Shown here piece after piece: positions 1 to 64,000 of a DNA stretch of 64,000 nt; positions within the stretch are counted from its first letter, which is position 1, and each line of letters begins with the position of its first letter. The notes beneath the pieces were generated by a model that was not told where the DNA came from, did not search any database, and worked only from the letters and a program-made list of their open reading frames with translations. A program made the position numbers and the translations under genes. The stretch covers positions 2,468,001 through 2,532,000 of the forward strand of contig NZ_AP024601.1 of the NCBI RefSeq assembly GCF_018326425.1, read 5' to 3'. The DNA is from Polycladomyces abyssicola. GTDB taxonomy: Bacteria > Bacillota > Bacilli > Thermoactinomycetales > JIR-001.

Positions 1-331
1 GATCATCAAAGGGCATTCGGGCAGCATCCCCTTGACGAAAGTCAATTTCCACACCCGCTTCTTTGGCTTTCTCCCGCGCAATTTCCACAAACTTTTTACT
101 GATGTCCAAACCGGTTATTTTGTAATTACCGAGTTTTGCAAGTTCGATCGACAAGTATCCCGGGCCAGAGGCAAGCTCAAGAACAGCGGCTTCTTCCGGG
201 ACACATGCAGCCACCTTTTCCGCATCTTTTTTGTATTCCTCAATGTTGTTCTGAGTACTTTTCGCGTACCACGTGGCAATGGGACCGTCCATTCCAATTC
301 CCTTATAACCCTTTTGGGCTTTTTTGGACAT
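1..331 (-). CDS. Class I SAM-dependent methyltransferase (partial, N-terminal 110 residues)
   Basis: The gene runs off the left edge of the window; only about 110 N-terminal residues are present. ATG at 331 follows GGAGGAAGTGAT. Residues 50-61 (VLELASGPGYLS) form the glycine-rich SAM-binding motif I, GLDIS near 74-78 supplies the acidic residue that binds the ribose, and GDAARMPF at 101-108 matches motif II/III of ubiquinone/menaquinone-type methyltransferases. The substrate cannot be told from this half. It starts 31 bases after a padR-like stump on the same strand, so the pair was probably a regulator-target operon before the insertion upstream. Confidence 0.85.
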   Translation of the reverse strand, partial: MSKKAQKGYKGIGMDGPIATWYAKSTQNNIEEYKKDAEKVAACVPEEAAVLELASGPGYLSIELAKLGNYKITGLDISKKFVEIAREKAKEAGVEIDFRQGDAARMPFDD

Positions 332-362
332 ATCACTTCCTCCATATAAAAAAGGAGTGGAC

Positions 363-551
363 TTATTCCCCAGTGTCAATCTCTGTATCAGAGGCGATGA
401 ACTGGCGAAGCCACTCTTCGCTCCAAGTAATCCGTTCGGGGATAAGCAAAGGTAATAGGGAGATCGCTGCAGGAAATTCTGGGAACTCCTGGGCCGGTGT
501 TGAAAGCATATCCCGCAACCAATCCCGAGCGATTTGTAACCCTTTCTCGGT
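363..551 (-). pseudogene. PadR-family regulator, 3' fragment
   Basis: The minus strand reads about 62 residues (ELTEKGLQIARDWL, then LSTPAQEFPEFPAA and LLPLLIPERI) before a stop at 363-365. The ELTEKG(L) segment and the following helix resemble the end of the PadR winged-helix domain and the start of its C-terminal region. There is no start codon: the reading frame emerges directly from the end of the IS200/IS605-like element at about 562, and the DNA beyond the other end of that element does not encode the missing N-terminus. It is therefore a truncated, probably inactive gene. It sits 31 bases before the methyltransferase start. Confidence 0.65.
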
Positions 552-561
552 CAGTTCGTGA

Positions 562-820
562 CTTGCCCCACACGGCTAAAGCCGTGGGCTTCTCGCTTCA
601 TCTGGCGTGGCAACCCACATCCATCCACGATGGCTTCGTCCAAGCCTAGTGAGTTTAGTTTATCGAGATTTCGATCGCAAAGTAGTTTTAAGTGTTTTCG
701 CACTTTTCTACATAATTGTACCAAAATTCTGTCGGACTTGCAAGAGGGCTTAAGCCCTCCCTCGTCCGACGCTCGCTTTCATCCCAAACCTGAAGGGCTG
801 GGTTTTCCCGCTCGCTCTTT
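562..820 (-). mobile_element. Non-autonomous IS200/IS605-type element (ends only)
   Basis: About 260 bp carrying both ends of an IS200/IS605 element and no transposase or tnpB. Read on the minus strand, the left end starts AAGAGCGAGCGGG and has a GAGGGCTTAAGCCCTC hairpin near 742-757. The right end contains the GCCACGCCAGATGAAGCGAG stretch followed by the CCCACGGCTTTAGCCGTG hairpin (about 573-590). Both ends match the tnpB-bearing element at 1784-2682 in the same orientation, and the left end follows TTAT. Such palindrome-ended derivatives are mobilised in trans by a Y1 transposase (family knowledge). It abuts the padR stump. Confidence 0.8.
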
Positions 821-822
821 AT

Positions 823-1148
823 AAGAGCACACGTACAGCTAGAGCTAAAGGTGAGCCTTGAAACGTTGGTGACATAGTCACTATTTTACTAATGCCCTCT
901 GTCGATACTGCCTGGGGAGGTGGAGGATGTGCCATTCTAGACTACGTCCGATACAAACATTTATTGATAGCCCAATACCATATCGGCGAAGGGCTGTGAA
1001 ACTGGAAAGGACAATTGCGCTATGTAATGTTTCTCATAATTAAAGAGACAATTTCCGCCGTTGACGGTCTCCTCTTATCCCTGTCCAGCCCTCTTCATGA
1101 TGCATATTATTGAAATACACCGAAAGAAATTTCAGGGGAGAGGGTTTC
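823..1148. other. Gene-free stretch with possible relic sequence
   Basis: I find no intact gene. The plus strand at about 939-1001 reads a short open segment (DYVRYKHLLIAQYHIGEGL, then stop) with no start, which looks like the end of a decayed gene of unknown family. The DNA does not contain the missing padR 5' end. It lies between the non-autonomous insertion element and the methyltransferase-like gene at 1149. Confidence 0.4.
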
Positions 1149-1691
1149 TTGATCGCGTTTGCTTATTTGCCGGTCGTACTGTATGTGGGGTTGGAATGGT
1201 TACGGAAACCGCCAGTAAAGGAAATACGCCATTATTGTCTATCCACTTACATTCTAGGGTTGGCGCTTTTTTTGTTGGTGGTTGCACCTACCGCGATCTA
1301 CTTTATGGACCCGAAGCCGACAATAGGAAATCCATGGTTTGTTTTTGGGATCATGATCGGTTTGTCGGGTGTCTGGATCAGAGCTTCCGCCATGCACACC
1401 TTGGGTAGATTTTTCAGTCGTTTCATCGGGATTCAACAGGGACATCACTTGGTGCAATGTGGATGGTACCGATACATTCGCCATCCGGGTTATTTGGGGA
1501 CGATGTTGGTTTTTTTGGGATTTGCCATATCCACATTGTCAATAACGGCGGTGATAGCCAATCTGATAGTGTACTTGGCCGCGTATTCCTACCGTGTGAG
1601 CGTGGAGGAACAGATGCTGGAGAACCAATTCGGGGAGGCGTACCGGCGGTATCGGGAATCTTCCTGGCTCTTGATTCCGTTTGTGTTTTAA
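1149..1691 (+). CDS. Isoprenylcysteine carboxyl methyltransferase (ICMT)-like membrane protein
   Basis: About 180 residues with four to five hydrophobic helices and the ICMT/phospholipid methyltransferase signature in the second half: GWYRYIRHPGYLG around residues 115-127, then EEQMLENQFGEAYRRYRE near the C-terminus. In this family the RHPxY and E..F..Y..Y elements bind SAM at the membrane; bacterial members methylate unknown lipid or isoprenoid-type substrates. I start it at TTG 1149 because AGGGGAGAGGG lies six bases upstream. A longer frame opens at TTG 1110 but has no ribosome binding site. It is a single gene between two insertion elements. Confidence 0.8.
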   Translation: MIAFAYLPVVLYVGLEWLRKPPVKEIRHYCLSTYILGLALFLLVVAPTAIYFMDPKPTIGNPWFVFGIMIGLSGVWIRASAMHTLGRFFSRFIGIQQGHHLVQCGWYRYIRHPGYLGTMLVFLGFAISTLSITAVIANLIVYLAAYSYRVSVEEQMLENQFGEAYRRYRESSWLLIPFVF

Positions 1692-1783
1692 GTCGAAGCT
1701 ATTTTTAAAAACGGATGATGTTTTTGAGATTGATGATGTCAATCCTCGAATTTAGGCACTTTTCTCCATCACCGGAGTATCGT

Positions 1784-2682
1784 CTTGCTCCACACGGCTC
1801 AATTACCTGAGTCTCTCCCTTTGTTCGCCATGGGCTTCTCGCTTCATCTGGCGTGGCAACCCACATCATCCGCGATGGCTTAATCCTAGAAAAGTGTTAG
1901 TTCTAATAGCTCGTATCTCGGTCCAGGAACGTATCCCATCGCTCGAAGCTGGATATTTCTTGCGGCATTGACATCTCTGTTAGTCACATATCCGCATGAG
2001 CAACGATGAGTACGTTCTTTTAAGGTCTTCTTTACGATCTGACCGCATTCCAAGCAAACTTGCGACGTGTTGCGGGGATCAACTGCTTCACTTGCTTACC
2101 GGTCTACTCCTTGTAAGCCGTCAATTAAACCAGCATCCTCCAGCCTGTGTCGACAATGCTCTTGGCAAGGCGGTGATTTTTCACCATTCCCCGGATGTTC
2201 AAGTCTTGAAAGGCGATCAGATCATAGTTGTCCACCAAATATCAGCTGATTTTGTGAGTAGCGTCTTTTCTCTGATTGGCTTGCAGGCTCTACCTCCACC
2301 TTATATGTGAAGCAAGCGTAGTACTTGCCGTTTTTTCGCTTGATGGAGCAAGTTTTGCTCTTTCCTTCGATCTGGCGGTGCAGTTTGATTCTCACATCGC
2401 CGATTTTGGAGAGTTTCAGATACTTTCCCATCCAGTTTGTATCCAGTTTGAGGATAGGTGAAGCTGTTATATGGGTACTTACCTTGAAATCGAGGGGAGC
2501 CCGGTTTTTCCCCGCGGTCGAGACGACGGAAAAACGCTTGAAATGCTTTGTCCAACCGCTTGGCTACGTCTTGGAAAACCTGATAATGGATTTTTATACA
2601 AAAAATGTAGGATGCGGGAGGGCTGAAACCCTCCCGTATCCGACACTCGCTATCATACCAACCCTGATTCCCGCTCGCTCTT
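1784..2682 (-). mobile_element. IS200/IS605-family element with decayed tnpB
   Basis: An element of about 0.9 kb on the minus strand. Its left end (2682 downward) reads AAGAGCGAGCGGGAATC and carries a GGGAGGGTTTCAGCCCTCCC hairpin near 2617-2636. Its right end, after tnpB, contains GCCACGCCAGATGAAGCGAG and ends near GAGCCGTGTGGAGCAAG. In IS605 elements this right-end segment is also the scaffold of the TnpB guide RNA. The hairpin of this right end is eroded compared with the copy at 562-820. No tnpA is present. The left boundary lies inside the stop codon of manA. Confidence 0.82.
1886..2590 (-). pseudogene. tnpB: tnpB (IS605 OrfB) pseudogene
   Basis: Fragments of one TnpB are spread over several frames. 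VAKRLDKAFQAFFRRLDRG is the N-terminal helical region, GDVRIKLHRQIEGK..KTCSIKRKNGKYYACF is the WED-like part, and a segment LIAFQDLNIRGMVKNHRLAK corresponds to RuvC-II. The C-terminus has the CLECGQ...HRCSCG zinc finger and TNRDVNAARNI with the RuvC-III aspartate. The first ~50 residues, the whole RuvC-I region and part of the linker are missing, and there are at least three frame changes or stops. A functional nuclease cannot be made from this copy. Confidence 0.85.
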
Positions 2683-3652
2683 AATAAAACACGCGAATCA
2701 TTTCTATCTCGCCCGCACAGGACACTGCGTAGTCGGACAACGTGGCGGGGACGATTACGGCGTCTCCGCGACTCAGTGGCATGTCACCGTCAGGCCAGTG
2801 CAGAGTACCTTGCCCGTTCGTCACAATCACGATGTCCGGATTGCCCTTGCGCCCATGCTCCAAGGAGTGTCGTCCAGACTGCAAGTTCCACTTGTCAATG
2901 GTGAAGTATGGGCAGGAGACCAAGCGAGACCCTCGCATGCCATTTGCAGCAGTAATTTCCTGTGCCGCTGGGAAGGGAGTAGGCTGCGGACCATACAGCA
3001 GGACGTCGGCTGCTTTTTCTACGTGCAACTCACGGCTCCGTCCGTGTTCATCCACGCGATCCCAATCGTAGACGCGGTACGTCACGTCGGAGGTTTGCTG
3101 GATCTCGAGCACCATCGTACCGGCCAACAGCGCGTGCAACGTCCGCGACGGTACGAACACCAGCCGCCCCGGCGAGATCGGCACGTACTCAAGATACGGC
3201 TTTACGCGCTTCTCTTCGACAGCCTGCATATACTCTTGGCGCGACTTGAACTGATGACCGTAGATGACGCGCCCATCATCCGGGCAATCCAGCACGTACC
3301 ACGCCTCGGTCTTACCGAAATCCGACTCCACCCTGCGAGCGTACTCGTCGTCCGGATGCACTTGAACGGAAAGATCTTGTGCTGCCTCGATAAATTTAAT
3401 GAGGAGCGGGAACCGCGGTTGCGGGCTGTCGCCAAGATATGCTTCCGGGTGCTCCCGCACCAAGTCGTTCAACGTCTTCCCTTTGAACGCCCCCTGTTCA
3501 ACGACGCTCGTGCCATGCGGATGGCTGGAAACCACCCAGTATTCGCCAATCGGTTGGTCGGTGTCGGTGTCGAACCAAGATTTCAGCGAGTGTCCACCCC
3601 AGATCCGCGGCACGGCGATGGGGGTGAATTTGACAGGTTCATATTTGTTCAT
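2681..3652 (-). CDS. manA: Mannose-6-phosphate isomerase, class I
   Basis: Interconverts fructose-6-phosphate and mannose-6-phosphate in the cytoplasm, feeding GDP-mannose synthesis. The 323-residue protein has the type I cupin fold. The zinc site is visible as QVH (about 97-99, in SVQVHPDD), the glutamate in GKTEAWY (about 116) and the histidine in RTLHALLAG (about 170). I prefer ATG 3652, preceded by AGGTGA, over the GTG at 3661. It is the last gene of the five-gene minus-strand operon, 57 bases after the phosphomannomutase gene. The stop codon TAA at 2681-2683 is formed at the junction with the IS605 left end, so the original C-terminus may have been slightly different. Confidence 0.93.
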   Translation of the reverse strand: MNKYEPVKFTPIAVPRIWGGHSLKSWFDTDTDQPIGEYWVVSSHPHGTSVVEQGAFKGKTLNDLVREHPEAYLGDSPQPRFPLLIKFIEAAQDLSVQVHPDDEYARRVESDFGKTEAWYVLDCPDDGRVIYGHQFKSRQEYMQAVEEKRVKPYLEYVPISPGRLVFVPSRTLHALLAGTMVLEIQQTSDVTYRVYDWDRVDEHGRSRELHVEKAADVLLYGPQPTPFPAAQEITAANGMRGSRLVSCPYFTIDKWNLQSGRHSLEHGRKGNPDIVIVTNGQGTLHWPDGDMPLSRGDAVIVPATLSDYAVSCAGEIEMIRVFY

Positions 3653-3709
3653 CAGATTCACCTACCATCATGCCCGATCCAAGGTTGTCCACTGTGCATG
3701 CCGGCGGCA

Positions 3710-5128
3710 TTACCACGGGATGGTGGAGGTGATGCCGCTGGCCCGCACGACGTCCTCTACTTCACGCTTAATCTCCTCCAGGCTCTCGGCGCTGTCCGCT
3801 TCGGCCCGTAACACAAGAATGGGTTGCGTGTTCGAACTGCGCACCAACGCCCACCCGGACGGGAACTGGATACGCGCTCCGTCCACGTCGACGATCGGGT
3901 ACCGCTTCGCAAAGTGCTCTTTCACCCGCTCGATTACCAACGACTTTTGCGATTCCTCACAGGTTACGCGCGTCTCCGGTGTCGCGTGGTACTGCGGAAC
4001 GTCTGCAAACATAGCGGAGAGTGGCCGCGTGTCCCGAGACAGGATCCGCAAAAGCCGCCCTGCTGCATACAACGCATCGTCAAAGCCGTAGAACTCATCG
4101 TTGAAGAACAGATGCCCCGACATTTCCCCTGCAAACGGCGCGTTGGTCCTGCGCAGAGTGGCCTTGATGTGCGAGTGACCCGTACGGTGGAACTGGGGCT
4201 TTCCGCCGAGCCGCTTGATTTCTTCGACCAGCGCCTGCGAACATTTGACTTCGACGAATGCATCACATCCCGGATATTTGGGCAGAATTTCCCGCCAGTA
4301 AAGAATCATCAACTGGTCTCCCCAGCGGATGCTGCCCGTCTCGTCCACCACGCCGAGGCGGTCGCCATCGCCGTCAAATGCAATCCCGAGGTCCGCCCCT
4401 GTCTCCTTGACCATCCGGATGAGGTCCTTGAGGTTGTTTGGATCGACGGGGTCTGGATGGTGGTTCGGGAACGTCGGGTCCGACGTGCAGTACAGGGGCA
4501 CGACTTCACATCCCCAACGCTTCAGTGCCTCCGGCGCGAACGAAGACGCGGTACCGTTACCGCAGTCTACGACCACTTTCAACTTGCGGTCGCCCAATTG
4601 GATCTTTTGTTGCAACATGTCGAGGTACGGGGTGCGAATGTCAACCGCTTTCGTCGGAACGTCCTGCCGAATGACCGGTTTGGCGCCGGTTTCTTCAGCT
4701 ATAGCCACCATTTCCTTGTACAGGCTTTTGACAGATTCGCCGAACAGGGTCGTCTTGTTCTGCGCCACTTTGAATCCGTTCTCGTTGGGAGGGTTGTGGC
4801 TCGCCGTGACCATGATGCCGGACGGGACATCGAGGTGTTCAAGGCTGAAGTAGAAGATTGGCGAGGTAACTTCCCCGATGTCCAGCACTTCACACTGTTC
4901 GTCACTCAGCCCCGCGGCAACCGCACGGGCAAGCGCGGGCGAGCTCTGCCGGTTGTCACGGCCGACGACCACCGTTCGTTGGCCAGCCGCGCGCACCCGG
5001 CGGGCAAACGCCCGACCCAACCAGTAGGCGAATGACTCGTGGATTTCTTCGCCGACGATTCCCCGGATGTCATACTCCCGAAATACATGCGAAGCAATCG
5101 CGTTATCCTTATTCGTCAGCACACTCAT
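3710..5128 (-). CDS. Phosphomannomutase/phosphoglucomutase
   Basis: Alpha-D-phosphohexomutase that converts mannose-6-P to mannose-1-P (and usually glucose-6-P to glucose-1-P). All four family loops are present: the catalytic phosphoserine loop TASHNP (Ser near 110), the metal-binding loop DGDGDR (about 253), the sugar-binding loop GEMSGH (about 332) and the phosphate-binding RSSNTQP near the C-terminus. At about 472 residues it has the length of AlgC-type enzymes. ATG 5128 has AAGGAGG at good spacing; an ATG two codons upstream is too close to it. It overlaps the preceding toroid gene by 20 bases, so translation is probably coupled. Confidence 0.93.
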   Translation of the reverse strand: MSVLTNKDNAIASHVFREYDIRGIVGEEIHESFAYWLGRAFARRVRAAGQRTVVVGRDNRQSSPALARAVAAGLSDEQCEVLDIGEVTSPIFYFSLEHLDVPSGIMVTASHNPPNENGFKVAQNKTTLFGESVKSLYKEMVAIAEETGAKPVIRQDVPTKAVDIRTPYLDMLQQKIQLGDRKLKVVVDCGNGTASSFAPEALKRWGCEVVPLYCTSDPTFPNHHPDPVDPNNLKDLIRMVKETGADLGIAFDGDGDRLGVVDETGSIRWGDQLMILYWREILPKYPGCDAFVEVKCSQALVEEIKRLGGKPQFHRTGHSHIKATLRRTNAPFAGEMSGHLFFNDEFYGFDDALYAAGRLLRILSRDTRPLSAMFADVPQYHATPETRVTCEESQKSLVIERVKEHFAKRYPIVDVDGARIQFPSGWALVRSSNTQPILVLRAEADSAESLEEIKREVEDVVRASGITSTIPW

Positions 5129-6230
5129 CGTCATCCCCCTCCTTGGTTTGATGGAAAATCGCTTCCGTGATCAAGTAGGCCAATGTGGATTCGGCACCTC
5201 GGTTGCGATTGGGGCCATTCTCGGTCAGTCCATCACAACAGGAGCCGTCCGACACGTCGGCCATCGGTACACCGAGGTCGTTATCGCCGTGGAACCATGC
5301 CCGGCACTTGTTCAGCACCGTCCGGTAACCCTGATCCCCGGTGACTTCGTACGCTTGTTGGCAGGCCATGGCCAACTTCATCACTTCCACCGGCTGCTGA
5401 TCCCACTGGCTGATGCCTTGCGGCGTGCACCATCCGCGGTTGCCGATCGGCCGGATCACGCCGTTTGATCCCGTCATTTTTTCGATCAGAAAATCGAGGC
5501 TGTCCTTGGCCGTCTGTTCCGCCTCGCTGGACGGGAACGTTGCATGCAAGTGGAACAACGCCCAGGGAAAGACGCCATTGCTGTAAGTCATGGTGTCCTC
5601 AAACCACCGCCATTCCGGTTGGGCGTGGCGCCGGTATTGATCGAGCAGCCGTTCGCCGAGCTGTTGAGCAACAGTCGGCAGCTCACGCAGCACCCAGTCT
5701 CGGAACGGTTGCTCCAGTTCAGGATTCGCTTCCGCTTCACGCACAAGCAGATTTGCCGCTGACAGCGCGTGCGCCATGCCGCGCGGAAACCGGAGACTGC
5801 CGATCGCACGAAACCCGTTTTGGCACAAACGTTGGGCTACACGGGCACGATCGCGGTCGAGATCCCACACCGCAGCAGTTGCAGTGGCCCACAGCACGCG
5901 TCCCAGGCAGTCATCTGACGGCTGCTCAGGTTCCCATTGGCGGTCGTACGCAACGTTGTTGTGGAAGTGGCCGTCATCTTTTTGTACCCAAGCCAAGAAC
6001 GCCAAGTACGTGTCGGCCAGGTTGGCCAATTGTTCGCCTGCTTCGTTGTTCCCGGTGCGATGGGCGTATCGGCTCCATTCGACACAGGCCCAAAGTGCCC
6101 GGGCGTTGTCGTCCGTGGAGTAGCCTTCCTTTCGACGTGGGATTTTCCCGATGCAGTGTTCGATGATTCCCGTGTCGTCGGTGAGCCGGCGCAGGTGGGT
6201 CAGTTTAACGGGAAACGGACCCAACGGCAT
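5109..6230 (-). CDS. Glycosyltransferase-associated alpha/alpha-toroid protein
   Basis: About 373 residues without signal peptide or membrane segments. The repeating helices with conserved aromatic/acidic turns (GYSTDDNARAL near residue 38, EDTMTYSNGVFPWAL near 210, IGNRGWCTPQG near 270, QWDQQPVEVMKLAMAC near 285, FHGDNDLG near 325) are typical of (alpha/alpha)6-barrel carbohydrate-active proteins. Proteins of this type are commonly encoded next to GT4 glycosyltransferases. The reaction is unknown; glycoside cleavage, phosphorolysis or epimerisation are all possible. The frame is open further upstream, but ATG 6230 gives a 26-base overlap with the GT4 gene and removes a non-conserved low-quality extension. 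Confidence 0.7.
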   Translation of the reverse strand: MPLGPFPVKLTHLRRLTDDTGIIEHCIGKIPRRKEGYSTDDNARALWACVEWSRYAHRTGNNEAGEQLANLADTYLAFLAWVQKDDGHFHNNVAYDRQWEPEQPSDDCLGRVLWATATAAVWDLDRDRARVAQRLCQNGFRAIGSLRFPRGMAHALSAANLLVREAEANPELEQPFRDWVLRELPTVAQQLGERLLDQYRRHAQPEWRWFEDTMTYSNGVFPWALFHLHATFPSSEAEQTAKDSLDFLIEKMTGSNGVIRPIGNRGWCTPQGISQWDQQPVEVMKLAMACQQAYEVTGDQGYRTVLNKCRAWFHGDNDLGVPMADVSDGSCCDGLTENGPNRNRGAESTLAYLITEAIFHQTKEGDDDECADE

Positions 6231-7395
6231 TTCCTTCAGATTCAATCTTCCGGTGTTTCTGTGACAGCTCACCGAACAACCGGGCGTGCGACTCTCCGAC
6301 TCGAGGCCAGGACATTTCACGCCCAATCTGCTGGATTCGCTGCTCCCATTGCTGCAAAGTGGTGGTATCGGACAAGAGACGGCTGATGGTCTGCGCCCAA
6401 GCGTCCACGTCTCCGTACGGGATGAGCAGATCCTCAAATTCACCGAGTAAGTCTTGCGCGTACACGTACGGCGTGCTCAAAACAGGTCTGCCGAGTCCCA
6501 CCGCGTAGGCCAGCGTTCCGCTCGTGATCTGTTGCATGCCGGGATACGGTGTGACATACAGATCGCAAGCCATAATGTGGTCGACCAACTCGTCCTCGGA
6601 GAGGTAGCGGTCAATCATCACAACGTGTTGCTCCAAGTTGAGCTCCCGGATCATCTCTTTCAGCTGTTCCCGATACGCCTCGCCTTCGTGTTTTTTCACC
6701 TCCGGGTGGGTTTGGCCAACGATGGCGTACAGAACGTTCGGAACCCGGCGAACCACTTCCGGCAAGGCTTTGAGGATCAGTTCAAGGCCCTTGCCTCGGC
6801 TGAGCAGCCCGAACGTCATCACGACTCGCTTGTCAGACCAGCCGAGTTGCTTGCGCATCGGTTCACGCCGGTCCGGCGATGGTACCGGGGTGCCGTGCGG
6901 GATGTACACGATCTTGCTCTTCGGCAACCGGTACTGGTTGGCCAACAAATCAATAGCGCGTCGGCTCATCACCACAATGCGGTCGCTGCGCTGCGCGATT
7001 TCTTCTTGCACACTGCGTAGGGGATCTTGGGGAGACTCAAGCACCGTGTGGAACGTGGTGACCAACGGCTTGCGCAACTCACGCACAAAATCCAGTACAT
7101 ATTCGCCGGCGTTTCCACCGAATATCCCAAACTCGTGCTGAAGCGAAACCACGGTGACTGGGCTGTTGTTTACGCGTTGGGCCAACTTGCGATAATCCTC
7201 GCGGACATCGCGGCGGAGGAACCATAGTGACGGGTCGTACGCCTGCAAGTCTTCGCTTTGGTCGACCATCGCGATCACGGTGTCAGCCTTGCACCCTTGC
7301 TCCGCGTTCTGGACGTACTGACGGAGATGGCTGGTGTAGGTGGCAAGGCCGCACCGCTTCGGTACATACGTACTGACATACGCAACATGACTCAT
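6205..7395 (-). CDS. Glycosyltransferase family 4 protein
   Basis: 396-residue GT-B fold enzyme. The N-terminal domain opens with YVSTYVPKRCGLATYT, a GT4-like acceptor-side loop. The C-terminal nucleotide-sugar domain shows FGLLSRGKGLE (about 196-206), YPGMQQITSGTLAYAVGLGRP (about 281-301) where GT4 enzymes carry the EX7E-like donor site, and GDVDAWAQTI. Cytoplasmic; no signal peptide. Given the mannose enzymes in the operon, the donor is probably GDP-mannose, but this is inference. ATG 7395 follows AAGGTGG and overlaps the upstream stop as ATGA, so the two genes are translationally coupled. Confidence 0.88.
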   Translation of the reverse strand: MSHVAYVSTYVPKRCGLATYTSHLRQYVQNAEQGCKADTVIAMVDQSEDLQAYDPSLWFLRRDVREDYRKLAQRVNNSPVTVVSLQHEFGIFGGNAGEYVLDFVRELRKPLVTTFHTVLESPQDPLRSVQEEIAQRSDRIVVMSRRAIDLLANQYRLPKSKIVYIPHGTPVPSPDRREPMRKQLGWSDKRVVMTFGLLSRGKGLELILKALPEVVRRVPNVLYAIVGQTHPEVKKHEGEAYREQLKEMIRELNLEQHVVMIDRYLSEDELVDHIMACDLYVTPYPGMQQITSGTLAYAVGLGRPVLSTPYVYAQDLLGEFEDLLIPYGDVDAWAQTISRLLSDTTTLQQWEQRIQQIGREMSWPRVGESHARLFGELSQKHRKIESEGNAVGSVSR

Positions 7396-8423
7396 CTATG
7401 AACCACCTTCTTTTTCGCTTCATAAACAGGAGACTGCACTTCGACGGAAAAGTCCGGGCCGACGATAGCATTACTGATTGTACGGTTACCCTCGAGGCGA
7501 GCACCGGGCAAGACGACGGAGTGAGAGCAAGAGCTGCCGGGTTCAACCGTCACTTTATCACCCAGTACCGTGTAGGGCCCAACGACACAACCACGCCCAA
7601 CCTTTACGCCGTTTCCGATCACCACGGGTGGAACCAGCGTCACGTCGTCCGATATGTCGATGTCCTCGCCTGTCCAAATTCCTTCTTTTTGCGCAGGGTA
7701 AGAAGGTTGAAGAGCGCACTTGCCATCGAGAACGTCCCGGTGCAACGCGAGATAACGGTCGAGCGTCCCCATATCCAGCCAGTAGCCACGCACGAGCCAG
7801 CCGTAGACGGGGAAACCCTTACGAATCAGTGTCGGAAATGTCTCACGCTCGATCGACACCTCGCGACCGGCCGGGATCCATTTCAACGCTTCTTTTTCCA
7901 TCACGTAAATTCCAGCATTGATACGGTTGGAAGGTGCGGCGTGACGGGGCGGTTTCTCCACAAAGCGAATGATCCGTCCCGACATGGTTTGTTGGACTAC
8001 GCCGTAGTGAGAGGGGTCTTCCACTTCCGTCAACCCAATCGTGACCAGCGCGCCGTTCGTCTGATGGAACTCCAGCAACGGCAAGAGCTCAACATGATTG
8101 ATGATGTCGGCGTTCACGACGATGAACCGGTCCGTCAACAGTTGTTCCGCATGCTTGATGGCCCCAGCTGTACCTAGCAGCTCAGGCTCCTGGCTGTACT
8201 CGATGCGAACGCCGAATTTGCACCCGTCTTCGAAGTGTTTCCGAATGATATCCGCATTGTGCTTGACAGCGATGACGAACTCAGAAATGCCTTGTGATTT
8301 GAGGTGTAGGATGAGGTGTTCCAGCCATGGCCGATTGACGACCGGAGCCATGGGCTTGGGGAGGCGTTCAGTCAGAGGTCTCAAACGTGTGCCCAATCCG
8401 CCAGCTAACAACAGTGCTTTCAT
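7392..8423 (-). CDS. NDP-sugar pyrophosphorylase, probable mannose-1-phosphate guanylyltransferase
   Basis: Nucleotidyltransferase of 343 residues. The N-terminal Rossmann-like domain has the signature LLAGGLGTRLRPLTERLPKP (residues 5-24) and the metal-binding VNADI near 100. Residues of about 250-335 form hexapeptide repeats (VVIGNGVKVGRGCVVGPY) of a left-handed beta-helix. The architecture is that of GDP-mannose and glucose-1-P nucleotidyltransferases; the neighbours manA and phosphomannomutase favour mannose-1-P as substrate and GDP-mannose as product. First gene of the operon; GGGGG lies before the ATG, and a good promoter sits 185 bases upstream. Confidence 0.85.
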   Translation of the reverse strand: MKALLLAGGLGTRLRPLTERLPKPMAPVVNRPWLEHLILHLKSQGISEFVIAVKHNADIIRKHFEDGCKFGVRIEYSQEPELLGTAGAIKHAEQLLTDRFIVVNADIINHVELLPLLEFHQTNGALVTIGLTEVEDPSHYGVVQQTMSGRIIRFVEKPPRHAAPSNRINAGIYVMEKEALKWIPAGREVSIERETFPTLIRKGFPVYGWLVRGYWLDMGTLDRYLALHRDVLDGKCALQPSYPAQKEGIWTGEDIDISDDVTLVPPVVIGNGVKVGRGCVVGPYTVLGDKVTVEPGSSCSHSVVLPGARLEGNRTISNAIVGPDFSVEVQSPVYEAKKKVVHR

Positions 8424-8607
8424 TTACATCCCCCCATTTGGCTAGATATGGAATCTATGACCAAAGCGAGAAGAATGGTAAATGAAAGAGAGTGGCATCC
8501 CGGACAGCAAGACAGTTTGCAGCGCTGCTCAAGTCTTCTGCCGAAATCACCGACTGACAGCAGGTTGTTAGCACTCACATCAAGCGGCTGATAACAACGA
8601 CAATCTC

Positions 8608-8636
8608 ATTATATACTAATTCGTGGAAAAACACAA
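8608..8636 (-). promoter_or_regulatory. SigA-type promoter of the mannose/GT4 operon
   Basis: On the minus strand: -35 TTGTGT (8631-8636), 17-base spacer, -10 TATAAT (8608-8613). It gives a leader of about 180 bases before the nucleotidyltransferase start. I saw no riboswitch in the leader. Confidence 0.65.
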
Positions 8637-8745
8637 GTCGGTTAAGAAGGCCAATGCACGGCATATCTCGAAAGATAGATGCGGATTGCAGATTCTCGTT
8701 ACCGAAATACGAAAAATATTTCGTCTTCCATATCCAGACTTACAA

Positions 8746-8786
8746 CGAAAAAACCGGCTCCCCTCTTCATAGGGGAACCGGCTTGT
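8746..8786 (-). terminator. Rho-independent terminator after aldo/keto reductase
   Basis: Minus strand: a 14-pair stem (AAGCCGGTTCCCCT paired with AGGGGAGCCGGTTT, two G-U pairs), loop ATGA, followed by TTTT. It lies 40 bases after the stop at 8827. Confidence 0.8.
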
Positions 8787-8826
8787 TGCATTTGTTGAAC
8801 TGCCCGATACTGTCTGAGTCTGGGTA

Positions 8827-9780
8827 TTAGGATGCCTGCAAAATCTCGTCGATCTTCGCCAGTGCCTCGTCCGGGATCACAACTCCCGAGGCTTTGATAT
8901 TGTCTTCCACCTGTTCGGGCCTGCTCGCCCCGATAATCGCACTGGAAACGTTCGGTTGACGCAGCGTCCAGGCCAGTGCAAGCTGAGCCAAGGAGAGTCC
9001 GAGTTCTTCTGCGATCGGACGCAGACGTTCCACTTTGCGCAAGTTCTCCTCTTTCAGCCAGGATTTTACCGTTTCCGTACCGTGTTTGTCGGTCGCCCGG
9101 CTGCCCGCAGGCGCATCGTTCACTGCTTTGTACTTGCCGGCAAGTACGCCTTGGGCAAGAGGCGAGTAGACAACTTGTCCAATACCGTTCCGTTCGCACA
9201 GCGGGATGATTTCCTTCTCAATCTCCCGCGCAAACATGTTGTACAGCGGCTGATTCACCACGATCCGGTTCAGCAGATATTTGTCGACAATCGATACGGC
9301 TTCGGCGATTTGCGCCGCTGTCCAGTTGCTGATGCCGATGTACAGCACTTTGCCTTGCCGGACGAGGTCGTCCATCGCCCGCAGCGTTTCTTCCATGGGG
9401 GTATCATAGTCAAATGCGTGGCAATAGTATACGTCGATATAATCGAGGCCAAGCCGCTTCAAGCTGGCTTCACACTGTTCCATGATATGTTTGCGGGACA
9501 ATCCCCGATCGTTGGGACGTTCGCCCATCGGTCCCCAAACTTTGGTCGCCAGCACGTACGATTCGCGGGGATACTTTCGCAGGGCTTCGCCAACGATCTT
9601 CTCCGCTTCGCCGTGCATGTAAATGTTGGCCGTGTCGAAGAAGTTGATTCCCAGTTCGTAAGCCTTGTCAATGATGGAGATCGCCTGTTCCTTACCGACA
9701 TAGCCACCGTACGTCAGCCAACTTCCCAGACTGATTTCGCTCACTTTCAGTCCGGAGTTTCCGAGTCGACGGTACTTCAT
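8827..9780 (-). CDS. Aldo/keto reductase (potassium channel beta-subunit-like clade)
   Basis: NADPH-dependent oxidoreductase of 317 residues with a TIM-barrel fold. The catalytic tetrad is visible: Asp and Tyr in FFDTANIYMHGEAE (about 46-59), Lys in LATKVWGP (about 79) and His in YYCHAFD (about 118). The KYRRLGNSGLKVSEISLG start and SPLAQGVLAGKY loop place it with YghZ/KvBeta-like reductases of aldehydes and methylglyoxal. ATG 9780 follows GAAGGTGAT. Monocistronic with its own terminator. Physiological substrate unknown. Confidence 0.9.
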   Translation of the reverse strand: MKYRRLGNSGLKVSEISLGSWLTYGGYVGKEQAISIIDKAYELGINFFDTANIYMHGEAEKIVGEALRKYPRESYVLATKVWGPMGERPNDRGLSRKHIMEQCEASLKRLGLDYIDVYYCHAFDYDTPMEETLRAMDDLVRQGKVLYIGISNWTAAQIAEAVSIVDKYLLNRIVVNQPLYNMFAREIEKEIIPLCERNGIGQVVYSPLAQGVLAGKYKAVNDAPAGSRATDKHGTETVKSWLKEENLRKVERLRPIAEELGLSLAQLALAWTLRQPNVSSAIIGASRPEQVEDNIKASGVVIPDEALAKIDEILQAS

Positions 9781-9898
9781 TTTCGATCACCTTCCCATGA
9801 AAGTTTTCGAAAAATGGGTATCCGCCGCAATTCCAATATTATATTATCACGAACTTCATTTCATCGTCCGTATCGTGGTGTTTATTTTGGGGGATGGA

Positions 9899-10645
9899 CT
9901 ACGCGCACAGTACAGATTGGAGGATCGCCAGATTGGTCTGTTCGTTCAGCCGGAGTTGATCGGTGTGACGCCAGACATCAGCAGGGGGGACCGGCAGTTC
10001 GCCGCAGACGTCGATTCCAATGACGTTCTTCTGCCGAACAAGTGTTTGCAGTGATACGATCAGCTCCCGCAGATGCATATTTCCATGATCCCAGTTGGTT
10101 ACGGCAAAAGCACGATCCAATACGTCTTTGTCGATACTGATGTAAACGTCTTCGGTCGGAATCGAGGAAAGCAGCTTCTGCGGTTCACCTGTGTCTGGCC
10201 AGAGGACGATTTTACCATGCGATTCAGGGGAATCGAGATTTTGCTTCGCGCAAACCCCGACAATCAGCACTTTCCGCAGATGCGGTAAACGCGCTGCCGC
10301 CTCGGCCACCCACGATCCGCACGACAACAGCCCGGACATGTCGTCCGAAAGCTTCGCGTCGGTGTGATTATCAAACAAGACGAGGCTGAACGGCCGGTTG
10401 ATTTCGCTGAGCAAAAGATATGTGACATAGTGATAATTTCCGTTTCCGATAAACGTGATCCCGCGACTGGTCCGGTCGGACAACCTGTGGCCAATTTCTT
10501 TCAACGCCTTTTTTGCGCAAAACAGATTGGCCTCCGAGATGTCCGTAAGCTCAATCCATTCGTCAGCAAAACCTGACAGTTTACGTTGCCAGGGATAAGC
10601 GTCGCCAAAGTTCAACAACGTCACGTCATGATGAAGGAGTCCCAT
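9899..10645 (-). CDS. Arginase/agmatinase/formiminoglutamase family protein (ureohydrolase)
   Basis: About 248 residues. The binuclear-metal motifs of ureohydrolases are recognisable: GNGNYHY (about 67-73, in place of GGDHS), LFDNHTD (about 90-96, the DAHxD motif), SIDKDVLD (about 171-178, the SxDxDxxDP motif without the Pro) and GIDVCGE (about 220). The protein is short compared with typical arginases (about 300) and its active-site loops are divergent, so arginine or agmatine may not be the substrate. ATG 10645 has AAGGAAGG six bases upstream. Single gene with its own promoter. Confidence 0.78.
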   Translation of the reverse strand: MGLLHHDVTLLNFGDAYPWQRKLSGFADEWIELTDISEANLFCAKKALKEIGHRLSDRTSRGITFIGNGNYHYVTYLLLSEINRPFSLVLFDNHTDAKLSDDMSGLLSCGSWVAEAAARLPHLRKVLIVGVCAKQNLDSPESHGKIVLWPDTGEPQKLLSSIPTEDVYISIDKDVLDRAFAVTNWDHGNMHLRELIVSLQTLVRQKNVIGIDVCGELPVPPADVWRHTDQLRLNEQTNLAILQSVLCA

Positions 10646-10729
10646 GATCATCCTTCCTTTCCTTGCGAAAACGAAATGAACGATCAGGTTTCCTTACATG
10701 AGGTGGAGATATGAACTTTGGTCAACATA

Positions 10730-10758
10730 AATATACTAAAATGATAAAAAGGAGTTAA
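10730..10758 (-). promoter_or_regulatory. Promoter of the ureohydrolase-family gene
   Basis: Minus strand: -35 TTAACT (10753-10758), 17-base spacer, -10 TATATT (10730-10735), about 85 bases before the start codon. Confidence 0.55.
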
Positions 10759-11023
10759 GAGAGGGGCAATCTATCCTCGCTCGCTTCTCCTGTGTCTGCC
10801 AGGAAACAAAAAGGTACTACAGGAAGCGGGTCGCGGGCAAATTACGCTTCATAAGGAAAGTTGCCCGCGAGCTTGCTCCTGCGCTTTCCAAATCGATGCT
10901 CGTCAGGCTTAGGTATTGTCGCTCGTTTCCCTGAGATACCAAACCCTCGGCCATTTCTTTCGAAAAAGTCGAGGGTTTGTCCATCACTTCAAGAAGAGGG
11001 TTTCGCTTCCTCTCTCAAATGGA
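10759..11023. other. Intergenic stretch with two inverted repeats
   Basis: No gene seen. Two hairpins are present: CGCGGGCAA/TTGCCCGCG arms at 10832-10869, and AAACCCTCG/CGAGGGTTT arms at 10941-10978. The second lies downstream of hemQ on the minus strand and could serve as its terminator, but there is no clear U-run. The first includes ACGCTTCATAAGGAAA, a string also found in modified form inside the 17866-18074 element. Confidence 0.45.
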
Positions 11024-11779
11024 TCACTTGATATTGTCGCTGAGCAAAGAGGTCAATCCGTCACTCGTCAACCTGCAACCGACATAAAAGGGGCCAAATT
11101 CTCCAAATCGCGCACTTACCTCATCAAATCTCATTTCAGTTACCAGTTTTTTGAAAGTCAAGGGGTCGTCAGAAAACAAGGAGACTCCCCATTCCCAATC
11201 ATCGAAGCCGATTGCGCCTGTAATGATCTGCCGAACCCTTCCCGCATACGAACGGCCGATCATTCCGTGGCTTTTCATCATTTTTCTGCGTTCTTCCACT
11301 GAGAGCATATACCAGTTATCGTCCCCCAGTCTCCGTTTATTCATGGGATAGAAACATACATATTGCGTCTTTGGCAGGATTGGTTCGAGACGTTCCCGGA
11401 AAGCAGGATCACTAAAAGGATCGGTACCCGGGGGAATCGTGTAAGAACTGAGTTCAACAACGGAAGTAAAGGAATAGGGAGTTGATGTGACATCAGCAAA
11501 ATCCAGTTTATCAAACTGCAACTTTACTTCGTTTAATTCGTCGATTGTGGGGCGAAGATGGACAAACAAAAGATCCGCTTTATGCCCAAGGATGGCATAT
11601 TGACCAAAGCTGCCTTTACGGTTGTTCTCAACCGATGACCATTTCTGGATGGTCTCAAGCAACTCCTGAATCATTTGTTCCCGTTCTGAGGGGTTGATTG
11701 ATTTCCATTTGTTCCAATCGATCTTGCGAAAATCATGGTAGACATACCATCCTTCGTAGGTGCTTACAGCTTGGCTCAT
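11024..11779 (-). CDS. hemQ: Coproheme decarboxylase HemQ (ChdC)
   Basis: Chlorite-dismutase-fold enzyme that decarboxylates coproheme III to protoheme in the last step of the Gram-positive heme pathway. The 251-residue protein carries the family hallmarks YVCFYPMNKRR (with the catalytic tyrosine region), SVEERRKMMKSHGMIGRSYAG (heme-ligand histidine) and DDWEWGVSLF. I chose ATG 11779, nine bases after AAGGAA, instead of GTG 11788, which abuts it. It is the last gene of the minus-strand run qoxABCD-ctaB-ctaA-hemQ, linking heme supply to assembly of the heme-containing oxidase. Confidence 0.92.
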   Translation of the reverse strand: MSQAVSTYEGWYVYHDFRKIDWNKWKSINPSEREQMIQELLETIQKWSSVENNRKGSFGQYAILGHKADLLFVHLRPTIDELNEVKLQFDKLDFADVTSTPYSFTSVVELSSYTIPPGTDPFSDPAFRERLEPILPKTQYVCFYPMNKRRLGDDNWYMLSVEERRKMMKSHGMIGRSYAGRVRQIITGAIGFDDWEWGVSLFSDDPLTFKKLVTEMRFDEVSARFGEFGPFYVGCRLTSDGLTSLLSDNIK

Positions 11780-11830
11780 TTTTTTCACTTCCTTTTCGAG
11801 ATTGATTTTTCGTTATGAACCTATTGAGGG

Positions 11831-12778
11831 TTACCCGCTCGGATGGGTGGTCAGCCCCCTTGTGGAAAGCATTGTTTTGAATCCCAGCAAACTTAACGAG
11901 CACACCAAAAGGGTCACGATCGATACATGGAGGAGAAACGCCATTAAGTGTAACTTTGTGATAATCAGCAATGCACCGCTGAGTATTTGCAGAACAGCTA
12001 GAAGAAGAGTGTGACGGCTCCCGGCCCATAAATCTTTTCTTTCTAAGCGTATCCGATAAGCCAAGAGGTTTAATCTTAAAATCAGTAACAGCAACACAAA
12101 AGCCATAAGTCGGTGAGTCAAATCAATGAACAAGGCTTCACGCACTTGACTATAGGACTCCGTTGGAAAGGGCCATCCCTGGAAATAGACTCCCGATCCA
12201 GTGAACGAAACATACGCACCAAAATAGATGACCAAAAAACAGTAGATGAACGTTCCCCATGCCCATTTACCCAACTGTTTCACACGGTCGGTCTTGTGTA
12301 CGACAAGCATTTGGTCTTTTCCGGTTTCGATCTGCCGAAGGATAGCCGTCCACAAATACAAAGCGGTAAATGAGACGAGTGACAATCCCATATGAAGGGC
12401 TAGCACTGAAGGGGGATTATCAAATAAAACAGTCATCGCTCCCAGAGCAGCTTCCCCTACAAAGCCAGCAAAACAGATTCCCATAAGAACCCGGATCTCT
12501 TTTCTTGTTCGGTATCGTTTCCATGTGGCTACAGTCAGAAAGACCAAAAGAACGAGATCAATGACCACAATCAATCGATGGATAAACTCAATAGCCGTAT
12601 GAAGATCCCACTCGGCAGGAATGATCCCTCCCTTACAAAACGGCCAGTCTCTCCCACATCCTAGCTCTGAACCGGTTTGGGTGTCAATAAAACCTAAGAT
12701 ATTGACTAAAAACAACCCTACAAGAGTGACGAGCGCCAATGGAAAGAGGTTGGTCGGTTTCTCATCAGATTTTATCAT
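11831..12778 (-). CDS. ctaA: Heme A synthase
   Basis: Eight-helix membrane protein that oxidises heme O to heme A for the aa3 oxidase. Length of 315 residues is normal. The Bacillus-type paired cysteines in the first loop are present (C41 and C48 in GCGRDWPFC), followed by E64 and H67 in AIEFIHRLI, the counterparts of catalytic Glu57 and His60 of the B. subtilis enzyme. Further helical histidines (LALHMGLS, DLTHRLMAF, LLHVSIV) complete the heme ligand set. It follows ctaB by 41 bases on the same strand; ribosome binding site GGGGAGGGGG. Confidence 0.95.
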   Translation of the reverse strand: MIKSDEKPTNLFPLALVTLVGLFLVNILGFIDTQTGSELGCGRDWPFCKGGIIPAEWDLHTAIEFIHRLIVVIDLVLLVFLTVATWKRYRTRKEIRVLMGICFAGFVGEAALGAMTVLFDNPPSVLALHMGLSLVSFTALYLWTAILRQIETGKDQMLVVHKTDRVKQLGKWAWGTFIYCFLVIYFGAYVSFTGSGVYFQGWPFPTESYSQVREALFIDLTHRLMAFVLLLLILRLNLLAYRIRLERKDLWAGSRHTLLLAVLQILSGALLIITKLHLMAFLLHVSIVTLLVCSLSLLGFKTMLSTRGLTTHPSG

Positions 12779-12819
12779 AACTTAACAGCCCCCTCCCCTT
12801 TTCAGGAGAAAACGAAGAA

Positions 12820-13740
12820 CTAAAGCAGTGAATCAATCGCCATAGAGGCAAACAAAACCGCCAAGTAAAACAGGGAAGCGAAAAATGTTCGTTTCGCCCA
12901 CATGGTGCGATCATCTGGTTCATACCACATGCGCAAGTGATAGTACAAAAAGTACAAGCCGGACAGGATTGCGACTGTCAGATAAAATCCACCCACAGCA
13001 CCGGTGAAATACAGGCTGAAAGTAGTGAGTAAAAGAACGAAGGTGTAAAACAAGCACTGTCTTTTCGTGTTCCTTTTGCCCCGAACGGCCGGCATCATCG
13101 GAACGCCTGCACGTACATATTCGTCATTTTTCACGATCGCCAGCGGCCAGAAATGGGGAGGGGTCCAAAAGAAGATCATCGCGAACATGATCACGGCCGG
13201 CCAGCCGATATTCCCCGTCACTGCCGACCAGCCAATCATGGGCGGAATGGCGCCGGCCCCACCCCCGATCACAATATTTTGCGGTGTTTTTCTTTTCAGC
13301 CACATGGTGTAAATCACTGTGTAATACAAAAAACCGGCGAGTGACAATATCGACGACAGACCGTTAACAAACACCCAGAGCCAAATCAGAGACAACAGTT
13401 CCAATCCGATGCCGAAGAACAGCGCAGATCGCGGCCGGAGCTGTCCGGTCGGAAGCGGTCGACCCATCGTTCGCTTCATGATTTTGTCAATGTCACGGTC
13501 GTACCACATGTTAATCGCTGACGCCCCTGCGGCAGACAGAGCCAGACCTATTGACATTGCGGCCATTGTCCAGACATCGGGCCATTCTCCTTTGGCCACG
13601 ATTGCTGCGCAGATCGCCGTAAAAATCATGAAGATCGCAATCCGCGGTTTGGTCAATGCAAGGTATGCTTTAAATTTCTTCATCACTATCAAAAAGGTCC
13701 GTGGCGGTGATTGAACAGAATCCAACAACGGAGCCGACAT
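12820..13740 (-). CDS. ctaB: Protoheme IX farnesyltransferase (heme O synthase)
   Basis: UbiA-superfamily membrane prenyltransferase that converts heme B to heme O. The prenyl-diphosphate/Mg binding motif NMWYDRDID (about 77-85) and the second acidic motif near DEYVRAGVPMMP and RGKRNTKRQ are typical of CtaB. About nine membrane helices, 306 residues. ATG 13740 has GAGGAG eight bases upstream; the GTG at 13749 lies in that ribosome binding site. In Bacillus ctaB usually sits with the caa3 genes; here it follows qoxD by 22 bases and so is tied to the quinol oxidase. Confidence 0.95.
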   Translation of the reverse strand: MSAPLLDSVQSPPRTFLIVMKKFKAYLALTKPRIAIFMIFTAICAAIVAKGEWPDVWTMAAMSIGLALSAAGASAINMWYDRDIDKIMKRTMGRPLPTGQLRPRSALFFGIGLELLSLIWLWVFVNGLSSILSLAGFLYYTVIYTMWLKRKTPQNIVIGGGAGAIPPMIGWSAVTGNIGWPAVIMFAMIFFWTPPHFWPLAIVKNDEYVRAGVPMMPAVRGKRNTKRQCLFYTFVLLLTTFSLYFTGAVGGFYLTVAILSGLYFLYYHLRMWYEPDDRTMWAKRTFFASLFYLAVLFASMAIDSLL

Positions 13741-13762
13741 CTTTCCCACTCCTCACTGGGGA

Positions 13763-14077
13763 TCATTGAACCTGGGAATTAAAAGTCATGACCCATAACG
13801 ATCCGGCAACAACGGCAAACGTAAACAAAAACCCGAGTGCGATCGCAATGGAATGATAAGCCGGACCGCGGCTTTCTGTGATATGCATAAAGAAGATCAA
13901 TTGTATCAGGATCTGAAGGATGGCCAGTGCCAATAAGATGGTAATGATGCTCCCTTGGGACAAGGGAGCTTTCACAGTGAACCACAGCGCCAAAACCGTC
14001 AGCACAATGGATCCGACATAGCCGATCACATGCGCCCAAGGGAAAGTCTTCTTTGATAAATGTTCTTTGTTCATCAT
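13763..14077 (-). CDS. qoxD: aa3-type menaquinol oxidase subunit IV
   Basis: Small membrane subunit of about 104 residues with three predicted helices (HVIGYVGSIVLTVLALWF, TILLALAILQILIQLIFFMH, AIALGFLFTFAVVAGSLWVM). The IQLIFFMHI segment is characteristic of COX4/CyoD family subunits that stabilise the oxidase. Start ATG 14077 overlaps the qoxC stop as ATGA; the frame is open further upstream but that part is the shadow of qoxC. Confidence 0.92.
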   Translation of the reverse strand: MMNKEHLSKKTFPWAHVIGYVGSIVLTVLALWFTVKAPLSQGSIITILLALAILQILIQLIFFMHITESRGPAYHSIAIALGFLFTFAVVAGSLWVMTFNSQVQ

Positions 14078-14691
14078 TTCATCACCCCCATGAGATAAAC
14101 GACCGTAAAGATCATCACCCATACCACATCCAGGAAGTGCCAATACAATCCAGCGTTGAATAATTTCCGGGCTGTCGTGGGTTGGATCCGATCACGAATC
14201 AGCTGGATCCCGACAGAGACCATCCAGACGATCCCCAGGGACACATGAAGACCGTGTGTGCCCACCAGAGTGAAGAACCCGGACAGGAACGCACTGCGCT
14301 GCATCGTGGCCCCTTCCAACGAATAAGTGATAAATTCATAGACCTCGATCCCGACAAACGCGAGACCGAGCAAGATGGTCACAGCCAGCCACCCCATGAG
14401 CCGTCCTAAATGGCCATTACGCATTTCACGCACAGCCAGTCCACAGGTAAAACTGCTGGTTAACAAGATAAAGGTTTCAAGCGTAAACATCGGAATGTCA
14501 AACAGCTGCGCCTCCGTTGGCCCCCCATCCGTATGCGTGCGCAGTAAGAGATAGGTGGCAAACAGACAAGCAAACAGCACAAGATCAGAAGCCAAGAAAA
14601 TCCAGAAACCAAGGATGTGTTTTTCTTCTTCTTCCATGCCATGTTCAAATAACTGCTGATTGGAGATCGGGCTTCCGGTTACTTCAGCCAT
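14074..14691 (-). CDS. qoxC: aa3-type menaquinol oxidase subunit III
   Basis: 205-residue heme-copper oxidase subunit III with five membrane helices. GFWIFLASDLVLFACLFATY near residue 28 and the FFTLVGTHGLHVSLGI segment near 137 are family signatures, and the short N-terminus (five helices, not seven) is typical of CyoC/QoxC quinol oxidases. ATG 14691 follows AGGGGG. It lies 12 bases after qoxB and overlaps qoxD by four. Confidence 0.95.
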   Translation of the reverse strand: MAEVTGSPISNQQLFEHGMEEEEKHILGFWIFLASDLVLFACLFATYLLLRTHTDGGPTEAQLFDIPMFTLETFILLTSSFTCGLAVREMRNGHLGRLMGWLAVTILLGLAFVGIEVYEFITYSLEGATMQRSAFLSGFFTLVGTHGLHVSLGIVWMVSVGIQLIRDRIQPTTARKLFNAGLYWHFLDVVWVMIFTVVYLMGVMK

Positions 14692-14703
14692 ATTACAACC
14701 CCC

Positions 14704-16647
14704 TTATGACGCTTCCATTTGCTTGATTTCGTCAACGGAAATCCAGTGGCCCGTATCTTTTTCAAGCGAACGCCACAGCATGCACACCACCACACCGATC
14801 AGCCCGACTGTAGCGATTATGAATTGGTTAAAGACCAAACCGAATCCGGCGACAAAGAACGCCAATCCCATGAAGAAAGGCAGAGATGAATTGTTCGGCA
14901 TGTGAATGGGTTTCAATGGTTCTTTCGTCGGCGGCAGAATGCCTTCTTTCCGCTGTTGTTTCATCTCCCACCAGGCATCACGTTCATTTACTGTGGGGAT
15001 TTGCGCAAAATTATAGTGTGGGACAGGTGACGGAAGAGACCATTCCAATGTGCGGCCATCCCATGGATCCCCTGTCGTATCGCGTTCCCCATAGCGGATG
15101 CTGTAAAGGATTTGAACGACGATAAAGAGAAATCCGATCCCCATCAAATACGCACCAATGGTTGAAACAAAATTGAGTGTTCCCCACCCTGTTTCAGCGG
15201 GATACGTGTACACACGTCGGGTCATTCCCATGAATCCCAGCGCGTATTGCGGCATGAAACAAACGTAAAATCCGATGTTGAAGAACCAGAACGCCCATTT
15301 GCCGAGGGTTTCGTTGAGTTTGAAGCCAAACATTTTCGGCCACCAGTAATACATCCCTGCAAGTAACCCAAATACCGCCCCACCAATCAAGGTCTGGTGG
15401 AAGTGAGCGATCACAAAATAACTGTTGTGAAACTGGTAATCTGCAGGTGCCGACGCCAACATAATCCCGGTTGCTCCACCGACCGCAAAACAGGGGATAA
15501 AGGTAAGCGACCAGAGCATCGGCAATGTGAGTCGAATCCGACCTCGAAACATCGTAAACAGCCAGTTGAAAACTTTTACCCCTGTAGGGATGCCAACAGC
15601 CATGGAAGCAACCGCAAAGAAACTATTTACCCCCGGACCTGCACCCATCGTAAAGAAGTGGTGTACCCAGACAAAGTAGCTGATCACGCTGATCAACATG
15701 AGAGAGGCAACCATCGATTTGTAGCCGAAAATCCGTTTCCGGCTGAATGTGCTGACGACCTCAGAAAGAATGCCGTAAACAGGAAGAATCGCAATATACA
15801 CTTCCGGGTGTCCCCAAACCCAAAAGAGGTTGACGTACATCATCGGATTTCCGCCATGAAGCATCGTAAAGAAATGGGTTCCGAAAATCCGGTCCATTCC
15901 CAAAAGCGCAAGTGCGACAGTCAAAGCGGGAAAGGCAAAGATAATGACAATACAAGATGCAAGAACAGACCAACAAAACAGCGGCATCTTCATGAGCGTC
16001 ATGCCGGGCGCACGCATTTTAAGAATCGTAACGATAAAGTTGATCCCCGTTGCAATACTTCCAATCCCGGAAATTTGCAGAGACAGAACGTAATAATTGA
16101 TTCCGGGACCAGGGCTATGTGACAACTCTGCGAGTGGCGGATAACTTACCCATCCTGCATCGGGGGAACCCCCGAGGATAAAGGAAAGGTTAAACAACAG
16201 AGCGCCAAAGAAAAACAACCAAAAACTTACTGCGTTCAAGAAAGGAAACGCTACGTCACGTGCTCCGATTTGCAGAGGAACCGCGATGTTCATCATGGCA
16301 AAAATCAAAGGCATCGCCACGAACAAAATCATGATGGTTCCGTGCGTAGAAAAGATTTCATTGTAATGTTGTGAATCCAAAAAGTTCATATTTGGAAAGG
16401 CAAGTTGGGTTCGCATGAGAAGAGCGTCTACGCCGCCTCGAAACAGCATCAGCAGAGCGCAAATCAGATACATGATCCCGATCTTTTTATGATCAACGGT
16501 GGTAATCCACTCGCGCCACAGCCATCCCCATTTCTTGAAGTACGTCAACGCAAATATGATGCCCAGCAGTGTCAAAACAGCGGCAACCGCTGACATCTGA
16601 ATCAACGGGTCAGCATTCCGCAAATATTCCACAATCTGATTGATCAT
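14704..16647 (-). CDS. qoxB: aa3-type menaquinol oxidase subunit I
   Basis: Catalytic subunit of 647 residues, the length of B. subtilis QoxB. Heme and copper ligands are all visible: low-spin heme His in STHGTIMILF (about 102) and HFH near 416-418, CuB and the cross-linked Tyr in VWGHPEVYIAI (about 280), and the His pair in VWVHHFFTMG (about 331). The GGVDALLMR region after helix I resembles the quinol-binding residues of Cyo/Qox enzymes. It reduces oxygen to water with menaquinol electrons and pumps protons. Ribosome binding site GAGAGGAGAAAGG. Confidence 0.96.
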   Translation of the reverse strand: MINQIVEYLRNADPLIQMSAVAAVLTLLGIIFALTYFKKWGWLWREWITTVDHKKIGIMYLICALLMLFRGGVDALLMRTQLAFPNMNFLDSQHYNEIFSTHGTIMILFVAMPLIFAMMNIAVPLQIGARDVAFPFLNAVSFWLFFFGALLFNLSFILGGSPDAGWVSYPPLAELSHSPGPGINYYVLSLQISGIGSIATGINFIVTILKMRAPGMTLMKMPLFCWSVLASCIVIIFAFPALTVALALLGMDRIFGTHFFTMLHGGNPMMYVNLFWVWGHPEVYIAILPVYGILSEVVSTFSRKRIFGYKSMVASLMLISVISYFVWVHHFFTMGAGPGVNSFFAVASMAVGIPTGVKVFNWLFTMFRGRIRLTLPMLWSLTFIPCFAVGGATGIMLASAPADYQFHNSYFVIAHFHQTLIGGAVFGLLAGMYYWWPKMFGFKLNETLGKWAFWFFNIGFYVCFMPQYALGFMGMTRRVYTYPAETGWGTLNFVSTIGAYLMGIGFLFIVVQILYSIRYGERDTTGDPWDGRTLEWSLPSPVPHYNFAQIPTVNERDAWWEMKQQRKEGILPPTKEPLKPIHMPNNSSLPFFMGLAFFVAGFGLVFNQFIIATVGLIGVVVCMLWRSLEKDTGHWISVDEIKQMEAS

Positions 16648-16684
16648 CCTGATTTCCCACCTTTCTCCTCTCTTCTACAAACAA

Positions 16685-17578
16685 TTAATGGTGCTCATGG
16701 CTCTCATGCTCTCCATGATGCATGCGCCAGTACATTCCACCGTTTTTATCGACAATCTCTCTATACAGTGTTGCCGGATACGAGGAATAAAGCTGTTTGT
16801 CGGCAATGCTTGGCTTGACGAGCTGATTGTATTTTTCCTTCGTCAAAGGAGGTGCAGATGCTTTGACACTTTTCACCCACAACTCAAACTCAGCCTGCGG
16901 TTTGGCGACCACTTGAAAGTTCATGTGCGCAAATCCTTTTCCAGTAAAGTTGGCTCCTTTACCGTCGTATACTCCGGGACGGTCTGCCTGCAGCCACAGG
17001 TACATCTCCATTCCCGGCATGGTGTACATCTGTCCGCCCAACTGCGGTACCCAAAACGAGTTCATGGGTGCGTCTGCCGTCAACACGAATTGCACAGGTA
17101 CTCCAGCAGGAATTTCAACGTAATTGACCGTCGCGATGTTCGATTCAGGATAGAAAAACATCCACTTCCAATCCAACGAAACCACTTGAATGGTCATTGG
17201 CTTTTGATTGGATGGCGGACGGGTCAGGGCAAATGTATCACGAACGGTAAATACTCCAAGAATGGCGACGATCAGTATGGGAATGCCCCACCAGATTACT
17301 TCCAGAATTTTGCTATCATCCCAATTTGGAGTGTAAGGTGCCTTGTTCCCGGGACGATCCCGGTAACGATACACCACATACACCATAATGGCCAGGACGG
17401 GAATCACAACTAGCATAGACAAAAGAAAGGTAATCATGATGTTCCAATTTTCAGTTCGCGCGACAGGACCGGCAGGATCGAGAAGGACAAATCGGTCACT
17501 GCATCCGGTCAACAGGAATAACAGAGCGAAGCTGAAAAGAACTTGTTTTAGCCGACTTGATATCCCCGTTTTCTTCAC
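16685..17578 (-). CDS. qoxA: aa3-type menaquinol oxidase subunit II (lipoprotein)
   Basis: Starts with a lipoprotein signal (LLFLLTGC, lipid-anchored C26 if GTG 17578 is the start), two membrane helices, then an extracellular cupredoxin domain. The CuA ligands of cytochrome c oxidases are absent; instead SFWVPQLGGQMYTMPGMEM matches QoxA, which is the decisive evidence for a quinol oxidase. The histidine-rich tail (HHGEHESHEHH) is notable. GTG 17578 is ten bases after GGGAG. The leader contains a Crp/Fnr-type promoter cassette about 40 bases upstream and a second copy further up. First gene of the qox-cta-hemQ operon. Confidence 0.94.
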   Translation of the reverse strand: MKKTGISSRLKQVLFSFALLFLLTGCSDRFVLLDPAGPVARTENWNIMITFLLSMLVVIPVLAIMVYVVYRYRDRPGNKAPYTPNWDDSKILEVIWWGIPILIVAILGVFTVRDTFALTRPPSNQKPMTIQVVSLDWKWMFFYPESNIATVNYVEIPAGVPVQFVLTADAPMNSFWVPQLGGQMYTMPGMEMYLWLQADRPGVYDGKGANFTGKGFAHMNFQVVAKPQAEFELWVKSVKASAPPLTKEKYNQLVKPSIADKQLYSSYPATLYREIVDKNGGMYWRMHHGEHESHEHH

Positions 17579-17579
17579 A

Positions 17580-17683
17580 GGTTTCACACTCCCATAGTCA
17601 GACTGAATTTTTGTCTGTGGAATGATGTAAGCGGTATCAGACGAAGTGAATGTGATGAATTTCACAAAAAGGCTGTCCACAGA
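17580..17683 (-). promoter_or_regulatory. Promoter cassette P1 of qoxA (class II Crp/Fnr-type box)
   Basis: Minus strand, from upstream: half site TTCTGTGGAC (17674-17683), box TGTGA-N6-TCACA at 17651-17666, 21-base gap, -10 TACATC (17624-17629), and the leader element GGGAGTGTGAAACC (17580-17593). The box centre falls at -41.5 from the expected start near 17617. The leader element doubles as the qoxA ribosome binding site. Five sister cassettes occur in this window. Confidence 0.75.
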
Positions 17684-17765
17684 ATACCGGCGTTCGTTAT
17701 CGTTTTGTCCTTAACCACTCATAAACCATATTTCATAGTGAAACTGAATTTTGTCTGTGTAAAAG

Positions 17766-17830
17766 AGTGTAAGCGTTATCGGGCTAAGCTATTGTGATGG
17801 ATGTCACAAAAGAAAGAGGTGTTCACAGAA
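17766..17830 (-). promoter_or_regulatory. Promoter cassette P2 upstream of qoxA (class II Crp/Fnr-type box)
   Basis: Minus strand: half site TTCTGTGAAC (17821-17830), box TGTGACATCCATCACA (17793-17808), 21-base gap, -10 TACACT (17766-17771). It has the same orientation as P1, about 140 bases further upstream, and shares ACAGACAAAATTCAG after the -10. It lacks the GGGAGTGTGAAACC leader element. Confidence 0.7.
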
Positions 17831-17865
17831 TATCGACATTGCGGTTACAATTTTGTCACTTAACA

Positions 17866-18074
17866 GGGCGTGTCCGCATTGTTTTCCCAGCTTGCTCGCC
17901 CGCACCCTGCCCGGAAGCAGACCATGGCCTCTGAACCGGAAAGACAAAGTGCGCTTCATAGAGGAAATGACCCGTGATTCGATCCTCACGCTTTACCGGT
18001 TCATCGTTCGGTTGGGCTCAAGACTCGCTCATCCGGGAAAACCTCTCCCTATCACGGAATAAACAGACACGCCC
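17866..18074. repeat. 209-bp element with 9-bp terminal inverted repeats (possible MITE or IS relic)
   Basis: GGGCGTGTC at 17866-17874 and GACACGCCC at 18066-18074 bound a segment without a gene. Inside, GAACCGG (17933-17939) and CCGGTTC form a further inverted repeat around GCGCTTCATAGAGGAAA. Related wording (ACGCTTCATAAGGAAA inside a hairpin) occurs at 10844-10859. No transposase is encoded, so it may be a miniature element or the remains of an insertion sequence. Confidence 0.4.
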
Positions 18075-18111
18075 GAACTCAAGAAGATATTTGCGTTTCC
18101 CGCTGCAGTGA

Positions 18112-19149
18112 TTAACGGGCCGCCACGGGTGTCGGCTTGATTTTGCTGTTGGAGAACGGCTGTTTCAATTGCTCTTTCATGCCAGTTTCCCACAACTCTT
18201 CGATCATCTTCAGTTCCTCTTCTGTAAGCGGCGTTTTCTCCGTCGCCTCCGCAAATTCGCGCAAGTTCTCTTCACTGGTGATATTGGGCAAGACCGATTT
18301 GATCACAGGGCTAGCCAAAGAGAAGAGAATGGCTGCTTGACCGATGGTCCGGTCCGTTCCTTCGTACAGGAATTTCAACCGTCGAACCGCGTCCAGTCCG
18401 GTTTTCATCCACTCGATCGGTCGGTGGGAGCGGTGGTCTCGTTTATCGAAATGCTTGTCCGGATCATAGGTGCCGTCGAGGAGACCTGATGCATGCGGAA
18501 CGCGGACAATCAAGGATTTGTTCAGCTTTTCGGCCTCCCGGATCAGATCACGGGCAGGATCTTGCTCCAGCAAGTTGTGAATGATTTGCGCCATGTCATA
18601 CCGCTTGTCACGGAGCGTGGCCAATCCCTCGTCCCGCCAGCCAAGGTCCGGTCCCAAAGCGACACCGTAGGTGCGGATTTTTCCTTCTTCCTTCAAACGT
18701 TCCAGCGTTTCCAGCACTTCCTCACTCTGGATCGCTTCCATTCGTGCGTTATGCAATTGGTAGATGTCGATCACGTCGGTCTTCAATCGGCGTAGGCTCT
18801 CTTCGCAGGATTGACGGATCGAGGCGGCATCCCACCGCTGAGGCAATTCAGAGTGTCTGCCGTGTCGGTCGCCCCGTTTGGCATAGATATCGTAGCCGAA
18901 TTTGGTGGCGATCACCACTTTGTCGCGAAGTCCTTCCAACGCTTCCGCCAAGAGGGTTTCTCCTTTGCCTTGGCCGTACACGTCCGCGGTGTCAAAAAAC
19001 GTAATGCCGTAATCTTCATATGCCATGCGCAACAGGCGTTTTCCGAGCATATCGTCTTTGACACCCCACCATGGTGTGGCAACGGACCAAACGCCGAAAC
19101 CAACTTCAGAGACGAGCGTATCAATGCCAGGCATTTTGCGGTATTTCAT
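18112..19149 (-). CDS. Aldo/keto reductase
   Basis: 345-residue NAD(P)H-dependent oxidoreductase. Catalytic residues sit in [14 protein letters not shown] (Asp, Tyr), VIATKFGYD (Lys) and IYQLHNA (His). [15 protein letters not shown] insertion and [14 protein letters not shown] loop distinguish it from the reductase at 8827-9780, with which it shares only the fold. ATG 19149 follows AAGGAGG. It lies between the qox promoter region and adh, both on the same strand, with a 51-base gap after adh, so it may be co-transcribed with adh from the duplicated promoter cassette. Confidence 0.9.
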
Positions 19150-19200
19150 CTAAATAACCTCCTTCTCGTATCTTCACCGTCACACGGTGCGATGGGGTAA

Positions 19201-20223
19201 TTAAAATTTGAAGACCAGTCGTGCTTTCGCTTGCGCTTTTTCTACTTCTTCAAAGGCTTCGTGCACTTGATGAAGGTGTCTGGTCTCATAGATGACTTTT
19301 GTCCGCCCCTCCGCATGCAATTGGAACGTTTCCTCCAGATCGGTGCGGGTACCTACGATGGACCCAATCACCTGGATACCGTTGAAAACGGTCTCAAAAA
19401 TGGGAAGCTGCACGTAGTTGTCCGCTGGCAACGCAACAAGGACGAGGCGGCCGCCGCGGCGCAGAGAATGGAAAGCTTGCTCAAAGGCCTTGGGCGAGAC
19501 AGCCACGCTGATGGCTGCATCGGCGCCACCCAGTTTCTTGATCTCTTCCACAGGGTCCTGGTACCGGGCGTTGACCACATAGTCCGCTCCCAGCTCCTTG
19601 GCCAGTTGCAACTTCTTATTGAAGAGATCGACAGCCACCACCGTCGCCCCTGTCACTTTGGCGTATTGTAGGGCCAGGTGGCCGAGCCCGCCGATGCCGA
19701 AGATGGCCACGAGGTCCGACGGTCTGGCACCGGACATCTTCACCGCCTTGTAGGTGGTCACCCCGGCGCAGGTCAAGGGCGCCGCATCCAGCGGGTTGAT
19801 GCCGTTAGGCACCTTGACGATGTGTTTGGCGTAGCTGATGGTGTATTCGGCGTGGGTGCCGTCGATGGAGTAACCGGTGTTAAACTGGGACTGGCACAAC
19901 GTCTCCCAGCCGGAGTTGCAATATTCACAATTTCCGCATGCGTAACCCAGCCAAGGGAGAGCCACCCGGTCCCCTTCCTTGATCCCCGTTACTCCTTTTC
20001 CCACCGCCTCCACGATACCGATCCCTTCATGTCCCGGGATAAAGGGCAATTTCGGTTTGACCGGCCACTCCCCTTTGGCCGCGTGAATATCAGTGTGGCA
20101 CAATCCTGAGGCTTCGACTTTTACACGAACCTGTCCCACTCCGGGTTCCGGAATATTCACTTCCTCAATGCGAACCGGTTCCGCAAAGTCCCGTATAACC
20201 GCGGCCAGTATTTTTTTAACCAT
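19201..20223 (-). CDS. Zinc-dependent alcohol dehydrogenase (AdhA/AdhT type)
   Basis: 340-residue medium-chain dehydrogenase that interconverts ethanol and acetaldehyde with NAD. Catalytic zinc ligands are C42 (GLCHTD), H65 and E66 (PGHEG) and a later Cys (LTCAGVTTYKA). Structural zinc uses C96, C99, C102 and C110. The NAD motif is GIGGLGHLA (about 173-181). Sequence closely follows Geobacillus AdhT. I use ATG 20223; the frame is open for 49 more codons upstream but that part has no homology and holds only leader sequence. Two Crp/Fnr-type promoter cassettes lie about 220 and 300 bases upstream, which suits a fermentative enzyme. Confidence 0.93.
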   Translation of the reverse strand: MVKKILAAVIRDFAEPVRIEEVNIPEPGVGQVRVKVEASGLCHTDIHAAKGEWPVKPKLPFIPGHEGIGIVEAVGKGVTGIKEGDRVALPWLGYACGNCEYCNSGWETLCQSQFNTGYSIDGTHAEYTISYAKHIVKVPNGINPLDAAPLTCAGVTTYKAVKMSGARPSDLVAIFGIGGLGHLALQYAKVTGATVVAVDLFNKKLQLAKELGADYVVNARYQDPVEEIKKLGGADAAISVAVSPKAFEQAFHSLRRGGRLVLVALPADNYVQLPIFETVFNGIQVIGSIVGTRTDLEETFQLHAEGRTKVIYETRHLHQVHEAFEEVEKAQAKARLVFKF

Positions 20224-20394
20224 CTCTTCAGATCGCACCTCCCAAAAAAGCATGATCGCCAAGATTGTGCCATTAGGGCGACGGGAGAATGGTTGGGCGT
20301 ATCGGATATCAGCGAAGATGACCACGGTCACCATCCGCGATGGATACGGCCAACCCCTCACTCTCGTCAATTAGGGCCCCATGTGTTTTTCAAA

Positions 20395-20505
20395 GGTTTC
20401 ACACTCCCATCATCATGCTGAAAATGTTGCCTGTGTACATCAGCGTAAGCCGAGTTGGAGAAAGGTAATGTGATGGATTTCACAAAAAATGGGTCGTTCA
20501 CAGAA
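20395..20505 (-). promoter_or_regulatory. Promoter cassette P3a upstream of adh (class II Crp/Fnr-type box)
   Basis: Minus strand: half site TTCTGTGAAC (20496-20505), box TGTGAAATCCATCACA (20469-20484), 21-base gap, -10 TACGCT (20442-20447), leader element GGGAGTGTGAAACC (20395-20408). Expected start near 20435, giving adh a leader of about 210 bases. Confidence 0.72.
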
Positions 20506-20527
20506 AATCTACATTACGGATATACTT

Positions 20528-20583
20528 AACGTAAGTGGTATCGGAAAATGCGAATGTGATATGTTTCACGATCGTTCACAGAA
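20528..20583 (-). promoter_or_regulatory. Promoter cassette P3b (tandem partial copy) upstream of adh
   Basis: Minus strand: half site TTCTGTGAAC (20574-20583), box CGTGAAACATATCACA (20555-20570), 21-base gap, -10 TACGTT (20528-20533). One half of the box is imperfect (CGTGA). Only three bases separate the half site from the box, compared with 11 in most copies. It is fused directly to P3a. Confidence 0.62.
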
Positions 20584-20611
20584 AGTCAACATTACGGTTG
20601 GAGTTTTGTCA

Positions 20612-20639
20612 TTGACTACACAGAGGGATATCGTATTGA
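20612..20639 (+). promoter_or_regulatory. Promoter of the first Crp/Fnr-family gene
   Basis: -35 TTGACT (20612-20617), 16-base spacer, -10 TATTGA (20634-20639). The identical arrangement occurs before the second copy at 24532-24559. It starts where the divergent cassette P3b ends, so the same bound regulator could affect both directions. Confidence 0.5.
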
Positions 20640-20723
20640 ATTTTATTGGGAAAAATTTGTTTGGAAGAACGATACCTGGTTGCAACTTTGCTGCCACTCC
20701 CCCAAAAAAGTGAGGCGGTATGG

Positions 20724-21419
20724 ATGGACCGTAAATTCGAGATTCTCAAATATGTCCCGCTGTTCAGTGAATTGACAGATGAAGATTTGGAAAAAATCGT
20801 TCGTATTGCGGTTTTACGGCACTATCGAAAGAATTCAACGATCTTTGTGGAAGGGCAGCCATTTAGCACGGTTTACTTCATTCAATCGGGAATCGTCAAG
20901 GTCACAAAGGTAGAGAAAAACGGAAACGAGCAGGTCATCTGCCTTCTGCGACAAGGGGATATGTTTCCCCACGTGGGATTTTTCGGCGATTCACCGTATC
21001 CCGGAACGGCCGTAACTGTCACGGACTGCCAATTGTTAGCGATATCAATGGACGATTTCGATCGATTGTTGGATTCAAATCCGCTCATCGCAAAATCAGT
21101 CATGAAAATGATGGATCAAAGGCTTCTTTATTTGCAAAGACGCTTGCAAGATGTGATTTCGGGAGATGTCCATCAAAAAGTTGTGGTGACCTTGTTACGG
21201 CTGGCAGAGGAATACGGGACTCAGAGGGAGGATGGTGTTTTTGTTTCCATTCCGTTAACCCATCAAGATTTTGCCAATATGTTGGGAATGTCACGGGAAT
21301 CGGTCAACCGTGTGCTCAATCAGCTAAAAAAAGATCAGTTGCTTGACATCAATCGAAAAGGCATCTTGATTTACGATCCGGATGCACTGCAACGTACACT
21401 CTCCCCTGTTAAAGAATGA
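20724..21419 (+). CDS. Crp/Fnr-family transcriptional regulator, copy 1
   Basis: 231 residues: cyclic-nucleotide-binding-like beta-roll (about 1-120, with GIVKVTKVEKNGNEQV and GDSPYPGTAVTV), dimer helix (about 135-160) and C-terminal winged helix (SIPLTHQDFANMLGMSRESVNRVLNQLKK). The recognition helix RESVNR matches the R-E-x-x-x-R pattern by which CRP reads TGTGA. There is no cysteine cluster for an iron-sulfur centre and no conserved cAMP pocket, so the signal is unknown. ATG 20724 follows GAGGCGGT; upstream in-frame codons lack a ribosome binding site. Differs from copy 2 at 24647 by only scattered substitutions. Likely activator of the promoter cassettes (inference). Confidence 0.9.
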   Translation: MDRKFEILKYVPLFSELTDEDLEKIVRIAVLRHYRKNSTIFVEGQPFSTVYFIQSGIVKVTKVEKNGNEQVICLLRQGDMFPHVGFFGDSPYPGTAVTVTDCQLLAISMDDFDRLLDSNPLIAKSVMKMMDQRLLYLQRRLQDVISGDVHQKVVVTLLRLAEEYGTQREDGVFVSIPLTHQDFANMLGMSRESVNRVLNQLKKDQLLDINRKGILIYDPDALQRTLSPVKE

Positions 21420-21439
21420 CAAAAAACAGGGGCTTTTTT
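21403..21439 (+). terminator. Terminator overlapping the end of Crp/Fnr copy 1
   Basis: CCCCTGTT (21403-21410) pairs with AACAGGGG (21425-21432), followed by CTTTTTT. The left arm lies in the coding sequence before the stop, exactly as at copy 2. Confidence 0.72.
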
Positions 21440-21468
21440 ATGCAAAAAATCACAATGAGATTGATCCA

Positions 21469-21565
21469 GAAAGGGTTGATTTCGATGACAGTTGTGGAGA
21501 TCAAACAAGAAATTACCGGGTAAAAAGGGATTTCCCGTACTCAAGTAACTGATGTCAATCTGGTT
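21469..21565 (+). pseudogene. Relic of the cupin gene 5' end
   Basis: From AGAAAGGG at 21469 to about 21550 this is nearly identical to the start of the cupin gene at 26050: ATG 21485, then MTVVEIKQEITG, after which the GAA codon of the intact gene is TAA here. Similarity fades after ACTCAAGT. The join to the sequence after the Crp/Fnr terminator shows that about 0.65 kb, including the hemerythrin-like gene, was deleted from this copy of the locus. Confidence 0.8.
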
Positions 21566-21668
21566 AACATATTTACCTATTGTTTTGGAGGCACACAGAG
21601 TGGATCGTGATTTTTTTCAGAAGACTTACTCATTGTTACACCGGGCATTACCACTACCACAAAGTGTG

Positions 21669-22031
21669 TTAAGCGTCACATTTGACTTGTTTTTCGACCC
21701 ATTCCTTCAAGACCACGGCATTATTTCTTTCCCTTTCCTTACTCGCATAGAGAAATGTGATCAATTTACCAGCGGCTTTATTCAAAATGCGGCGCCATGC
21801 TTCGACTTTTTCCGGTGTATCGAGTTCGTGCAGATACGCTTCCCGGAATTCTCCAAAATCACGGTCGCGGTGGTACTTTTTACGCAAATCGTCAGAAGGG
21901 GCCAACTCTCGGGCCCAACAATCGATCGCCGCCGTAACTTTTTTAACGCCGCGCGGCCACAGCCGATCAACCAATATGCGAAAGCCATCGGTTTCATTCG
22001 GAGAATCGTATATCCGTTTCAGCCGTATCAT
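21669..22031 (-). CDS. DUF488 (YeaO-like) family protein
   Basis: 120-residue cytoplasmic protein with the DUF488 signature IYDSPNETDGFRILVDRLWPRGV (about 7-29) and a central WARELAPSDDLRKKYHRD stretch; the C-terminal half ends in LITFLYASKERERNNAVVLKEW. The biochemical function of the family is not established. ATG 22031 follows GGAGGGGAG. It lies 138 bases after ywiC on the same strand and could be co-transcribed with it. Confidence 0.85.
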   Translation of the reverse strand: MIRLKRIYDSPNETDGFRILVDRLWPRGVKKVTAAIDCWARELAPSDDLRKKYHRDRDFGEFREAYLHELDTPEKVEAWRRILNKAAGKLITFLYASKERERNNAVVLKEWVEKQVKCDA

Positions 22032-22169
22032 ATGGAAACTCCCCTCCTTTTCACGGGAACTGGCACCTTGAGCTTCAGTATTCAGGATGCCGGTTCATTT
22101 TTTGTGTCCAAAAATGTGTCAAATCGTCGTATGGGAAAAATATCCCCCCTCGCCACTCACAAAAACGAT

Positions 22170-22886
22170 TCACATTACCATGAGCACGACAGTTAAGGCA
22201 ACAAATTGTAACGCATTGGCAAATTCTATGATTCCCGCTTGTTTTGGGGTGATCTCTTTTCCACCCCAGATCCACAGGCGGATCAGTGGAAATATAAAAA
22301 CCAAAGCAAGTTTAGCCTGTCCCAGTATCAGCGGCATCAAAACGGATAAAGAACTATAGAGTTTGGCATATTTCATCCAGTGGGGGTTCTTTCTTTCGCG
22401 AATCACCGACTTCACGAAGAAAACGGTTCCGACAAAATAAAGCACAGTATAAAAGAAAAGCCAAAATGCTGTCGCATCCCACTTACCAGTGCCAAATACA
22501 TAAGCGGCAACCCCGCCCGCGGCAAAACCCAGGATGGCACAAATATCATTCAGCATAGCGCGCTCACGCCGCCGTGTAACAAAATAAAGATTAATGGCGT
22601 AAACCGTACAAAATAACGGGGCAAACAGCCACAAAACCGGCTCTTTCCATAGAGGAAGAAGTACCGACAAAAAACCGATCAGCCAATAAGCACTTCCCCA
22701 GACCAAGTAACGTTTTTCTTTCCTTTTCACCCATTGCGTAACAGCGTATGAGGCCAAATAAAAGAAAAACCAAGCAGAAAAGAGAAGCAGATGCTCCGGC
22801 CGGGGTTGTCCCAACAGTGTTCCCAACAGGAACGGAGCGGTCAACATCACCCAACCGCCGTGTTCGTGCGGAATGACCCATTTCAT
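22170..22886 (-). CDS. YwiC-like integral membrane protein
   Basis: 238 residues with about seven membrane helices. The opening MKWVIPHEHGGWVMLTAPF is the hallmark of the YwiC family; the role is unknown. In B. subtilis ywiC lies beside fnr, narK and the nitrate reductase genes (established context), and here it again sits between a Crp/Fnr-type gene and hmp, which points to a role under oxygen limitation or nitrogen-oxide metabolism. ATG 22886 follows AAGGTGATG. Confidence 0.82.
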   Translation of the reverse strand: MKWVIPHEHGGWVMLTAPFLLGTLLGQPRPEHLLLFSAWFFFYLASYAVTQWVKRKEKRYLVWGSAYWLIGFLSVLLPLWKEPVLWLFAPLFCTVYAINLYFVTRRRERAMLNDICAILGFAAGGVAAYVFGTGKWDATAFWLFFYTVLYFVGTVFFVKSVIRERKNPHWMKYAKLYSSLSVLMPLILGQAKLALVFIFPLIRLWIWGGKEITPKQAGIIEFANALQFVALTVVLMVM

Positions 22887-23082
22887 CTATCATCACCTTG
22901 TCATCATACCAGAAATACCGGATACAGTACTTTATTATACCGGAAGACCTCCCTGACACCCGTTGTTGCAATCGGTTCTTTTCATCTTCCCGAAAATGGA
23001 GAATGGCTTGAGAAGAAGCTCAAGCCAAGATAAAATCCATATTTTTCTATATTATCCTCACATCAGAGATGTAGCGGTACTC

Positions 23083-24306
23083 TTAATCCTCACCCAATGT
23101 ACTCATTGGGCCAAAGGCTTCATAGTGGATCCGCTCTTTGGGAATATCCATTTGTCTAAGCGCCCGGTAAATGACTTGCATAAATGGAATGGGCCCGCAT
23201 AGATAAAACTCTCCTTGAGTATTATCCAAAATGGACTCTAACCACGCCTGATCAATAAACCCTTCTTTATCGAAGGATTCAGTCCTCCGGTCTTCTTCGG
23301 TTGGTGATTCATAACAGACATATGATCGGATATTGCTATTTTGGGATGCCAAACGGGCAACGTGTTCCTTCATGGCGTGATGTCTTCCATTGATCGCTGC
23401 ATGAATGTAAGTCACTTTTCGACCGGGCTGTTTTTCGATAATCGTGTTTAACATGCTAATCATTGGCGTTAGGCCTACGCCTCCGCTGATCAACACAACT
23501 GGATTCATTGATTTGGTATTCAGAATAAAATCCCCAGCAGGGGAGCTAAATTCTAAAATGCCACCCTCTTGAATATTCCGATGCAGGTAATTGGATACAA
23601 TCCCAGCAGGGTTCCCATTACGCGCATCTTCGCGTTTGACACTGATACGGTAATAATCCTTACCGGGAGCATCTGATAAACTGTAGTGGCGAATATGCGT
23701 ATATTTTTCGCCTGGTATTTTTGCCTTTAAGGTTAAGTATTGCCCAGGTTGAAATTGCGCGATTGCTTTTCCATCCGCAGGTTTTAAATAGAACGAATTG
23801 ATCACGTCACTTTCTTTTACCTTTTTCACCACCACAAATTCCCGAAAACCTTCCCAACCGCCTTCTTGTGCCCTAGCTTGATCATACAATTCTTGTTCAA
23901 TCTCTATGAATATGTCGGCGATGTATTGATAAGCTTTTTCCCAAGCCTGAATGATCTCTTCCGTTACTTGATTGCCCAATACATCCTTCACTGCTTGAAT
24001 CAGATGTTTACCTACAATGGGATAATGCTCTGGCACAATACCAATGGCCCGATGCTTATGACAAATCCTTAAGATGATCGGTTTGATCGCATCTAAATGA
24101 TCCATGTGTTCTCCGCATATGTAAACAGAATGAGCAAGAGCTCGCTGCTGTACACCTCGTTTTTGGTTTGTCTGATTAAAGATATTGTACAACTCCGGGT
24201 GACTTTCAAACAGTAATTGATAAAAACGTTTACCGATTGCCTCACTGTTTTTTTGAAGTACCGGAGCTGTTGATTTGACGATTTCTATGCTATGGGTCTC
24301 AATCAT
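23083..24306 (-). CDS. hmp: Flavohemoglobin (nitric oxide dioxygenase)
   Basis: 407 residues: globin domain (about 1-140), FAD domain (about 150-260, RHYSLSD) and NAD domain (about 265-400, GGVGLTPM and YLCGPIPFM). The key globin residues fall at the same numbers as in E. coli Hmp: Tyr29 (B10), Gln53 (E7) and proximal His85. It oxidises NO to nitrate in the cytoplasm using O2 and NAD(P)H. ATG 24306 lies ten bases after GGGGGA; the frame extends 11 codons upstream without a better site. Driven by promoter cassette P4; a palindrome in the leader may be a second control site. Confidence 0.95.
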   Translation of the reverse strand: MIETHSIEIVKSTAPVLQKNSEAIGKRFYQLLFESHPELYNIFNQTNQKRGVQQRALAHSVYICGEHMDHLDAIKPIILRICHKHRAIGIVPEHYPIVGKHLIQAVKDVLGNQVTEEIIQAWEKAYQYIADIFIEIEQELYDQARAQEGGWEGFREFVVVKKVKESDVINSFYLKPADGKAIAQFQPGQYLTLKAKIPGEKYTHIRHYSLSDAPGKDYYRISVKREDARNGNPAGIVSNYLHRNIQEGGILEFSSPAGDFILNTKSMNPVVLISGGVGLTPMISMLNTIIEKQPGRKVTYIHAAINGRHHAMKEHVARLASQNSNIRSYVCYESPTEEDRRTESFDKEGFIDQAWLESILDNTQGEFYLCGPIPFMQVIYRALRQMDIPKERIHYEAFGPMSTLGED

Positions 24307-24372
24307 TTCAAAATATCCCCCTTCATAGTAAGAGATCAATAATAAGATTTCCTTTTTTTCACGCTATACTTG

Positions 24373-24395
24373 ATGCTCGTCATTTTGATAAGCAT
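24373..24395. promoter_or_regulatory. 23-bp interrupted palindrome in the hmp leader
   Basis: ATGCT..TCA..TGA..AGCAT symmetry over 23 bases, located about 40-60 bases downstream of the expected P4 start site and 67 bases before the hmp start. Its size and A/T-rich ends resemble NsrR-type operators (two half sites around an 8-bp centre), but the half sites do not fit the published consensus well. Could be a roadblock operator for an NO-responsive repressor. Confidence 0.35.
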
Positions 24396-24439
24396 TGATG
24401 TTACACAGTGTTTCCAGTGTAGCTTTGTTTATGTAAATA

Positions 24440-24503
24440 AGTGTAAGCGGTATCGGACAAAGTAATTGTGATGGATATCACAAAAAATAGTTCGTTCACA
24501 GAA
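24440..24503 (-). promoter_or_regulatory. Promoter cassette P4 of hmp (class II Crp/Fnr-type box)
   Basis: Minus strand: half site TTCTGTGAAC (24494-24503), box TGTGATATCCATCACA (24467-24482, perfect TGTGA/TCACA), 21-base gap, -10 TACACT (24440-24445). Expected start near 24433. It lacks the GGGAGTGTGAAACC leader element of P1, P3a and P5. Confidence 0.75.
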
Positions 24504-24531
24504 AGTCAATATTACGGTTGGAGTTTTGTCA

Positions 24532-24559
24532 TTGACTACGCAAAGGGATATCGTATTGC
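24532..24559 (+). promoter_or_regulatory. Promoter of the second Crp/Fnr-family gene
   Basis: -35 TTGACT (24532-24537), 16-base spacer, -10 TATTGC (24554-24559). Sequence from about 24494 to the gene start is almost the same as that before copy 1, showing that the duplication included the promoter and the flanking half site. Confidence 0.5.
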
Positions 24560-24646
24560 ATTTTTTGGGCACAATTTGATTGGGAGAACAATATCTGATT
24601 GCAGCTTTGCTGCCACTACCGCATAAAAAATGTGGAGGCGGTATGG

Positions 24647-25342
24647 ATGGACCGCAATTTCGAGATTCTCAAACGTGTTCCTTTGTTCAGTGGATTGACA
24701 AATGATGAATTGGAGAAAATCTCTCATATTACGGTTTTACGACACTATCGAAAGCATTCAACGATCTTTGTGGAGGGACAACCGTTTCGCACGGTTTACT
24801 TCATTCAATCGGGAATTGTCAAGGTCACAAGGGTCGAGAAAAACGGAAACGAGCAGGTCATGGGTCTTCTGCACAAAGGAGATATGTTTCCCCACGTGGG
24901 ATTTTTCGGCGATTCACCGTATCCCGGAACAGCCGTAACTGTTACGGACTGCCAATTGTTAGCGATATCGATGGACGATTTCGATCGATTGTTGGATTCA
25001 AATCCGCTCATCGCAAAATCGGTCATGAAAATGATGGATCAAAGGCTTCTTTACTTGCAAAGACGCTTGCAAGAGGTGATTTCGGGCGATGTCCATCGAA
25101 AAGTTGTGATCACCTTGTTACGGTTGGTGGAGGAATACGGGACTCAGAGGGAGGATGGTGTTTTTGTTTCCATTCCGTTAACCCATCAAGATTTTGCCAA
25201 TATGTTGGGAATGTCACGGGAATCGGTCAACCGTGTGCTCAATCAGCTAAAAAAAGATCAGTTGCTTGACATCAATCGAAAAGGCATCTTGATTTACGAT
25301 CCGGATGCACTGCAACGTACACTCTCCCCTGTTAAAGAATGA
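24647..25342 (+). CDS. Crp/Fnr-family transcriptional regulator, copy 2
   Basis: 231 residues, nearly identical to copy 1 at 20724; the last third, including the recognition helix RESVNR, is unchanged. Differences cluster in the N-terminal sensing domain (for example FEILKRVPLFSGLTNDELEKISHIT and EQVMGLLHKGD compared with EQVICLLRQGD). No iron-sulfur cysteines. The shared DNA-binding domain means both should read the same operators, while their sensing halves have begun to diverge. ATG 24647 follows TGGAGGCGGT. Followed by a terminator and then the hemerythrin-like and cupin genes. Confidence 0.9.
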   Translation: MDRNFEILKRVPLFSGLTNDELEKISHITVLRHYRKHSTIFVEGQPFRTVYFIQSGIVKVTRVEKNGNEQVMGLLHKGDMFPHVGFFGDSPYPGTAVTVTDCQLLAISMDDFDRLLDSNPLIAKSVMKMMDQRLLYLQRRLQEVISGDVHRKVVITLLRLVEEYGTQREDGVFVSIPLTHQDFANMLGMSRESVNRVLNQLKKDQLLDINRKGILIYDPDALQRTLSPVKE

Positions 25343-25363
25343 CAAAAAACAGGGGCTTTTTTT
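25326..25363 (+). terminator. Terminator overlapping the end of Crp/Fnr copy 2
   Basis: CCCCTGTT (25326-25333) pairs with AACAGGGG (25348-25355), followed by CTTTTTTT. Same structure as at copy 1. Confidence 0.72.
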
Positions 25364-25495
25364 ATGCAAAAAATCACAATGAGATTGATCCAACTCATGT
25401 ACATTTGTATTGAGCCACGGGGCAACGAGATGGAAGGTTGGTATCGTACACAGTGATACAACTGGTATCCATTTTTCCGTGAGAGGAGAATCAAT

Positions 25496-26044
25496 ATGGC
25501 GAGACCCAGCTATCAACCCAAACTCGATTTAACGGATTGGAAAAAAACAAATACACAGGAGTTCGAAAAAATCCGATCGATCGTGGCACCCGAACTGCAT
25601 TCTTTTATCGAAGAACACGCTGCTTTAAGTCAGTTGATGGATCAGGTGAGGGAAGGCTATCATACCGAGCTTTATCACAAGGCTTTGGATACAATCGCTC
25701 ATGAATTGGAGCATCATTTTTTGTACGAAGAAAAATATATTCTTTCTCGTTTGGCAAATCATATCACAGAGACGGAAGTGGGCCCCATTGCTAAATTAAA
25801 AAACGAACACAACATCATTCGAAAACATTATCAGGAAGCGATGGTCCTGTTTCAAAATCATGATCCCGAAAACCCTTCACAGGAACTCGTACAAAAGATG
25901 GGGCTGCTTGCCTATCTGTTAAAAAAGCATATTGAGAAGGAGGATCATTACCTTTTCCCACTGTTTAGCGTGATTTTGACTCAAGAGGAAAAAGCGGCGA
26001 TCGCCCATGATGTCCATCTTCATACATCAACCAGAAAGGGATGA
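25496..26044 (+). CDS. Hemerythrin-like (HHE cation-binding) protein
   Basis: 182 residues, all helical, with HHE metal-ligand residues spread over two helical pairs: H41 in FIEEHAAL, HELEHHFLYEE (about 69-79), KNEHNII (H105) and KKHIEKEDHYLFP (H145, E149, H151). Such proteins carry a di-iron site and bind O2 or NO, or repair iron-sulfur clusters (family knowledge); the exact role here is unknown. ATG 25496 follows GAGGAG. It overlaps the cupin reading frame region and lies downstream of a Crp/Fnr gene and hmp, which suggests a part in NO/O2 handling. Confidence 0.87.
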   Translation: MARPSYQPKLDLTDWKKTNTQEFEKIRSIVAPELHSFIEEHAALSQLMDQVREGYHTELYHKALDTIAHELEHHFLYEEKYILSRLANHITETEVGPIAKLKNEHNIIRKHYQEAMVLFQNHDPENPSQELVQKMGLLAYLLKKHIEKEDHYLFPLFSVILTQEEKAAIAHDVHLHTSTRKG

Positions 26045-26049
26045 TTTCA

Positions 26050-26376
26050 ATGACAGTTGTGGAGATAAAACAAGAAATTACCGGGGAAAAAGGGATTTCC
26101 CGTACCCAAGTGCTGGATTTTGACCAGGGAGTCGTCGTGAACCTGCAAGTAAAAGCGGGGAAAAAGATTCCCCGACACCATGCGAACTGCCATGTGCTCG
26201 TTTATGTAGTCAGCGGGGAAGTATGGTTTGGCGTATCTGAGCAGCGATTTCACTTAAAAACGGGTTCCTTACTCCATATGAACCCGTTTGAAGAACATGA
26301 TATTGAAGCGATACAAGATTCCAGCTTGCTCGTTATAAAAACAGGTTCCCAAACCGGATGCAATATTCGTGCGTGA
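26050..26376 (+). CDS. Small cupin-domain protein
   Basis: About 108 residues forming one conserved cupin barrel. The metal-binding first motif is KKIPRHHANCHVLVYVVSGE (about 37-56) and the second is NPFEEHDIEA (about 80). Function unknown; single-domain cupins of this kind often bind iron or small ligands. I start at ATG 26050 because AAAGGGATGA precedes it and the same start is kept in the relic copy at 21485, where the alternative ATG (26041) is not conserved. Five bases after the hemerythrin-like gene, so the two form an operon. Confidence 0.78.
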   Translation: MTVVEIKQEITGEKGISRTQVLDFDQGVVVNLQVKAGKKIPRHHANCHVLVYVVSGEVWFGVSEQRFHLKTGSLLHMNPFEEHDIEAIQDSSLLVIKTGSQTGCNIRA

Positions 26377-26385
26377 AACCGGGTA

Positions 26386-26455
26386 CGCCGTTTTCCCTCT
26401 CGATCCTGTTTTGCAAACACTCAAAGGACGTCGTGGGAAAACGGCGACCTTTTTT
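26386..26455 (+). terminator. Terminator after the cupin gene
   Basis: CGCCGTTTTCCC (26386-26397) pairs with GGGAAAACGGCG (26435-26446), followed by CCTTTTTT. The loop is long (37 bases). Confidence 0.72.
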
Positions 26456-26460
26456 AAGGA

Positions 26461-26515
26461 GCGGGCCTGATTTTCTCGTCGAATGCGGAGCATCAGACGG
26501 AAAATCAGGCCCGCA
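26461..26515. repeat. Perfect 15-bp inverted repeat
   Basis: GCGGGCCTGATTTTC (26461-26475) and GAAAATCAGGCCCGC (26501-26515) flank a 25-base loop. There is no U-run on either side, so it is not a standard terminator. CTTTATCAACAAACTGC follows shortly afterwards, a wording also found near 58440, which hints at insertion element remains. Confidence 0.55.
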
Positions 26516-26620
26516 TCACTTTATCAACAAACTGCATTCTTACAAAACGGCACGCCATCTTCGGAAATGAGCGGGTGTGGCAAAAGCGGACAAACCATTT
26601 CTTTACCAGGGTCAATCATG

Positions 26621-27661
26621 TCAATCATTGTATAAAATCACTTTCATCGCTTTTTCTTTGGCTGCATTGCGAAATACCTCGTACGCCTGCATGATCTGGT
26701 CCAGCGGAAAACGGTGGGTGACCAACTGTTGTGGTTTGATCTTCCCGGACTGCACCGTTTTGATCAGCATCGGTGTCGTGCTCGTACTAACTAGCCCGGT
26801 GGTGATCTTGACATTGCGAATCCACAATTGTTCCAAGTGCAAATCGACAGGCTTGCCGTGTACACCGACATTGGCCAGCCGTCCACCGGGCTTCAGGATT
26901 TGCTGACAGATGTCGAAGGTCACCGGAAATCCGACGGCCTCAATCGCTACGTCAACACCCTTTCCGTCCGTTAATTCCATCACTTGCTCAACCGCATTTC
27001 CCTTGGAGCTGTTTACTGTCTTGGTGGCCCCGAACTTTTTGGACATCTCCAATCGATAATCGTCGAGGTCGACCATGATGATCTCCGCAGGTGAATAAAG
27101 TTGCGCTGTCAAGAGTGACGCCATCCCAACCGGACCAGCCCCGACGATCGCAACCACATCCCCCGGCTGAACTTCGCCGTTGATCACCCCGATTTCCAAA
27201 CTCGTCGGGAAAATGTCACTCAGCATGACAAGTGCTTCCTCATCGGTTCCCGGAGGAATGTGATACAAGCTCGTATCGGCATAAGGGATCCGAACGTATT
27301 CCGCCTGGGTACCGTCGATCAGGTGTCCCAGAATCCAACCGCCGTCTTCACAGTGGGCGTACATCGCTTTTTTGCAATAATCGCATCTTCCACAGGAAGT
27401 GACACAAGAAATCAGGACTCTGTCTCCGGGTTTGAAATTGTTGACACCCGAGCCGACTCCTTCTACTATTCCAACCCCTTCGTGTCCCAAGGTTCGGCCG
27501 TCGGTTACCGCCGGCACATCACCGCCCAAGATATGTAAATCTGTGCCGCAAATCGTCGTTTTGGTGATTTTGATGATGGCATCCGTCGGATTTTGAATCG
27601 TCGGCTTGTCTTTTTCTACCCACTCAAACTTTCCCGGACCACGGAATACAAGCGCTTTCAT
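26621..27661 (-). CDS. Zinc-dependent alcohol dehydrogenase (second, FDH/ADH2-like)
   Basis: 346-residue medium-chain dehydrogenase. Catalytic zinc ligands C38 (TICGTD), H60 and E61 (LGHEG); structural zinc cysteines in CVTSCGRCDYC plus a later AHC; NAD motif GAGPVGMA near 172-179. The sequence type (DGGWILGHLIDGTQAEYVRIPYAD) belongs to the zinc-dependent dehydrogenases related to secondary-alcohol and formaldehyde dehydrogenases and is clearly different from the AdhT-like enzyme at 19201. Substrate unknown. ATG 27661 follows GAGGGGG. No promoter cassette was found in front of it. Confidence 0.9.
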   Translation of the reverse strand: MKALVFRGPGKFEWVEKDKPTIQNPTDAIIKITKTTICGTDLHILGGDVPAVTDGRTLGHEGVGIVEGVGSGVNNFKPGDRVLISCVTSCGRCDYCKKAMYAHCEDGGWILGHLIDGTQAEYVRIPYADTSLYHIPPGTDEEALVMLSDIFPTSLEIGVINGEVQPGDVVAIVGAGPVGMASLLTAQLYSPAEIIMVDLDDYRLEMSKKFGATKTVNSSKGNAVEQVMELTDGKGVDVAIEAVGFPVTFDICQQILKPGGRLANVGVHGKPVDLHLEQLWIRNVKITTGLVSTSTTPMLIKTVQSGKIKPQQLVTHRFPLDQIMQAYEVFRNAAKEKAMKVILYND

Positions 27662-27885
27662 TATTCTGTGTGCCCCCTCATTTTTTCGCTGTCAAGCTAC
27701 TCAATTTAAGGTCGTCTTAAGGTCATTCGTCCGAATCTAACGGGGATCAATCTATTGCCGTCTTATATGGGACTCCTTTCTTGAATTAGTCGAACGATGA
27801 CTGTCTATCGTTAATATGCCAATTTGCTTTTCTGTCCATTCCAATTTTTAAATACACCGTATTTTTGGGACACATACTCCTAAAG
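27662..27885. other. Intergenic stretch upstream of the second alcohol dehydrogenase
   Basis: AT-rich, no gene. It should hold the promoter for the dehydrogenase at 26621-27661; I could not fix one with confidence and found none of the Crp/Fnr-type boxes. Confidence 0.4.
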
Positions 27886-28035
27886 TTAAAGGTTTACGGA
27901 GCAATGTTTATACCTATCAGTTTGCTCCATTTGTTCCCTTAACGGAATATGTTCTTGCTTCAGTTGGGTTAGAGCAGGGCACAAAGAAATGTCCTCTCCT
28001 ATCCTCTGACCACAATGAAAAGGCATATCATTCAT
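27886..28035 (-). pseudogene. Truncated hemerythrin-domain protein (N-terminal 49 residues)
   Basis: ATG 28035 follows a strong AGGAGGAAAG, and the frame encodes 49 residues. The start (MNDMPFHCGQRIGED) and LCPALTQLKQEHIPLREQMEQ resemble the first helix of hemerythrin-like HHE proteins (QLKxEHxPLRxQM), carrying the first ligand histidine. After residue 38 the sequence becomes unrelated and stops, so the remaining helices are lost. It could still be expressed as a short peptide but cannot form a di-iron site. It lies between hcp and the dehydrogenase, on their strand. Confidence 0.6.
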
Positions 28036-28412
28036 GTTCTTTCCTCCTGGTCCATTTAGTTTGATGCTATTGCTTGATGTTATTGTATCTGAATTCGTGT
28101 TTTCGTATTATGACACTGTCGTCAGATAGAAAAACGTGGTGTTGACGCGGATCTCCTTTTCTACCTCAGGGGTGTCTTTTTTTAACGGCCGCTTGCCGTG
28201 AGTTTCATGATCCTCGTCAATGGCAGATCCAATTCCTCCACTTACTTCTCCGTGGAGAGGATACTGATGTAAAAATATAAGATCCCACTTACAGCAAGTG
28301 AGATCCCACATTGTGACCGGCAGCGGGACAAGAGCCCTTATGGCCTTCAAACATAAACGGCTTAATCCTATAGCGCTCCCTTTAAAGATGAGATGGTCAG
28401 GTGTGTAGAGCT
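28036..28412 (-). other. Stretch with an unassigned 80-codon open frame
   Basis: An open frame at 28108-28350 (minus) encodes LHGEVSGGIGSAIDEDHETH and ends VNTTFFYLTTVS. The charged second half (KRPLKKDTPEVEKEIRV) looks protein-like, but there is no good start or ribosome binding site and I recognise no family. A small hairpin (CACTT/AAGTG arms) is at about 28288-28302. Possibly the tail of another gene decayed between hcp and the hemerythrin relic. Confidence 0.3.
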
Positions 28413-29699
28413 CTACGTTAACATGACTTGCATATCTGCTTGTACATCCCCAATCAATTTTAAGCCAAATCTCTCTTGTAATACTTGCAACACGCCTGGC
28501 GAAATAAACTCAGGAGCTTTCGGTCCAATACGGATATCTTGAATACCTAAGCTTAACAACCCCAATAGGATGGCAACTGCTTTTTGCTCAAACCAAGATA
28601 ACACGATACTGACTGGCAGTTCGTTTACCTCACATCCAAATGCTTCGGCTAGTGCAGCCGCAATCTTCACAGTGGAAATCGAATTATTACATTGCCCTAA
28701 ATCAATATAGCGTGGAATATCTGTACCTGGTACTACTCCGTAATCTACATCGTTAAAGCGGAACTTGCCGCAAGAAGTGGTTAGAATAACCGTTTCAGGT
28801 GGCAAGGATGTGGCTAATTTTCGATAATATTCCCCACCTTTCCCTGGAGCGTCACAACCTGCAATGACAAAGAAGCGCTTAATTTTTCCATCTTTCACAG
28901 CCTGGATAATTTCCGGTGCCATTCCTAGTACTGTCTCATGGTGGAAGCCTGTAACGAGCTCTTGATCAGACTCTATATTCACTTCTGGAAGCTCTAAAGC
29001 ACGCTTGATCAATGGTGTAAAATCATCATTTTCAATTTTTTGTACTCCTTCAAGCCCTGCTACATCGTAAGAGAAGAAGCGGTCTGCATACGTACCTTTA
29101 ATGGGCATGACACAGTTCGTTGTTGCTAAAATAGCGCCCGGGAATTTTTCAAACAGCCTTCTTTGATCAAACCATGATTTACCGATGTTCCCTTTTAAAT
29201 GAGGATACTTTTTCAGTTGAGGATAACCATGTGCTGGTAACATTTCGGAATGTGTATAAATGTTAATCCCTTTATCCATCGTTTGCTCTAATAATTTTTC
29301 AAGTGCAAGCAAATTATGCCCTGTTACCAAAATTGCTTTTCCTTCTATTTTATTTTGGCTAACACGAACGGGCTGTGGAATCCCAAAGCGTTCTGTATGA
29401 GCACGATCTAGCAATTCCATAACCCGGATCGCTGCTTGCCCAACTTTCATCGCCATCTCAAAATGCTCTTGCTCATTAAAGTTGGAATTGGTCAGTGTCA
29501 TGTAAAGTGCTTCATGTGTGGTAGCATCTACAAACGGGTCGGTATATCCGAGCTGATAAGCATGTGTACGATATGCAGCGATCCCTTTTAACCCAAAAAC
29601 CAAAATATCTTGCAAACTAGCGATCACTTCGTTTTTTCCACAAACTCCGATAATTTTACATCCACCCATTGGTGTCTGCTCACATTGGTGACAAAACAT
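28413..29699 (-). CDS. hcp: Hybrid cluster protein (hydroxylamine reductase / NO-related)
   Basis: 428 residues. N-terminal cluster cysteines C3, C6, C14 and C20 (CHQCEQTPMGGCKIIGVC), then hybrid-cluster ligands in ATTNCVMP, IAGCDAPGKGGEYY, TTSCGKFRF and DLGQCNNS. Hcp reduces hydroxylamine in vitro and acts on NO/S-nitrosylation chemistry in cells under anaerobic nitrosative stress. It is the short Bacillota form, lacking the extra helical domain. ATG 29699 has GAAGGAGGAAGGG upstream; the ten codons before it overlap that site. Base use is more AT-rich than its neighbours, which may indicate transfer. No promoter cassette lies directly upstream. Confidence 0.94.
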   Translation of the reverse strand: MFCHQCEQTPMGGCKIIGVCGKNEVIASLQDILVFGLKGIAAYRTHAYQLGYTDPFVDATTHEALYMTLTNSNFNEQEHFEMAMKVGQAAIRVMELLDRAHTERFGIPQPVRVSQNKIEGKAILVTGHNLLALEKLLEQTMDKGINIYTHSEMLPAHGYPQLKKYPHLKGNIGKSWFDQRRLFEKFPGAILATTNCVMPIKGTYADRFFSYDVAGLEGVQKIENDDFTPLIKRALELPEVNIESDQELVTGFHHETVLGMAPEIIQAVKDGKIKRFFVIAGCDAPGKGGEYYRKLATSLPPETVILTTSCGKFRFNDVDYGVVPGTDIPRYIDLGQCNNSISTVKIAAALAEAFGCEVNELPVSIVLSWFEQKAVAILLGLLSLGIQDIRIGPKAPEFISPGVLQVLQERFGLKLIGDVQADMQVMLT

Positions 29700-29933
29700 A
29701 TTTCCCTTCCTCCTTCTCACATAACTCACGTGAATCCATCCAAGCTATTGCAGAAACTCTGTGTCAGCCACATAAATGACTCTTATCTATTGATTTGTTT
29801 TATCCATACCATGGATATCGTTCGTGGTCCCCCAAGCTTGTCAAGGTCATTCTTTGTCGGAGAGCGCTGCTTTTGAGGGCAGAGGGTGTTTTCCGGCTTC
29901 ACCCTTTTGTTTCTCAGAAGTATTTGCATATCC

Positions 29934-30482
29934 TCACTCGGGCTCGATCAAACCGTAACGCCCGTCTTTTCTGCGGTATACTACGTTCACTTCATCAGTC
30001 TCTGCGTTGAAGAACACAAAGAAGTGATGTCCGAGCAGTTCCATCTGGATGATGGCTTCTTCCACGTCCATCGGTTTTAATTGAAAACGCTTCGTGCGCA
30101 CCACTTTGGGTTCGGCTTCCTCATCCACCAAAGCGTTAGCGGTGTTTCCGTTTTCAACAAGCTGCGAACGGAGGCTTCCTTCCTGACGGAGTTTGCGGTT
30201 GATCTTGGTTTTATACTTCCGTATCTGCCGTTCCAATTTTTCCACGACCAGATCAATGGACGCATACATGTCCGCGCTTTTTTCCTCCGCGCGAACCAGC
30301 ACGCCCGGAAAAGGAATCGTCACTTCTACCTTGTGATCATCGTGAATCACGCTGAGGGCAATGTGTGCATCGGCGGAAGGAGGGGGGTCGAAATACTTTT
30401 CCAGACGGCTGATCTTTTTTTCGATAAAACTCCGCAAAGCATCCGTCACGTCGAAGTTGTTGCCACGAATGACATAATTCAT
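29934..30482 (-). CDS. hpf: Long-form ribosome hibernation promoting factor
   Basis: 182 residues: N-terminal S30AE domain (about 1-105, MNYVIRGNNFDVTDALR) that binds between the 30S subunit decoding and peptidyl sites, a linker, and a C-terminal dimerisation domain (about 125-180, VRTKRFQLKPMDVEEAIIQMELLGHHFFVFFNAET) that joins two ribosomes into 100S particles. ATG 30482 follows AAAGGGGGG; the longer open frame upstream is leader. Promoter cassette P5 lies about 150 bases upstream, which would couple ribosome hibernation to the same signal as qox, adh and hmp. Confidence 0.95.
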   Translation of the reverse strand: MNYVIRGNNFDVTDALRSFIEKKISRLEKYFDPPPSADAHIALSVIHDDHKVEVTIPFPGVLVRAEEKSADMYASIDLVVEKLERQIRKYKTKINRKLRQEGSLRSQLVENGNTANALVDEEAEPKVVRTKRFQLKPMDVEEAIIQMELLGHHFFVFFNAETDEVNVVYRRKDGRYGLIEPE

Positions 30483-30593
30483 GAAGCGAACCCCCCTTTT
30501 CGCTTTATCAACGTGTTTCCATGAACCTTGATGTCCAGATGACACCCCTTCAAAGACGGTGTAATGATGGCTATTTTTGCCTATTTATCCAAA

Positions 30594-30702
30594 GGTTTCA
30601 CACTCCCGAAGTGAAATTGAAATTTTGTCTGTGTAAATAGCATAAGCCATATGAGACAAAGTTAATGTGATAAATTTCACAAAAAAGGGGGTGTTCACAG
30701 AA
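30594..30702 (-). promoter_or_regulatory. Promoter cassette P5 of hpf (class II Crp/Fnr-type box)
   Basis: Minus strand: half site TTCTGTGAAC (30693-30702), box TGTGAAATTTATCACA (30666-30681), 21-base gap, -10 TATGCT (30639-30644), leader element GGGAGTGTGAAACC (30594-30607). Expected start near 30632. Best -10 of the six copies. Confidence 0.75.
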
Positions 30703-30739
30703 AATCAGTATTACGGTAAACGTTTTATCACTTGACTAA

Positions 30740-31053
30740 TCTTAAAAGTTTAAAGCATGGGCGAATGGAAACCACGTGAAATGATTTACAAACTCGCTTA
30801 TGCATCTTGATGAAACCGTATTGAATGCCATGATGGTCCTCTCCGCGGTTAGTAAGGAGCAACTACTCGTCTCATGACAAGTTGTCTACCGCGAATCAAG
30901 ATTCCAAACGATGGCACAGATAGCACCCAAATTGCTAGAAGTCACAATGAAAAATCCTAATGGTATATGACCATTGTGAACGGCAAAACTGTTCAATAGT
31001 GGCCAATGATCAATTTTGCCGCAGTTGATTCGCGGGTGGAGGGGCTTCGACAA
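30740..31053. other. Intergenic stretch between hpf promoter and cydD
   Basis: No gene seen. TTGACT at about 30729 on the plus strand belongs to the outer end of cassette P5, without a convincing -10. I could not identify the cydD promoter or a Rex site here. Confidence 0.35.
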
Positions 31054-32907
31054 TTGAAGGAGATTCGTATACATATCAAGCAGCTTGTACGACAAATACC
31101 AATGGTTCGCGTGCTCCTGGCCGTTACCGTGGGAGTGGGGTTGACGAGCGGAGTGCTGTTGATCCTTCAGGCCTATTATCTGGCCCGCGTGGTCAACGCT
31201 GTGTTTTTGGAACACGCTCCATTGCATCAGGTAAGTCCGTGGCTCTGGATCTTATTCGGGCTCATCATCACCCGCGGTGTTCTCACTTGGCTGGATCAGG
31301 CGGTCGCCGCGCATCTGGCCGTGCGTGTGAAAACGGATTTGCGTCGTCGGCTGATCGCACATCTGCTGCGTCTTGGACCGGTTTGGTCAGCCCAAGAGCA
31401 ACGCGGCGAGTTGGTCAACACGGCGATGACCGGGATTGAACAATTGGAAAGCTTTTTATCCCGATATCTTCCGCAAATGGCACTGTCGGCGTTGATGCCG
31501 TTGGCCATTTTCGGTTTCGTGCTGACACGCGACAGTTTAACGGCATTCATTCTTGCAGTGGCTGCGCCGTTGATCGTATTCTTTATGATTTTGATCGGCA
31601 AGGCGGCGGAATCGGCCAGCTCACGTCAATGGCAACAATTGAGCTTGCTCGCAGCACGGTTTCTCGATGTCCTGGAGGGCTTGACCACGCTGAAGATTTT
31701 TGGACGCAGCAAGGCTCGGGCGGAGTGGATGGGCCGAGCCAGTGAAGCCTATCGCCTGGCGACGATGCGTACCCTTCGGGTTGCTTTTTTGTCTTCTTTT
31801 TTACTGGAATTATTTGCCACACTGAGTACAGCAGTTGTCGCCGTTACACTCGGCTTACGCTTGGTTGCTGATCGTATGCCCTTTTTCACGGCCTTTTTGA
31901 TCCTGTTGTTGACACCTGAATTTTTTCAGCCCCTTCGGGCACTGGGGAGCGAGTTTCATGCAGGTCTCAACGGAGTGACGGCTGCCGGAAGAATATTCGA
32001 GATTCTCGAAGCCAAGTCGCCCGGCCTGGTTCAGGATGGTTGGAAGATCCAAAAGGATATGCGTGTATCCTGTGCATCTTACAATGATATCCACAGGGAT
32101 TTGCAACCCAAACAAGGGGCAAAGAGGGAACCGTGGATACCAACTCATCATGGATCGCGGAATGAACCGTTCACAATTGATTTCGTCGATGTCACTTTTT
32201 CATATGATCCCGGATTGCCACCTATATTACATGATATCAATCTAACTGTTCGCCCAGGTGAAACACTGGCGCTGGTCGGGCCCAGTGGAGCGGGTAAAAG
32301 CACACTCCTCGACCTATTGCAGGGTTTTTTGCGCCCAACGGCTGGGGAGATCCTTATCAATGGTCAAGCGTTAAGCGATTGGCCAATCGACGAATGGCGA
32401 AGACGAATGGCGGTGTTACGTCAACACACGCATATCTTTGCCGGCACCGTTATGGATAATTTGCGCCTGGCTCGACCCAACGCTTCAATGGAGGAGGTTA
32501 TTTCGGCTGCGCGTACGGCAAAGGCACATGATTGGATTGTCTCTTTGCCCCAAGGGTACAACACTCCCTTGGGTGAAGGCGGATACGGTTTAAGCGGGGG
32601 GCAGATCCAAAGATTAGCGGTGGCACGGGCTTTGCTCAAGGACGCTCCGCTGGTGCTGCTCGATGAACCTACCGCCCACCTTGACCCGGAAACCGAATCT
32701 TCGATGCAGGAAGGGATCACGCGGCTTCTTGCGGGGCGCACGGTGATTGTGGTTGCTCATCGTCTGAGCACAGTGAATCGGGCGAATCGGATCATTGTAA
32801 TGGAAGACGGTAAGATTGTTGAACAAGGAAGTCAATCGGAATTGATGGCTGTTCAAGGAATGTATCGGCGATTGCGCACCGCGTATGCAGGAGGTGAAGA
32901 AGCATGA
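31054..32907 (+). CDS. cydD: Thiol reductant ABC exporter subunit CydD
   Basis: About 617 residues: six-helix ABC exporter domain (about 1-310) and a nucleotide-binding domain with Walker A GPSGAGKST (about 410), signature LSGGQIQRLAVARAL and Walker B LVLLDEPTAHLD. With CydC it exports cysteine/glutathione-type thiols needed for heme insertion in cytochrome bd. I favour TTG 31054, nine bases after GGAGGGG, over ATG 31006, which has no ribosome binding site. The linker between domains (KSPGLVQDGWKIQKDMRV to HHGSRNEPF) is longer than usual. First gene of cydDCAB. Confidence 0.92.
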   Translation: MKEIRIHIKQLVRQIPMVRVLLAVTVGVGLTSGVLLILQAYYLARVVNAVFLEHAPLHQVSPWLWILFGLIITRGVLTWLDQAVAAHLAVRVKTDLRRRLIAHLLRLGPVWSAQEQRGELVNTAMTGIEQLESFLSRYLPQMALSALMPLAIFGFVLTRDSLTAFILAVAAPLIVFFMILIGKAAESASSRQWQQLSLLAARFLDVLEGLTTLKIFGRSKARAEWMGRASEAYRLATMRTLRVAFLSSFLLELFATLSTAVVAVTLGLRLVADRMPFFTAFLILLLTPEFFQPLRALGSEFHAGLNGVTAAGRIFEILEAKSPGLVQDGWKIQKDMRVSCASYNDIHRDLQPKQGAKREPWIPTHHGSRNEPFTIDFVDVTFSYDPGLPPILHDINLTVRPGETLALVGPSGAGKSTLLDLLQGFLRPTAGEILINGQALSDWPIDEWRRRMAVLRQHTHIFAGTVMDNLRLARPNASMEEVISAARTAKAHDWIVSLPQGYNTPLGEGGYGLSGGQIQRLAVARALLKDAPLVLLDEPTAHLDPETESSMQEGITRLLAGRTVIVVAHRLSTVNRANRIIVMEDGKIVEQGSQSELMAVQGMYRRLRTAYAGGEEA

Positions 32908-34715
32908 GCAGACCGGTGATACAGAGAATGACACCGAAAAATAGACAGGTACAGTTGTCGCTCTGGAGAGTGATCGTCCGTTTGTTTCAATTTCAACGGC
33001 CATTTCCCTGGCGCTTTACCCTGTCCATCCTGCTTCGTTTTTGTACTGTAGGAGCAAACATTGGGCTGATGGCAACTTCCGGTTACCTGATTTCCAAAGC
33101 GGCTCTTCACCCTGCCACCATTTTGTTGCTGTGGATGCCCATTGTAGGGGTCCGTTTTTTTGGCTTGTCCCGTGCCGTGTTCCGTTACACTGAACGATAT
33201 TTCTCCCATGACTTGACCTTTCGCATCCTCCGGCAGATCCGTGTGTGGCTGTACCGGCGCATTGAGCCGTTGGTACCGATGATGTGGCAAGGGCGGTACA
33301 GCGGTGATGTACTGGCGTCGGCAATTGGAGACATTGATACACTGCAAAATTTTTATTTGCGGGCAATAGCGCCACTGTTGGTGGCATTGCTCGTGATGGG
33401 ATTAGGCTTCGTGCTAATGGCCCCCTTTGGCGGCGATTTGGTTCTGGCTTTGTTTGCGGGACTTGTTACCGCCGCAGCAGGTATTCCTTTGCTTACACAT
33501 TTCCTGGCACGGCGAGCAGGGGCGGAATCGGTCCAAGCACGGGCGCGTATGCAAACGAAGCTGGTAGACACTATTCAGGGGATGGCTGATGTGTTGGCCT
33601 ATAACCTGGAAACGAAAGTGATGCAGGAATGGGAAAGGGAACAACGGATATGGACCCGACGTCAATTAAGGCTGGCCCATGTGGATGGCCTGGGCAACGG
33701 GCTATTGTTCATTTCCAGTCATTTCACTATGTGGGTTGTGTTGTGGCTTGGTATTGAGCACGTGCAAAGCGGACGCATGGACGGAGTTTACTTAGCCATG
33801 CTGGTACTGACTGCGTTAGCGGTGTTTGAAGCGGTGATGCCCTTGCCGACAGCGTTCAAGCAACTGGGGGAGTGCATCGAGGCCGGGCGGAGGATGTTTC
33901 GTTTGACAGACCAAACCCCTCCGGTGTTGGAACAGCATTGTTCACAACTTCCCCGTTCAGCGGATTTGCGTGTACGTAACGTATCATTTCTCTACCACGG
34001 TTCGGAACGCAAAATCTTGACAGGCATTTCTTTCGATTTGCCACAGGGCAAACACATGGCCTTGGTCGGAGCCAGTGGCGCTGGAAAAAGCACGCTCTTT
34101 CGCCTCTTATTGCGTCTCTGGGAGCCAACGAACGGACAGATTGAGCTTGGCGGGGTCAATCTTCGAGATGTGGAGCCGGAAGCGGTCCGCCGTTGGTTTT
34201 CATTGATTGAACAAAAAACCTATTTATTCCATGAGTCGGCGGCCGATAATTTACGCTTGGGACACCCCACAGCGACCTTGACGGAACTGCAAGATGCCGC
34301 CTCAAAATCACAGATCGATCAGGTGTTGCTGAAATTGCCGGATGGATACGATACGCTTCTTGGTGAACTCGGTGCGCGTTTATCTGGAGGGGAACGGCAA
34401 CGCTTGGCCTTAGCACGGGCATTACTGAAGGAAGCGCCCATTCTTCTATTGGATGAGCCCACAACCGGTTTGGACGCAATCGTTGAGCAAAGGTTTATGA
34501 AGACACTTCGGATGGTGGCTGCCGGTCGCTCTGTTCTGCTCATTACCCACCGTATAAGCGGGCTGGAATCCTTTGACGAGATTCTGGTCCTGAAAGATGG
34601 CCGCATTGCAGAAAGAGGGACACACATGGAATTACTCAATCTGCGCGGCATTTACCGTGCGATGTGGGAGGTTGAGAGGGACCGTCTGCACGCAAATGTG
34701 GAAAGTAACAGATAA
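32904..34715 (+). CDS. cydC: Thiol reductant ABC exporter subunit CydC
   Basis: 603-residue half-transporter forming a heterodimer with CydD. Membrane domain about 25-320; nucleotide-binding domain with Walker A GASGAGKST (about 390), Q-loop LIEQKTYLF, signature LSGGERQRLALARAL and Walker B ILLLDEPTTGLD. ATG 32904 overlaps the cydD stop by four bases (ATGA) behind AGGAGGTGAAG, so the subunits are translated together. Confidence 0.94.
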   Translation: MSRPVIQRMTPKNRQVQLSLWRVIVRLFQFQRPFPWRFTLSILLRFCTVGANIGLMATSGYLISKAALHPATILLLWMPIVGVRFFGLSRAVFRYTERYFSHDLTFRILRQIRVWLYRRIEPLVPMMWQGRYSGDVLASAIGDIDTLQNFYLRAIAPLLVALLVMGLGFVLMAPFGGDLVLALFAGLVTAAAGIPLLTHFLARRAGAESVQARARMQTKLVDTIQGMADVLAYNLETKVMQEWEREQRIWTRRQLRLAHVDGLGNGLLFISSHFTMWVVLWLGIEHVQSGRMDGVYLAMLVLTALAVFEAVMPLPTAFKQLGECIEAGRRMFRLTDQTPPVLEQHCSQLPRSADLRVRNVSFLYHGSERKILTGISFDLPQGKHMALVGASGAGKSTLFRLLLRLWEPTNGQIELGGVNLRDVEPEAVRRWFSLIEQKTYLFHESAADNLRLGHPTATLTELQDAASKSQIDQVLLKLPDGYDTLLGELGARLSGGERQRLALARALLKEAPILLLDEPTTGLDAIVEQRFMKTLRMVAAGRSVLLITHRISGLESFDEILVLKDGRIAERGTHMELLNLRGIYRAMWEVERDRLHANVESNR

Positions 34716-34810
34716 ATTCCCCATTAATGGGATATCCTACAAATTGACCGCAGGCTAGGGTTTCACCTACCTGATGTTGAAACCGCTCGGTATGTGAAAG
34801 GGGAACTGGC

Positions 34811-36196
34811 ATGCTGAATGTTTTGTTAGCCCGTTGGCAGTTTGGGATCTTAACGATCTACCACTTTCTCTTCGTGCCTCTCACCATCGGGTTGGCCGTT
34901 TTGATTGCCTTGATGGAGACGATTTATGTTCGAACAGGCGATGAAACGTATAAACGGATGGCGAAATTTTGGGGCAAAATGTTTCTTGTCAACTTCGCCC
35001 TGGGCGTAGCCACCGGAATCATGCAGGAATTCCAGTTTGGCATGAACTGGTCCGCCTATTCCCGCTTCGTCGGCGATGTATTCGGGCCGCCCTTGGCGAT
35101 CGAAGCACTGGCTGCCTTCTTTCTCGAATCGACTTTCGTCGCGGTATGGCTGTTCGGATGGGACCGGTTGTCCAAACGTGTGCATCTGCTCGCAATTTGG
35201 CTTACAGCCGCCGGGGTGTCGATATCCGCACTTTGGATTTTGACAGCGAATGCCTTTATGCAGGAGCCAAGGGGCTATGTGATCCATAACGGCCGGGCGG
35301 AGATGAGCAATTTTTGGTCACTGCTTGGCAACCCTCAATTATGGGTGGAGTTTCCACATGTTTGGTTCGGTGCTATTTCTACAGGTGCTTTCTTTATCAC
35401 TGGTGTCAGTGCTTGGTATTTACTGAAAAAGCGGCACCTGAAGGAGTTTACGCGTTCTTTTCAAATCGGTATCGTCGTGGCTTTGGTCTCCAGCGTACTG
35501 ACAATCGTGCTGGGACATTCGCAGGCTCAACATTTAATGAAGGCACAACCCATGAAGATGGCGGCATCAGAAGCGCAATGGGACACCAGCTCGGAACATG
35601 CCCCTTGGTCCGTGTTCGCGCTCATCGATGAAGAACATCACCGTAACACGTTGAATGTGGAAATTCCTTATTTGCTGAGTATCCTTGCCTATAATCACAC
35701 CTACGGTAAGGTCGAAGGGATCAATCAGCTGCAGAAACAGTATGAACGAACATATGGTCCGGGAAATTACATCCCGAGCGTATGGGTAACCTACTGGAGT
35801 TTTCGCGTGATGGTACTGGCCGGTGTATTGATGTTGCTATTGGCCCTTTACGGTGTATATCTGGTACTGAAAAATCGGTTGAGACAGCATCCCACCTTTT
35901 TGCGAGCGATGATTGGGGCGATATTCCTACCGCCCATCGCACACAGCACTGGATGGATTATGACGGAGATGGGCAGGCAGCCATGGGTGGTCATGGGCCT
36001 TCAAAAAACGATTGACGGTGTTTCCTCTACGGTCACCACACCCATGATATGGACGACGTTGCTCGGGTTTGGAATCCTGTATCTTGTTTTGGGGATTGTC
36101 GACGTGTATTTATTTGTTCGCATTATCCGTCAGGGGCCGGATTTCGAAAAGGACCCGTCAGAAATGGATGCCAAACTCCCCCATCCGGCAACTTAG
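34811..36196 (+). CDS. cydA: Cytochrome bd menaquinol oxidase subunit I
   Basis: 461 residues, nine membrane helices. High-spin heme axial His18 lies in TIYHFLFVPLTIG, the quinol-site and heme b ligands are in the expected helices, and GRQPWVVMGLQKTIDG (about 391-406) is the conserved CydA block. The short Q-loop is typical of Bacillota. The enzyme reduces O2 with very high affinity, also resisting NO and cyanide. ATG 34811 follows AAAGGGGAA, 95 bases after cydC; the gap contains a GGTTTC/GAAACC hairpin that may stabilise the downstream message. Confidence 0.95.
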   Translation: MLNVLLARWQFGILTIYHFLFVPLTIGLAVLIALMETIYVRTGDETYKRMAKFWGKMFLVNFALGVATGIMQEFQFGMNWSAYSRFVGDVFGPPLAIEALAAFFLESTFVAVWLFGWDRLSKRVHLLAIWLTAAGVSISALWILTANAFMQEPRGYVIHNGRAEMSNFWSLLGNPQLWVEFPHVWFGAISTGAFFITGVSAWYLLKKRHLKEFTRSFQIGIVVALVSSVLTIVLGHSQAQHLMKAQPMKMAASEAQWDTSSEHAPWSVFALIDEEHHRNTLNVEIPYLLSILAYNHTYGKVEGINQLQKQYERTYGPGNYIPSVWVTYWSFRVMVLAGVLMLLLALYGVYLVLKNRLRQHPTFLRAMIGAIFLPPIAHSTGWIMTEMGRQPWVVMGLQKTIDGVSSTVTTPMIWTTLLGFGILYLVLGIVDVYLFVRIIRQGPDFEKDPSEMDAKLPHPAT

Positions 36197-36242
36197 AAAC
36201 CGGCATATGTAAAAAAGATTATGGATAACGAGGTGAGGATCA

Positions 36243-37256
36243 TTGATTCTTAACATCGTCTGGTTCATTCTGATTGCCATATTATTTACCGGATTTTTTG
36301 TATTGGAAGGGTTTGATTATGGCGTTGGCATATTAACCCCTTTTCTTGGACGGACGGATGAACAACGCCGACTGATTATTAACACGATTGGTCCGTTCTG
36401 GGATGCGAATGAAGTCTGGCTCATCACCGCAGCCGGAGCGATGTTCGCAGCTTTCCCACACTGGTACGCGACTTTATTCAGCGGGTTTTACATCGCGCTT
36501 TTCCTGCTATTGGTGGCGCTGATTGTACGTGCAGTGGCCTTTGAGTTTCGCAGTAAAATCAGTAATCCGCGATGGCGTTCCACTTGGGACTGGCTTCTGT
36601 TTGTGGGAAGTGTTCTGCCGCCCTTTCTATGGGGTGTAGCGATCGCCAACTTTATACGTGGTGTACCCATCGACTCCCACATGAACTATGTCGGTACTTT
36701 CTGGAGCCTCATTACGCCTTTCAGTATCATGGGTGGATTAAGTTTGCTGCTGCTTTCAACGTTAAGCGGTGCGCTGTACATCTCCCTTCGCACAGTAGGC
36801 GAGATGCAGGCAAGGGCGAGGGAAACCGCAAGGGGTATCGGGGCGCTTACCAGTCTGGTGATGTTCTTGTTTGCCGTCATATGTTTCTATAATACTGACC
36901 TGTTCAGCAAAACCGGTATCGACCCCGGTGGAGTACCTGTGCTGGCAGCCATGACGTTATTGTCTGTGCCCTTTTTCATATACGCCAAACGCGACGGATG
37001 GGCGTTTTTAATGACCAGCCTGACAATCGTATTCTCATCAATCACAGTTTTTCTCCATTTGTTTCCGCGCGTCATGATCAGCTCCCTCAATCCCGACTGG
37101 AGTCTCACGATCTACAACGCTGCATCGGGACCCTATTCGTTGCGCGTGATGACGATCATCACTGTCATTGTGTTACCGTTTGTTTTGGCGTATCAAGCTT
37201 GGACTTATTGGGTATTTCGACACCGTCTGCGTCCAGGTGGTCACCTGGATTATTGA
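36243..37256 (+). CDS. cydB: Cytochrome bd menaquinol oxidase subunit II
   Basis: 337 residues with eight helices. The N-terminal FVLEGFDYGVGILTPFL and GPFWDANEVWLITAAGAMFAAFPHWYA (about 55-81) are the CydB family signatures. Start TTG 36243 is preceded by GAGGTGAGG. Last gene of the cydDCAB run; the exporter genes precede the oxidase genes, the reverse of cydABCD in B. subtilis. Confidence 0.95.
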   Translation: MILNIVWFILIAILFTGFFVLEGFDYGVGILTPFLGRTDEQRRLIINTIGPFWDANEVWLITAAGAMFAAFPHWYATLFSGFYIALFLLLVALIVRAVAFEFRSKISNPRWRSTWDWLLFVGSVLPPFLWGVAIANFIRGVPIDSHMNYVGTFWSLITPFSIMGGLSLLLLSTLSGALYISLRTVGEMQARARETARGIGALTSLVMFLFAVICFYNTDLFSKTGIDPGGVPVLAAMTLLSVPFFIYAKRDGWAFLMTSLTIVFSSITVFLHLFPRVMISSLNPDWSLTIYNAASGPYSLRVMTIITVIVLPFVLAYQAWTYWVFRHRLRPGGHLDY

Positions 37257-37257
37257 C

Positions 37258-37283
37258 AAGGGCCCCTGAAAAGGGCCTTTTTT
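37258..37283 (+). terminator. Terminator after cydB
   Basis: AAGGGCCC, short loop, GGGCCTT, then TTTTTT immediately after the cydB stop codon. Confidence 0.7.
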
Positions 37284-37628
37284 GTGCGATCCGGGTCACC
37301 CCACATCAAGCCAAACTCCTGTGGGAAAGGTACCGAACGCCAATTGGGAAGTGCCAGTGTCTCATACACACAGATCTATTTGTTCAATATATCACATAAT
37401 TATTGTTCCATCCCCCACATCACATATCGCAAAAATCCTTTAATTACAAGGATTAATAGCGTTAATCGGAATCGTTTATTATTCTCTATCATGCATTTAC
37501 GTGAAATTATTCACAAATTATTCATCCCATTGATCTACGTCTGGGAGTATAATGAAGCTGAACAATCAATACTGTTTCGCAGTGAATGGATGAGCTCATC
37601 CCCTGATCTGCTTGAAGGGGTGTTCCCT
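37284..37628 (+). other. Leader region of lctP-ldh
   Basis: The plus strand is open here in frame with lctP but lacks any family similarity or ribosome binding site, so I treat it as leader. It holds an AATCCTT/AAGGATT hairpin at 37434-37454 and the Rex-like operator at 37499-37516. A -10-like TATCAT at about 37487-37492 lies just upstream of that operator. Confidence 0.5.
37499..37516. promoter_or_regulatory. Rex-like operator upstream of lctP-ldh
   Basis: ACGTGAAATTATTCACAA fits the Rex box TTGTGAA-N4-TTCACAA with a perfect right half and two mismatches at the outer edge of the left half. Rex represses ldh, lctP and cyd genes in Bacillota until NADH rises (established). The site overlaps the region just after a possible -10, a normal place for repression. 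Confidence 0.6.
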
Positions 37629-39266
37629 ATGGACATGTGGACACAAACTTATGATCCTCTTCACCAGTTATGGCTGTCAGCATTCGTATCTGCCATTCCG
37701 ATACTCTTCTTTGTGATATCTTTAACAATCTTACGTCTGAAAGGATATATAGCCGCTTTCTATACAACGTTCATCGCCTTCGTGATTGCCATCTTCGTTT
37801 ATCGCATGCCAATTTCTATGACACTGGGTGCAGTTGGTTTTGGTTTTGCCTATAGTTTATGGCCAATCGCCTGGATCGTGGTTACAGCTGTTTTACTGTA
37901 TAAGATCACGGTAAAAACGGGCAATTTCGATGTGATTCGATCCAGTATCATCTCGATCTCCGACGATCAACGGTTGCAACTTTTGTTGATCGGATTTTCG
38001 TTTAACGCATTTCTGGAAGGCGCGGCGGGATTTGGGGTTCCGATTGCCATCTCTGCCGCATTGCTCGTCGAACTGGGCTTTCAACCATTGCAAGCAGCCT
38101 CGCTTTGCTTGATTGCCAATGCCGCATCTGGAGCTTTTGGGGCAATGGGGATTCCGGTCATTGTGGCCGGTCAAGTCTCCGGCATCGATAAACTCGTGTT
38201 GTCTAAAATTCTGGGGATCCAATTACCTATCATTTCTTTCTTTGTTCCGTTTTTGATGGTTTGGATTTTGGATGGATTTCGCGGTGTCAGAGAAGTATTT
38301 CCCGCACTGCTCGTTGTCGGAGGATCGTATGCAGCGGCACAATACTTGACCGTCACTTTTATCGGTCCCGAGTTGGCTAACATAACTTCCTCTCTAATCA
38401 GTATGGGTGCTTTAACACTGTTCTCGAAGTTCTGGAAACCAAAAAACATTTTCCATCTTGACAATGGTACACAAACTGTCCGCTCTAGGCGTGTGACAAT
38501 GGGACAGATCATCAAGGCATGGTCCCCGTTTTACATCCTGACGGTCATGGTCAGCATCTGGAGCAGCAAAGCCTTTAAACATTTATTCGACCAAGGAGGG
38601 CCATTGGAATCTCTTGTCACCAAGATAAAAATTCCCGGACTGCATCAACATGTGTTGATTGCCCCGCCGATCGCCAAGGAGCTGACGCCATATGATGCGG
38701 TTTTCAAACTGGACTGGTTATCTTCGACAGGTACAGCGATCTTGCTCTCTGTGATCCTGACCCTCCTGTTGTTCCGAGTCAATATGCGAACAACAGTTCA
38801 ATTGATCAAAGAAACATTGCTTGAACTGTGGAAACCCATTGTCACCATCGGTTTCGTACTCGCTTTTGCTTATATTGCCAACTACTCGGGCATTTCGTCC
38901 ACCTTAGGCTTAGCTTTATCGAAAACCGGTAAGTTATTCCCATTCTTCTCACCTGTTCTGGGTTGGATCGGCGTATTCCTGACGGGATCGGTTGTCGCCA
39001 ACAACGCTCTGTTTGCTCACCTGCAACTGGTGACGGCACAACAGATCGGGACATCACCGAGCTTGCTCGTCTCTGCCAATACCAGTGGGGGGGTGATGGG
39101 GAAATTGCTCAGTCCACAATCGGTAGCGATTGCTTCGGCAGCAGTGGGTGAAGCCGGCAAGGAATCCAGTTTGTTCCGCTCCACTTTGAAATATAGTTTG
39201 GCTTTACTATTCATCACCTGCATCTTTACCTATCTGCTGGCATATATATTCCGCTTTCTCCTGTGA
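37629..39266 (+). CDS. lctP: L-lactate permease
   Basis: 545 residues, about 13 membrane helices, LctP/LldP family. Signature segments: GFSFNAFLEGAAGFGVPIAISAALL (near 120), FGAMGIPVIVAGQVSG (near 165), and near the C-terminus GSVVANNALFAHLQ, then NTSGGVMGKLLSPQSVAIA. Moves lactate with protons across the cytoplasmic membrane. ATG 37629 follows GAAGGGGTG. Transcribed with ldh 53 bases downstream, behind the Rex-like operator. Confidence 0.92.
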   Translation: MDMWTQTYDPLHQLWLSAFVSAIPILFFVISLTILRLKGYIAAFYTTFIAFVIAIFVYRMPISMTLGAVGFGFAYSLWPIAWIVVTAVLLYKITVKTGNFDVIRSSIISISDDQRLQLLLIGFSFNAFLEGAAGFGVPIAISAALLVELGFQPLQAASLCLIANAASGAFGAMGIPVIVAGQVSGIDKLVLSKILGIQLPIISFFVPFLMVWILDGFRGVREVFPALLVVGGSYAAAQYLTVTFIGPELANITSSLISMGALTLFSKFWKPKNIFHLDNGTQTVRSRRVTMGQIIKAWSPFYILTVMVSIWSSKAFKHLFDQGGPLESLVTKIKIPGLHQHVLIAPPIAKELTPYDAVFKLDWLSSTGTAILLSVILTLLLFRVNMRTTVQLIKETLLELWKPIVTIGFVLAFAYIANYSGISSTLGLALSKTGKLFPFFSPVLGWIGVFLTGSVVANNALFAHLQLVTAQQIGTSPSLLVSANTSGGVMGKLLSPQSVAIASAAVGEAGKESSLFRSTLKYSLALLFITCIFTYLLAYIFRFLL

Positions 39267-39283
39267 TCTATGGCAGGTACTAG

Positions 39284-40264
<981 letters not shown>

Positions 40265-40285
40265 GCCCCCTTCAGTGATTCATTC

Positions 40286-40345
40286 GGGAACCCTTTCCCC
40301 GACTTGTTTCCACCTGGTGAAGTCACCCCAGGGACAAGGGTTCCC
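40286..40345. repeat. Inverted repeat between ldh and cobT
   Basis: GGGAACCCTT (40286-40295) and AAGGGTTCCC (40336-40345) enclose a smaller CACCTGG/CCCAGG structure. The convergent genes ldh and cobT end on either side, so it may stop transcription from both, but neither strand has a U-run. Confidence 0.45.
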
Positions 40346-40389
40346 TACAATATCACCATTTACATGACAAATCCACCAAAGAAAGTGGA

Positions 40390-41463
40390 TTAAGGTCCCT
40401 CCAGTCCCAAATCGGCAAAGGTGGCCATTTCCCGCATCAATGCCACGGCTGCCTCCATCATCGGAAACAACAGCGCCGCTCCGGTTCCCTCTCCCAGTCG
40501 CATCCGGGCATGAATCAGCGGCGTTAATCCCAACTTCTCCAATAAGATGCGATGTGCCGGTTCCTCAGACAAATGGGAGGCAAACAAATACGGCTTCACA
40601 CGTTCGCTCAAACCTACAGCGATCATCGCGGCAGAGGTGGAAATGAGCCCGTCGATCACGACCGGCATGCGCTCCAGCGCACCTCCCAACATCACCCCCG
40701 CCATCGCAGCAATCTCCAACCCTCCCACTTTGGCCAGCACATCCACAGGATCCTGCGGATCCGGTTGGTTGACGCGGATCGCCTGCTCGATGACGCGAAT
40801 CTTTCGAAGCATTCCCGCGTCGTCCACTCCGGCGCCGCGTCCCGTCAACTGATCAACCGGACTGCCAGTTATCACCGCGGCAATGGCCGTGGCCGGCGTT
40901 GTGTTACCGATGCCCATTTCCCCGACGCCAATAACGCGGACGCCTTCCTGTTTCAACCGACGGGCCATTTCCACCCCGGTCATCACGGCCTGAACCGCTT
41001 CATCGCGGGACATGGCGGGGCCAGATGCCATATTGTCCGTACCCGGACGCACCTTGCAGTCAATGACGCCGTCGGGAACCGTCCTCGCCCGACTGCCCAC
41101 GTCTAACACATAGACATCTGCCTTGGTCTGCCGGGCGATCACATTGATCGCCGCTCCTCCCGCCGCGAAGTTGGCCATCATTTTTTCCGTCACTTCGGAG
41201 GGATAAGCTGTTACCCCCTCTTCCACCACGCCGTGGTCTCCACAACAGACAACAATCGCTTTTTTGCTCATGTCAGGGGTCTGTTCACCTGTGATGCCCG
41301 CCAAGCGGATCGCCATCTCCTCCAACAATCCCAAACTACCCGGCGGTTTGGTTAATTGGTCGATACGGTCTCTCGCTTGTTGCTCCAATGTCTCGTCAGG
41401 AAGTGAAATCAATCTCGTCAACGACTCCAATTGCAGGTGATGGGATGAATTCAGCTGTTGCAC
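40390..41463 (-). CDS. cobT: Nicotinate-nucleotide-dimethylbenzimidazole phosphoribosyltransferase
   Basis: 357 residues. Makes alpha-ribazole phosphate for the lower ligand of cobalamin. Family marks: LTKPPGSLGLLEEMAIRLAG (about 37-56), CGDHGVVEEGVTAYP, GEMGIGNTTPATAI, TGRGAGVDDAGM, and the catalytic glutamate in RMRLGEGTGAALLFP near 328. GTG start 41463, nine bases after AAAGGAGC. It stands alone with no other cob genes or cobalamin riboswitch in the window, suggesting salvage use or a dispersed pathway. Confidence 0.95.
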   Translation of the reverse strand: MQQLNSSHHLQLESLTRLISLPDETLEQQARDRIDQLTKPPGSLGLLEEMAIRLAGITGEQTPDMSKKAIVVCCGDHGVVEEGVTAYPSEVTEKMMANFAAGGAAINVIARQTKADVYVLDVGSRARTVPDGVIDCKVRPGTDNMASGPAMSRDEAVQAVMTGVEMARRLKQEGVRVIGVGEMGIGNTTPATAIAAVITGSPVDQLTGRGAGVDDAGMLRKIRVIEQAIRVNQPDPQDPVDVLAKVGGLEIAAMAGVMLGGALERMPVVIDGLISTSAAMIAVGLSERVKPYLFASHLSEEPAHRILLEKLGLTPLIHARMRLGEGTGAALLFPMMEAAVALMREMATFADLGLEGP

Positions 41464-41605
41464 TTTCTTTTTGCTCCTTTTCTGAGATTTTTGCGAATCT
41501 GACAGGGACCTCCCTACGGTTGGTCCGTTTTTATGTTAAGATGTTCATGTTCTCGGTCTTTTTCTATTGTACTGTCTTCGGCATCAAGGAGAAAGGGAGG
41601 AACCG

Positions 41606-42364
41606 ATGAAACCAAAACGTTCGCGCTATGTGTGGATGATGGTGACGATTGTCTGCATCATGATGTTGACCGGTTGTGTGAACGCCACCATGCACATCAC
41701 TGTTCACTCCGACGGTTCCGGTGTTTATCAACTGAAGCTGCTGTCCAACCCATTGTTGGCCGAACAAATGGCCCCGATCAAAGATCGTCTCCAAGAAAAA
41801 GGATACCAGGTCAAAACGGTGAATGAAGGAGATCAAACGGGTTGGGTAGCAGAAAAGCATGTCGACAACGTATTGAAGGAACCACCGGATCAAAACATGT
41901 TCAAAGACTTGTTGCCCAATAAACCGTCCGCCAGTTTGGCGGCCGTTTCCACCGATGCCGCACCGCAGAGCGGCAGTTCCGGCCAACCCGTTTTTCACTT
42001 TGATCCGGGGTTTTTCACACTGAAATTCCGTGTCGACACCCATGTCGATCTTCGCTCGATGAAAGATTTGGGAGGCGCGTTTTTGGGTGACTCGCTGGGT
42101 GACCTCCTTCACTTGAAATTGATGCTGACATTGCCCATCGCACCGGATCACCACAATGCCAACAATGTCACCGACGGCGGTAAAACCTTGACGTGGGATC
42201 TGAAGCCGGGACAAGACAACCCCATCTTCATGGAAGTAGAGGTTCCCAATCCATTGGGCTGGGGTGCAATCATCCTCATCGCCGTGATTTTGTTGATCGT
42301 GTGGCGTATTCGCAAAAAGCGTCAAAATCCGCCGACCGCCAGTAATGGTTTCACCCATTCGTGA
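41606..42364 (+). CDS. DUF3153-type lipoprotein
   Basis: 252 residues. Basic N-terminus, hydrophobic stretch and lipobox MMLTGC (lipid-anchored Cys about 25); one C-terminal membrane helix (WGAIILIAVILLIVWRI) followed by a basic tail. The extracytoplasmic part begins NATMHITVHSDGSGVYQL, the typical opening of DUF3153/LPXTG-less surface proteins. Function unknown. ATG 41606 follows GGGAGG; the 13 earlier codons are in the ribosome-binding region. Divergent from cobT. Confidence 0.75.
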   Translation: MKPKRSRYVWMMVTIVCIMMLTGCVNATMHITVHSDGSGVYQLKLLSNPLLAEQMAPIKDRLQEKGYQVKTVNEGDQTGWVAEKHVDNVLKEPPDQNMFKDLLPNKPSASLAAVSTDAAPQSGSSGQPVFHFDPGFFTLKFRVDTHVDLRSMKDLGGAFLGDSLGDLLHLKLMLTLPIAPDHHNANNVTDGGKTLTWDLKPGQDNPIFMEVEVPNPLGWGAIILIAVILLIVWRIRKKRQNPPTASNGFTHS

Positions 42365-42402
42365 CCTTGACGAAAGACAAGACTGTTTCGTGTGTAACCA
42401 AG

Positions 42403-42463
42403 GAAAACCGTTTCCCGCCTTCACACAAGCGTCAGCCGGGAGGCGGTTTCCTTTTTTTGTATG
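42403..42463 (+). terminator. Terminator after the DUF3153 lipoprotein gene
   Basis: GGAAAACCG...CCCGCC pairs with GGGAGGCGGTTTCC, followed by TTTTTTT at about 42451-42457. The left arm has a small bulge. Confidence 0.72.
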
Positions 42464-42508
42464 GAAAGCGTTTTTTTCAAAAAATCGTGAACAACCGTGA
42501 AACGGTGC

Positions 42509-42536
42509 TTGTCATTGTGAGAAACTTTGTTAAAAT
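42509..42536 (+). promoter_or_regulatory. Promoter of leuCD
   Basis: -35 TTGTCA (42509-42514), 16-base spacer, -10 TAAAAT (42531-42536), about 140 bases before leuC. Confidence 0.6.
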
Positions 42537-42616
42537 AGGAACAATATCAGCAGTCAAACAATCGGTCGACAGGGACCGATTCCCTGCGGAGTTTATTGTC
42601 CCGTCACGACAGCGGG

Positions 42617-42639
42617 CAGGGGAAGAACGCGTCCCCCTG
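42617..42639 (+). promoter_or_regulatory. Leader hairpin before leuC
   Basis: CAGGGG and CCCCCTG arms around AAGAACGCGT, followed by ACTTTATCC. Two smaller stems (CGGTC/GACCG, CCCGT/GCGGG) precede it. It could be an attenuator, but I found no T-box consensus and no leucine-rich leader peptide. Confidence 0.35.
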
Positions 42640-42677
42640 ACTTTATCCACACTTTTCATGAAATGAGGTGTAGGGTT

Positions 42678-44114
42678 ATGAAGCCACGAACACTGTTTGA
42701 AAAAGTATGGGATCGACATGTGATTCACCAAGAACCGGGCAAACCCGCACTGTTGTACATCGATCTTCATCTGATCCACGAGGTTACGTCACCACAAGCG
42801 TTTGAGGGTTTGCGCTTGTCCGGTCGGAAAGTGAGAAGACCCGACTTGACCGTAGCCACGATGGATCACAATGTGCCCACAACAGACCGCTCGCTTCCTG
42901 TCACCGATCCCATCTCCGCCAAACAAATGGAGACACTGGCCAAAAACTGTCAGGAGTTCGGCATCTCCCTTTATGATTTGCACAGCCCGCAACAAGGCAT
43001 CGTCCATGTGATCGGGCCCGAGCTGGGGCTGACACTCCCCGGTAAAACCATCGTCTGCGGGGACAGCCATACGTCCACCCACGGCGCTTTCGGCGCACTG
43101 GCGTTCGGGATTGGAACCAGCGAAGTGGAGCATGTGCTGGCTACACAGTGTTTGCCCCAAGCGAAACCGTTGACGATGGAGATTCACGTCAAGGGAAAAC
43201 TGCAACCCGGCGTAACCGCCAAAGACCTGATCCTGGCCATTATAGCCCGCATCGGTACCGACGGTGCGACGGGAACGGTCATCGAGTACACCGGTGAAGC
43301 CATCCGTGCATTGACCATGGAAGAACGGATGACCGTGTGCAATATGTCCATCGAGGCCGGTGCACGAGCTGGCATGATTGCCCCCGATGAAACGACGTTT
43401 GCCTATCTAAAAGACAAACCCCTGGCCCCCAAAGGGGAAGAGTGGGAACGGGCCGTGGCGGAGTGGAAAGAATTGCGGACCGATGAAGGTGCCGTTTACG
43501 ATCGCAGGGTCGAAATCGATGCCAGCACCATTGCACCGCAAGTCACATGGGGAACCAGTCCCGGCATGGGTGTTGACGTTACCGGCACGGTACCGGATCC
43601 GGACTCCTTCCCAACGGAAACGGAGCGCAAATCGGCACGTCGCGCGTTGGAATACATGGGACTCAAACCGGGAACGCCCATCACCGACATTCGGATCGAC
43701 CGGGTGTTCATCGGATCCTGTACCAACTCCCGGATCGAGGATCTGCGCGCCGCCGCCAGCGTGGTGAAAGGGAAAAAAGTAGCACCCCACGTTCATGCGA
43801 TGGTGGTGCCGGGATCGCAACAAGTGAAGCGGCAAGCTGAGGCGGAAGGATTGGATAAGATTTTCACCGAGGCTGGTTTTGAATGGCGTGAAGCGGGATG
43901 CAGCATGTGCCTGGCAATGAACCCCGACGTACTGCAACCGGGCGAACGCTGTGCATCCACCTCCAACCGCAACTTCGAAGGAAGACAGGGTCGGGGCGGA
44001 CGTACTCACTTGGTCAGCCCGATGATGGCTGCTGCAGCAGCGATTGCCGGCCACTTTGTTGATATCAGGGAATGGGAAACTGAAGATATCCGGCAAAAGG
44101 AGGTAACACAATGA
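42678..44114 (+). CDS. leuC: 3-isopropylmalate dehydratase large subunit
   Basis: 478 residues, aconitase family. Cluster ligands are in [13 protein letters not shown] (about 346) and [12 protein letters not shown] (about 406-417). [31 protein letters not shown] is the family signature near 127-157. With LeuD it isomerises 2- to 3-isopropylmalate in leucine synthesis. ATG 42678 follows GAGGTGTAGGG; five codons upstream are not needed. leuA and leuB are not in this window, so the pathway genes are split. Confidence 0.96.
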
Positions 44115-44731
44115 AACCGCTCATCCGCCATACGGGAATCGTGGCACCGCTGGATCAGGCCAACGTCGATACCGATCAGATCATCCCCAAACAGTTTCTC
44201 AAGCGAATCGAACGAACCGGATTCGGTCAATTCCTGTTTTATGACTGGCGTTTTGACGATGACGGGCAGCCGCGGCCGGACTTTGTACTGAATCAGCCGC
44301 GTTATCAAGGAGCATCCATTCTGCTCGCGCGAAACAACTTCGGTTGCGGCTCTTCGCGTGAACATGCGCCGTGGGCACTTTTGGACTACGGATTCCGCGT
44401 GGTCATCGCCCCGTCTTTCGCCGATATCTTTTACAACAACTGTTTCAAAAATGGGATGCTGCCGGTGACATTGCCTGAAGAGACCGTGGAGGAACTCTTC
44501 CAACGTACGGAAGCCAAAGAAGGGTATTCCCTCACGGTCGATCTGGAGAAATGTGTCATTACGGATGAAGACGGCTTTTCCACCTCGTTCCAGGTGGACG
44601 AGTATCGCCGTCACTGTCTGATCAACGGCTTGGACGACATTGATGTCACACTGCAATATGAAGAGCAGATCACACGTTACGAGGAGACTGTGCCGGCATA
44701 TTACCGGGTCAGCTCGGCCGTCTCCCGTTGA
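44111..44731 (+). CDS. leuD: 3-isopropylmalate dehydratase small subunit
   Basis: 206 residues, swivelling domain of the dehydratase. The opening [34 protein letters not shown] and [18 protein letters not shown] (about 77-94) are diagnostic for LeuD. ATG 44111 overlaps the leuC stop by four bases, behind AAGGAGG, so the subunits are made in step. Confidence 0.96.
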
Positions 44732-44739
44732 CATGAAAC

Positions 44740-44766
44740 AAGGGGCGCTTTTCGGCGCCCCTTCCT
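44740..44766. terminator. Bidirectional terminator between leuD and the amino acid permease
   Basis: AAGGGGCGC, loop TTTTCG, GCGCCCCTT, then TCCT. It serves leuD on the plus strand and the permease gene on the minus strand, whose stop codon it touches. Confidence 0.7.
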
Positions 44767-46172
44767 CATGTTTCTTGTGTCGATTGCTGTGCCAAATTGC
44801 TTTTTCTCATCCCGTAACCCAAGTACAAAACGATACCGATTACAAGCCACACCAAAAACCGGATCCAGGTAATGGGTGGCAAGCTGATGATCAACCAGAC
44901 GGAGAACCCAATTCCGATCAAAGGCACGAACGGCACCCACGGTGTGCGGAATGAACGCTTCAAGTCGGGACGTTTTACCCGCAAAATCATGATCGAAGCA
45001 CAGATCAGGATGAATGCCGACAAAGTACCGATGTTCACCAGCTCCGCCACTTCGGAAATCGGCGTAAATCCTGCCACCAGTGCCGTCACCACACCGATGA
45101 TCAGCGTCGGGCGGTGCGGTGTGCGAAACTTCGGATGGATACCGGAGAACCATTTCGGCAGCAAACCGTCACGACTCATGGCAAACCACACGCGAGCTGC
45201 CGCCAGCATGAAGGAGAACAATACGCTGGTGATCCCTGCCACGGCCGCGGCGGAAATAATTGCAGGAATCCATTTCAATCCGAGGTCCGTAAAAGCTTTC
45301 GACACCGGCGCCGGATTGTTCAAGGTCGTGTAATGCGCAATACCCGTCAGGACGAGCGACATCCCCACATACAGGATCATGGCGATCACCAGCGACAAAA
45401 CCACTGCCCGCGGCAGATCACGCTGCGGGTTTTTCGCTTCTTCCGCAGCTGTTGTCAGCGTATCGTAACCGAATACCGCGAAGAAGACGAGCGCCGCCCC
45501 ATGCAACACGCCGTCGAAACCGAACGGCATGAACGGAGTCCAGTTATCCGGATTGACATAGAAGCTGCCGACGCCAATGATCACAAGAATGATCCCGATT
45601 TTGATGGCCACCATGAGCGAGTTGAACCGGGAACCCCACTCCAACCCGATCGTAAGCAGGCCGGCAATCGCCAAGCTGCCCAATACCGCCATCAGGTCCA
45701 CGACATGTCCCTCACCCGTGCCGGGCGCACCCTGGGCCCATACCGGCAGATGTATACCGATCTGCCCCAAAATGGACTGCAAATAGCCTGACCAACCGAT
45801 GGCGACAACAGACACCACTAGTGAGTATTCCAACAACAGGTCCCAGCCGATCATCCAAGCGGCAAATTCACCCAATACGGCATAGCTGTAAGTGTAAGCG
45901 CTTCCGGAAACGGGTATCAATCCGGAAAACTCCGCGTAGCACAATGCCGCCGCCGCACTGGCCAAACCAGCGATGATGAAGGACAGCAACACGGCCGGTC
46001 CGGCATGCGTGGCTGCCGCCACCCCCGTCAACACGAAAATGCCCACACCGATGATGCCACCGAGCCCGATGGCGGTCAGCGTTCCCAGTCCCAGCACTCG
46101 TTTGAGGCCGGTTTCCTTCAATCCATCCGCTTGCAGCTGTTCGATGGATTTTTTGCGCAACCACGGATTCAT
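44766..46172 (-). CDS. Amino acid permease (APC superfamily, cationic-type/YfnA-like)
   Basis: 468 residues, 12 or more membrane helices. GLGGIIGVGIFVLTGVAA (about 35-52) is the substrate-binding first helix of APC transporters, followed by GPAVLLSFIIAGLASAAAALCYAEF and FFAVFGYDTLTTAAEEAKNPQRDLP. The length and helix pattern fit the CAT/YfnA group; the transported amino acid cannot be read from sequence. ATG 46172 follows AAGGGGGCC; the frame upstream (24 codons) lacks a start signal. Single gene. Confidence 0.92.
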   Translation of the reverse strand: MNPWLRKKSIEQLQADGLKETGLKRVLGLGTLTAIGLGGIIGVGIFVLTGVAAATHAGPAVLLSFIIAGLASAAAALCYAEFSGLIPVSGSAYTYSYAVLGEFAAWMIGWDLLLEYSLVVSVVAIGWSGYLQSILGQIGIHLPVWAQGAPGTGEGHVVDLMAVLGSLAIAGLLTIGLEWGSRFNSLMVAIKIGIILVIIGVGSFYVNPDNWTPFMPFGFDGVLHGAALVFFAVFGYDTLTTAAEEAKNPQRDLPRAVVLSLVIAMILYVGMSLVLTGIAHYTTLNNPAPVSKAFTDLGLKWIPAIISAAAVAGITSVLFSFMLAAARVWFAMSRDGLLPKWFSGIHPKFRTPHRPTLIIGVVTALVAGFTPISEVAELVNIGTLSAFILICASIMILRVKRPDLKRSFRTPWVPFVPLIGIGFSVWLIISLPPITWIRFLVWLVIGIVLYLGYGMRKSNLAQQSTQET

Positions 46173-46337
46173 GGCTCTGGCCCCCTTGATTAGACAAAAT
46201 AAAAAAGCAATATTGCGGTGTTGGCTGCATAAATATGATGTCACAAATTGATCAAATATCTAGAAACAATATACCATAATTGACTTAAAAAAAGAAATAC
46301 ATTTCTCGATTACATAATTTGTATATTTATCCTTCTT

Positions 46338-46544
46338 TCAATTATCCAATTCCATTCTCCGCCGACGAATGACCATACAGGCGGCTATGTATTCCGCCGT
46401 TTCGATTATCCCCCAGCGGTGCAACTCGGCCAGCTCTTCCTCCATCAAATCCAGATCCCCCAACTCGTCCCCCGTATAGATAATGGTTCCGAACCGTTTG
46501 AGCAATGCACGCACATCGGTCATTGTCCGGATGGATGACTCCAT
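46338..46544 (-). CDS. yqgQ: YqgQ family protein (DUF910)
   Basis: 68 residues, helical, cytoplasmic. VRALLKRFGTIIYTGDELGDLDLMEEELAELH and a C-terminal AACMVIRRRRME are the YqgQ pattern; function unknown. ATG 46544 follows AAAGGAGGAGA. In Bacillus the gene is next to glucokinase glcK; here it is divergent from an uncharacterised gene and not near glcK. Confidence 0.85.
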   Translation of the reverse strand: MESSIRTMTDVRALLKRFGTIIYTGDELGDLDLMEEELAELHRWGIIETAEYIAACMVIRRRRMELDN

Positions 46545-46581
46545 CCAATCTCCTCCTTTCACGGCATTCTTCACCGATATA

Positions 46582-46590
46582 TGGTACAAT
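46582..46590 (+). promoter_or_regulatory. Extended -10 promoter of the gene at 46630
   Basis: TGGTACAAT: an extended -10 (TG-N-TACAAT). No good -35 is seen. About 40 bases before the start codon. Confidence 0.5.
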
Positions 46591-46629
46591 AAAAAAGATG
46601 GAAACACGATCTCAAAGGATGTGAATCCA

Positions 46630-47022
46630 TTGCGACACTCAAATTTTATAAATATCAAAAAAATGGAGGGAGAACTCCTCCTTTCTCAAAAACGCTATGA
46701 TTTTGGATGCACGATTACGACCAAGGAACTGATCTTTCAAAAACCGCATACCTCTTACCACGTGCTGTTGGAAAACATCCTCGGGATGGTGCCGTTTCGA
46801 TTGACCGCTTACCGCCAAACAAAAGAAAAGGCCGGTGACACGATCGTCAACGCCGATTTTTCCACGCAATACTACAAAATCACAGTGAAGCAATTGCGTG
46901 TAATCAACCGAAACGGCAAATACGATCGGGGTGCCACCGACCTCATTGTACCTCTGGATGAGCGTTTTATACGATTTGTCGAACGTTATGCCGGCTTTAC
47001 GACGCTGCCGGTTCAGGTCTGA
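46630..47022 (+). CDS. Conserved hypothetical protein
   Basis: About 130 residues, no signal peptide or membrane segment. Contains RYDFGCTITTKELIFQKPHTSYHVLLENILGMVPF, alternating strands that look like a PH-like or beta-sandwich domain, and ends FIRFVERYAGFTTLPVQV. I do not recognise the family. TTG 46630 is chosen because AAAGGATGTGA, a near-complete ribosome binding site, precedes it; GTG 46621 and ATG 46663 are alternatives. Own promoter and a strong terminator, so it is a stand-alone gene. Confidence 0.7.
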   Translation: MRHSNFINIKKMEGELLLSQKRYDFGCTITTKELIFQKPHTSYHVLLENILGMVPFRLTAYRQTKEKAGDTIVNADFSTQYYKITVKQLRVINRNGKYDRGATDLIVPLDERFIRFVERYAGFTTLPVQV

Positions 47023-47050
47023 ACGTCCGCTTTCCTGCGGACGTTTTTAT
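47022..47050 (+). terminator. Terminator after the hypothetical gene
   Basis: AACGTCCGC, loop TTTCCT, GCGGACGTT, then TTTATTT. It overlaps the bioY stop codon on the other strand. Confidence 0.8.
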
Positions 47051-47601
47051 TTCCGGGGCCGAATGGCTGGATATGCACGGATCACGCCCAGCGTGACAAT
47101 GGAAGCGACTACCGCCTTGACGACATCCCCCGCAATAAACGGCAGCGCTCCTTGTAATACAGCCACTTTCCATCCCAAACCGGCCACATACGCCAACCAT
47201 GTCACTCCTGCCGCATATACCAGCAATACGCCGCCCAGCAGGTGATACAAGGTGAGATTCCACACCCGCAACTGCTGCGCACGCTCCGTCAACCAACCGA
47301 TCACCCACACGGCCAAAGGCCAGCTGAGCACATATCCGCCGGTCGGACCTAACAGAGCCCCCAATCCTCCAGCACCACCGGACAAAATCGGGGCACCGAA
47401 CGCCACCAGCAGGATGAACACCATCATGCTGATCGCGCCGATCTGTGCTCCCAGGATGGAACCGGTCAACATCACCACCAATGTCTGTAAGGTGATCGGA
47501 ACGGGTTCCAGCGGAATGCGGATTTGCCCGCCGATGGCCAGCAGGGCGGCAAACATCGCCGCCAACACCATATTGCGAACGTTCAACACACGTTTGGACA
47601 C
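47047..47601 (-). CDS. bioY: Biotin transporter BioY
   Basis: About 184 residues, six membrane helices, the S-component of an ECF biotin transporter. Signature segments: ALLAIGGQIRIPLEPVPITLQTLVVMLTG (about 21-49) and GGAGGLGALLGPTGGYVLSWP (about 77-97) which build the biotin pocket. GTG 47601 follows GAGGTG; GTG 47610 is an alternative. No BirA operator was seen. Confidence 0.94.
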   Translation of the reverse strand: MSKRVLNVRNMVLAAMFAALLAIGGQIRIPLEPVPITLQTLVVMLTGSILGAQIGAISMMVFILLVAFGAPILSGGAGGLGALLGPTGGYVLSWPLAVWVIGWLTERAQQLRVWNLTLYHLLGGVLLVYAAGVTWLAYVAGLGWKVAVLQGALPFIAGDVVKAVVASIVTLGVIRAYPAIRPRK

Positions 47602-47647
47602 GTTGAACACCTCGTCATTCCATGATCATTTGTCACGGTTTTAAGCA

Positions 47648-47680
47648 TAAAAAAAGCCGTTGACTAATGTCAACTGGCTA
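47648..47680 (-). terminator. Terminator after the gene at 47716
   Basis: Minus strand: AGCCAGTTGAC, loop ATTA, GTCAACGGCT, then TTTTTT. One unpaired A in the stem. Confidence 0.82.
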
Positions 47681-47715
47681 TATTTGAAAGGTTGACGGTT
47701 ATTCTCCGGCCCCCA

Positions 47716-48177
47716 TCAATGGTAGCGGATATAGATGATCTCCCTTTTCAATTCTCCCAGCCCTTCCATCGCGTGCAAGACGATCACCGGCACGATATCG
47801 TCTTTCGACGAATCAGATAAGGCGAGATTCACCAATTTGATATCGTGGTAAACAAACGAAAAATCCACGCGACGGTCTACTTCCCGTGTGTTGATCCGCT
47901 CGTCCACTTCCTGCAGTTGGGCACTCAACCGCTTCAGCCTGTCGACGATTTTGATCTTCAGTTCCCGGTTCAACTTGTAGTTGGAGTATTGCTCGATGAT
48001 CAGCTTGTAAGTATCCGAGATGTCATTGATCACTTTGCTGCCGCCCAATCGTCGGTAATCGTCAATGTAGTTTTTGGTTTGGGCCTGTTCGTAATAGATC
48101 ATCAACAAGACCGTCACCACAGCGATGATCAGATAAGTCAGCACAGAGCGAAACCATCGCTTCCACCAATCGTTCAT
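47716..48177 (-). CDS. Hypothetical membrane-anchored coiled-coil protein
   Basis: 153 residues: a short basic N-terminus (MNDWWKRWFRS), one membrane helix (VLTYLIIAVVTVLLMIYY, about 13-30), then a charged helical region with heptad-like leucines (LKIKIVDRLKRLSAQLQEVDERI). Probably a single-pass protein with its helical part outside, or inside if inverted. No known family. ATG 48177 follows GGGGAGGAA. It lies 63 bases after speE on the same strand. Confidence 0.72.
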   Translation of the reverse strand: MNDWWKRWFRSVLTYLIIAVVTVLLMIYYEQAQTKNYIDDYRRLGGSKVINDISDTYKLIIEQYSNYKLNRELKIKIVDRLKRLSAQLQEVDERINTREVDRRVDFSFVYHDIKLVNLALSDSSKDDIVPVIVLHAMEGLGELKREIIYIRYH

Positions 48178-48240
48178 ACGGCTTCCTCCCCTGCCTGTAC
48201 CATCTGCTTCATGTATATAGACAGGGGAGGATGGATATGA

Positions 48241-49119
48241 TCAACCGGTCTGCACAATTTTCCGGACGTCGTTCGGCAAGACGAAACAACTGCGGAAAAT
48301 ATCCCGGTTAACGTACTTCGTGTCCTGATCACGCAACCGGTCGGGTTGGGTTTGCAACGGATCGGCCTGTTTCGACGCCAGTGTGAAGCTCCAGATTCCG
48401 CCCGGATACGTCGGTACCGTTGCCAAATACGTGCGAACCACCGGATACATCGATTGCAGCGTATCCCGGACGCGTTTCAAGATATGGGGATAGAAGACCG
48501 GCGATTCGCTCTGGCATACCATCAACCCGTCCGGTTTCAAAGCAGCGTACACATCGCGGTAAAACGGCTCTTCGAACAATACCGCCGCCGGCCCAACTGG
48601 ATCAGATGAATCGACAATGATGACATCGTATTCATCCTTGTGTGCACGGATGAAGGCGGCTCCATCGTCATAGACAAAACGAATGCGCGGGTCCGGTTCT
48701 CCTTCCCCGGCCACGGCGGGCAAGTATTTCCTGCTGACTTCGACCACTTTGGGATCAATTTCCACCATGTCCACCCGTTCCACCGTCGGATATTTGACAA
48801 CTTCCCTGGCCGCCCCGCAGTCCCCGCCACCGATGATGCACACCGTCTTGGGCTGGGGATGGGTCGCCAACGGCACGTGTGTGATCATTTCATTATAGAT
48901 ATAGGCGTCCCGCTCCGTTGTCTGAATGATGCCGTCCAGCACCAAAGCACGACCGAATCCCACGGTTTCGATCACCGACACTTCCTGGAATTCGGATTGC
49001 TCCTTGTGCAGGACTTGCTTCACCTTCCAAATCGAGCTGAAACCGTCTTTTTCTTCGGAGTCGGCCAGCCACATTTCTCCATTCCAATCCACATAGCCTT
49101 TCAATCCTGTCTGTTTCAT
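48241..49119 (-). CDS. speE: Polyamine aminopropyltransferase (spermidine synthase)
   Basis: 292 residues. Transfers aminopropyl from decarboxylated SAM to putrescine. Landmarks: MWLADSEEKDGFSSIWKVKQ (N-terminal beta domain), FQEVSVIETVGFGRALVLDGIIQTTERDAYIYNEM, SAM-binding IIGGGDCGAAREV (about 95-107; the usual GGGDGG is GGGDCG here), and catalytic DSSDPVGPA (about 167). ATG 49119 follows GAGGAGGAA. No speD or agmatinase neighbour, although an arginase-family gene is at 9899. Confidence 0.95.
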   Translation of the reverse strand: MKQTGLKGYVDWNGEMWLADSEEKDGFSSIWKVKQVLHKEQSEFQEVSVIETVGFGRALVLDGIIQTTERDAYIYNEMITHVPLATHPQPKTVCIIGGGDCGAAREVVKYPTVERVDMVEIDPKVVEVSRKYLPAVAGEGEPDPRIRFVYDDGAAFIRAHKDEYDVIIVDSSDPVGPAAVLFEEPFYRDVYAALKPDGLMVCQSESPVFYPHILKRVRDTLQSMYPVVRTYLATVPTYPGGIWSFTLASKQADPLQTQPDRLRDQDTKYVNRDIFRSCFVLPNDVRKIVQTG

Positions 49120-49232
49120 CGCTTCCTCCTCATCTCAACAAAAAATGGGGATTTGCCCCTGCACGTCTGCCCTGTCTTTTCATATTATATACCACAATCC
49201 ACCGGAAAGTGGACGAACAGGAGCTGGAATGC

Positions 49233-49949
49233 ATGCAACGCAAAATCCGATTGCATCGTTCGGAACCGATCTCCTCTTCGGCGACGCACCCGGCCAATCA
49301 TTTTGTAAGAGTGGTGAAACGGGTGCGCAAAGGCATCGTATCGATCATCACCGAAGAGAAACCGCGCAATCTCGAAGAGCATATCCTGAGCATGCTGATT
49401 CCGGGCTGGTCCTCCTCCACCAGCGATCCGCCTCCTCGTCATTTCGGAACGGGGTTTGTCATTCATCCAGACGGCTATTTGGTCACCAATGAACACGTCA
49501 TCCGAGACGCCGACAAAATCGCGGTCAAGTTGGACGGGTACACGCGCTTTCTACCAGCTCAGAGAGTCTGGTCCGATGAAGAACGCGATTTGGCGGTGAT
49601 CAAGGTACAACCACCCCATCCGTTGAAACCTCTCCGCTTGGGGAGTGCTGAAACGGTGGAAGTGGGTGAGTGGGTGATTGCAGTCGGTAATCCGATGGGA
49701 CTGAACCATACCGTCACCGTGGGCGTCATCAGCGGAAAAAACCGGCCACTGCAGGTAGCCAATCGCTATTACGGGAACGTCATTCAAACGGATGCGGCCA
49801 TCAATCCGGGGAACAGCGGCGGTCCGCTCATCAACATACTGGGTGAAGTCATCGGTATCAACACCTTGATCATCTATCCGTCGCAGAGCATCGGATTTGC
49901 GATTCCGATTGACGACATCAAGCCGTGGATCCGGAAATATATGAGTTAA
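49233..49949 (+). CDS. HtrA-like S1C serine protease lacking PDZ domain and membrane anchor
   Basis: About 238 residues. Catalytic triad: His in VTNEHVIRDAD (about 88), Asp in EERDLAVIK (about 119), Ser in INPGNSGGPL (about 197). The protein ends soon after the protease domain (GFAIPIDDIKPWIRKYMS), so there is no PDZ domain, and the N-terminus has no signal peptide or helix, unlike DegP/HtrA. It would therefore act in the cytoplasm. ATG 49233 is nine bases after AGGAG; GTG 49209 is an alternative. Divergent from speE. Confidence 0.88.
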   Translation: MQRKIRLHRSEPISSSATHPANHFVRVVKRVRKGIVSIITEEKPRNLEEHILSMLIPGWSSSTSDPPPRHFGTGFVIHPDGYLVTNEHVIRDADKIAVKLDGYTRFLPAQRVWSDEERDLAVIKVQPPHPLKPLRLGSAETVEVGEWVIAVGNPMGLNHTVTVGVISGKNRPLQVANRYYGNVIQTDAAINPGNSGGPLINILGEVIGINTLIIYPSQSIGFAIPIDDIKPWIRKYMS

Positions 49950-49969
49950 AACCGTCTGTACACAAAAGG

Positions 49970-50005
49970 AAAAAGCCATTGACATCAACTGTCAATGGCT
50001 TTCTT
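49970..50005. terminator. Bidirectional terminator between the protease and tetR genes
   Basis: AAAGCCATTGAC, loop ATCAACT, GTCAATGGCTTT, then CTTC on the plus strand and CCTTTT on the minus strand. It overlaps the end of the tetR coding sequence. Confidence 0.78.
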
Positions 50006-50708
50006 CGTGCGTGTCGGATTCGGTTTTGGACTGCTTTTTGGGAGTAATGCCGTTCATCAACACATTGACGATCCAGTCAATTTCCTCATCCTCTTCCCCT
50101 TGGGCCAATAATTCGGGAACCACGTTGCGCGCTAACAAGTATGCCCCAATTTGTGACATGACTGCCCGCAAAATGACATGGTTGGGGAGGTCGGCGCGCA
50201 GTTTGCCCATGGTTTTCAGCTCCTCGATCTTATCAGACGCCATATGGAACACATTTTTGGCGACATGGTTTTTCAGGGCTTCGCGAATCTCCGGATGGAA
50301 CAAACTCTCCACCAAAATGATGCGAATCGTTTTCCGGTTCTTTTCCAGAAGTTCCTTCCGGTCGATGACCAGTTCGCGTAAAATTTCCTCCATCGGCTTG
50401 TCCTGGTCGAGGATGTTGAGCACGGGAGTGGCAATATAAGAACTGGCCACCCGGGCAATCGCCGGGATGACCAAGCGTAAAAGCAATCCTTTTTTGGTAC
50501 GGTAATGCTTGAAAATGGTGGCTTCAGCCACGCCGGCCCGTTCGGCGATCTCGCTGGTCGAGGCACCGCTGAAGCCTTTTTCCGCAAACACATGAATGGC
50601 CGCTTCCAAAATCTTTTTCTGTTTTTGTGTTTCTTTGTCCGTTTTCAGGTTTAAATCGTATTGCTCCGCAATATCATGAACCCATTCATCCCAACTTTTC
50701 TTGGACAT
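49992..50708 (-). CDS. TetR/AcrR-family transcriptional regulator
   Basis: 238 residues. N-terminal helix-turn-helix (about 33-78: KILEAAIHVFAEKGFSGASTSEIAERAGVAEATIFKHYRTKKGLL) preceded by an unusual 25-residue extension; C-terminal helical ligand-binding domain. ATG 50708 follows AAGGAGGAGAAG and overlaps the upstream ATPase gene by 23 bases. It is the last gene of the exporter operon and most likely represses it through the two palindromes at 53658-53733 (inference). Confidence 0.9.
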   Translation of the reverse strand: MSKKSWDEWVHDIAEQYDLNLKTDKETQKQKKILEAAIHVFAEKGFSGASTSEIAERAGVAEATIFKHYRTKKGLLLRLVIPAIARVASSYIATPVLNILDQDKPMEEILRELVIDRKELLEKNRKTIRIILVESLFHPEIREALKNHVAKNVFHMASDKIEELKTMGKLRADLPNHVILRAVMSQIGAYLLARNVVPELLAQGEEDEEIDWIVNVLMNGITPKKQSKTESDTHEESH

Positions 50709-51441
50709 CTTCTCCTCCTTGGCTGATCACATGTACAAAGATTTCTTCCAACGTTGGCCGTGCCGTCCCCAATTCAGCGGCGTAACGCTCTTTCAATTCG
50801 TCCACTTTTCCTTTTGCCACGATCTGCCCTTTATTCATGAGCGCAACTTGGTCGCATCGCTCCGCCTCATCCATGTAGTGCGTGGTCACCAAAATGGTCA
50901 TCCCTTTTTCGGTCAGCTCATACAACCGTTCCCAGAACAGGCGTCGGGTCAAAGGGTCGACACCACTGGTCGGCTCATCAAGAAACAAGAGCGGTGGCAT
51001 GTGTACGATCGCGGAAGCGAAAGCAACCCGCTGTCGAACTCCGCCCCCGAGCGCCGCCATTCTCTTCTTGGCCACATCTTGGAGAGAAAACTGCTCGATC
51101 AGTTCCTCCACTCGCTTTTTGATCTGATCCACACCATACAACTGCGCATAGAATCGGATATTTTCCTCGACGGTCAAATCAGGATACAGGGAAAATTTTT
51201 GCGACATGTACCCGATCCGCTTTTTAATCTGTGCCCGTTCTTTGACAATGTCATGTCCCAAAACCTGCCCTCTGCCGCTCGTGGGGGGCAAAATTCCGCA
51301 CATGATCCGGATGAGGGTTGTTTTGCCGGCTCCGTTGGCACCGAGCAGTCCAAAAACACTCCCTTTTGATACTGTTAATGATACCTGATTCACCGCGCGA
51401 AAGGTACCAAATTGTTTGGTGATCCGGTGGAGTTCGATCAT
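50686..51441 (-). CDS. ABC exporter ATP-binding protein (second ATPase)
   Basis: About 251 residues. Walker A GANGAGKTT (about 38), signature LGGGVRQRVAFASAI (note GGGV in place of SGGQ), Walker B LLFLDEPTSGVD, H-loop TTHYMDEAERC. DRA-type ATPase of multidrug/antibiotic or Na exporters. ATG 51441 lies behind AAAGGGGGGAG and overlaps the stop of the preceding ATPase gene as ATGA. Pairs with the next ATPase and the permease. Confidence 0.92.
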   Translation of the reverse strand: MIELHRITKQFGTFRAVNQVSLTVSKGSVFGLLGANGAGKTTLIRIMCGILPPTSGRGQVLGHDIVKERAQIKKRIGYMSQKFSLYPDLTVEENIRFYAQLYGVDQIKKRVEELIEQFSLQDVAKKRMAALGGGVRQRVAFASAIVHMPPLLFLDEPTSGVDPLTRRLFWERLYELTEKGMTILVTTHYMDEAERCDQVALMNKGQIVAKGKVDELKERYAAELGTARPTLEEIFVHVISQGGEDVQEKLG

Positions 51442-52331
51442 CTCTGGCTCCCCCCTTTCCTCATCCAATTGATGAACACATCTTCAAACGTGGGCTGTAT
51501 GCGCTCCACTTCACGCGAAAGCCCTTTTTCCCGAATCCAGTCGCGCAAGGCATGAACCCCTTCTTCCCGGCCGACGAGAAAAACCCAATCAACCCCACGC
51601 GGAAACGCATCGGCGACATGGGGGATGTTTTTTAGCTTCAGCAATTCCCTCAGGGACATGTGGCGCAAATCGGGGATGCGATACACCGCATAAGGAAACT
51701 CATCGATGAGAGCCTGCGGGGACGCTTTTTTCATCAGCTCTCCCCGGTACAGAAGCAGCACCTCGTCGCAGTGGGGCACCTCATCCAGGTATTGCGTCGA
51801 GACGATGACGGTGGCCCCTTCGCCTTTCACTTCCCGGATCAGTTGCCAAATCTCGCGCCGCGATACCGGATCCACCCCATGCGTCGGCTCATCCAGAATC
51901 ACGCATGACGGGCGATGGAGAAATGCGGCGCTGATAGCCATTTTCCGTTTCATCCCGCCGGAAAGGTTTCCCGCCAAACGATCCTTGAACGCGGAGAGTT
52001 TTGTCCATTCCAAGAGCTGTTCGCTCCGCTGTTTCGCCTCTTCCCTGGACAAGCCGTATAAGCGGCCGTAAAACAGCAGATTCTCCTCAATGCTCATATC
52101 CTCATACAATCCAAAGTGCTCCGCCACAAATCCCGATGAAAACGACTCGCGATATTGAATGCTGCCTTTCTTCGGCTTCAAAAGCCCCACGAGCAACTTC
52201 AACAGCGTGGATTTTCCGGCACCATCGGGACCGACGATCCCCACGATTTCGCCTTTCCCAATTTGAAACGAAAGATTTCTCAGCACTTCTTCTTTGCCGT
52301 AACGAAATGAAACATCCTGAAACGAGATCAT
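51438..52331 (-). CDS. ABC exporter ATP-binding protein (first ATPase)
   Basis: 297 residues. Walker A GPDGAGKST (about 34), signature LSGGMKRKMAISAAF, Walker B CVILDEPTHGVD and switch STQYLDEVPHC. The C-terminal extension (ISLRELLKLKNIPHVADAF) is typical of drug-export ATPases. Two unequal ATPases before one permease, as in YhiH-type systems where fused ATPases act with a YhhJ-like permease. ATG 52331 follows AAGGGGGGAA. Confidence 0.92.
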   Translation of the reverse strand: MISFQDVSFRYGKEEVLRNLSFQIGKGEIVGIVGPDGAGKSTLLKLLVGLLKPKKGSIQYRESFSSGFVAEHFGLYEDMSIEENLLFYGRLYGLSREEAKQRSEQLLEWTKLSAFKDRLAGNLSGGMKRKMAISAAFLHRPSCVILDEPTHGVDPVSRREIWQLIREVKGEGATVIVSTQYLDEVPHCDEVLLLYRGELMKKASPQALIDEFPYAVYRIPDLRHMSLRELLKLKNIPHVADAFPRGVDWVFLVGREEGVHALRDWIREKGLSREVERIQPTFEDVFINWMRKGGSQR

Positions 52332-52344
52332 CCGGCTTCCCCCC

Positions 52345-53637
52345 TTAAGTCAAGCTGCGTCTGAAGCGAACTGTCGCTACCAACAAGAACAACACGGCGA
52401 AGAAAGCCAGCATTGCCATCGCCACCGGGTGATCCCATGCACTCATGCCTTTGAGGGCCACGTCACGGCTGATCGGCAAGAAATAGGTGAGCGGCATGAA
52501 ATAAGACAACCAGCGGATCCACTCGGGCATCGCTTCCAACGGGAAGACAAAGCCGGACAGGATGAATTGCGGCAGCAACGTCATCATGGCGAGCTGCATC
52601 GCTTGTTGCTGGTTTTGCGATACCGTCGAAATGAACAAACCGATGCCCAGCGACGCGAACAAGAAAATGAGCGCCATCAAGAGGTAAGACACCAAATCTC
52701 CCGTGAACGGAACGTCAAACACTCCGATGCCGACCGCAAGCACCAAAAGGAAATCAACAGTGGCGATGATCATGTAGGGAAGCAGTTTCCCCAGGATTAA
52801 TTCGACCGAACGGAGCGGCGAGACGATCAGTTGCTCCAGGGTGCCCCTTTCCTTCTCCCGAACCACGCCGAGTGCCGTCATGAAAGTGGTGATGAAGATC
52901 AGCACCAATCCCATCAAACCAGGAATCATGTAGTACACGCTCTTCAAGTCCTTGTTGTACAATACTTCCACCTTGGCAGCCATATACTCGGGGTCCGGGA
53001 ACTGATCTTCCAATTCCTTTTTCTGCTCCTCCATCTGCTCTTTCATCACCGCCCGGATCTGGGACTTGATTTGGTTTTGCAAATCCTTCGTCACATTCGG
53101 CGGAAGTTCGGCAAGCGGTGAGTCGGGGGGAAGCTCCAGTTTCACCTCCGGCGCTTCATCGCCCTTGAAACGTTCTTCGACGTTTTGCCGGAGCTCTTTC
53201 ATGTTAGCTTTTTGAATGTCACCCAAAACCTCACTCACTTCGCGCACCGCTGATTGGGCCGTGAACAGGCGGCTTCCGTCTACCAAGATATTCAGTTGCT
53301 GTTCTTTGCTTTTCGCGATGGAATCATACTCTTTGGGGAACAAGATGGCCACGTCGGCCTTGCCGTATTTCAATGCATCACGCGCTTCTTGTTCCGTGCC
53401 CCGATCCACCACGCTCATCTCCTCATTCGCTTCCACTTCATGGATCACTTGGCGGCTGTCTTCGCTTTTCGCTTGGTCAACGACAAAAACCCGGAAATGA
53501 TTCACATCAAAATTGACAGCGTACCCGAACGCAACCAGCCAGATGACCGGAAGCATAATCATCATCGCCAGCGTGCGCCGATCACGTTTCAGCTGGATAA
53601 ACTCCTTGACAATCAGCGCTCCAATCCGTTTCCACAC
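52345..53637 (-). CDS. ABC-2 type transporter permease (YhhJ/DrrB-like)
   Basis: About 430 residues: N-terminal helix (TLAMMIMLPVIWLVAFGYAV), a large extracytoplasmic domain of about 200 residues including a charged coiled-coil part (QIKSQIRAVMKEQMEEQKKELEDQF), then five C-terminal helices with REKERGTLEQLIVSPLRSVE, the ABC-2 coupling signature. GTG 53637 lies behind GGGGAGGG; earlier in-frame GTG at 53673 sits in the operator. First gene of the exporter operon; exported substrate unknown, probably a toxic compound or lipid. Confidence 0.9.
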   Translation of the reverse strand: MWKRIGALIVKEFIQLKRDRRTLAMMIMLPVIWLVAFGYAVNFDVNHFRVFVVDQAKSEDSRQVIHEVEANEEMSVVDRGTEQEARDALKYGKADVAILFPKEYDSIAKSKEQQLNILVDGSRLFTAQSAVREVSEVLGDIQKANMKELRQNVEERFKGDEAPEVKLELPPDSPLAELPPNVTKDLQNQIKSQIRAVMKEQMEEQKKELEDQFPDPEYMAAKVEVLYNKDLKSVYYMIPGLMGLVLIFITTFMTALGVVREKERGTLEQLIVSPLRSVELILGKLLPYMIIATVDFLLVLAVGIGVFDVPFTGDLVSYLLMALIFLFASLGIGLFISTVSQNQQQAMQLAMMTLLPQFILSGFVFPLEAMPEWIRWLSYFMPLTYFLPISRDVALKGMSAWDHPVAMAMLAFFAVLFLLVATVRFRRSLT

Positions 53638-53657
53638 GATGAAGCCCTCCCCATAAG

Positions 53658-53733
53658 GTAAGTAATTACTCACTTACAGTGTATGACGGGCTTTCATGGG
53701 TAGTCAACAAGAAAGTGAGTTATTACTCACTTT
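53658..53733 (-). promoter_or_regulatory. Promoter with two flanking TetR-type operators
   Basis: Minus strand: -35 TTGACT (53702-53707), 18-base spacer, -10 TACACT (53678-53683). Operator A at 53658-53677 (GTAAGT...ACTTAC) lies right after the -10; operator B at 53712-53733 has perfect 9-base arms AAAGTGAGT/ACTCACTTT around TATT and sits just upstream of the -35. Both share the ACTCACTT core. This matches autoregulation by the operon's own TetR protein. Confidence 0.78.
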
Positions 53734-53837
53734 TTCTTAATAGGCTGCAACCCCTGGTTGCAAAAATCTTGTTCAACCCGATTCACTAGTTTTACAAAAC
53801 AACATTGTGACAAACTCCAACAGCCCATCAACAGCAG

Positions 53838-53867
53838 AAAAAACCCAGCAAGTTTAGCTGGGCAAAA
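53838..53867 (-). terminator. Terminator after the molybdopterin oxidoreductase gene
   Basis: Minus strand: GCCCAGC, loop TAAACTT, GCTGGGT, then TTTTT. It lies 17 bases after the stop codon. Confidence 0.8.
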
Positions 53868-53883
53868 ATGACAATGTGGTGTC

Positions 53884-56166
53884 CTAACTTTTGCTGATCC
53901 TCTTCACCGTTTCGGGGTGAGATTTCATCACAACCACAGGAATTCCATTCAAAATCGCATTCCCGGATAGTTCGTCTACGGCTAGTTCATCAGACAGTAT
54001 GTTGGAGTTGACTCCGGCATGTCGATTAGCAGTTTCGAGACGAATACCCGGAAGATGATGTCCCCAGCCATGCGGAAGACTGATAACACCAGGCATCACA
54101 TCTTCCGTGACCTTAACCGGAACCTGAATCTTACCCGTACGAGAAGTGACTACCGCTTCGTCTCCGTTTGACAGACCCAGTCGGGCCGCATCATCAGGAT
54201 GAATCCACAGTGTACATTGATTATCCCCGTTTACCAATGTTTCTATGTTATGGAACCACGAGTTGTTGGAGCGCAAATTCCGTCTTCCCACCAAAACCAT
54301 ATTCTCCCTCGGAGATGCCCGAAGCGTTTTCCGAAGCCTCTTTTCATCCTCAACCAGCAAATCTGGAGCCAACTCAATTTTTCCCGATGGTGTAGCCAAA
54401 ATTTCCGGTATGCGGGGTACAAGCGGCCCTAGGTCGACGCCGTGCGGGTTGGCTTTCAAGACAGCCAGGCTTAAGCCTTCCGGGTTGGATCCGAAGTGGT
54501 CGCCATACGGTCCCACCCGCAGTAAGAAATCAAGCATTCGTTCTGGACCCCGTTCCGCATTCAGTTGAGACATAATTTCCTTCGGTTCACGGCCGGCAAT
54601 CGTTGAATTTGGATTTTTCACCTCTTGTTGGATCAACTGCATAATGGCGAAATCGTCCAAAGCCTTTACCGGATCACTGCCAAGTTCTTTTTCGCTAAGA
54701 ATGGCCGTCAGGTTAAGCAAGATTTCCCACTCGTCCAGTTGATCAGCTGGCAATTCGAAGACTGGTGGGGAATAGTGTGCCATATTTCTTACCGACAGTT
54801 GATAAAATATCAGATCATAATGAGAACGTTCCAGTGGTGATGGCGCTGGCAGGAACACGTGTGCATGTCTGGTTGTTTCATTAATATAACAATCAATACT
54901 GATCATGAACTCCAGATTCTCGAAAGCTTTCTGAAGCCGGTTGCCATTTGGAGTTGAGAGAGCCGGATTCCCGGCAATTGTAATAAACGCTTTGATTTGC
55001 CCGGGGCCAGGTACTTCCATTTCTTCGGCCATACAGACAGCTGGCAATTCCCCGATCACTTCAGGCATGTTTCGAACACGGCTGTGAAACCGGCCGTAAC
55101 GGATTCTGCGCCTCTTGCCGGAGCTGGTTGCTGCAGCAGGTTTTGGAAACATCACACCGCCTGGACGATCCAAGTTTCCGGTTAAGATATTCAACACATC
55201 AACCAGCCAACTGTTGATTGTCCCATAAGCCTGTGTACATGTCCCCATTCGACCGTAAACCGCGGCTGTTGGTGCCGAAGCAACCTCACGGGCCAAACGT
55301 CGGATGGTGTCAGCAGGGATTCCACATAAGGGGGAGACTGCCTCGGGAGAGAATTCCTGAGCCAACGCTCGCACTTCGTCCAAACCGATCAAGTGTTCTG
55401 TCAGCCTTCCTGAATTTACCAAACCATCTTCAAAAAGAGTATGAACAAGCGCAAAGAGAAATAAAGCATCCGTTCCCGGACGGATAAAGTGATGTTCATC
55501 GGCCACTTTTGCTGTAACAGTTCGTACAGGATCAATGACGACTAACTTGCCGCCCCGATTTTTTAACGCCTTGATTCGCGATCTCATATTGGGTGCAGTC
55601 AACAGAGAGCCATTCGATACCAACGGGTTGGCACCAATCACCAACATATAATTTGTACGGTCTATATCGGGAACCGGTATGTTAAAATTACCACCAAACA
55701 TCAGTTCAGTCGAAAGCTGCTTCGGTATCTGATCCACAGTACTGGCGGAAAATCTGTTTCGGGTACCTATTGCCCGGATGAACATAGGAGCATAAAGTTG
55801 GGCGGAAAGGTTATGAGCGTAGGGATTACCCAGATAGATACCGACAGAGTCCGGTCCATGCTCCTTCATGATAGGAAGCAGTCGTTTGCGAATCTCTGCA
55901 AATGCATCTTCCCATGTCACTTCGTGCCATTCCGTTCCTCTACGGACCATAGGCTTTTTAATACGATCCGGATCTGCATGGAATTCTTTTAAGCTAAATC
56001 CCTTTGGACACAAATAACCCCGACTAAACGGATCTTCAGAATCGCCGCGAATGGTCAGAATGTCTTGATTGGCAGTATGAATCTCAAGACCACAAGTGGC
56101 TTCACAAAGAGGACATGTTCTGTAATGGACTTCCGTTTTGTGAGTAAGCAGTCCATCAGATTTCAT
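53884..56166 (-). CDS. Molybdopterin (bis-MGD) oxidoreductase with N-terminal [4Fe-4S] site
   Basis: 760 residues, DMSO reductase superfamily. Cluster cysteines in CPLCEATCG (about 18-26) and GYLCPKG (about 50); MGD-binding domains with VIGANPLVSNG, PGTDALFLFALVHTL and IAGNPALSTPNG; C-terminal molydopterin-dinucleotide domain (NGDEAVVTSRTGKIQVPVKVTEDV, HGWGHHLPGI). No Tat signal and no partner subunit nearby, so it is probably a cytoplasmic, stand-alone enzyme. The substrate is unknown (formate dehydrogenase-like, but without an obvious Cys/SeCys position). ATG 56166 follows GGGAGGG. Divergent from the XRE-TPR regulator. Confidence 0.88.
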   Translation of the reverse strand: MKSDGLLTHKTEVHYRTCPLCEATCGLEIHTANQDILTIRGDSEDPFSRGYLCPKGFSLKEFHADPDRIKKPMVRRGTEWHEVTWEDAFAEIRKRLLPIMKEHGPDSVGIYLGNPYAHNLSAQLYAPMFIRAIGTRNRFSASTVDQIPKQLSTELMFGGNFNIPVPDIDRTNYMLVIGANPLVSNGSLLTAPNMRSRIKALKNRGGKLVVIDPVRTVTAKVADEHHFIRPGTDALFLFALVHTLFEDGLVNSGRLTEHLIGLDEVRALAQEFSPEAVSPLCGIPADTIRRLAREVASAPTAAVYGRMGTCTQAYGTINSWLVDVLNILTGNLDRPGGVMFPKPAAATSSGKRRRIRYGRFHSRVRNMPEVIGELPAVCMAEEMEVPGPGQIKAFITIAGNPALSTPNGNRLQKAFENLEFMISIDCYINETTRHAHVFLPAPSPLERSHYDLIFYQLSVRNMAHYSPPVFELPADQLDEWEILLNLTAILSEKELGSDPVKALDDFAIMQLIQQEVKNPNSTIAGREPKEIMSQLNAERGPERMLDFLLRVGPYGDHFGSNPEGLSLAVLKANPHGVDLGPLVPRIPEILATPSGKIELAPDLLVEDEKRLRKTLRASPRENMVLVGRRNLRSNNSWFHNIETLVNGDNQCTLWIHPDDAARLGLSNGDEAVVTSRTGKIQVPVKVTEDVMPGVISLPHGWGHHLPGIRLETANRHAGVNSNILSDELAVDELSGNAILNGIPVVVMKSHPETVKRISKS

Positions 56167-56435
56167 TAATTTCCCTCCCAACCAACTCTGCTAACCGGTT
56201 GGTACGTCTTTCTTCTACTATATTTCTTTTAGAAAATTCTTTCAACTAAAATCGCTGTAATCTTGATGAATGTGAATTCGTCCTACACCTACAGATGCTT
56301 CTTAGGTTATCTCCATCGAATGCCAACCAAAAATTCCAAATGGTGGTTGGTAATTTCTTCTGTATCTTTCCTCGGAAATACGCCTGTTGTACTATGGGGA
56401 TTGGTATAGAGGAAGAGATAGGAGGAGAAACCGGA

Positions 56436-57761
56436 TTGCAGTCCCTACAAATAGATAAAATCGGTGATGTAATAAGAAAAATTCGAAAGAAGCGCGGACT
56501 GCGCTTGGAAGATCTGGCCGACGACAATATTTCCCCCGCTACGATCAGCAATATTGAGCGCGGAATTCCGCACGTTCATCCCGACAAAATCCGTTACCTG
56601 CTCTCCAAGCTGGACTTGGACTTGGATGCATTACCCAAACTGATACAGGAAGAGCGTCAAGAGCTGGAACGTCTGCGTTTCCGCCTCGCATCCATCGAAA
56701 CATTGCACGATCTCGGACATGCTGACGAAGCATTGAGACGAATCGACGAATTATCATTGGACGATACCCATGATTTGGCCGCAGTTGTATATTACCTCAA
56801 GGGAAAATGCTATATAACCAAAGGTTACTTGCGCAGAGCCGAACGGTTACTGTTCAATGCGATTCGGCTGACCGGACAACAACCCGAGCAACGAAAAAAC
56901 AACTTGGAAGCAGCCGCTTTTTGTGAGCTGGGCTCGGTCTATTTCGCCCAGCACCGTTATGAACAGGCCTTGCAATATATTGAGAACGGATTGTCTGCCT
57001 TCCATCCGGACGGTGAACGAAGCCAGCTCCGCTACCTGCTGTTGGTCAATAAAGCAGCATGCTTGGATCGGCTGGGCCGGACCGGTGAAGCCTTTCAAAC
57101 CGTGGAAATCCTGTGGCATCACCTGCACCAGATCCATCACATTCACACCGTTTTGAAAACTTACGAATTACGGACGGAATTGCTTCTTCGACAACGCCTG
57201 TCGGAAGATGCAATTTCGTGCGCTCTTGAGGGATTGGAAATTGCTCGTTTGAACCATCAGTATGATCGCGCGTTTCATTTATGGACTTTACTCGGAAACA
57301 TATATTTTCAGAACCGAGACTGGGAAAATGCAGAACTTTGTTTTTGCTTGGCCCTCCGGTTAAAAAACCGTCTCCGTGATCAACAGGCCATCCTGGAAGC
57401 CTATACCCGGTTGGGATTGTTGTACATGACACAGGAAAAATGGGATCAAGCTCGGGAACAACTCGATCAGGCGCTCAAATTGGGACGCCAATATCCCTAT
57501 ATTCCGGTGTATGCCGATGCCCTGATGGCCATGGGGAATTATTACCGTCAACAGGGTGAATTGAAGGAAGCGGCCGATCATTACCGGGAAGCAGTAAAAT
57601 GGGCACGAAAAAATGGTGATCGGAAACGGGAACGGGACGCGCTGTTCCATCAAGCGCAATGCTTGAGAGATGAGAATCCCGATTGGTTCCGTTCCTGCTT
57701 GGAGGAGCTGTATCGAGCGGAAATAGCGTTGCGGGAAAGCGACACACCGAATCAGCCATAA
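56436..57761 (+). CDS. XRE-family regulator with C-terminal TPR repeats
   Basis: 441 residues. N-terminal helix-turn-helix (about 8-62, IGDVIRKIRKKRGLRLEDLADDNISPATISNIERG) followed by about seven TPR-like helical pairs to the C-terminus (for example AAFCELGSVYFAQHRYEQALQYIENGL and ALMAMGNYYRQQGELKEAADHYREAV). This layout is that of Rap/NprR/PlcR-like (RNPP) regulators, which bind a secreted peptide in the TPR groove; no peptide gene is visible next to it. TTG 56436 follows GGAGGAG at eight bases; the open frame before it lacks a start signal. Confidence 0.85.
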   Translation: MQSLQIDKIGDVIRKIRKKRGLRLEDLADDNISPATISNIERGIPHVHPDKIRYLLSKLDLDLDALPKLIQEERQELERLRFRLASIETLHDLGHADEALRRIDELSLDDTHDLAAVVYYLKGKCYITKGYLRRAERLLFNAIRLTGQQPEQRKNNLEAAAFCELGSVYFAQHRYEQALQYIENGLSAFHPDGERSQLRYLLLVNKAACLDRLGRTGEAFQTVEILWHHLHQIHHIHTVLKTYELRTELLLRQRLSEDAISCALEGLEIARLNHQYDRAFHLWTLLGNIYFQNRDWENAELCFCLALRLKNRLRDQQAILEAYTRLGLLYMTQEKWDQAREQLDQALKLGRQYPYIPVYADALMAMGNYYRQQGELKEAADHYREAVKWARKNGDRKRERDALFHQAQCLRDENPDWFRSCLEELYRAEIALRESDTPNQP

Positions 57762-57767
57762 TCAACA

Positions 57768-57797
57768 CCCCGGAAGTGCAAAAAACTCCGGGGTTTC
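57768..57797 (+). terminator. Terminator after the XRE-TPR gene
   Basis: ACCCCGGA, loop AGTGCAAAAAAC, TCCGGGGTTT. Short T-run (TTTC). Confidence 0.65.
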
Positions 57798-57857
57798 ATG
57801 TGTTAATCCGGTCGACAACGGATTGAGGCACCTTCCCTCAAGTCTATGTATCTAGTC

Positions 57858-58235
57858 TCAATCTGTTGCTTTCTTCTCCCCGGCCGCCTCTTCCGATTGC
57901 CGTTTTTGATACTCAACAACTGATTTACGGAGCATCTTGCCCAGCTCACCGGGTAATATAAATTGGAAAGCATTGAATGCGCCATCGATTGTGGCGATAA
58001 ATAATTCTTTGTTTGGAAGATCAGCCAGCGTTTCCGCCTCATTGACTACATCGAACATCGTTTGACGGAATTTTTCTAGCAGCCCCCGCATCCGTTCCAA
58101 CTCGCCGTGGTTGACACGATCATATGTACAAAAGGCTAGAAACTCGGATAAGTCCATCCCATATTTTTCGGCGAGCTCTTCCGATTTGGTCTTCAGATCT
58201 CCATCGATCGCCTGTTGCAGCGATGGTTGTGTCAT
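57858..58235 (-). CDS. Hypothetical cytoplasmic protein
   Basis: 125 residues, mostly helical, no membrane segment. LQQAIDGDLKTKSEELAEKYGMDLSEFLAFCTYDRVNHGELERMRGLLEKF and DGAFNAFQFILPGELGKMLRKSVVEYQKRQ suggest an all-alpha globular protein, but I do not know the family. ATG 58235 follows AAGGAGG; the frame starts seven codons earlier within that site. Convergent with the XRE-TPR gene and upstream of sat on the same strand but 261 bases away. Confidence 0.72.
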   Translation of the reverse strand: MTQPSLQQAIDGDLKTKSEELAEKYGMDLSEFLAFCTYDRVNHGELERMRGLLEKFRQTMFDVVNEAETLADLPNKELFIATIDGAFNAFQFILPGELGKMLRKSVVEYQKRQSEEAAGEKKATD

Positions 58236-58496
58236 CCGGTTCCATCCTCCTTGCATATCATCCCTTACCTACATGCATATACAAAATTATAGCATAGAAT
58301 GGTTGGGATTCGCGGACAAAAAAAACTCGTCCATACAGGACGGGGATACTGCTGTCGGGAAAAGCATTTGCTCCCTCACAACAAAAGACGCCCTAACTGT
58401 TGCTGCCGAGTGAAGACGGGAAACCGGATACCGTGGACTTTATCAACAAAACCTGCCCTCCGGTATGGACAAGCAGGTTGTTGATGATGACATGAA

Positions 58497-59669
58497 CTAC
58501 TGCGTAACACGTTCCTTTTCTTGCATGCCTTCAATCAGCACTTGAACTACTTCCGGACGGGAAAACTCGGGCGGCGGCATGATTCCCTCTTTCAGCATTT
58601 GCCGTACTTTGGTCCCCGAAAGGATAACATGATGCTCCTTGTCGTGGGGACATGTTTTGTAGGAGGCCATTCCCCCGCACCGTTTACAGTAAAAACTGTG
58701 TTCAAAGAACAGCGGCGTGATCCCCAGCTCTTCGGGGCGGAATTCGCGGAAAATCTTTTGCGCGTCATAGGTGCCGTAATAGTCGCCCACACCAGCATGA
58801 TCGCGTCCTACGATGAAATGAGTGCAACCGAAGTTTTTACGGGCGATGGCGTGGAAAATCGCCTCACGCGGCCCCGCATAGCGCATGGCAGCCGGAAATG
58901 CCGCAAAATACACCCGATCCTTGGGATAATACTCTTTTAGAATCACTTCGTAACTGCGAATGCGTACATCTGCCGGGGTATCGTCCGACTTGGTCTCACC
59001 CACCAAAGGATTGAGGAACAAGCCATCCACCGTCTCAAGCGCCGCCTTCTGAATGTATTCATGCGCGCGATGCACGGGATTTCTCGTTTGAAATCCGACC
59101 ACCCGCTGCCAGCCACGCTCTTGGAAAGCAGCACGGACAGCGCGGGGATCATGGAAATATTGAGCAAATAGACCATGATCCGGGCGACGCAGCAACCGAA
59201 TCGGGCCGCCCGCATAAACCGCCGGTGAACGGTACAGTCGGGCCACACCTGGATGTTGCTCATCTTCAGTACGAAACACCTCGCGCGCCTCTTTTTTCTG
59301 GTCGACACGATAGACGGACTCCACTTCCATCACGGCATACACGACACCTTGATGGACTAGCGCCACCGTGTCACCCGGTTTAACCGTTTTTTGCACCTCA
59401 TCCGGTAACGGAAGCGTAATCGGCAGACTCCATACCGTACCGTCCGTCAACCGCATTGTATCCCTTACAGAAAGGTAATCCTCTTCATTTAAGAAACCGG
59501 TCAGCGGAGAGAAAATGCCGGTTGCGATACACTCCAAATCGGACAGGGTCACACCGGTCACTTCGACTTTCGGCAACTTCTCTGCTCGCTGAATCCATTC
59601 TTTCTTTTCTTCCCCGACGACAACGCGATCAATTAACACGCCGCCGTGCGGTGCGATGGTTTCCCCCAT
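58497..59669 (-). CDS. sat: Sulfate adenylyltransferase (ATP sulfurylase)
   Basis: 390 residues. Makes adenylyl sulfate (APS) from ATP and sulfate. Active-site [11 protein letters not shown] (about 185-195) with the HxxH pair, [12 protein letters not shown] (about 287-298) and GTKVRQML (about 355). The C-terminal [18 protein letters not shown] cysteine cluster is the zinc-binding insertion of thermophilic bacterial/archaeal-type Sat. ATG 59669 follows GAGAGGAG. Last gene of the S-box sulfur operon, 13 bases after tauE. Confidence 0.95.
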
Positions 59670-59682
59670 TTTTCCACTCCTC

Positions 59683-60438
59683 TCACACCAACTTGACACC
59701 TGTCAAAAACAACACTACAATCAACCCGATCCGTAACGCGAAATCGGGTAATTTCAACGTCAACCGACCGCCGATGAGAATGCCTGGGATGGATCCGATC
59801 AATAGATACATCACAAACGACCAGTCGACATGACCGAAAGATGCGTGCACAACACCCGTGGTCAACGTCAGAAAGAAGGCATGAACCACGTCGGTTCCCA
59901 CCATCACCGGAGAAGGTAGCGTCGTAGTGGCCAGCAAAAAGGCCATAAACATTGATCCACTTCCCACGGATGTCAGGCCGACCAGAAAACCGCCCACCAA
60001 TCCCATCACGCTCAGCGGCATCTGCCACAATGAGCGGAACGTTCTGTCCTGGCGACGCTTTTGTATCAATCGCCAGCCCATCAACAGTGCCACCAGGATA
60101 AACGTGATGCCCAACAGATGACCCAACACATCCTCCACAGACAGGTCGAAGTGATCCAGTACACGGATTACTAAAACCCCTAGTATTCCACCTGGGACAC
60201 TGCCTTTCAACAACTGAAACACCATCTGCTTGTTCCACGTATGCTGACGGACGTGCTGCAATGTTCCGACAGCCTTGGTCACGGCGGCATAGACCAAATC
60301 CGTTCCTACGGCCATCGTGGGCGAAAAGCCGTAAAGCAAAATGAGGAGCGGGGTCATGAGCAACCCCCCGCCCATTCCTGTCAGCCCCACCAACGTGCCC
60401 ACCAAAAAACCCGTGAAAACAATACCGATCTCCAACAT
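59683..60438 (-). CDS. TauE/SafE family anion transporter
   Basis: 251 residues, about eight membrane helices. The repeated motif [16 protein letters not shown] (about 17-32) and [16 protein letters not shown] (about 153-168) marks the two inverted halves of TauE/SafE permeases, which move sulfite, sulfoacetate or related anions. Its place between cysH and sat suggests sulfate uptake or sulfite efflux. ATG 60438 starts one base after the cysH stop. Confidence 0.88.
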
Positions 60439-60439
60439 T

Positions 60440-61162
60440 TTACTTATGCAATCCGCACTCCGTTTTCATAAATCCCGCCCAGCGACCGGCTCGCGGATCT
60501 TCCCCCGGTTTGACCGGCCGGGTGCACGGTTCACAGCCGAGGCTGGGGTAATGGCGATCATGGAGCGGATTGTATGGCACCTCGTTTTCTTTGATGTATG
60601 ACCACACTTGCTCGGAAGTCCAAAATGCCAACGGATTAATCTTGACCAATTGGAACTTGGTGTCCCATTCCACCACTTCGGCATTGGCACGGGTGGGTGA
60701 CTGTTCCCGGCGGATACCGGTAATCCACGCACGATAGGAGTTCAACTGCTTTTCAAGCGGTGCCACTTTCCGAAGGTAACAACACTGGTTGGGATCGCGT
60801 GCCCATAACTGATCCCCCCACTCCCGCGCCTGTTGTTCCAACGTAAGATCTGTGGCGACGCGGATGAAATCCTTTTGATACCTCTCCGCCAGACGATCCC
60901 GGGTTTCGTAAGTTTCCCGGAACAAGAGACCGGTGTCCAAGTAGAAAATATCCACATCGGGGTTTAATTTGACCAACATGTCCACAAGCGCCACATCTTC
61001 ATAACCGAAGCTGCACGCCAAAGTCAAATCCGACGGGCCGAACTGCTGAACGGCCCATGCCAGAATGTCTGAAGGATGAGAATTCCGTAATTCTTCCGCC
61101 GCCGCTTTGCACGCTTCCGGTGACCACACTTTTTCTTCCGTCTGTACAGTTTGATTGCCCAT
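60440..61162 (-). CDS. cysH: Adenylyl-sulfate / phosphoadenylyl-sulfate reductase
   Basis: 240 residues. Reduces APS (or PAPS) to sulfite. The two cysteine pairs CCYLRK (about 127) and CEPC (about 212) bind the [4Fe-4S] cluster that defines the APS-reductase-type branch; the catalytic Cys is in TECGLHK at the C-terminus. ATP-PP-loop-like LACSFGYEDVALVDM and TGIRREQS are also present. No cysC (APS kinase) lies in the operon, which fits direct APS reduction. ATG 61162 follows AGGAGGGAAC. Confidence 0.94.
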   Translation of the reverse strand: MGNQTVQTEEKVWSPEACKAAAEELRNSHPSDILAWAVQQFGPSDLTLACSFGYEDVALVDMLVKLNPDVDIFYLDTGLLFRETYETRDRLAERYQKDFIRVATDLTLEQQAREWGDQLWARDPNQCCYLRKVAPLEKQLNSYRAWITGIRREQSPTRANAEVVEWDTKFQLVKINPLAFWTSEQVWSYIKENEVPYNPLHDRHYPSLGCEPCTRPVKPGEDPRAGRWAGFMKTECGLHK

Positions 61163-61208
61163 TGATGTTCCCTCCTGCACAATGCATATTCATTCCGGAC
61201 GCAATTGG

Positions 61209-61487
61209 TCACACATTAGACGAATTTTCCGATTCATTTCCGCTGATCACATAGCCGCTTCCCGATTTTGCCCGCCGCTTTTCCTCCAACGCCCATTCCG
61301 CAACCTTTGGCGGAACGAGAAAATGCCGTTCCCATTCCTTTTCGGCAGCGCTAAAGGCCGTTTCGTCGTCTTCTGCCAGCACGACAATCGTATGTGTTTC
61401 CCCCGCTTCCATCACAACCGATAACCGGTACAAAAACAGGGCGGGATCCACACTGTCGTTCCGCTGCTTCGTCTTACGTACACTCAT
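61209..61487 (-). CDS. Small conserved protein of the sulfur operon
   Basis: 92 residues. Begins MSVRKTKQRNDSVDPALFLYRLSVVMEAGETHTIVVLAEDDETAF: beta strands followed by an amphipathic helix and a basic tail. No signal or membrane segment. Similar small proteins (DUF3906-like) sit beside sulfite/nitrite reductases in Bacillales, but I am not certain of the family. ATG 61487 overlaps the sir stop as ATGA, so it is translated together with sulfite reductase. Confidence 0.72.
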   Translation of the reverse strand: MSVRKTKQRNDSVDPALFLYRLSVVMEAGETHTIVVLAEDDETAFSAAEKEWERHFLVPPKVAEWALEEKRRAKSGSGYVISGNESENSSNV

Positions 61488-63115
61488 TGCGTTCCCGCCT
61501 TCGCCAGCGCTTCGTCCAGTCGCTCTTGGAAGGCAGCCACCCCTACGCGGTCCACGAACTCGGAAAACAACTCACCGGGTTGCCGTTCGTTTTTGTAAAA
61601 CAGCACCAACGATTCCAACACACGCGGAACATCATTTGCTTCCACCCGACCCTTAAGCTGGGTGTTGAAGCGACCTTTCCCGTTCAAATGTCCGCCAACC
61701 GACACGGTGTATGCCTCCACCATGCCTGCTGACGTTTTCAATTTGCCGCCCAACAGCCCGATATCGGCGATTTGTTGCTGGCCGCAGGAATTGGGGCAAC
61801 CGTTCACATGCAAGCGGATCGGCACATCGAGGTCAATACGGGAATCCAGATACTCCACAGTACGGTGCATCAACTGTTTGGTTTCGGTCAGCGCCAAGTT
61901 GCAGAATTCATTACCGGTGCAGGAAACGGCATGTCCGACAAATGTTTTCGGATAGGGTGTCAGCCGTTCCAACAATGGTTCTTTCAACAGAGCGTCCACC
62001 TGCTCCCGCGGTATGTCAGGGATGATCACGTTTTGGGTGTTCACCGTACGCACGGACCCTGAGCCGTATTGATCGGCCAGATCGGCCAGTTGGAAAAACT
62101 CTTCCGCGGAGGTCCGGCCAACGGGAATATTGAGCCCCACGTAGCACAGCCCTTCCTGTTTTTGCGGATGCACACCCGTGAAGTACCCGCCGTTCCACTC
62201 TTTCAGCTGATCTTCCCCGCGCGACGGATAGGGACCGATCAGTTCGGTCAACACTTCCAAAAACTTCTCCGGTCCCCAATCGGCGACCAAGAACTTCAGA
62301 CGGGCACGGTGCCGTTTTTCACGATAACCGTAATCCCGGAACACTTTGGTAATGCCGACCGCCACATCCACCACCTGTTCCGGGCGCACAAAGATATCCA
62401 ACTGCTGAGCCAGATGCGGCCGGTTGGACAATCCGCCGCCCACCCACACGTGGAATCCGACTACCCGTTCTCCGTCGATCTCCTTGATCGCGGGAGTGAA
62501 GGCGACATCATTGATTTGTGCGTGCCCCGCATTGTGAATGTTGGCGGAGACAGATATTTTGTATTTCCTCGGCAAATTGGAAAATTCTTTGTTCAGCAAG
62601 AATGTCTTTTCCAGTTCTGCAACGATCGGACGCGTATCGATCAGCTCATACGGATCGATTCCCGCCAACGGATTGCCGACAATGTTGCGCGGACAGTCGC
62701 CGCATGCTTCGTACGAGTACAAACCCACTTCGTTCAACCGGCGGAAAATATCCGGGATATTCTCGATACGCAGCCAGTGATACTGCACCGCCTGCCGTGT
62801 GGTCACGTCGATGAGACCTCGCCCGTAATCACGAGCCACTTCGGCCAACACACGAACCTGCCGGGAATTCAATATCCCCGTCGGAATCCGCACCCGCATC
62901 ATGAAATAACCATCAGATTTGGGGCGTTGCAGGTATAATCCCGCCCATTTGAAACGGGCAAATTCCTCCTCCGGGATTGACTCAAATCCGTTTTTGGCGT
63001 ATTTCTCGATGATATCGGAAATGACATCCAGACCGTCTTTCTCCAATTTCAACTTTTCCACTTCATTCAGACGGTCAACATCTTTCGCCCATTTCCACTG
63101 TTGTTGTTGCGCCAT
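61484..63115 (-). CDS. sir: Ferredoxin-dependent sulfite reductase (sulfite/nitrite reductase family)
   Basis: 543 residues. Siroheme and [4Fe-4S] ligands: SCTGNEFCNLALTETK (about 403-418) and NGCPNSCGQQQI (about 446-457). Two ferredoxin-like repeat halves (YFMMRVRIPTGILNSRQ and GEGLCYVGLN-type region) are typical. Nitrite reductases of the NirA type look alike, but the S-box and the cysH-sat neighbours make sulfite the likely substrate. ATG 63115 follows AAAGGGGGAGC; the upstream open frame is riboswitch and terminator sequence. Confidence 0.9.
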   Translation of the reverse strand: MAQQQQWKWAKDVDRLNEVEKLKLEKDGLDVISDIIEKYAKNGFESIPEEEFARFKWAGLYLQRPKSDGYFMMRVRIPTGILNSRQVRVLAEVARDYGRGLIDVTTRQAVQYHWLRIENIPDIFRRLNEVGLYSYEACGDCPRNIVGNPLAGIDPYELIDTRPIVAELEKTFLLNKEFSNLPRKYKISVSANIHNAGHAQINDVAFTPAIKEIDGERVVGFHVWVGGGLSNRPHLAQQLDIFVRPEQVVDVAVGITKVFRDYGYREKRHRARLKFLVADWGPEKFLEVLTELIGPYPSRGEDQLKEWNGGYFTGVHPQKQEGLCYVGLNIPVGRTSAEEFFQLADLADQYGSGSVRTVNTQNVIIPDIPREQVDALLKEPLLERLTPYPKTFVGHAVSCTGNEFCNLALTETKQLMHRTVEYLDSRIDLDVPIRLHVNGCPNSCGQQQIADIGLLGGKLKTSAGMVEAYTVSVGGHLNGKGRFNTQLKGRVEANDVPRVLESLVLFYKNERQPGELFSEFVDRVGVAAFQERLDEALAKAGTQ

Positions 63116-63135
63116 GATCGCTCCCCCTTTGATGT

Positions 63136-63170
63136 AAAAAACCCCTTTTCCCGGCGGGAGAAAAGGGGCG
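63136..63170 (-). terminator. Riboswitch-controlled terminator before sir
   Basis: Minus strand: CCCCTTTTCTCCC, loop GCC, GGGAAAAGGGG, then TTTTTT, ending 20 bases before sir. It is the expression platform of the S-box. Confidence 0.9.
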
Positions 63171-63194
63171 GTTTTTCTCGATAACGCCTTTTTC

Positions 63195-63320
63195 TCCCCA
63201 TCTTCGAGAACACGTGGTTCTCTCCGGAATTGGCACCGGGTTCCGCTATAAGGGCTTAAAGGCAGAACTGGTTGCCGAGGCTTCATAGGGCCGAGTCCCT
63301 CCACCTCTCTGGATGGGTAA
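63195..63320 (-). promoter_or_regulatory. S-box (SAM-I) riboswitch
   Basis: Minus strand: the consensus CTTACCCATCCAGAG start, GGTGGAGGGA, CTCGGCCCTATGAAGCCTCGGCAACC, then GGTGCCAATTCC, and a closing GATGGGG that pairs with CCCATC of the first helix. SAM binding stabilises the aptamer and lets the terminator at 63136-63170 form, turning off the sulfur operon when SAM is plentiful (established mechanism). Confidence 0.94.
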
Positions 63321-63382
63321 GCAGAAATATGATTAAAACCGAGTTAACCACTCTGATTAGTAAACTAAACTGATTTGTTGTC

Positions 63383-63411
63383 ATGATACTCCGATTTGCC
63401 GTTATTGTCAA
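63383..63411 (-). promoter_or_regulatory. Promoter of the S-box sulfur operon
   Basis: Minus strand: -35 TTGACA (63406-63411), 17-base spacer, -10 TATCAT (63383-63388), about 60 bases before the riboswitch. Confidence 0.8.
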
Positions 63412-63594
63412 CCGTTTTTCAAAAATATTTTTTTAATAGGAACAGGCTACCTGTGAGAAAACTCCGAGTGTACGGAAGACGGCCACTGCATGTTTGTCTC
63501 TTTTTGATACAATGGGAGAGAAGCTACTACAGTGGCGTCAAGGCAATACACACGATATGGATCAAGACACGACCTCAAAAGGAGGAGATGGAAA

Positions 63595-64000
63595 TTGGAA
63601 CTCTTGGTCTATCTCGCGGGGCAAATTCACGACGATTGGCGCGAACAGCTTCGAAAAAAAGCGGAAGAGCGCGGCCTGCCGATCATTTTTAAAGGGCCGC
63701 AAGAAGATCATGACCGCTCGGACGCGATCGGCGAACTGATCAAAGGGAAACAACCCAACGCAGTGTACCGGGATCATGCCGCATCCGAACTGAACAACCT
63801 GCGGACGCGGATCTGGATGCAGAAAGCGGATGTGGTCATCGCGCTGTTTGGTGAGAAATACCGGCAATGGAACACGGCGATGGACGCGGCCATGGCCATC
63901 CAGATGGGAAAACCGCTCATTTTGGTTCGCCCCGAAAGCCTGCATCATCCGTTGAAAGAGCTATCCCAGCGGGCACAAGTGACCGTGGAAACAGTGGACC
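63595..64000 (+). CDS. ytoQ: YtoQ family protein (partial, C-terminus beyond window)
   Basis: 135 residues are present and the frame is open at the window edge. The start LELLVYLAGQIHDDWREQL and FKGPQEDHDRSDAIGE, RIWMQKADVVIALFGEKYRQWNTAMDAA are the YtoQ pattern, a nucleoside 2-deoxyribosyltransferase-like fold of unknown function. TTG 63595 lies seven bases after GGAGGAG. A -10 TACAAT at 63508-63513 may be its promoter. Divergent from the sulfur operon. Confidence 0.85.
   Translation, partial: MELLVYLAGQIHDDWREQLRKKAEERGLPIIFKGPQEDHDRSDAIGELIKGKQPNAVYRDHAASELNNLRTRIWMQKADVVIALFGEKYRQWNTAMDAAMAIQMGKPLILVRPESLHHPLKELSQRAQVTVETVD

Follow-up and report, generated by a model that had tools for sequence, protein, structure and literature searches.

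A duplicated Crp/Fnr-type regulator with a gene-converted DNA-binding end and a putative class II promoter set among respiratory and nitric oxide-detoxification genes of Polycladomyces abyssicola

In a 64,000-nt stretch of the Polycladomyces abyssicola genome (NZ_AP024601.1, positions 2,468,001–2,532,000; hereafter the window), two near-identical Crp/Fnr-family genes lie among genes of respiration and nitric oxide defence. They probably represent a duplicated, dosage-type local class II activator of respiratory and NO-detoxification genes, the DNA-binding end of which has been homogenised by gene conversion. Duplication, conversion, box and promoter geometry, and synteny are read directly from the DNA. 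The locus appears to hold an ordinary duplicated regulator with a clear conversion tract, accompanied by a class II promoter set of unusual regularity, and competing sensors are not needed.

The first-pass annotation had described two near-identical regulators with near-identical promoters and terminators, and this description holds. Copy A (20724–21419, plus strand) and copy B (24647–25342, plus strand) each encode 231 residues; copy A has no internal stops and has cNMP_binding, HTH_Crp_2 and Crp Pfam hits, and copy B, likewise identified by Pfam, shares 91% amino acid identity with it. PF00027, PF13545 and PF00325 score above cut-off in both, which places them in the superfamily. The gap-free alignment contains 46 differences in 696 nucleotides and 20 in 231 residues, with both reading frames intact; the last substitution falls at CDS nucleotide 483 (codon 161), and the sequence from codon 162 to the stop is identical. 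Most replacements (16 of 20) lie in the first 80 residues, mainly in the N-terminal helices (residues 4–29). Both genes end in a common terminator hairpin, an 8-bp stem that overlaps the stop codon and is followed by T6–7, and the terminator together with about 30 nt downstream is the same in both except for one T. The 200 nt upstream of the two genes are about 80–90% identical, and the promoter core predicted for copy A (TTGTCA, 17 nt, TATCGT; 20606–20634, plus strand) has its copy B equivalent at 24526–24554, both called by consensus match only, a kind of match whose count does not exceed the shuffled expectation. AlphaFold modeling gave a standard Crp fold (mean pLDDT 86), with MtbCRP and GlxR as the closest folds. 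Only four cNMP-domain regulators are found in the whole 3.197-Mb genome, and the nearest named relatives of the protein belong to Thermoactinomyces (66–71% identity).

The gene order around the pair is caa3 oxidase, aldo/keto reductase, adh, crp A, DUF488, ywiC, hmp, crp B, hemerythrin, cupin, tdh, hcp, hpf, cydCD and cydAB, where the names of tdh and of the cyd genes come from inspection of their sequences by eye. The minus strand carries ctaC, which encodes caa3 oxidase subunit II and is the first gene of the oxidase operon (16685–17600, Pfam COX2; oxidase ORFs at 14074–17600); the zinc alcohol dehydrogenase gene adh, divergent from copy A (19201–20220; Pfam ADH_N and ADH_zinc_N); hmp, encoding a flavohemoglobin (NO dioxygenase) and divergent from copy B (23083–24309; NCBIfam NF009805 above cut-off); the hybrid cluster protein gene hcp (28413–29699; NCBIfam NF003658 and TIGR01703 above cut-off); and hpf, for a long-form ribosome hibernation factor (29934–30482; Pfam Ribosomal_S30AE and Ribosom_S30AE_C). 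On the plus strand, copy B is followed by a gene for a hemerythrin-domain (HHE) protein (25496–26044; Pfam Hemerythrin) and by a small cupin gene (26050–26376; Pfam Cupin_2). The hemerythrin gene is conserved beside the regulator in the two genus mates G001 and G002 and in L011 and L016, and the cupin is syntenic in G001, G002, L011 and L013. The neighbourhoods of G001 and G002 match along caa3-aldo-adh-crp-HHE-cupin-tdh-hcp-hpf-cydC, and synteny of the regulator with hmp, HHE, hcp or caa3 extends to L011, L013, L016, L022 and L026, with the regulator adjoining hcp in L022 and L026. The recurrence of hmp, hcp, hemerythrin, globin and oxidase genes as targets or neighbours in several genera points to control of respiration and NO defence.

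The setting is one of tandem duplication, which the first-pass annotation had not noted. Copy A is followed by a remnant of a cupin 5′ end (21466–21546, plus strand; 94% identical to 26031–26111), the hemerythrin gene having been lost, which indicates that a crp-HHE-cupin unit was duplicated and then decayed on one side. G001 also has two regulator copies, arranged differently from this genome, in that tdh and hcp separate the copies and HHE-cupin follows the second; in G002 a single copy stands in the order adh-crp-HHE-cupin-tdh. With bootstraps of 52–59 in the 5′ tree, the duplication may have been shared by this genome and G001 or may have arisen independently in each; a 5′ dS of about 0.35 gives the A/B pair an age close to that of the species splits. 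Variable copy number in the genus (2, 2 and 1), variable arrangement and the decay already seen in the hemerythrin and cupin genes flanking copy A would suit a transient redundant duplication, in which the second copy serves no selected function and resembles the first only through chance conversion and recency. However, at an age near the species splits neither reading frame has been broken, and purifying selection acts on each copy (dN/dS 0.26 overall and below 1 throughout); we consider such redundancy unlikely.

The recognition helix SRESVNR is identical in the two proteins, and its R191, E192 and R196, equivalent to CRP R180, E181 and R185, are invariant in all 22 aligned sequences. R180 and E181 in the recognition helix correlate with TGTGA motifs (PMC1274295), in line with the earlier proposal of a shared helix suited to TGTGA. 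The six local boxes named there do exist: these have the form TGTGA-N6-TCACA, five of them perfect, and lie within 13 kb. The 3.197-Mb genome has 11 perfect TGTGAN6TCACA sites, 5 of them in this 13 kb. A tighter form, TGTGATNNATNTCACA, occurs six times in the genome and not once in the control, the sixth occurrence lying in the interval that separates a further Crp/Fnr gene from a truncated globin gene. The perfect boxes at 271814, 735927, 1660518 and 2601407, outside the region, are without the TGTGATNNATNTCACA form, and no respiratory neighbour was recognised beside them by eye. Another perfect box, at 1134641, is upstream of an ORF that by eye resembles a DoxX-family protein. Rex was considered as the owner of the six boxes and is unlikely, as they read TGTGAT-N5-TCAC versus TTGTGAAW4TTCACAA for Rex sites (PMC2883068). 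Separately, a site at 37500 (CGTGAAATTATTCACA) has a Rex-like appearance.

All six boxes are read on the minus strand and share one layout, in which a TAnnn[T/C] hexamer starts 21 nt downstream. Box TGTGATGAATTTCACA (17651–17666) is followed by TACATC and is centred at -41.5 of the predicted ctaC promoter, and TGTGATGGATGTCACA (17793–17808) is followed by TACACT. Upstream of adh lies TGTGATGGATTTCACA (20469–20484; TACGCT); TGTGATATGTTTCACG, with one mismatch, is at 20555–20570 (TACGTT). The box upstream of hmp is TGTGATGGATATCACA (24467–24482; TACACT) and that upstream of hpf is TGTGATAAATTTCACA (30666–30681; TATGCT), while the upstream region of hcp itself has no perfect box. The six sites belong to a recurring cassette, about 130 bp long and kept in G001 and G002, and the hexamer starts exactly 21 nt past the box in 17 of 17 cassettes from the three species, although the boxes in these are in part homologous through duplication and descent and do not count as 17 separate cases. 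With the hexamer taken to begin at -12, this spacing centres the box on -41.5, the position that FNR-type activators occupy in class II promoters (PMC4886647), and the sites are thus predicted to have class II placement. Outside the window, 12 gene-facing box sides were tested, and five of them carry TAnnnT at the same offset (background 0.7% per position); these five face ctaC and an aldo/keto reductase gene in Thermoactinomyces daqus, hmp (TATAAT) and ctaC in T. vulgaris, and the truncated-globin gene of this genome. The minus-strand genes behind the local boxes are ctaC, adh, hmp and hpf, for which we infer that the boxes are putative class II activator sites.

Copy A has cysteines at 73 and 102 and copy B at 102 only, so that neither has the three or four cysteines of an Fe-S FNR cluster, of the N-terminal E. 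coli or the C-terminal B. subtilis type. Aligned with CRP, the cAMP contact E72 is replaced by His83, R82 aligns to Tyr92 with no Arg nearby, and T127/S128 correspond to Leu137/Gln138; the NCBIfam CRP model scores 104–111 bits, against a cut-off of 266. Cysteine count and CRP alignment therefore agree with the first-pass annotation that Fnr iron-sulfur cysteines and a recognisable cAMP site are missing.

The same annotation saw diverging sensing halves and two sensors competing for one set of operators. The shared operators stand, with identical recognition helices and a single box family, and the N-terminal difference is real, but the two-signal reading is weak. Two true sensors that act on the same operators in response to different signals (e.g., NO versus O2 or redox state), as an integrated or competitive switch, would agree with the identical helices, with the concentration of 16 of 20 replacements in the first 80 residues and with a higher N-terminal dN/dS for A/B (0.30) than for other genus pairs (0.12–0.22). 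Only 2 of the 20 replacements, I72M and C73G, are at positions lining the CRP cAMP pocket, where CRP has L61/S62. On the other side, the phosphate-cassette motif GDMFPHVGFFGDSPYPGTAVTV and the dimer helix (120–142) are identical in A and B, the identical part is a conversion tract (see below), and G002 manages with one copy. Moreover, other genus pairs differ at 8–19 of the first 80 residues, so the N-terminal part appears simply to evolve fast, and change within the genus range makes the divergence of the copies no evidence for two signals. A pair of distinct sensors is accordingly rather improbable, although a small functional or specificity divergence between A and B is possible given the dN/dS of 0.30 and the C73G/I72M pair.

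A cassette F81-P82-H83-x-G85 is invariant in 22 of 22 aligned sequences, including all four Crp/Fnr proteins of the genome, and both the profile and the multiple alignment place His83 at the position of His77, the heme ligand of CooA. The invariant Pro-His is the only lead to the ligand, and a weak one; a literature search found nothing relevant about the F-P-H cassette or about Crp/Fnr proteins of Thermoactinomycetaceae. It is doubtful that the F-P-H-x-G cassette, with its His at the CRP E72/CooA His77 position, defines a sensor type not yet described, for which NO, O2 or some other redox ligand would be the signal, with A/B homo- and heterodimers of differing sensitivity acting on one class II promoter set.

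Recent gene conversion, with one copy overwriting the other, accounts best for the identity of the DNA-binding third. The first-pass annotation had suggested looking for conversion in relatives, and the comparison with them points to conversion in the present genome. In copy A the tract covers the CDS end, the terminator and about 30 nt downstream (21207–21468, plus strand) and equals 25130–25392 of copy B. Along the gene, A/B dS falls from 0.35 (codons 1–80) to 0.15 (81–160) and 0.02 (161–231), whereas all other pairs tested between species have a last-third dS of 0.19–0.27 and 11–17 nucleotide changes within the corresponding 216 nt. Among 145 genus-polymorphic sites, the last 25 consecutive ones are without an A/B difference (permutation p 0.001; the nine other pairs, p 0.017 or more). 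The 3′ tree unites A and B (bootstrap 87), unlike the 5′ tree. That DNA binding is instead under strong constraint, as the genus-wide identity of the recognition helix might suggest, is a very improbable cause and already contradicted, because the identity extends to synonymous sites and to the non-coding terminator, while other pairs carry 11–17 changes in the same 216 nt. Given the tract, the pattern can be explained without selection for two different signals.

Under the preferred reading of a duplicated, dosage-type activator, A and B would be paralogs of one conserved Crp/Fnr-type activator of Thermoactinomycetaceae-like Bacillota. The local crp-hemerythrin-cupin block was duplicated, after which the hemerythrin gene beside copy A disappeared along with most of the cupin. 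For binding, activation, signal and dosage role, we infer the following: dimers of both proteins may bind the TGTGAT-N4-NTCACA boxes, and class II activation at -41.5 would turn on the divergent caa3 oxidase, alcohol dehydrogenase, flavohemoglobin and hibernation factor genes, with NO, low oxygen or redox state as the probable signal. Both proteins probably regulate their own genes as well. The second copy most likely brings a change of dosage and added regulatory coverage, not a different signal, and mixed dimers are likely; recent gene conversion holds the DNA-binding end and terminator identical.

The locus offers a compact regulon in which the control of respiration and nitrosative stress in Thermoactinomycetaceae can be tested, with one box family, a fixed -41.5 geometry and six sites in 13 kb, and the Pro-His cassette is a concrete residue target for ligand or cofactor binding. 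It also illustrates that gene conversion can make two regulators resemble one DNA-binding module with two sensors.

Among known systems, CRP, GlxR and MtbCRP share the CRP-like recognition helix and are the closest fold matches (TM 0.88–0.90), but their cAMP contacts E72 and R82 are not conserved in the window proteins. CooA, a CO-sensing Crp relative, lacks the region equal to CRP 72–82 and has an N-terminal Pro2 ligand (PMC12937710). The window proteins have the invariant His83 at the position of its heme ligand His77, but they retain the full CRP 72–82 equivalent (83–94, kept in full), and a CooA-like heme site was rejected because this heme-room deletion is absent. The Bacillus subtilis Fnr operator consensus, TGTGANNNNNNTCACA as quoted in Table 1 of PMC8151001, is the same as that seen here, and the respiratory targets are similar, whereas the C-terminal cysteine triad for the [4Fe-4S] cluster is missing from the window proteins. 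HcpR of anaerobic bacteria is likewise a Crp/Fnr-family regulator encoded near hcp with a CRP-like motif, wTGTGAnnnnnnTCACAw in Desulfovibrio, and hemerythrin-like genes are frequent members of its regulons (Rodionov et al. 2005, PMC1274295). Unlike HcpR, the present pair stands alongside caa3 oxidase, hmp, adh and hpf, and the Bacillota genome that carries it has terminal oxidases; with hcp, hmp and HHE nearby and a box upstream of hmp, its surroundings are of the HcpR type, a likeness of neighbourhood and motif.

Six copies of a promoter cassette, each roughly 130 bp long and all oriented alike, occur at respiratory genes within the regions 17570-17866, 20385-20640, 24424-24554 and 30584-30741. 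The cassette is composed of the TGTGA-N6-TCACA box, a -10 element, a common leader (ACAGACAAAATTTCAG...GGGAGTGTGAAACC) and TTCACAGAA/TTTTGTCA elements, and is kept in two sister species.

In the P. abyssicola genome, Crp/Fnr regulator copies A and B are separated by the DUF488, YwiC-like and flavohemoglobin (hmp) genes (21669-24309), for which no match was detected in a 32-kb stretch surrounding the regulator in the sister genomes G001 or G002. In G001 (contig C31, L037/L038), a partial tdh copy is left downstream of the second crp copy, a hemerythrin-domain gene and a cupin gene; it is a scar of a larger duplication in that genome.

Elsewhere in the source genome, a perfect box (L005 1501-1516; genome position 2276151) lies immediately downstream of a third Crp/Fnr gene, at the predicted -41.5 position of a truncated globin gene, which probably belongs to the regulon despite its distance. 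The sequence CGTGAAATTATTCACA (37500-37515), located upstream of the genes for lactate permease and ldh, is similar to a Rex site, TTGTGAAW4TTCACAA (PMC2883068).
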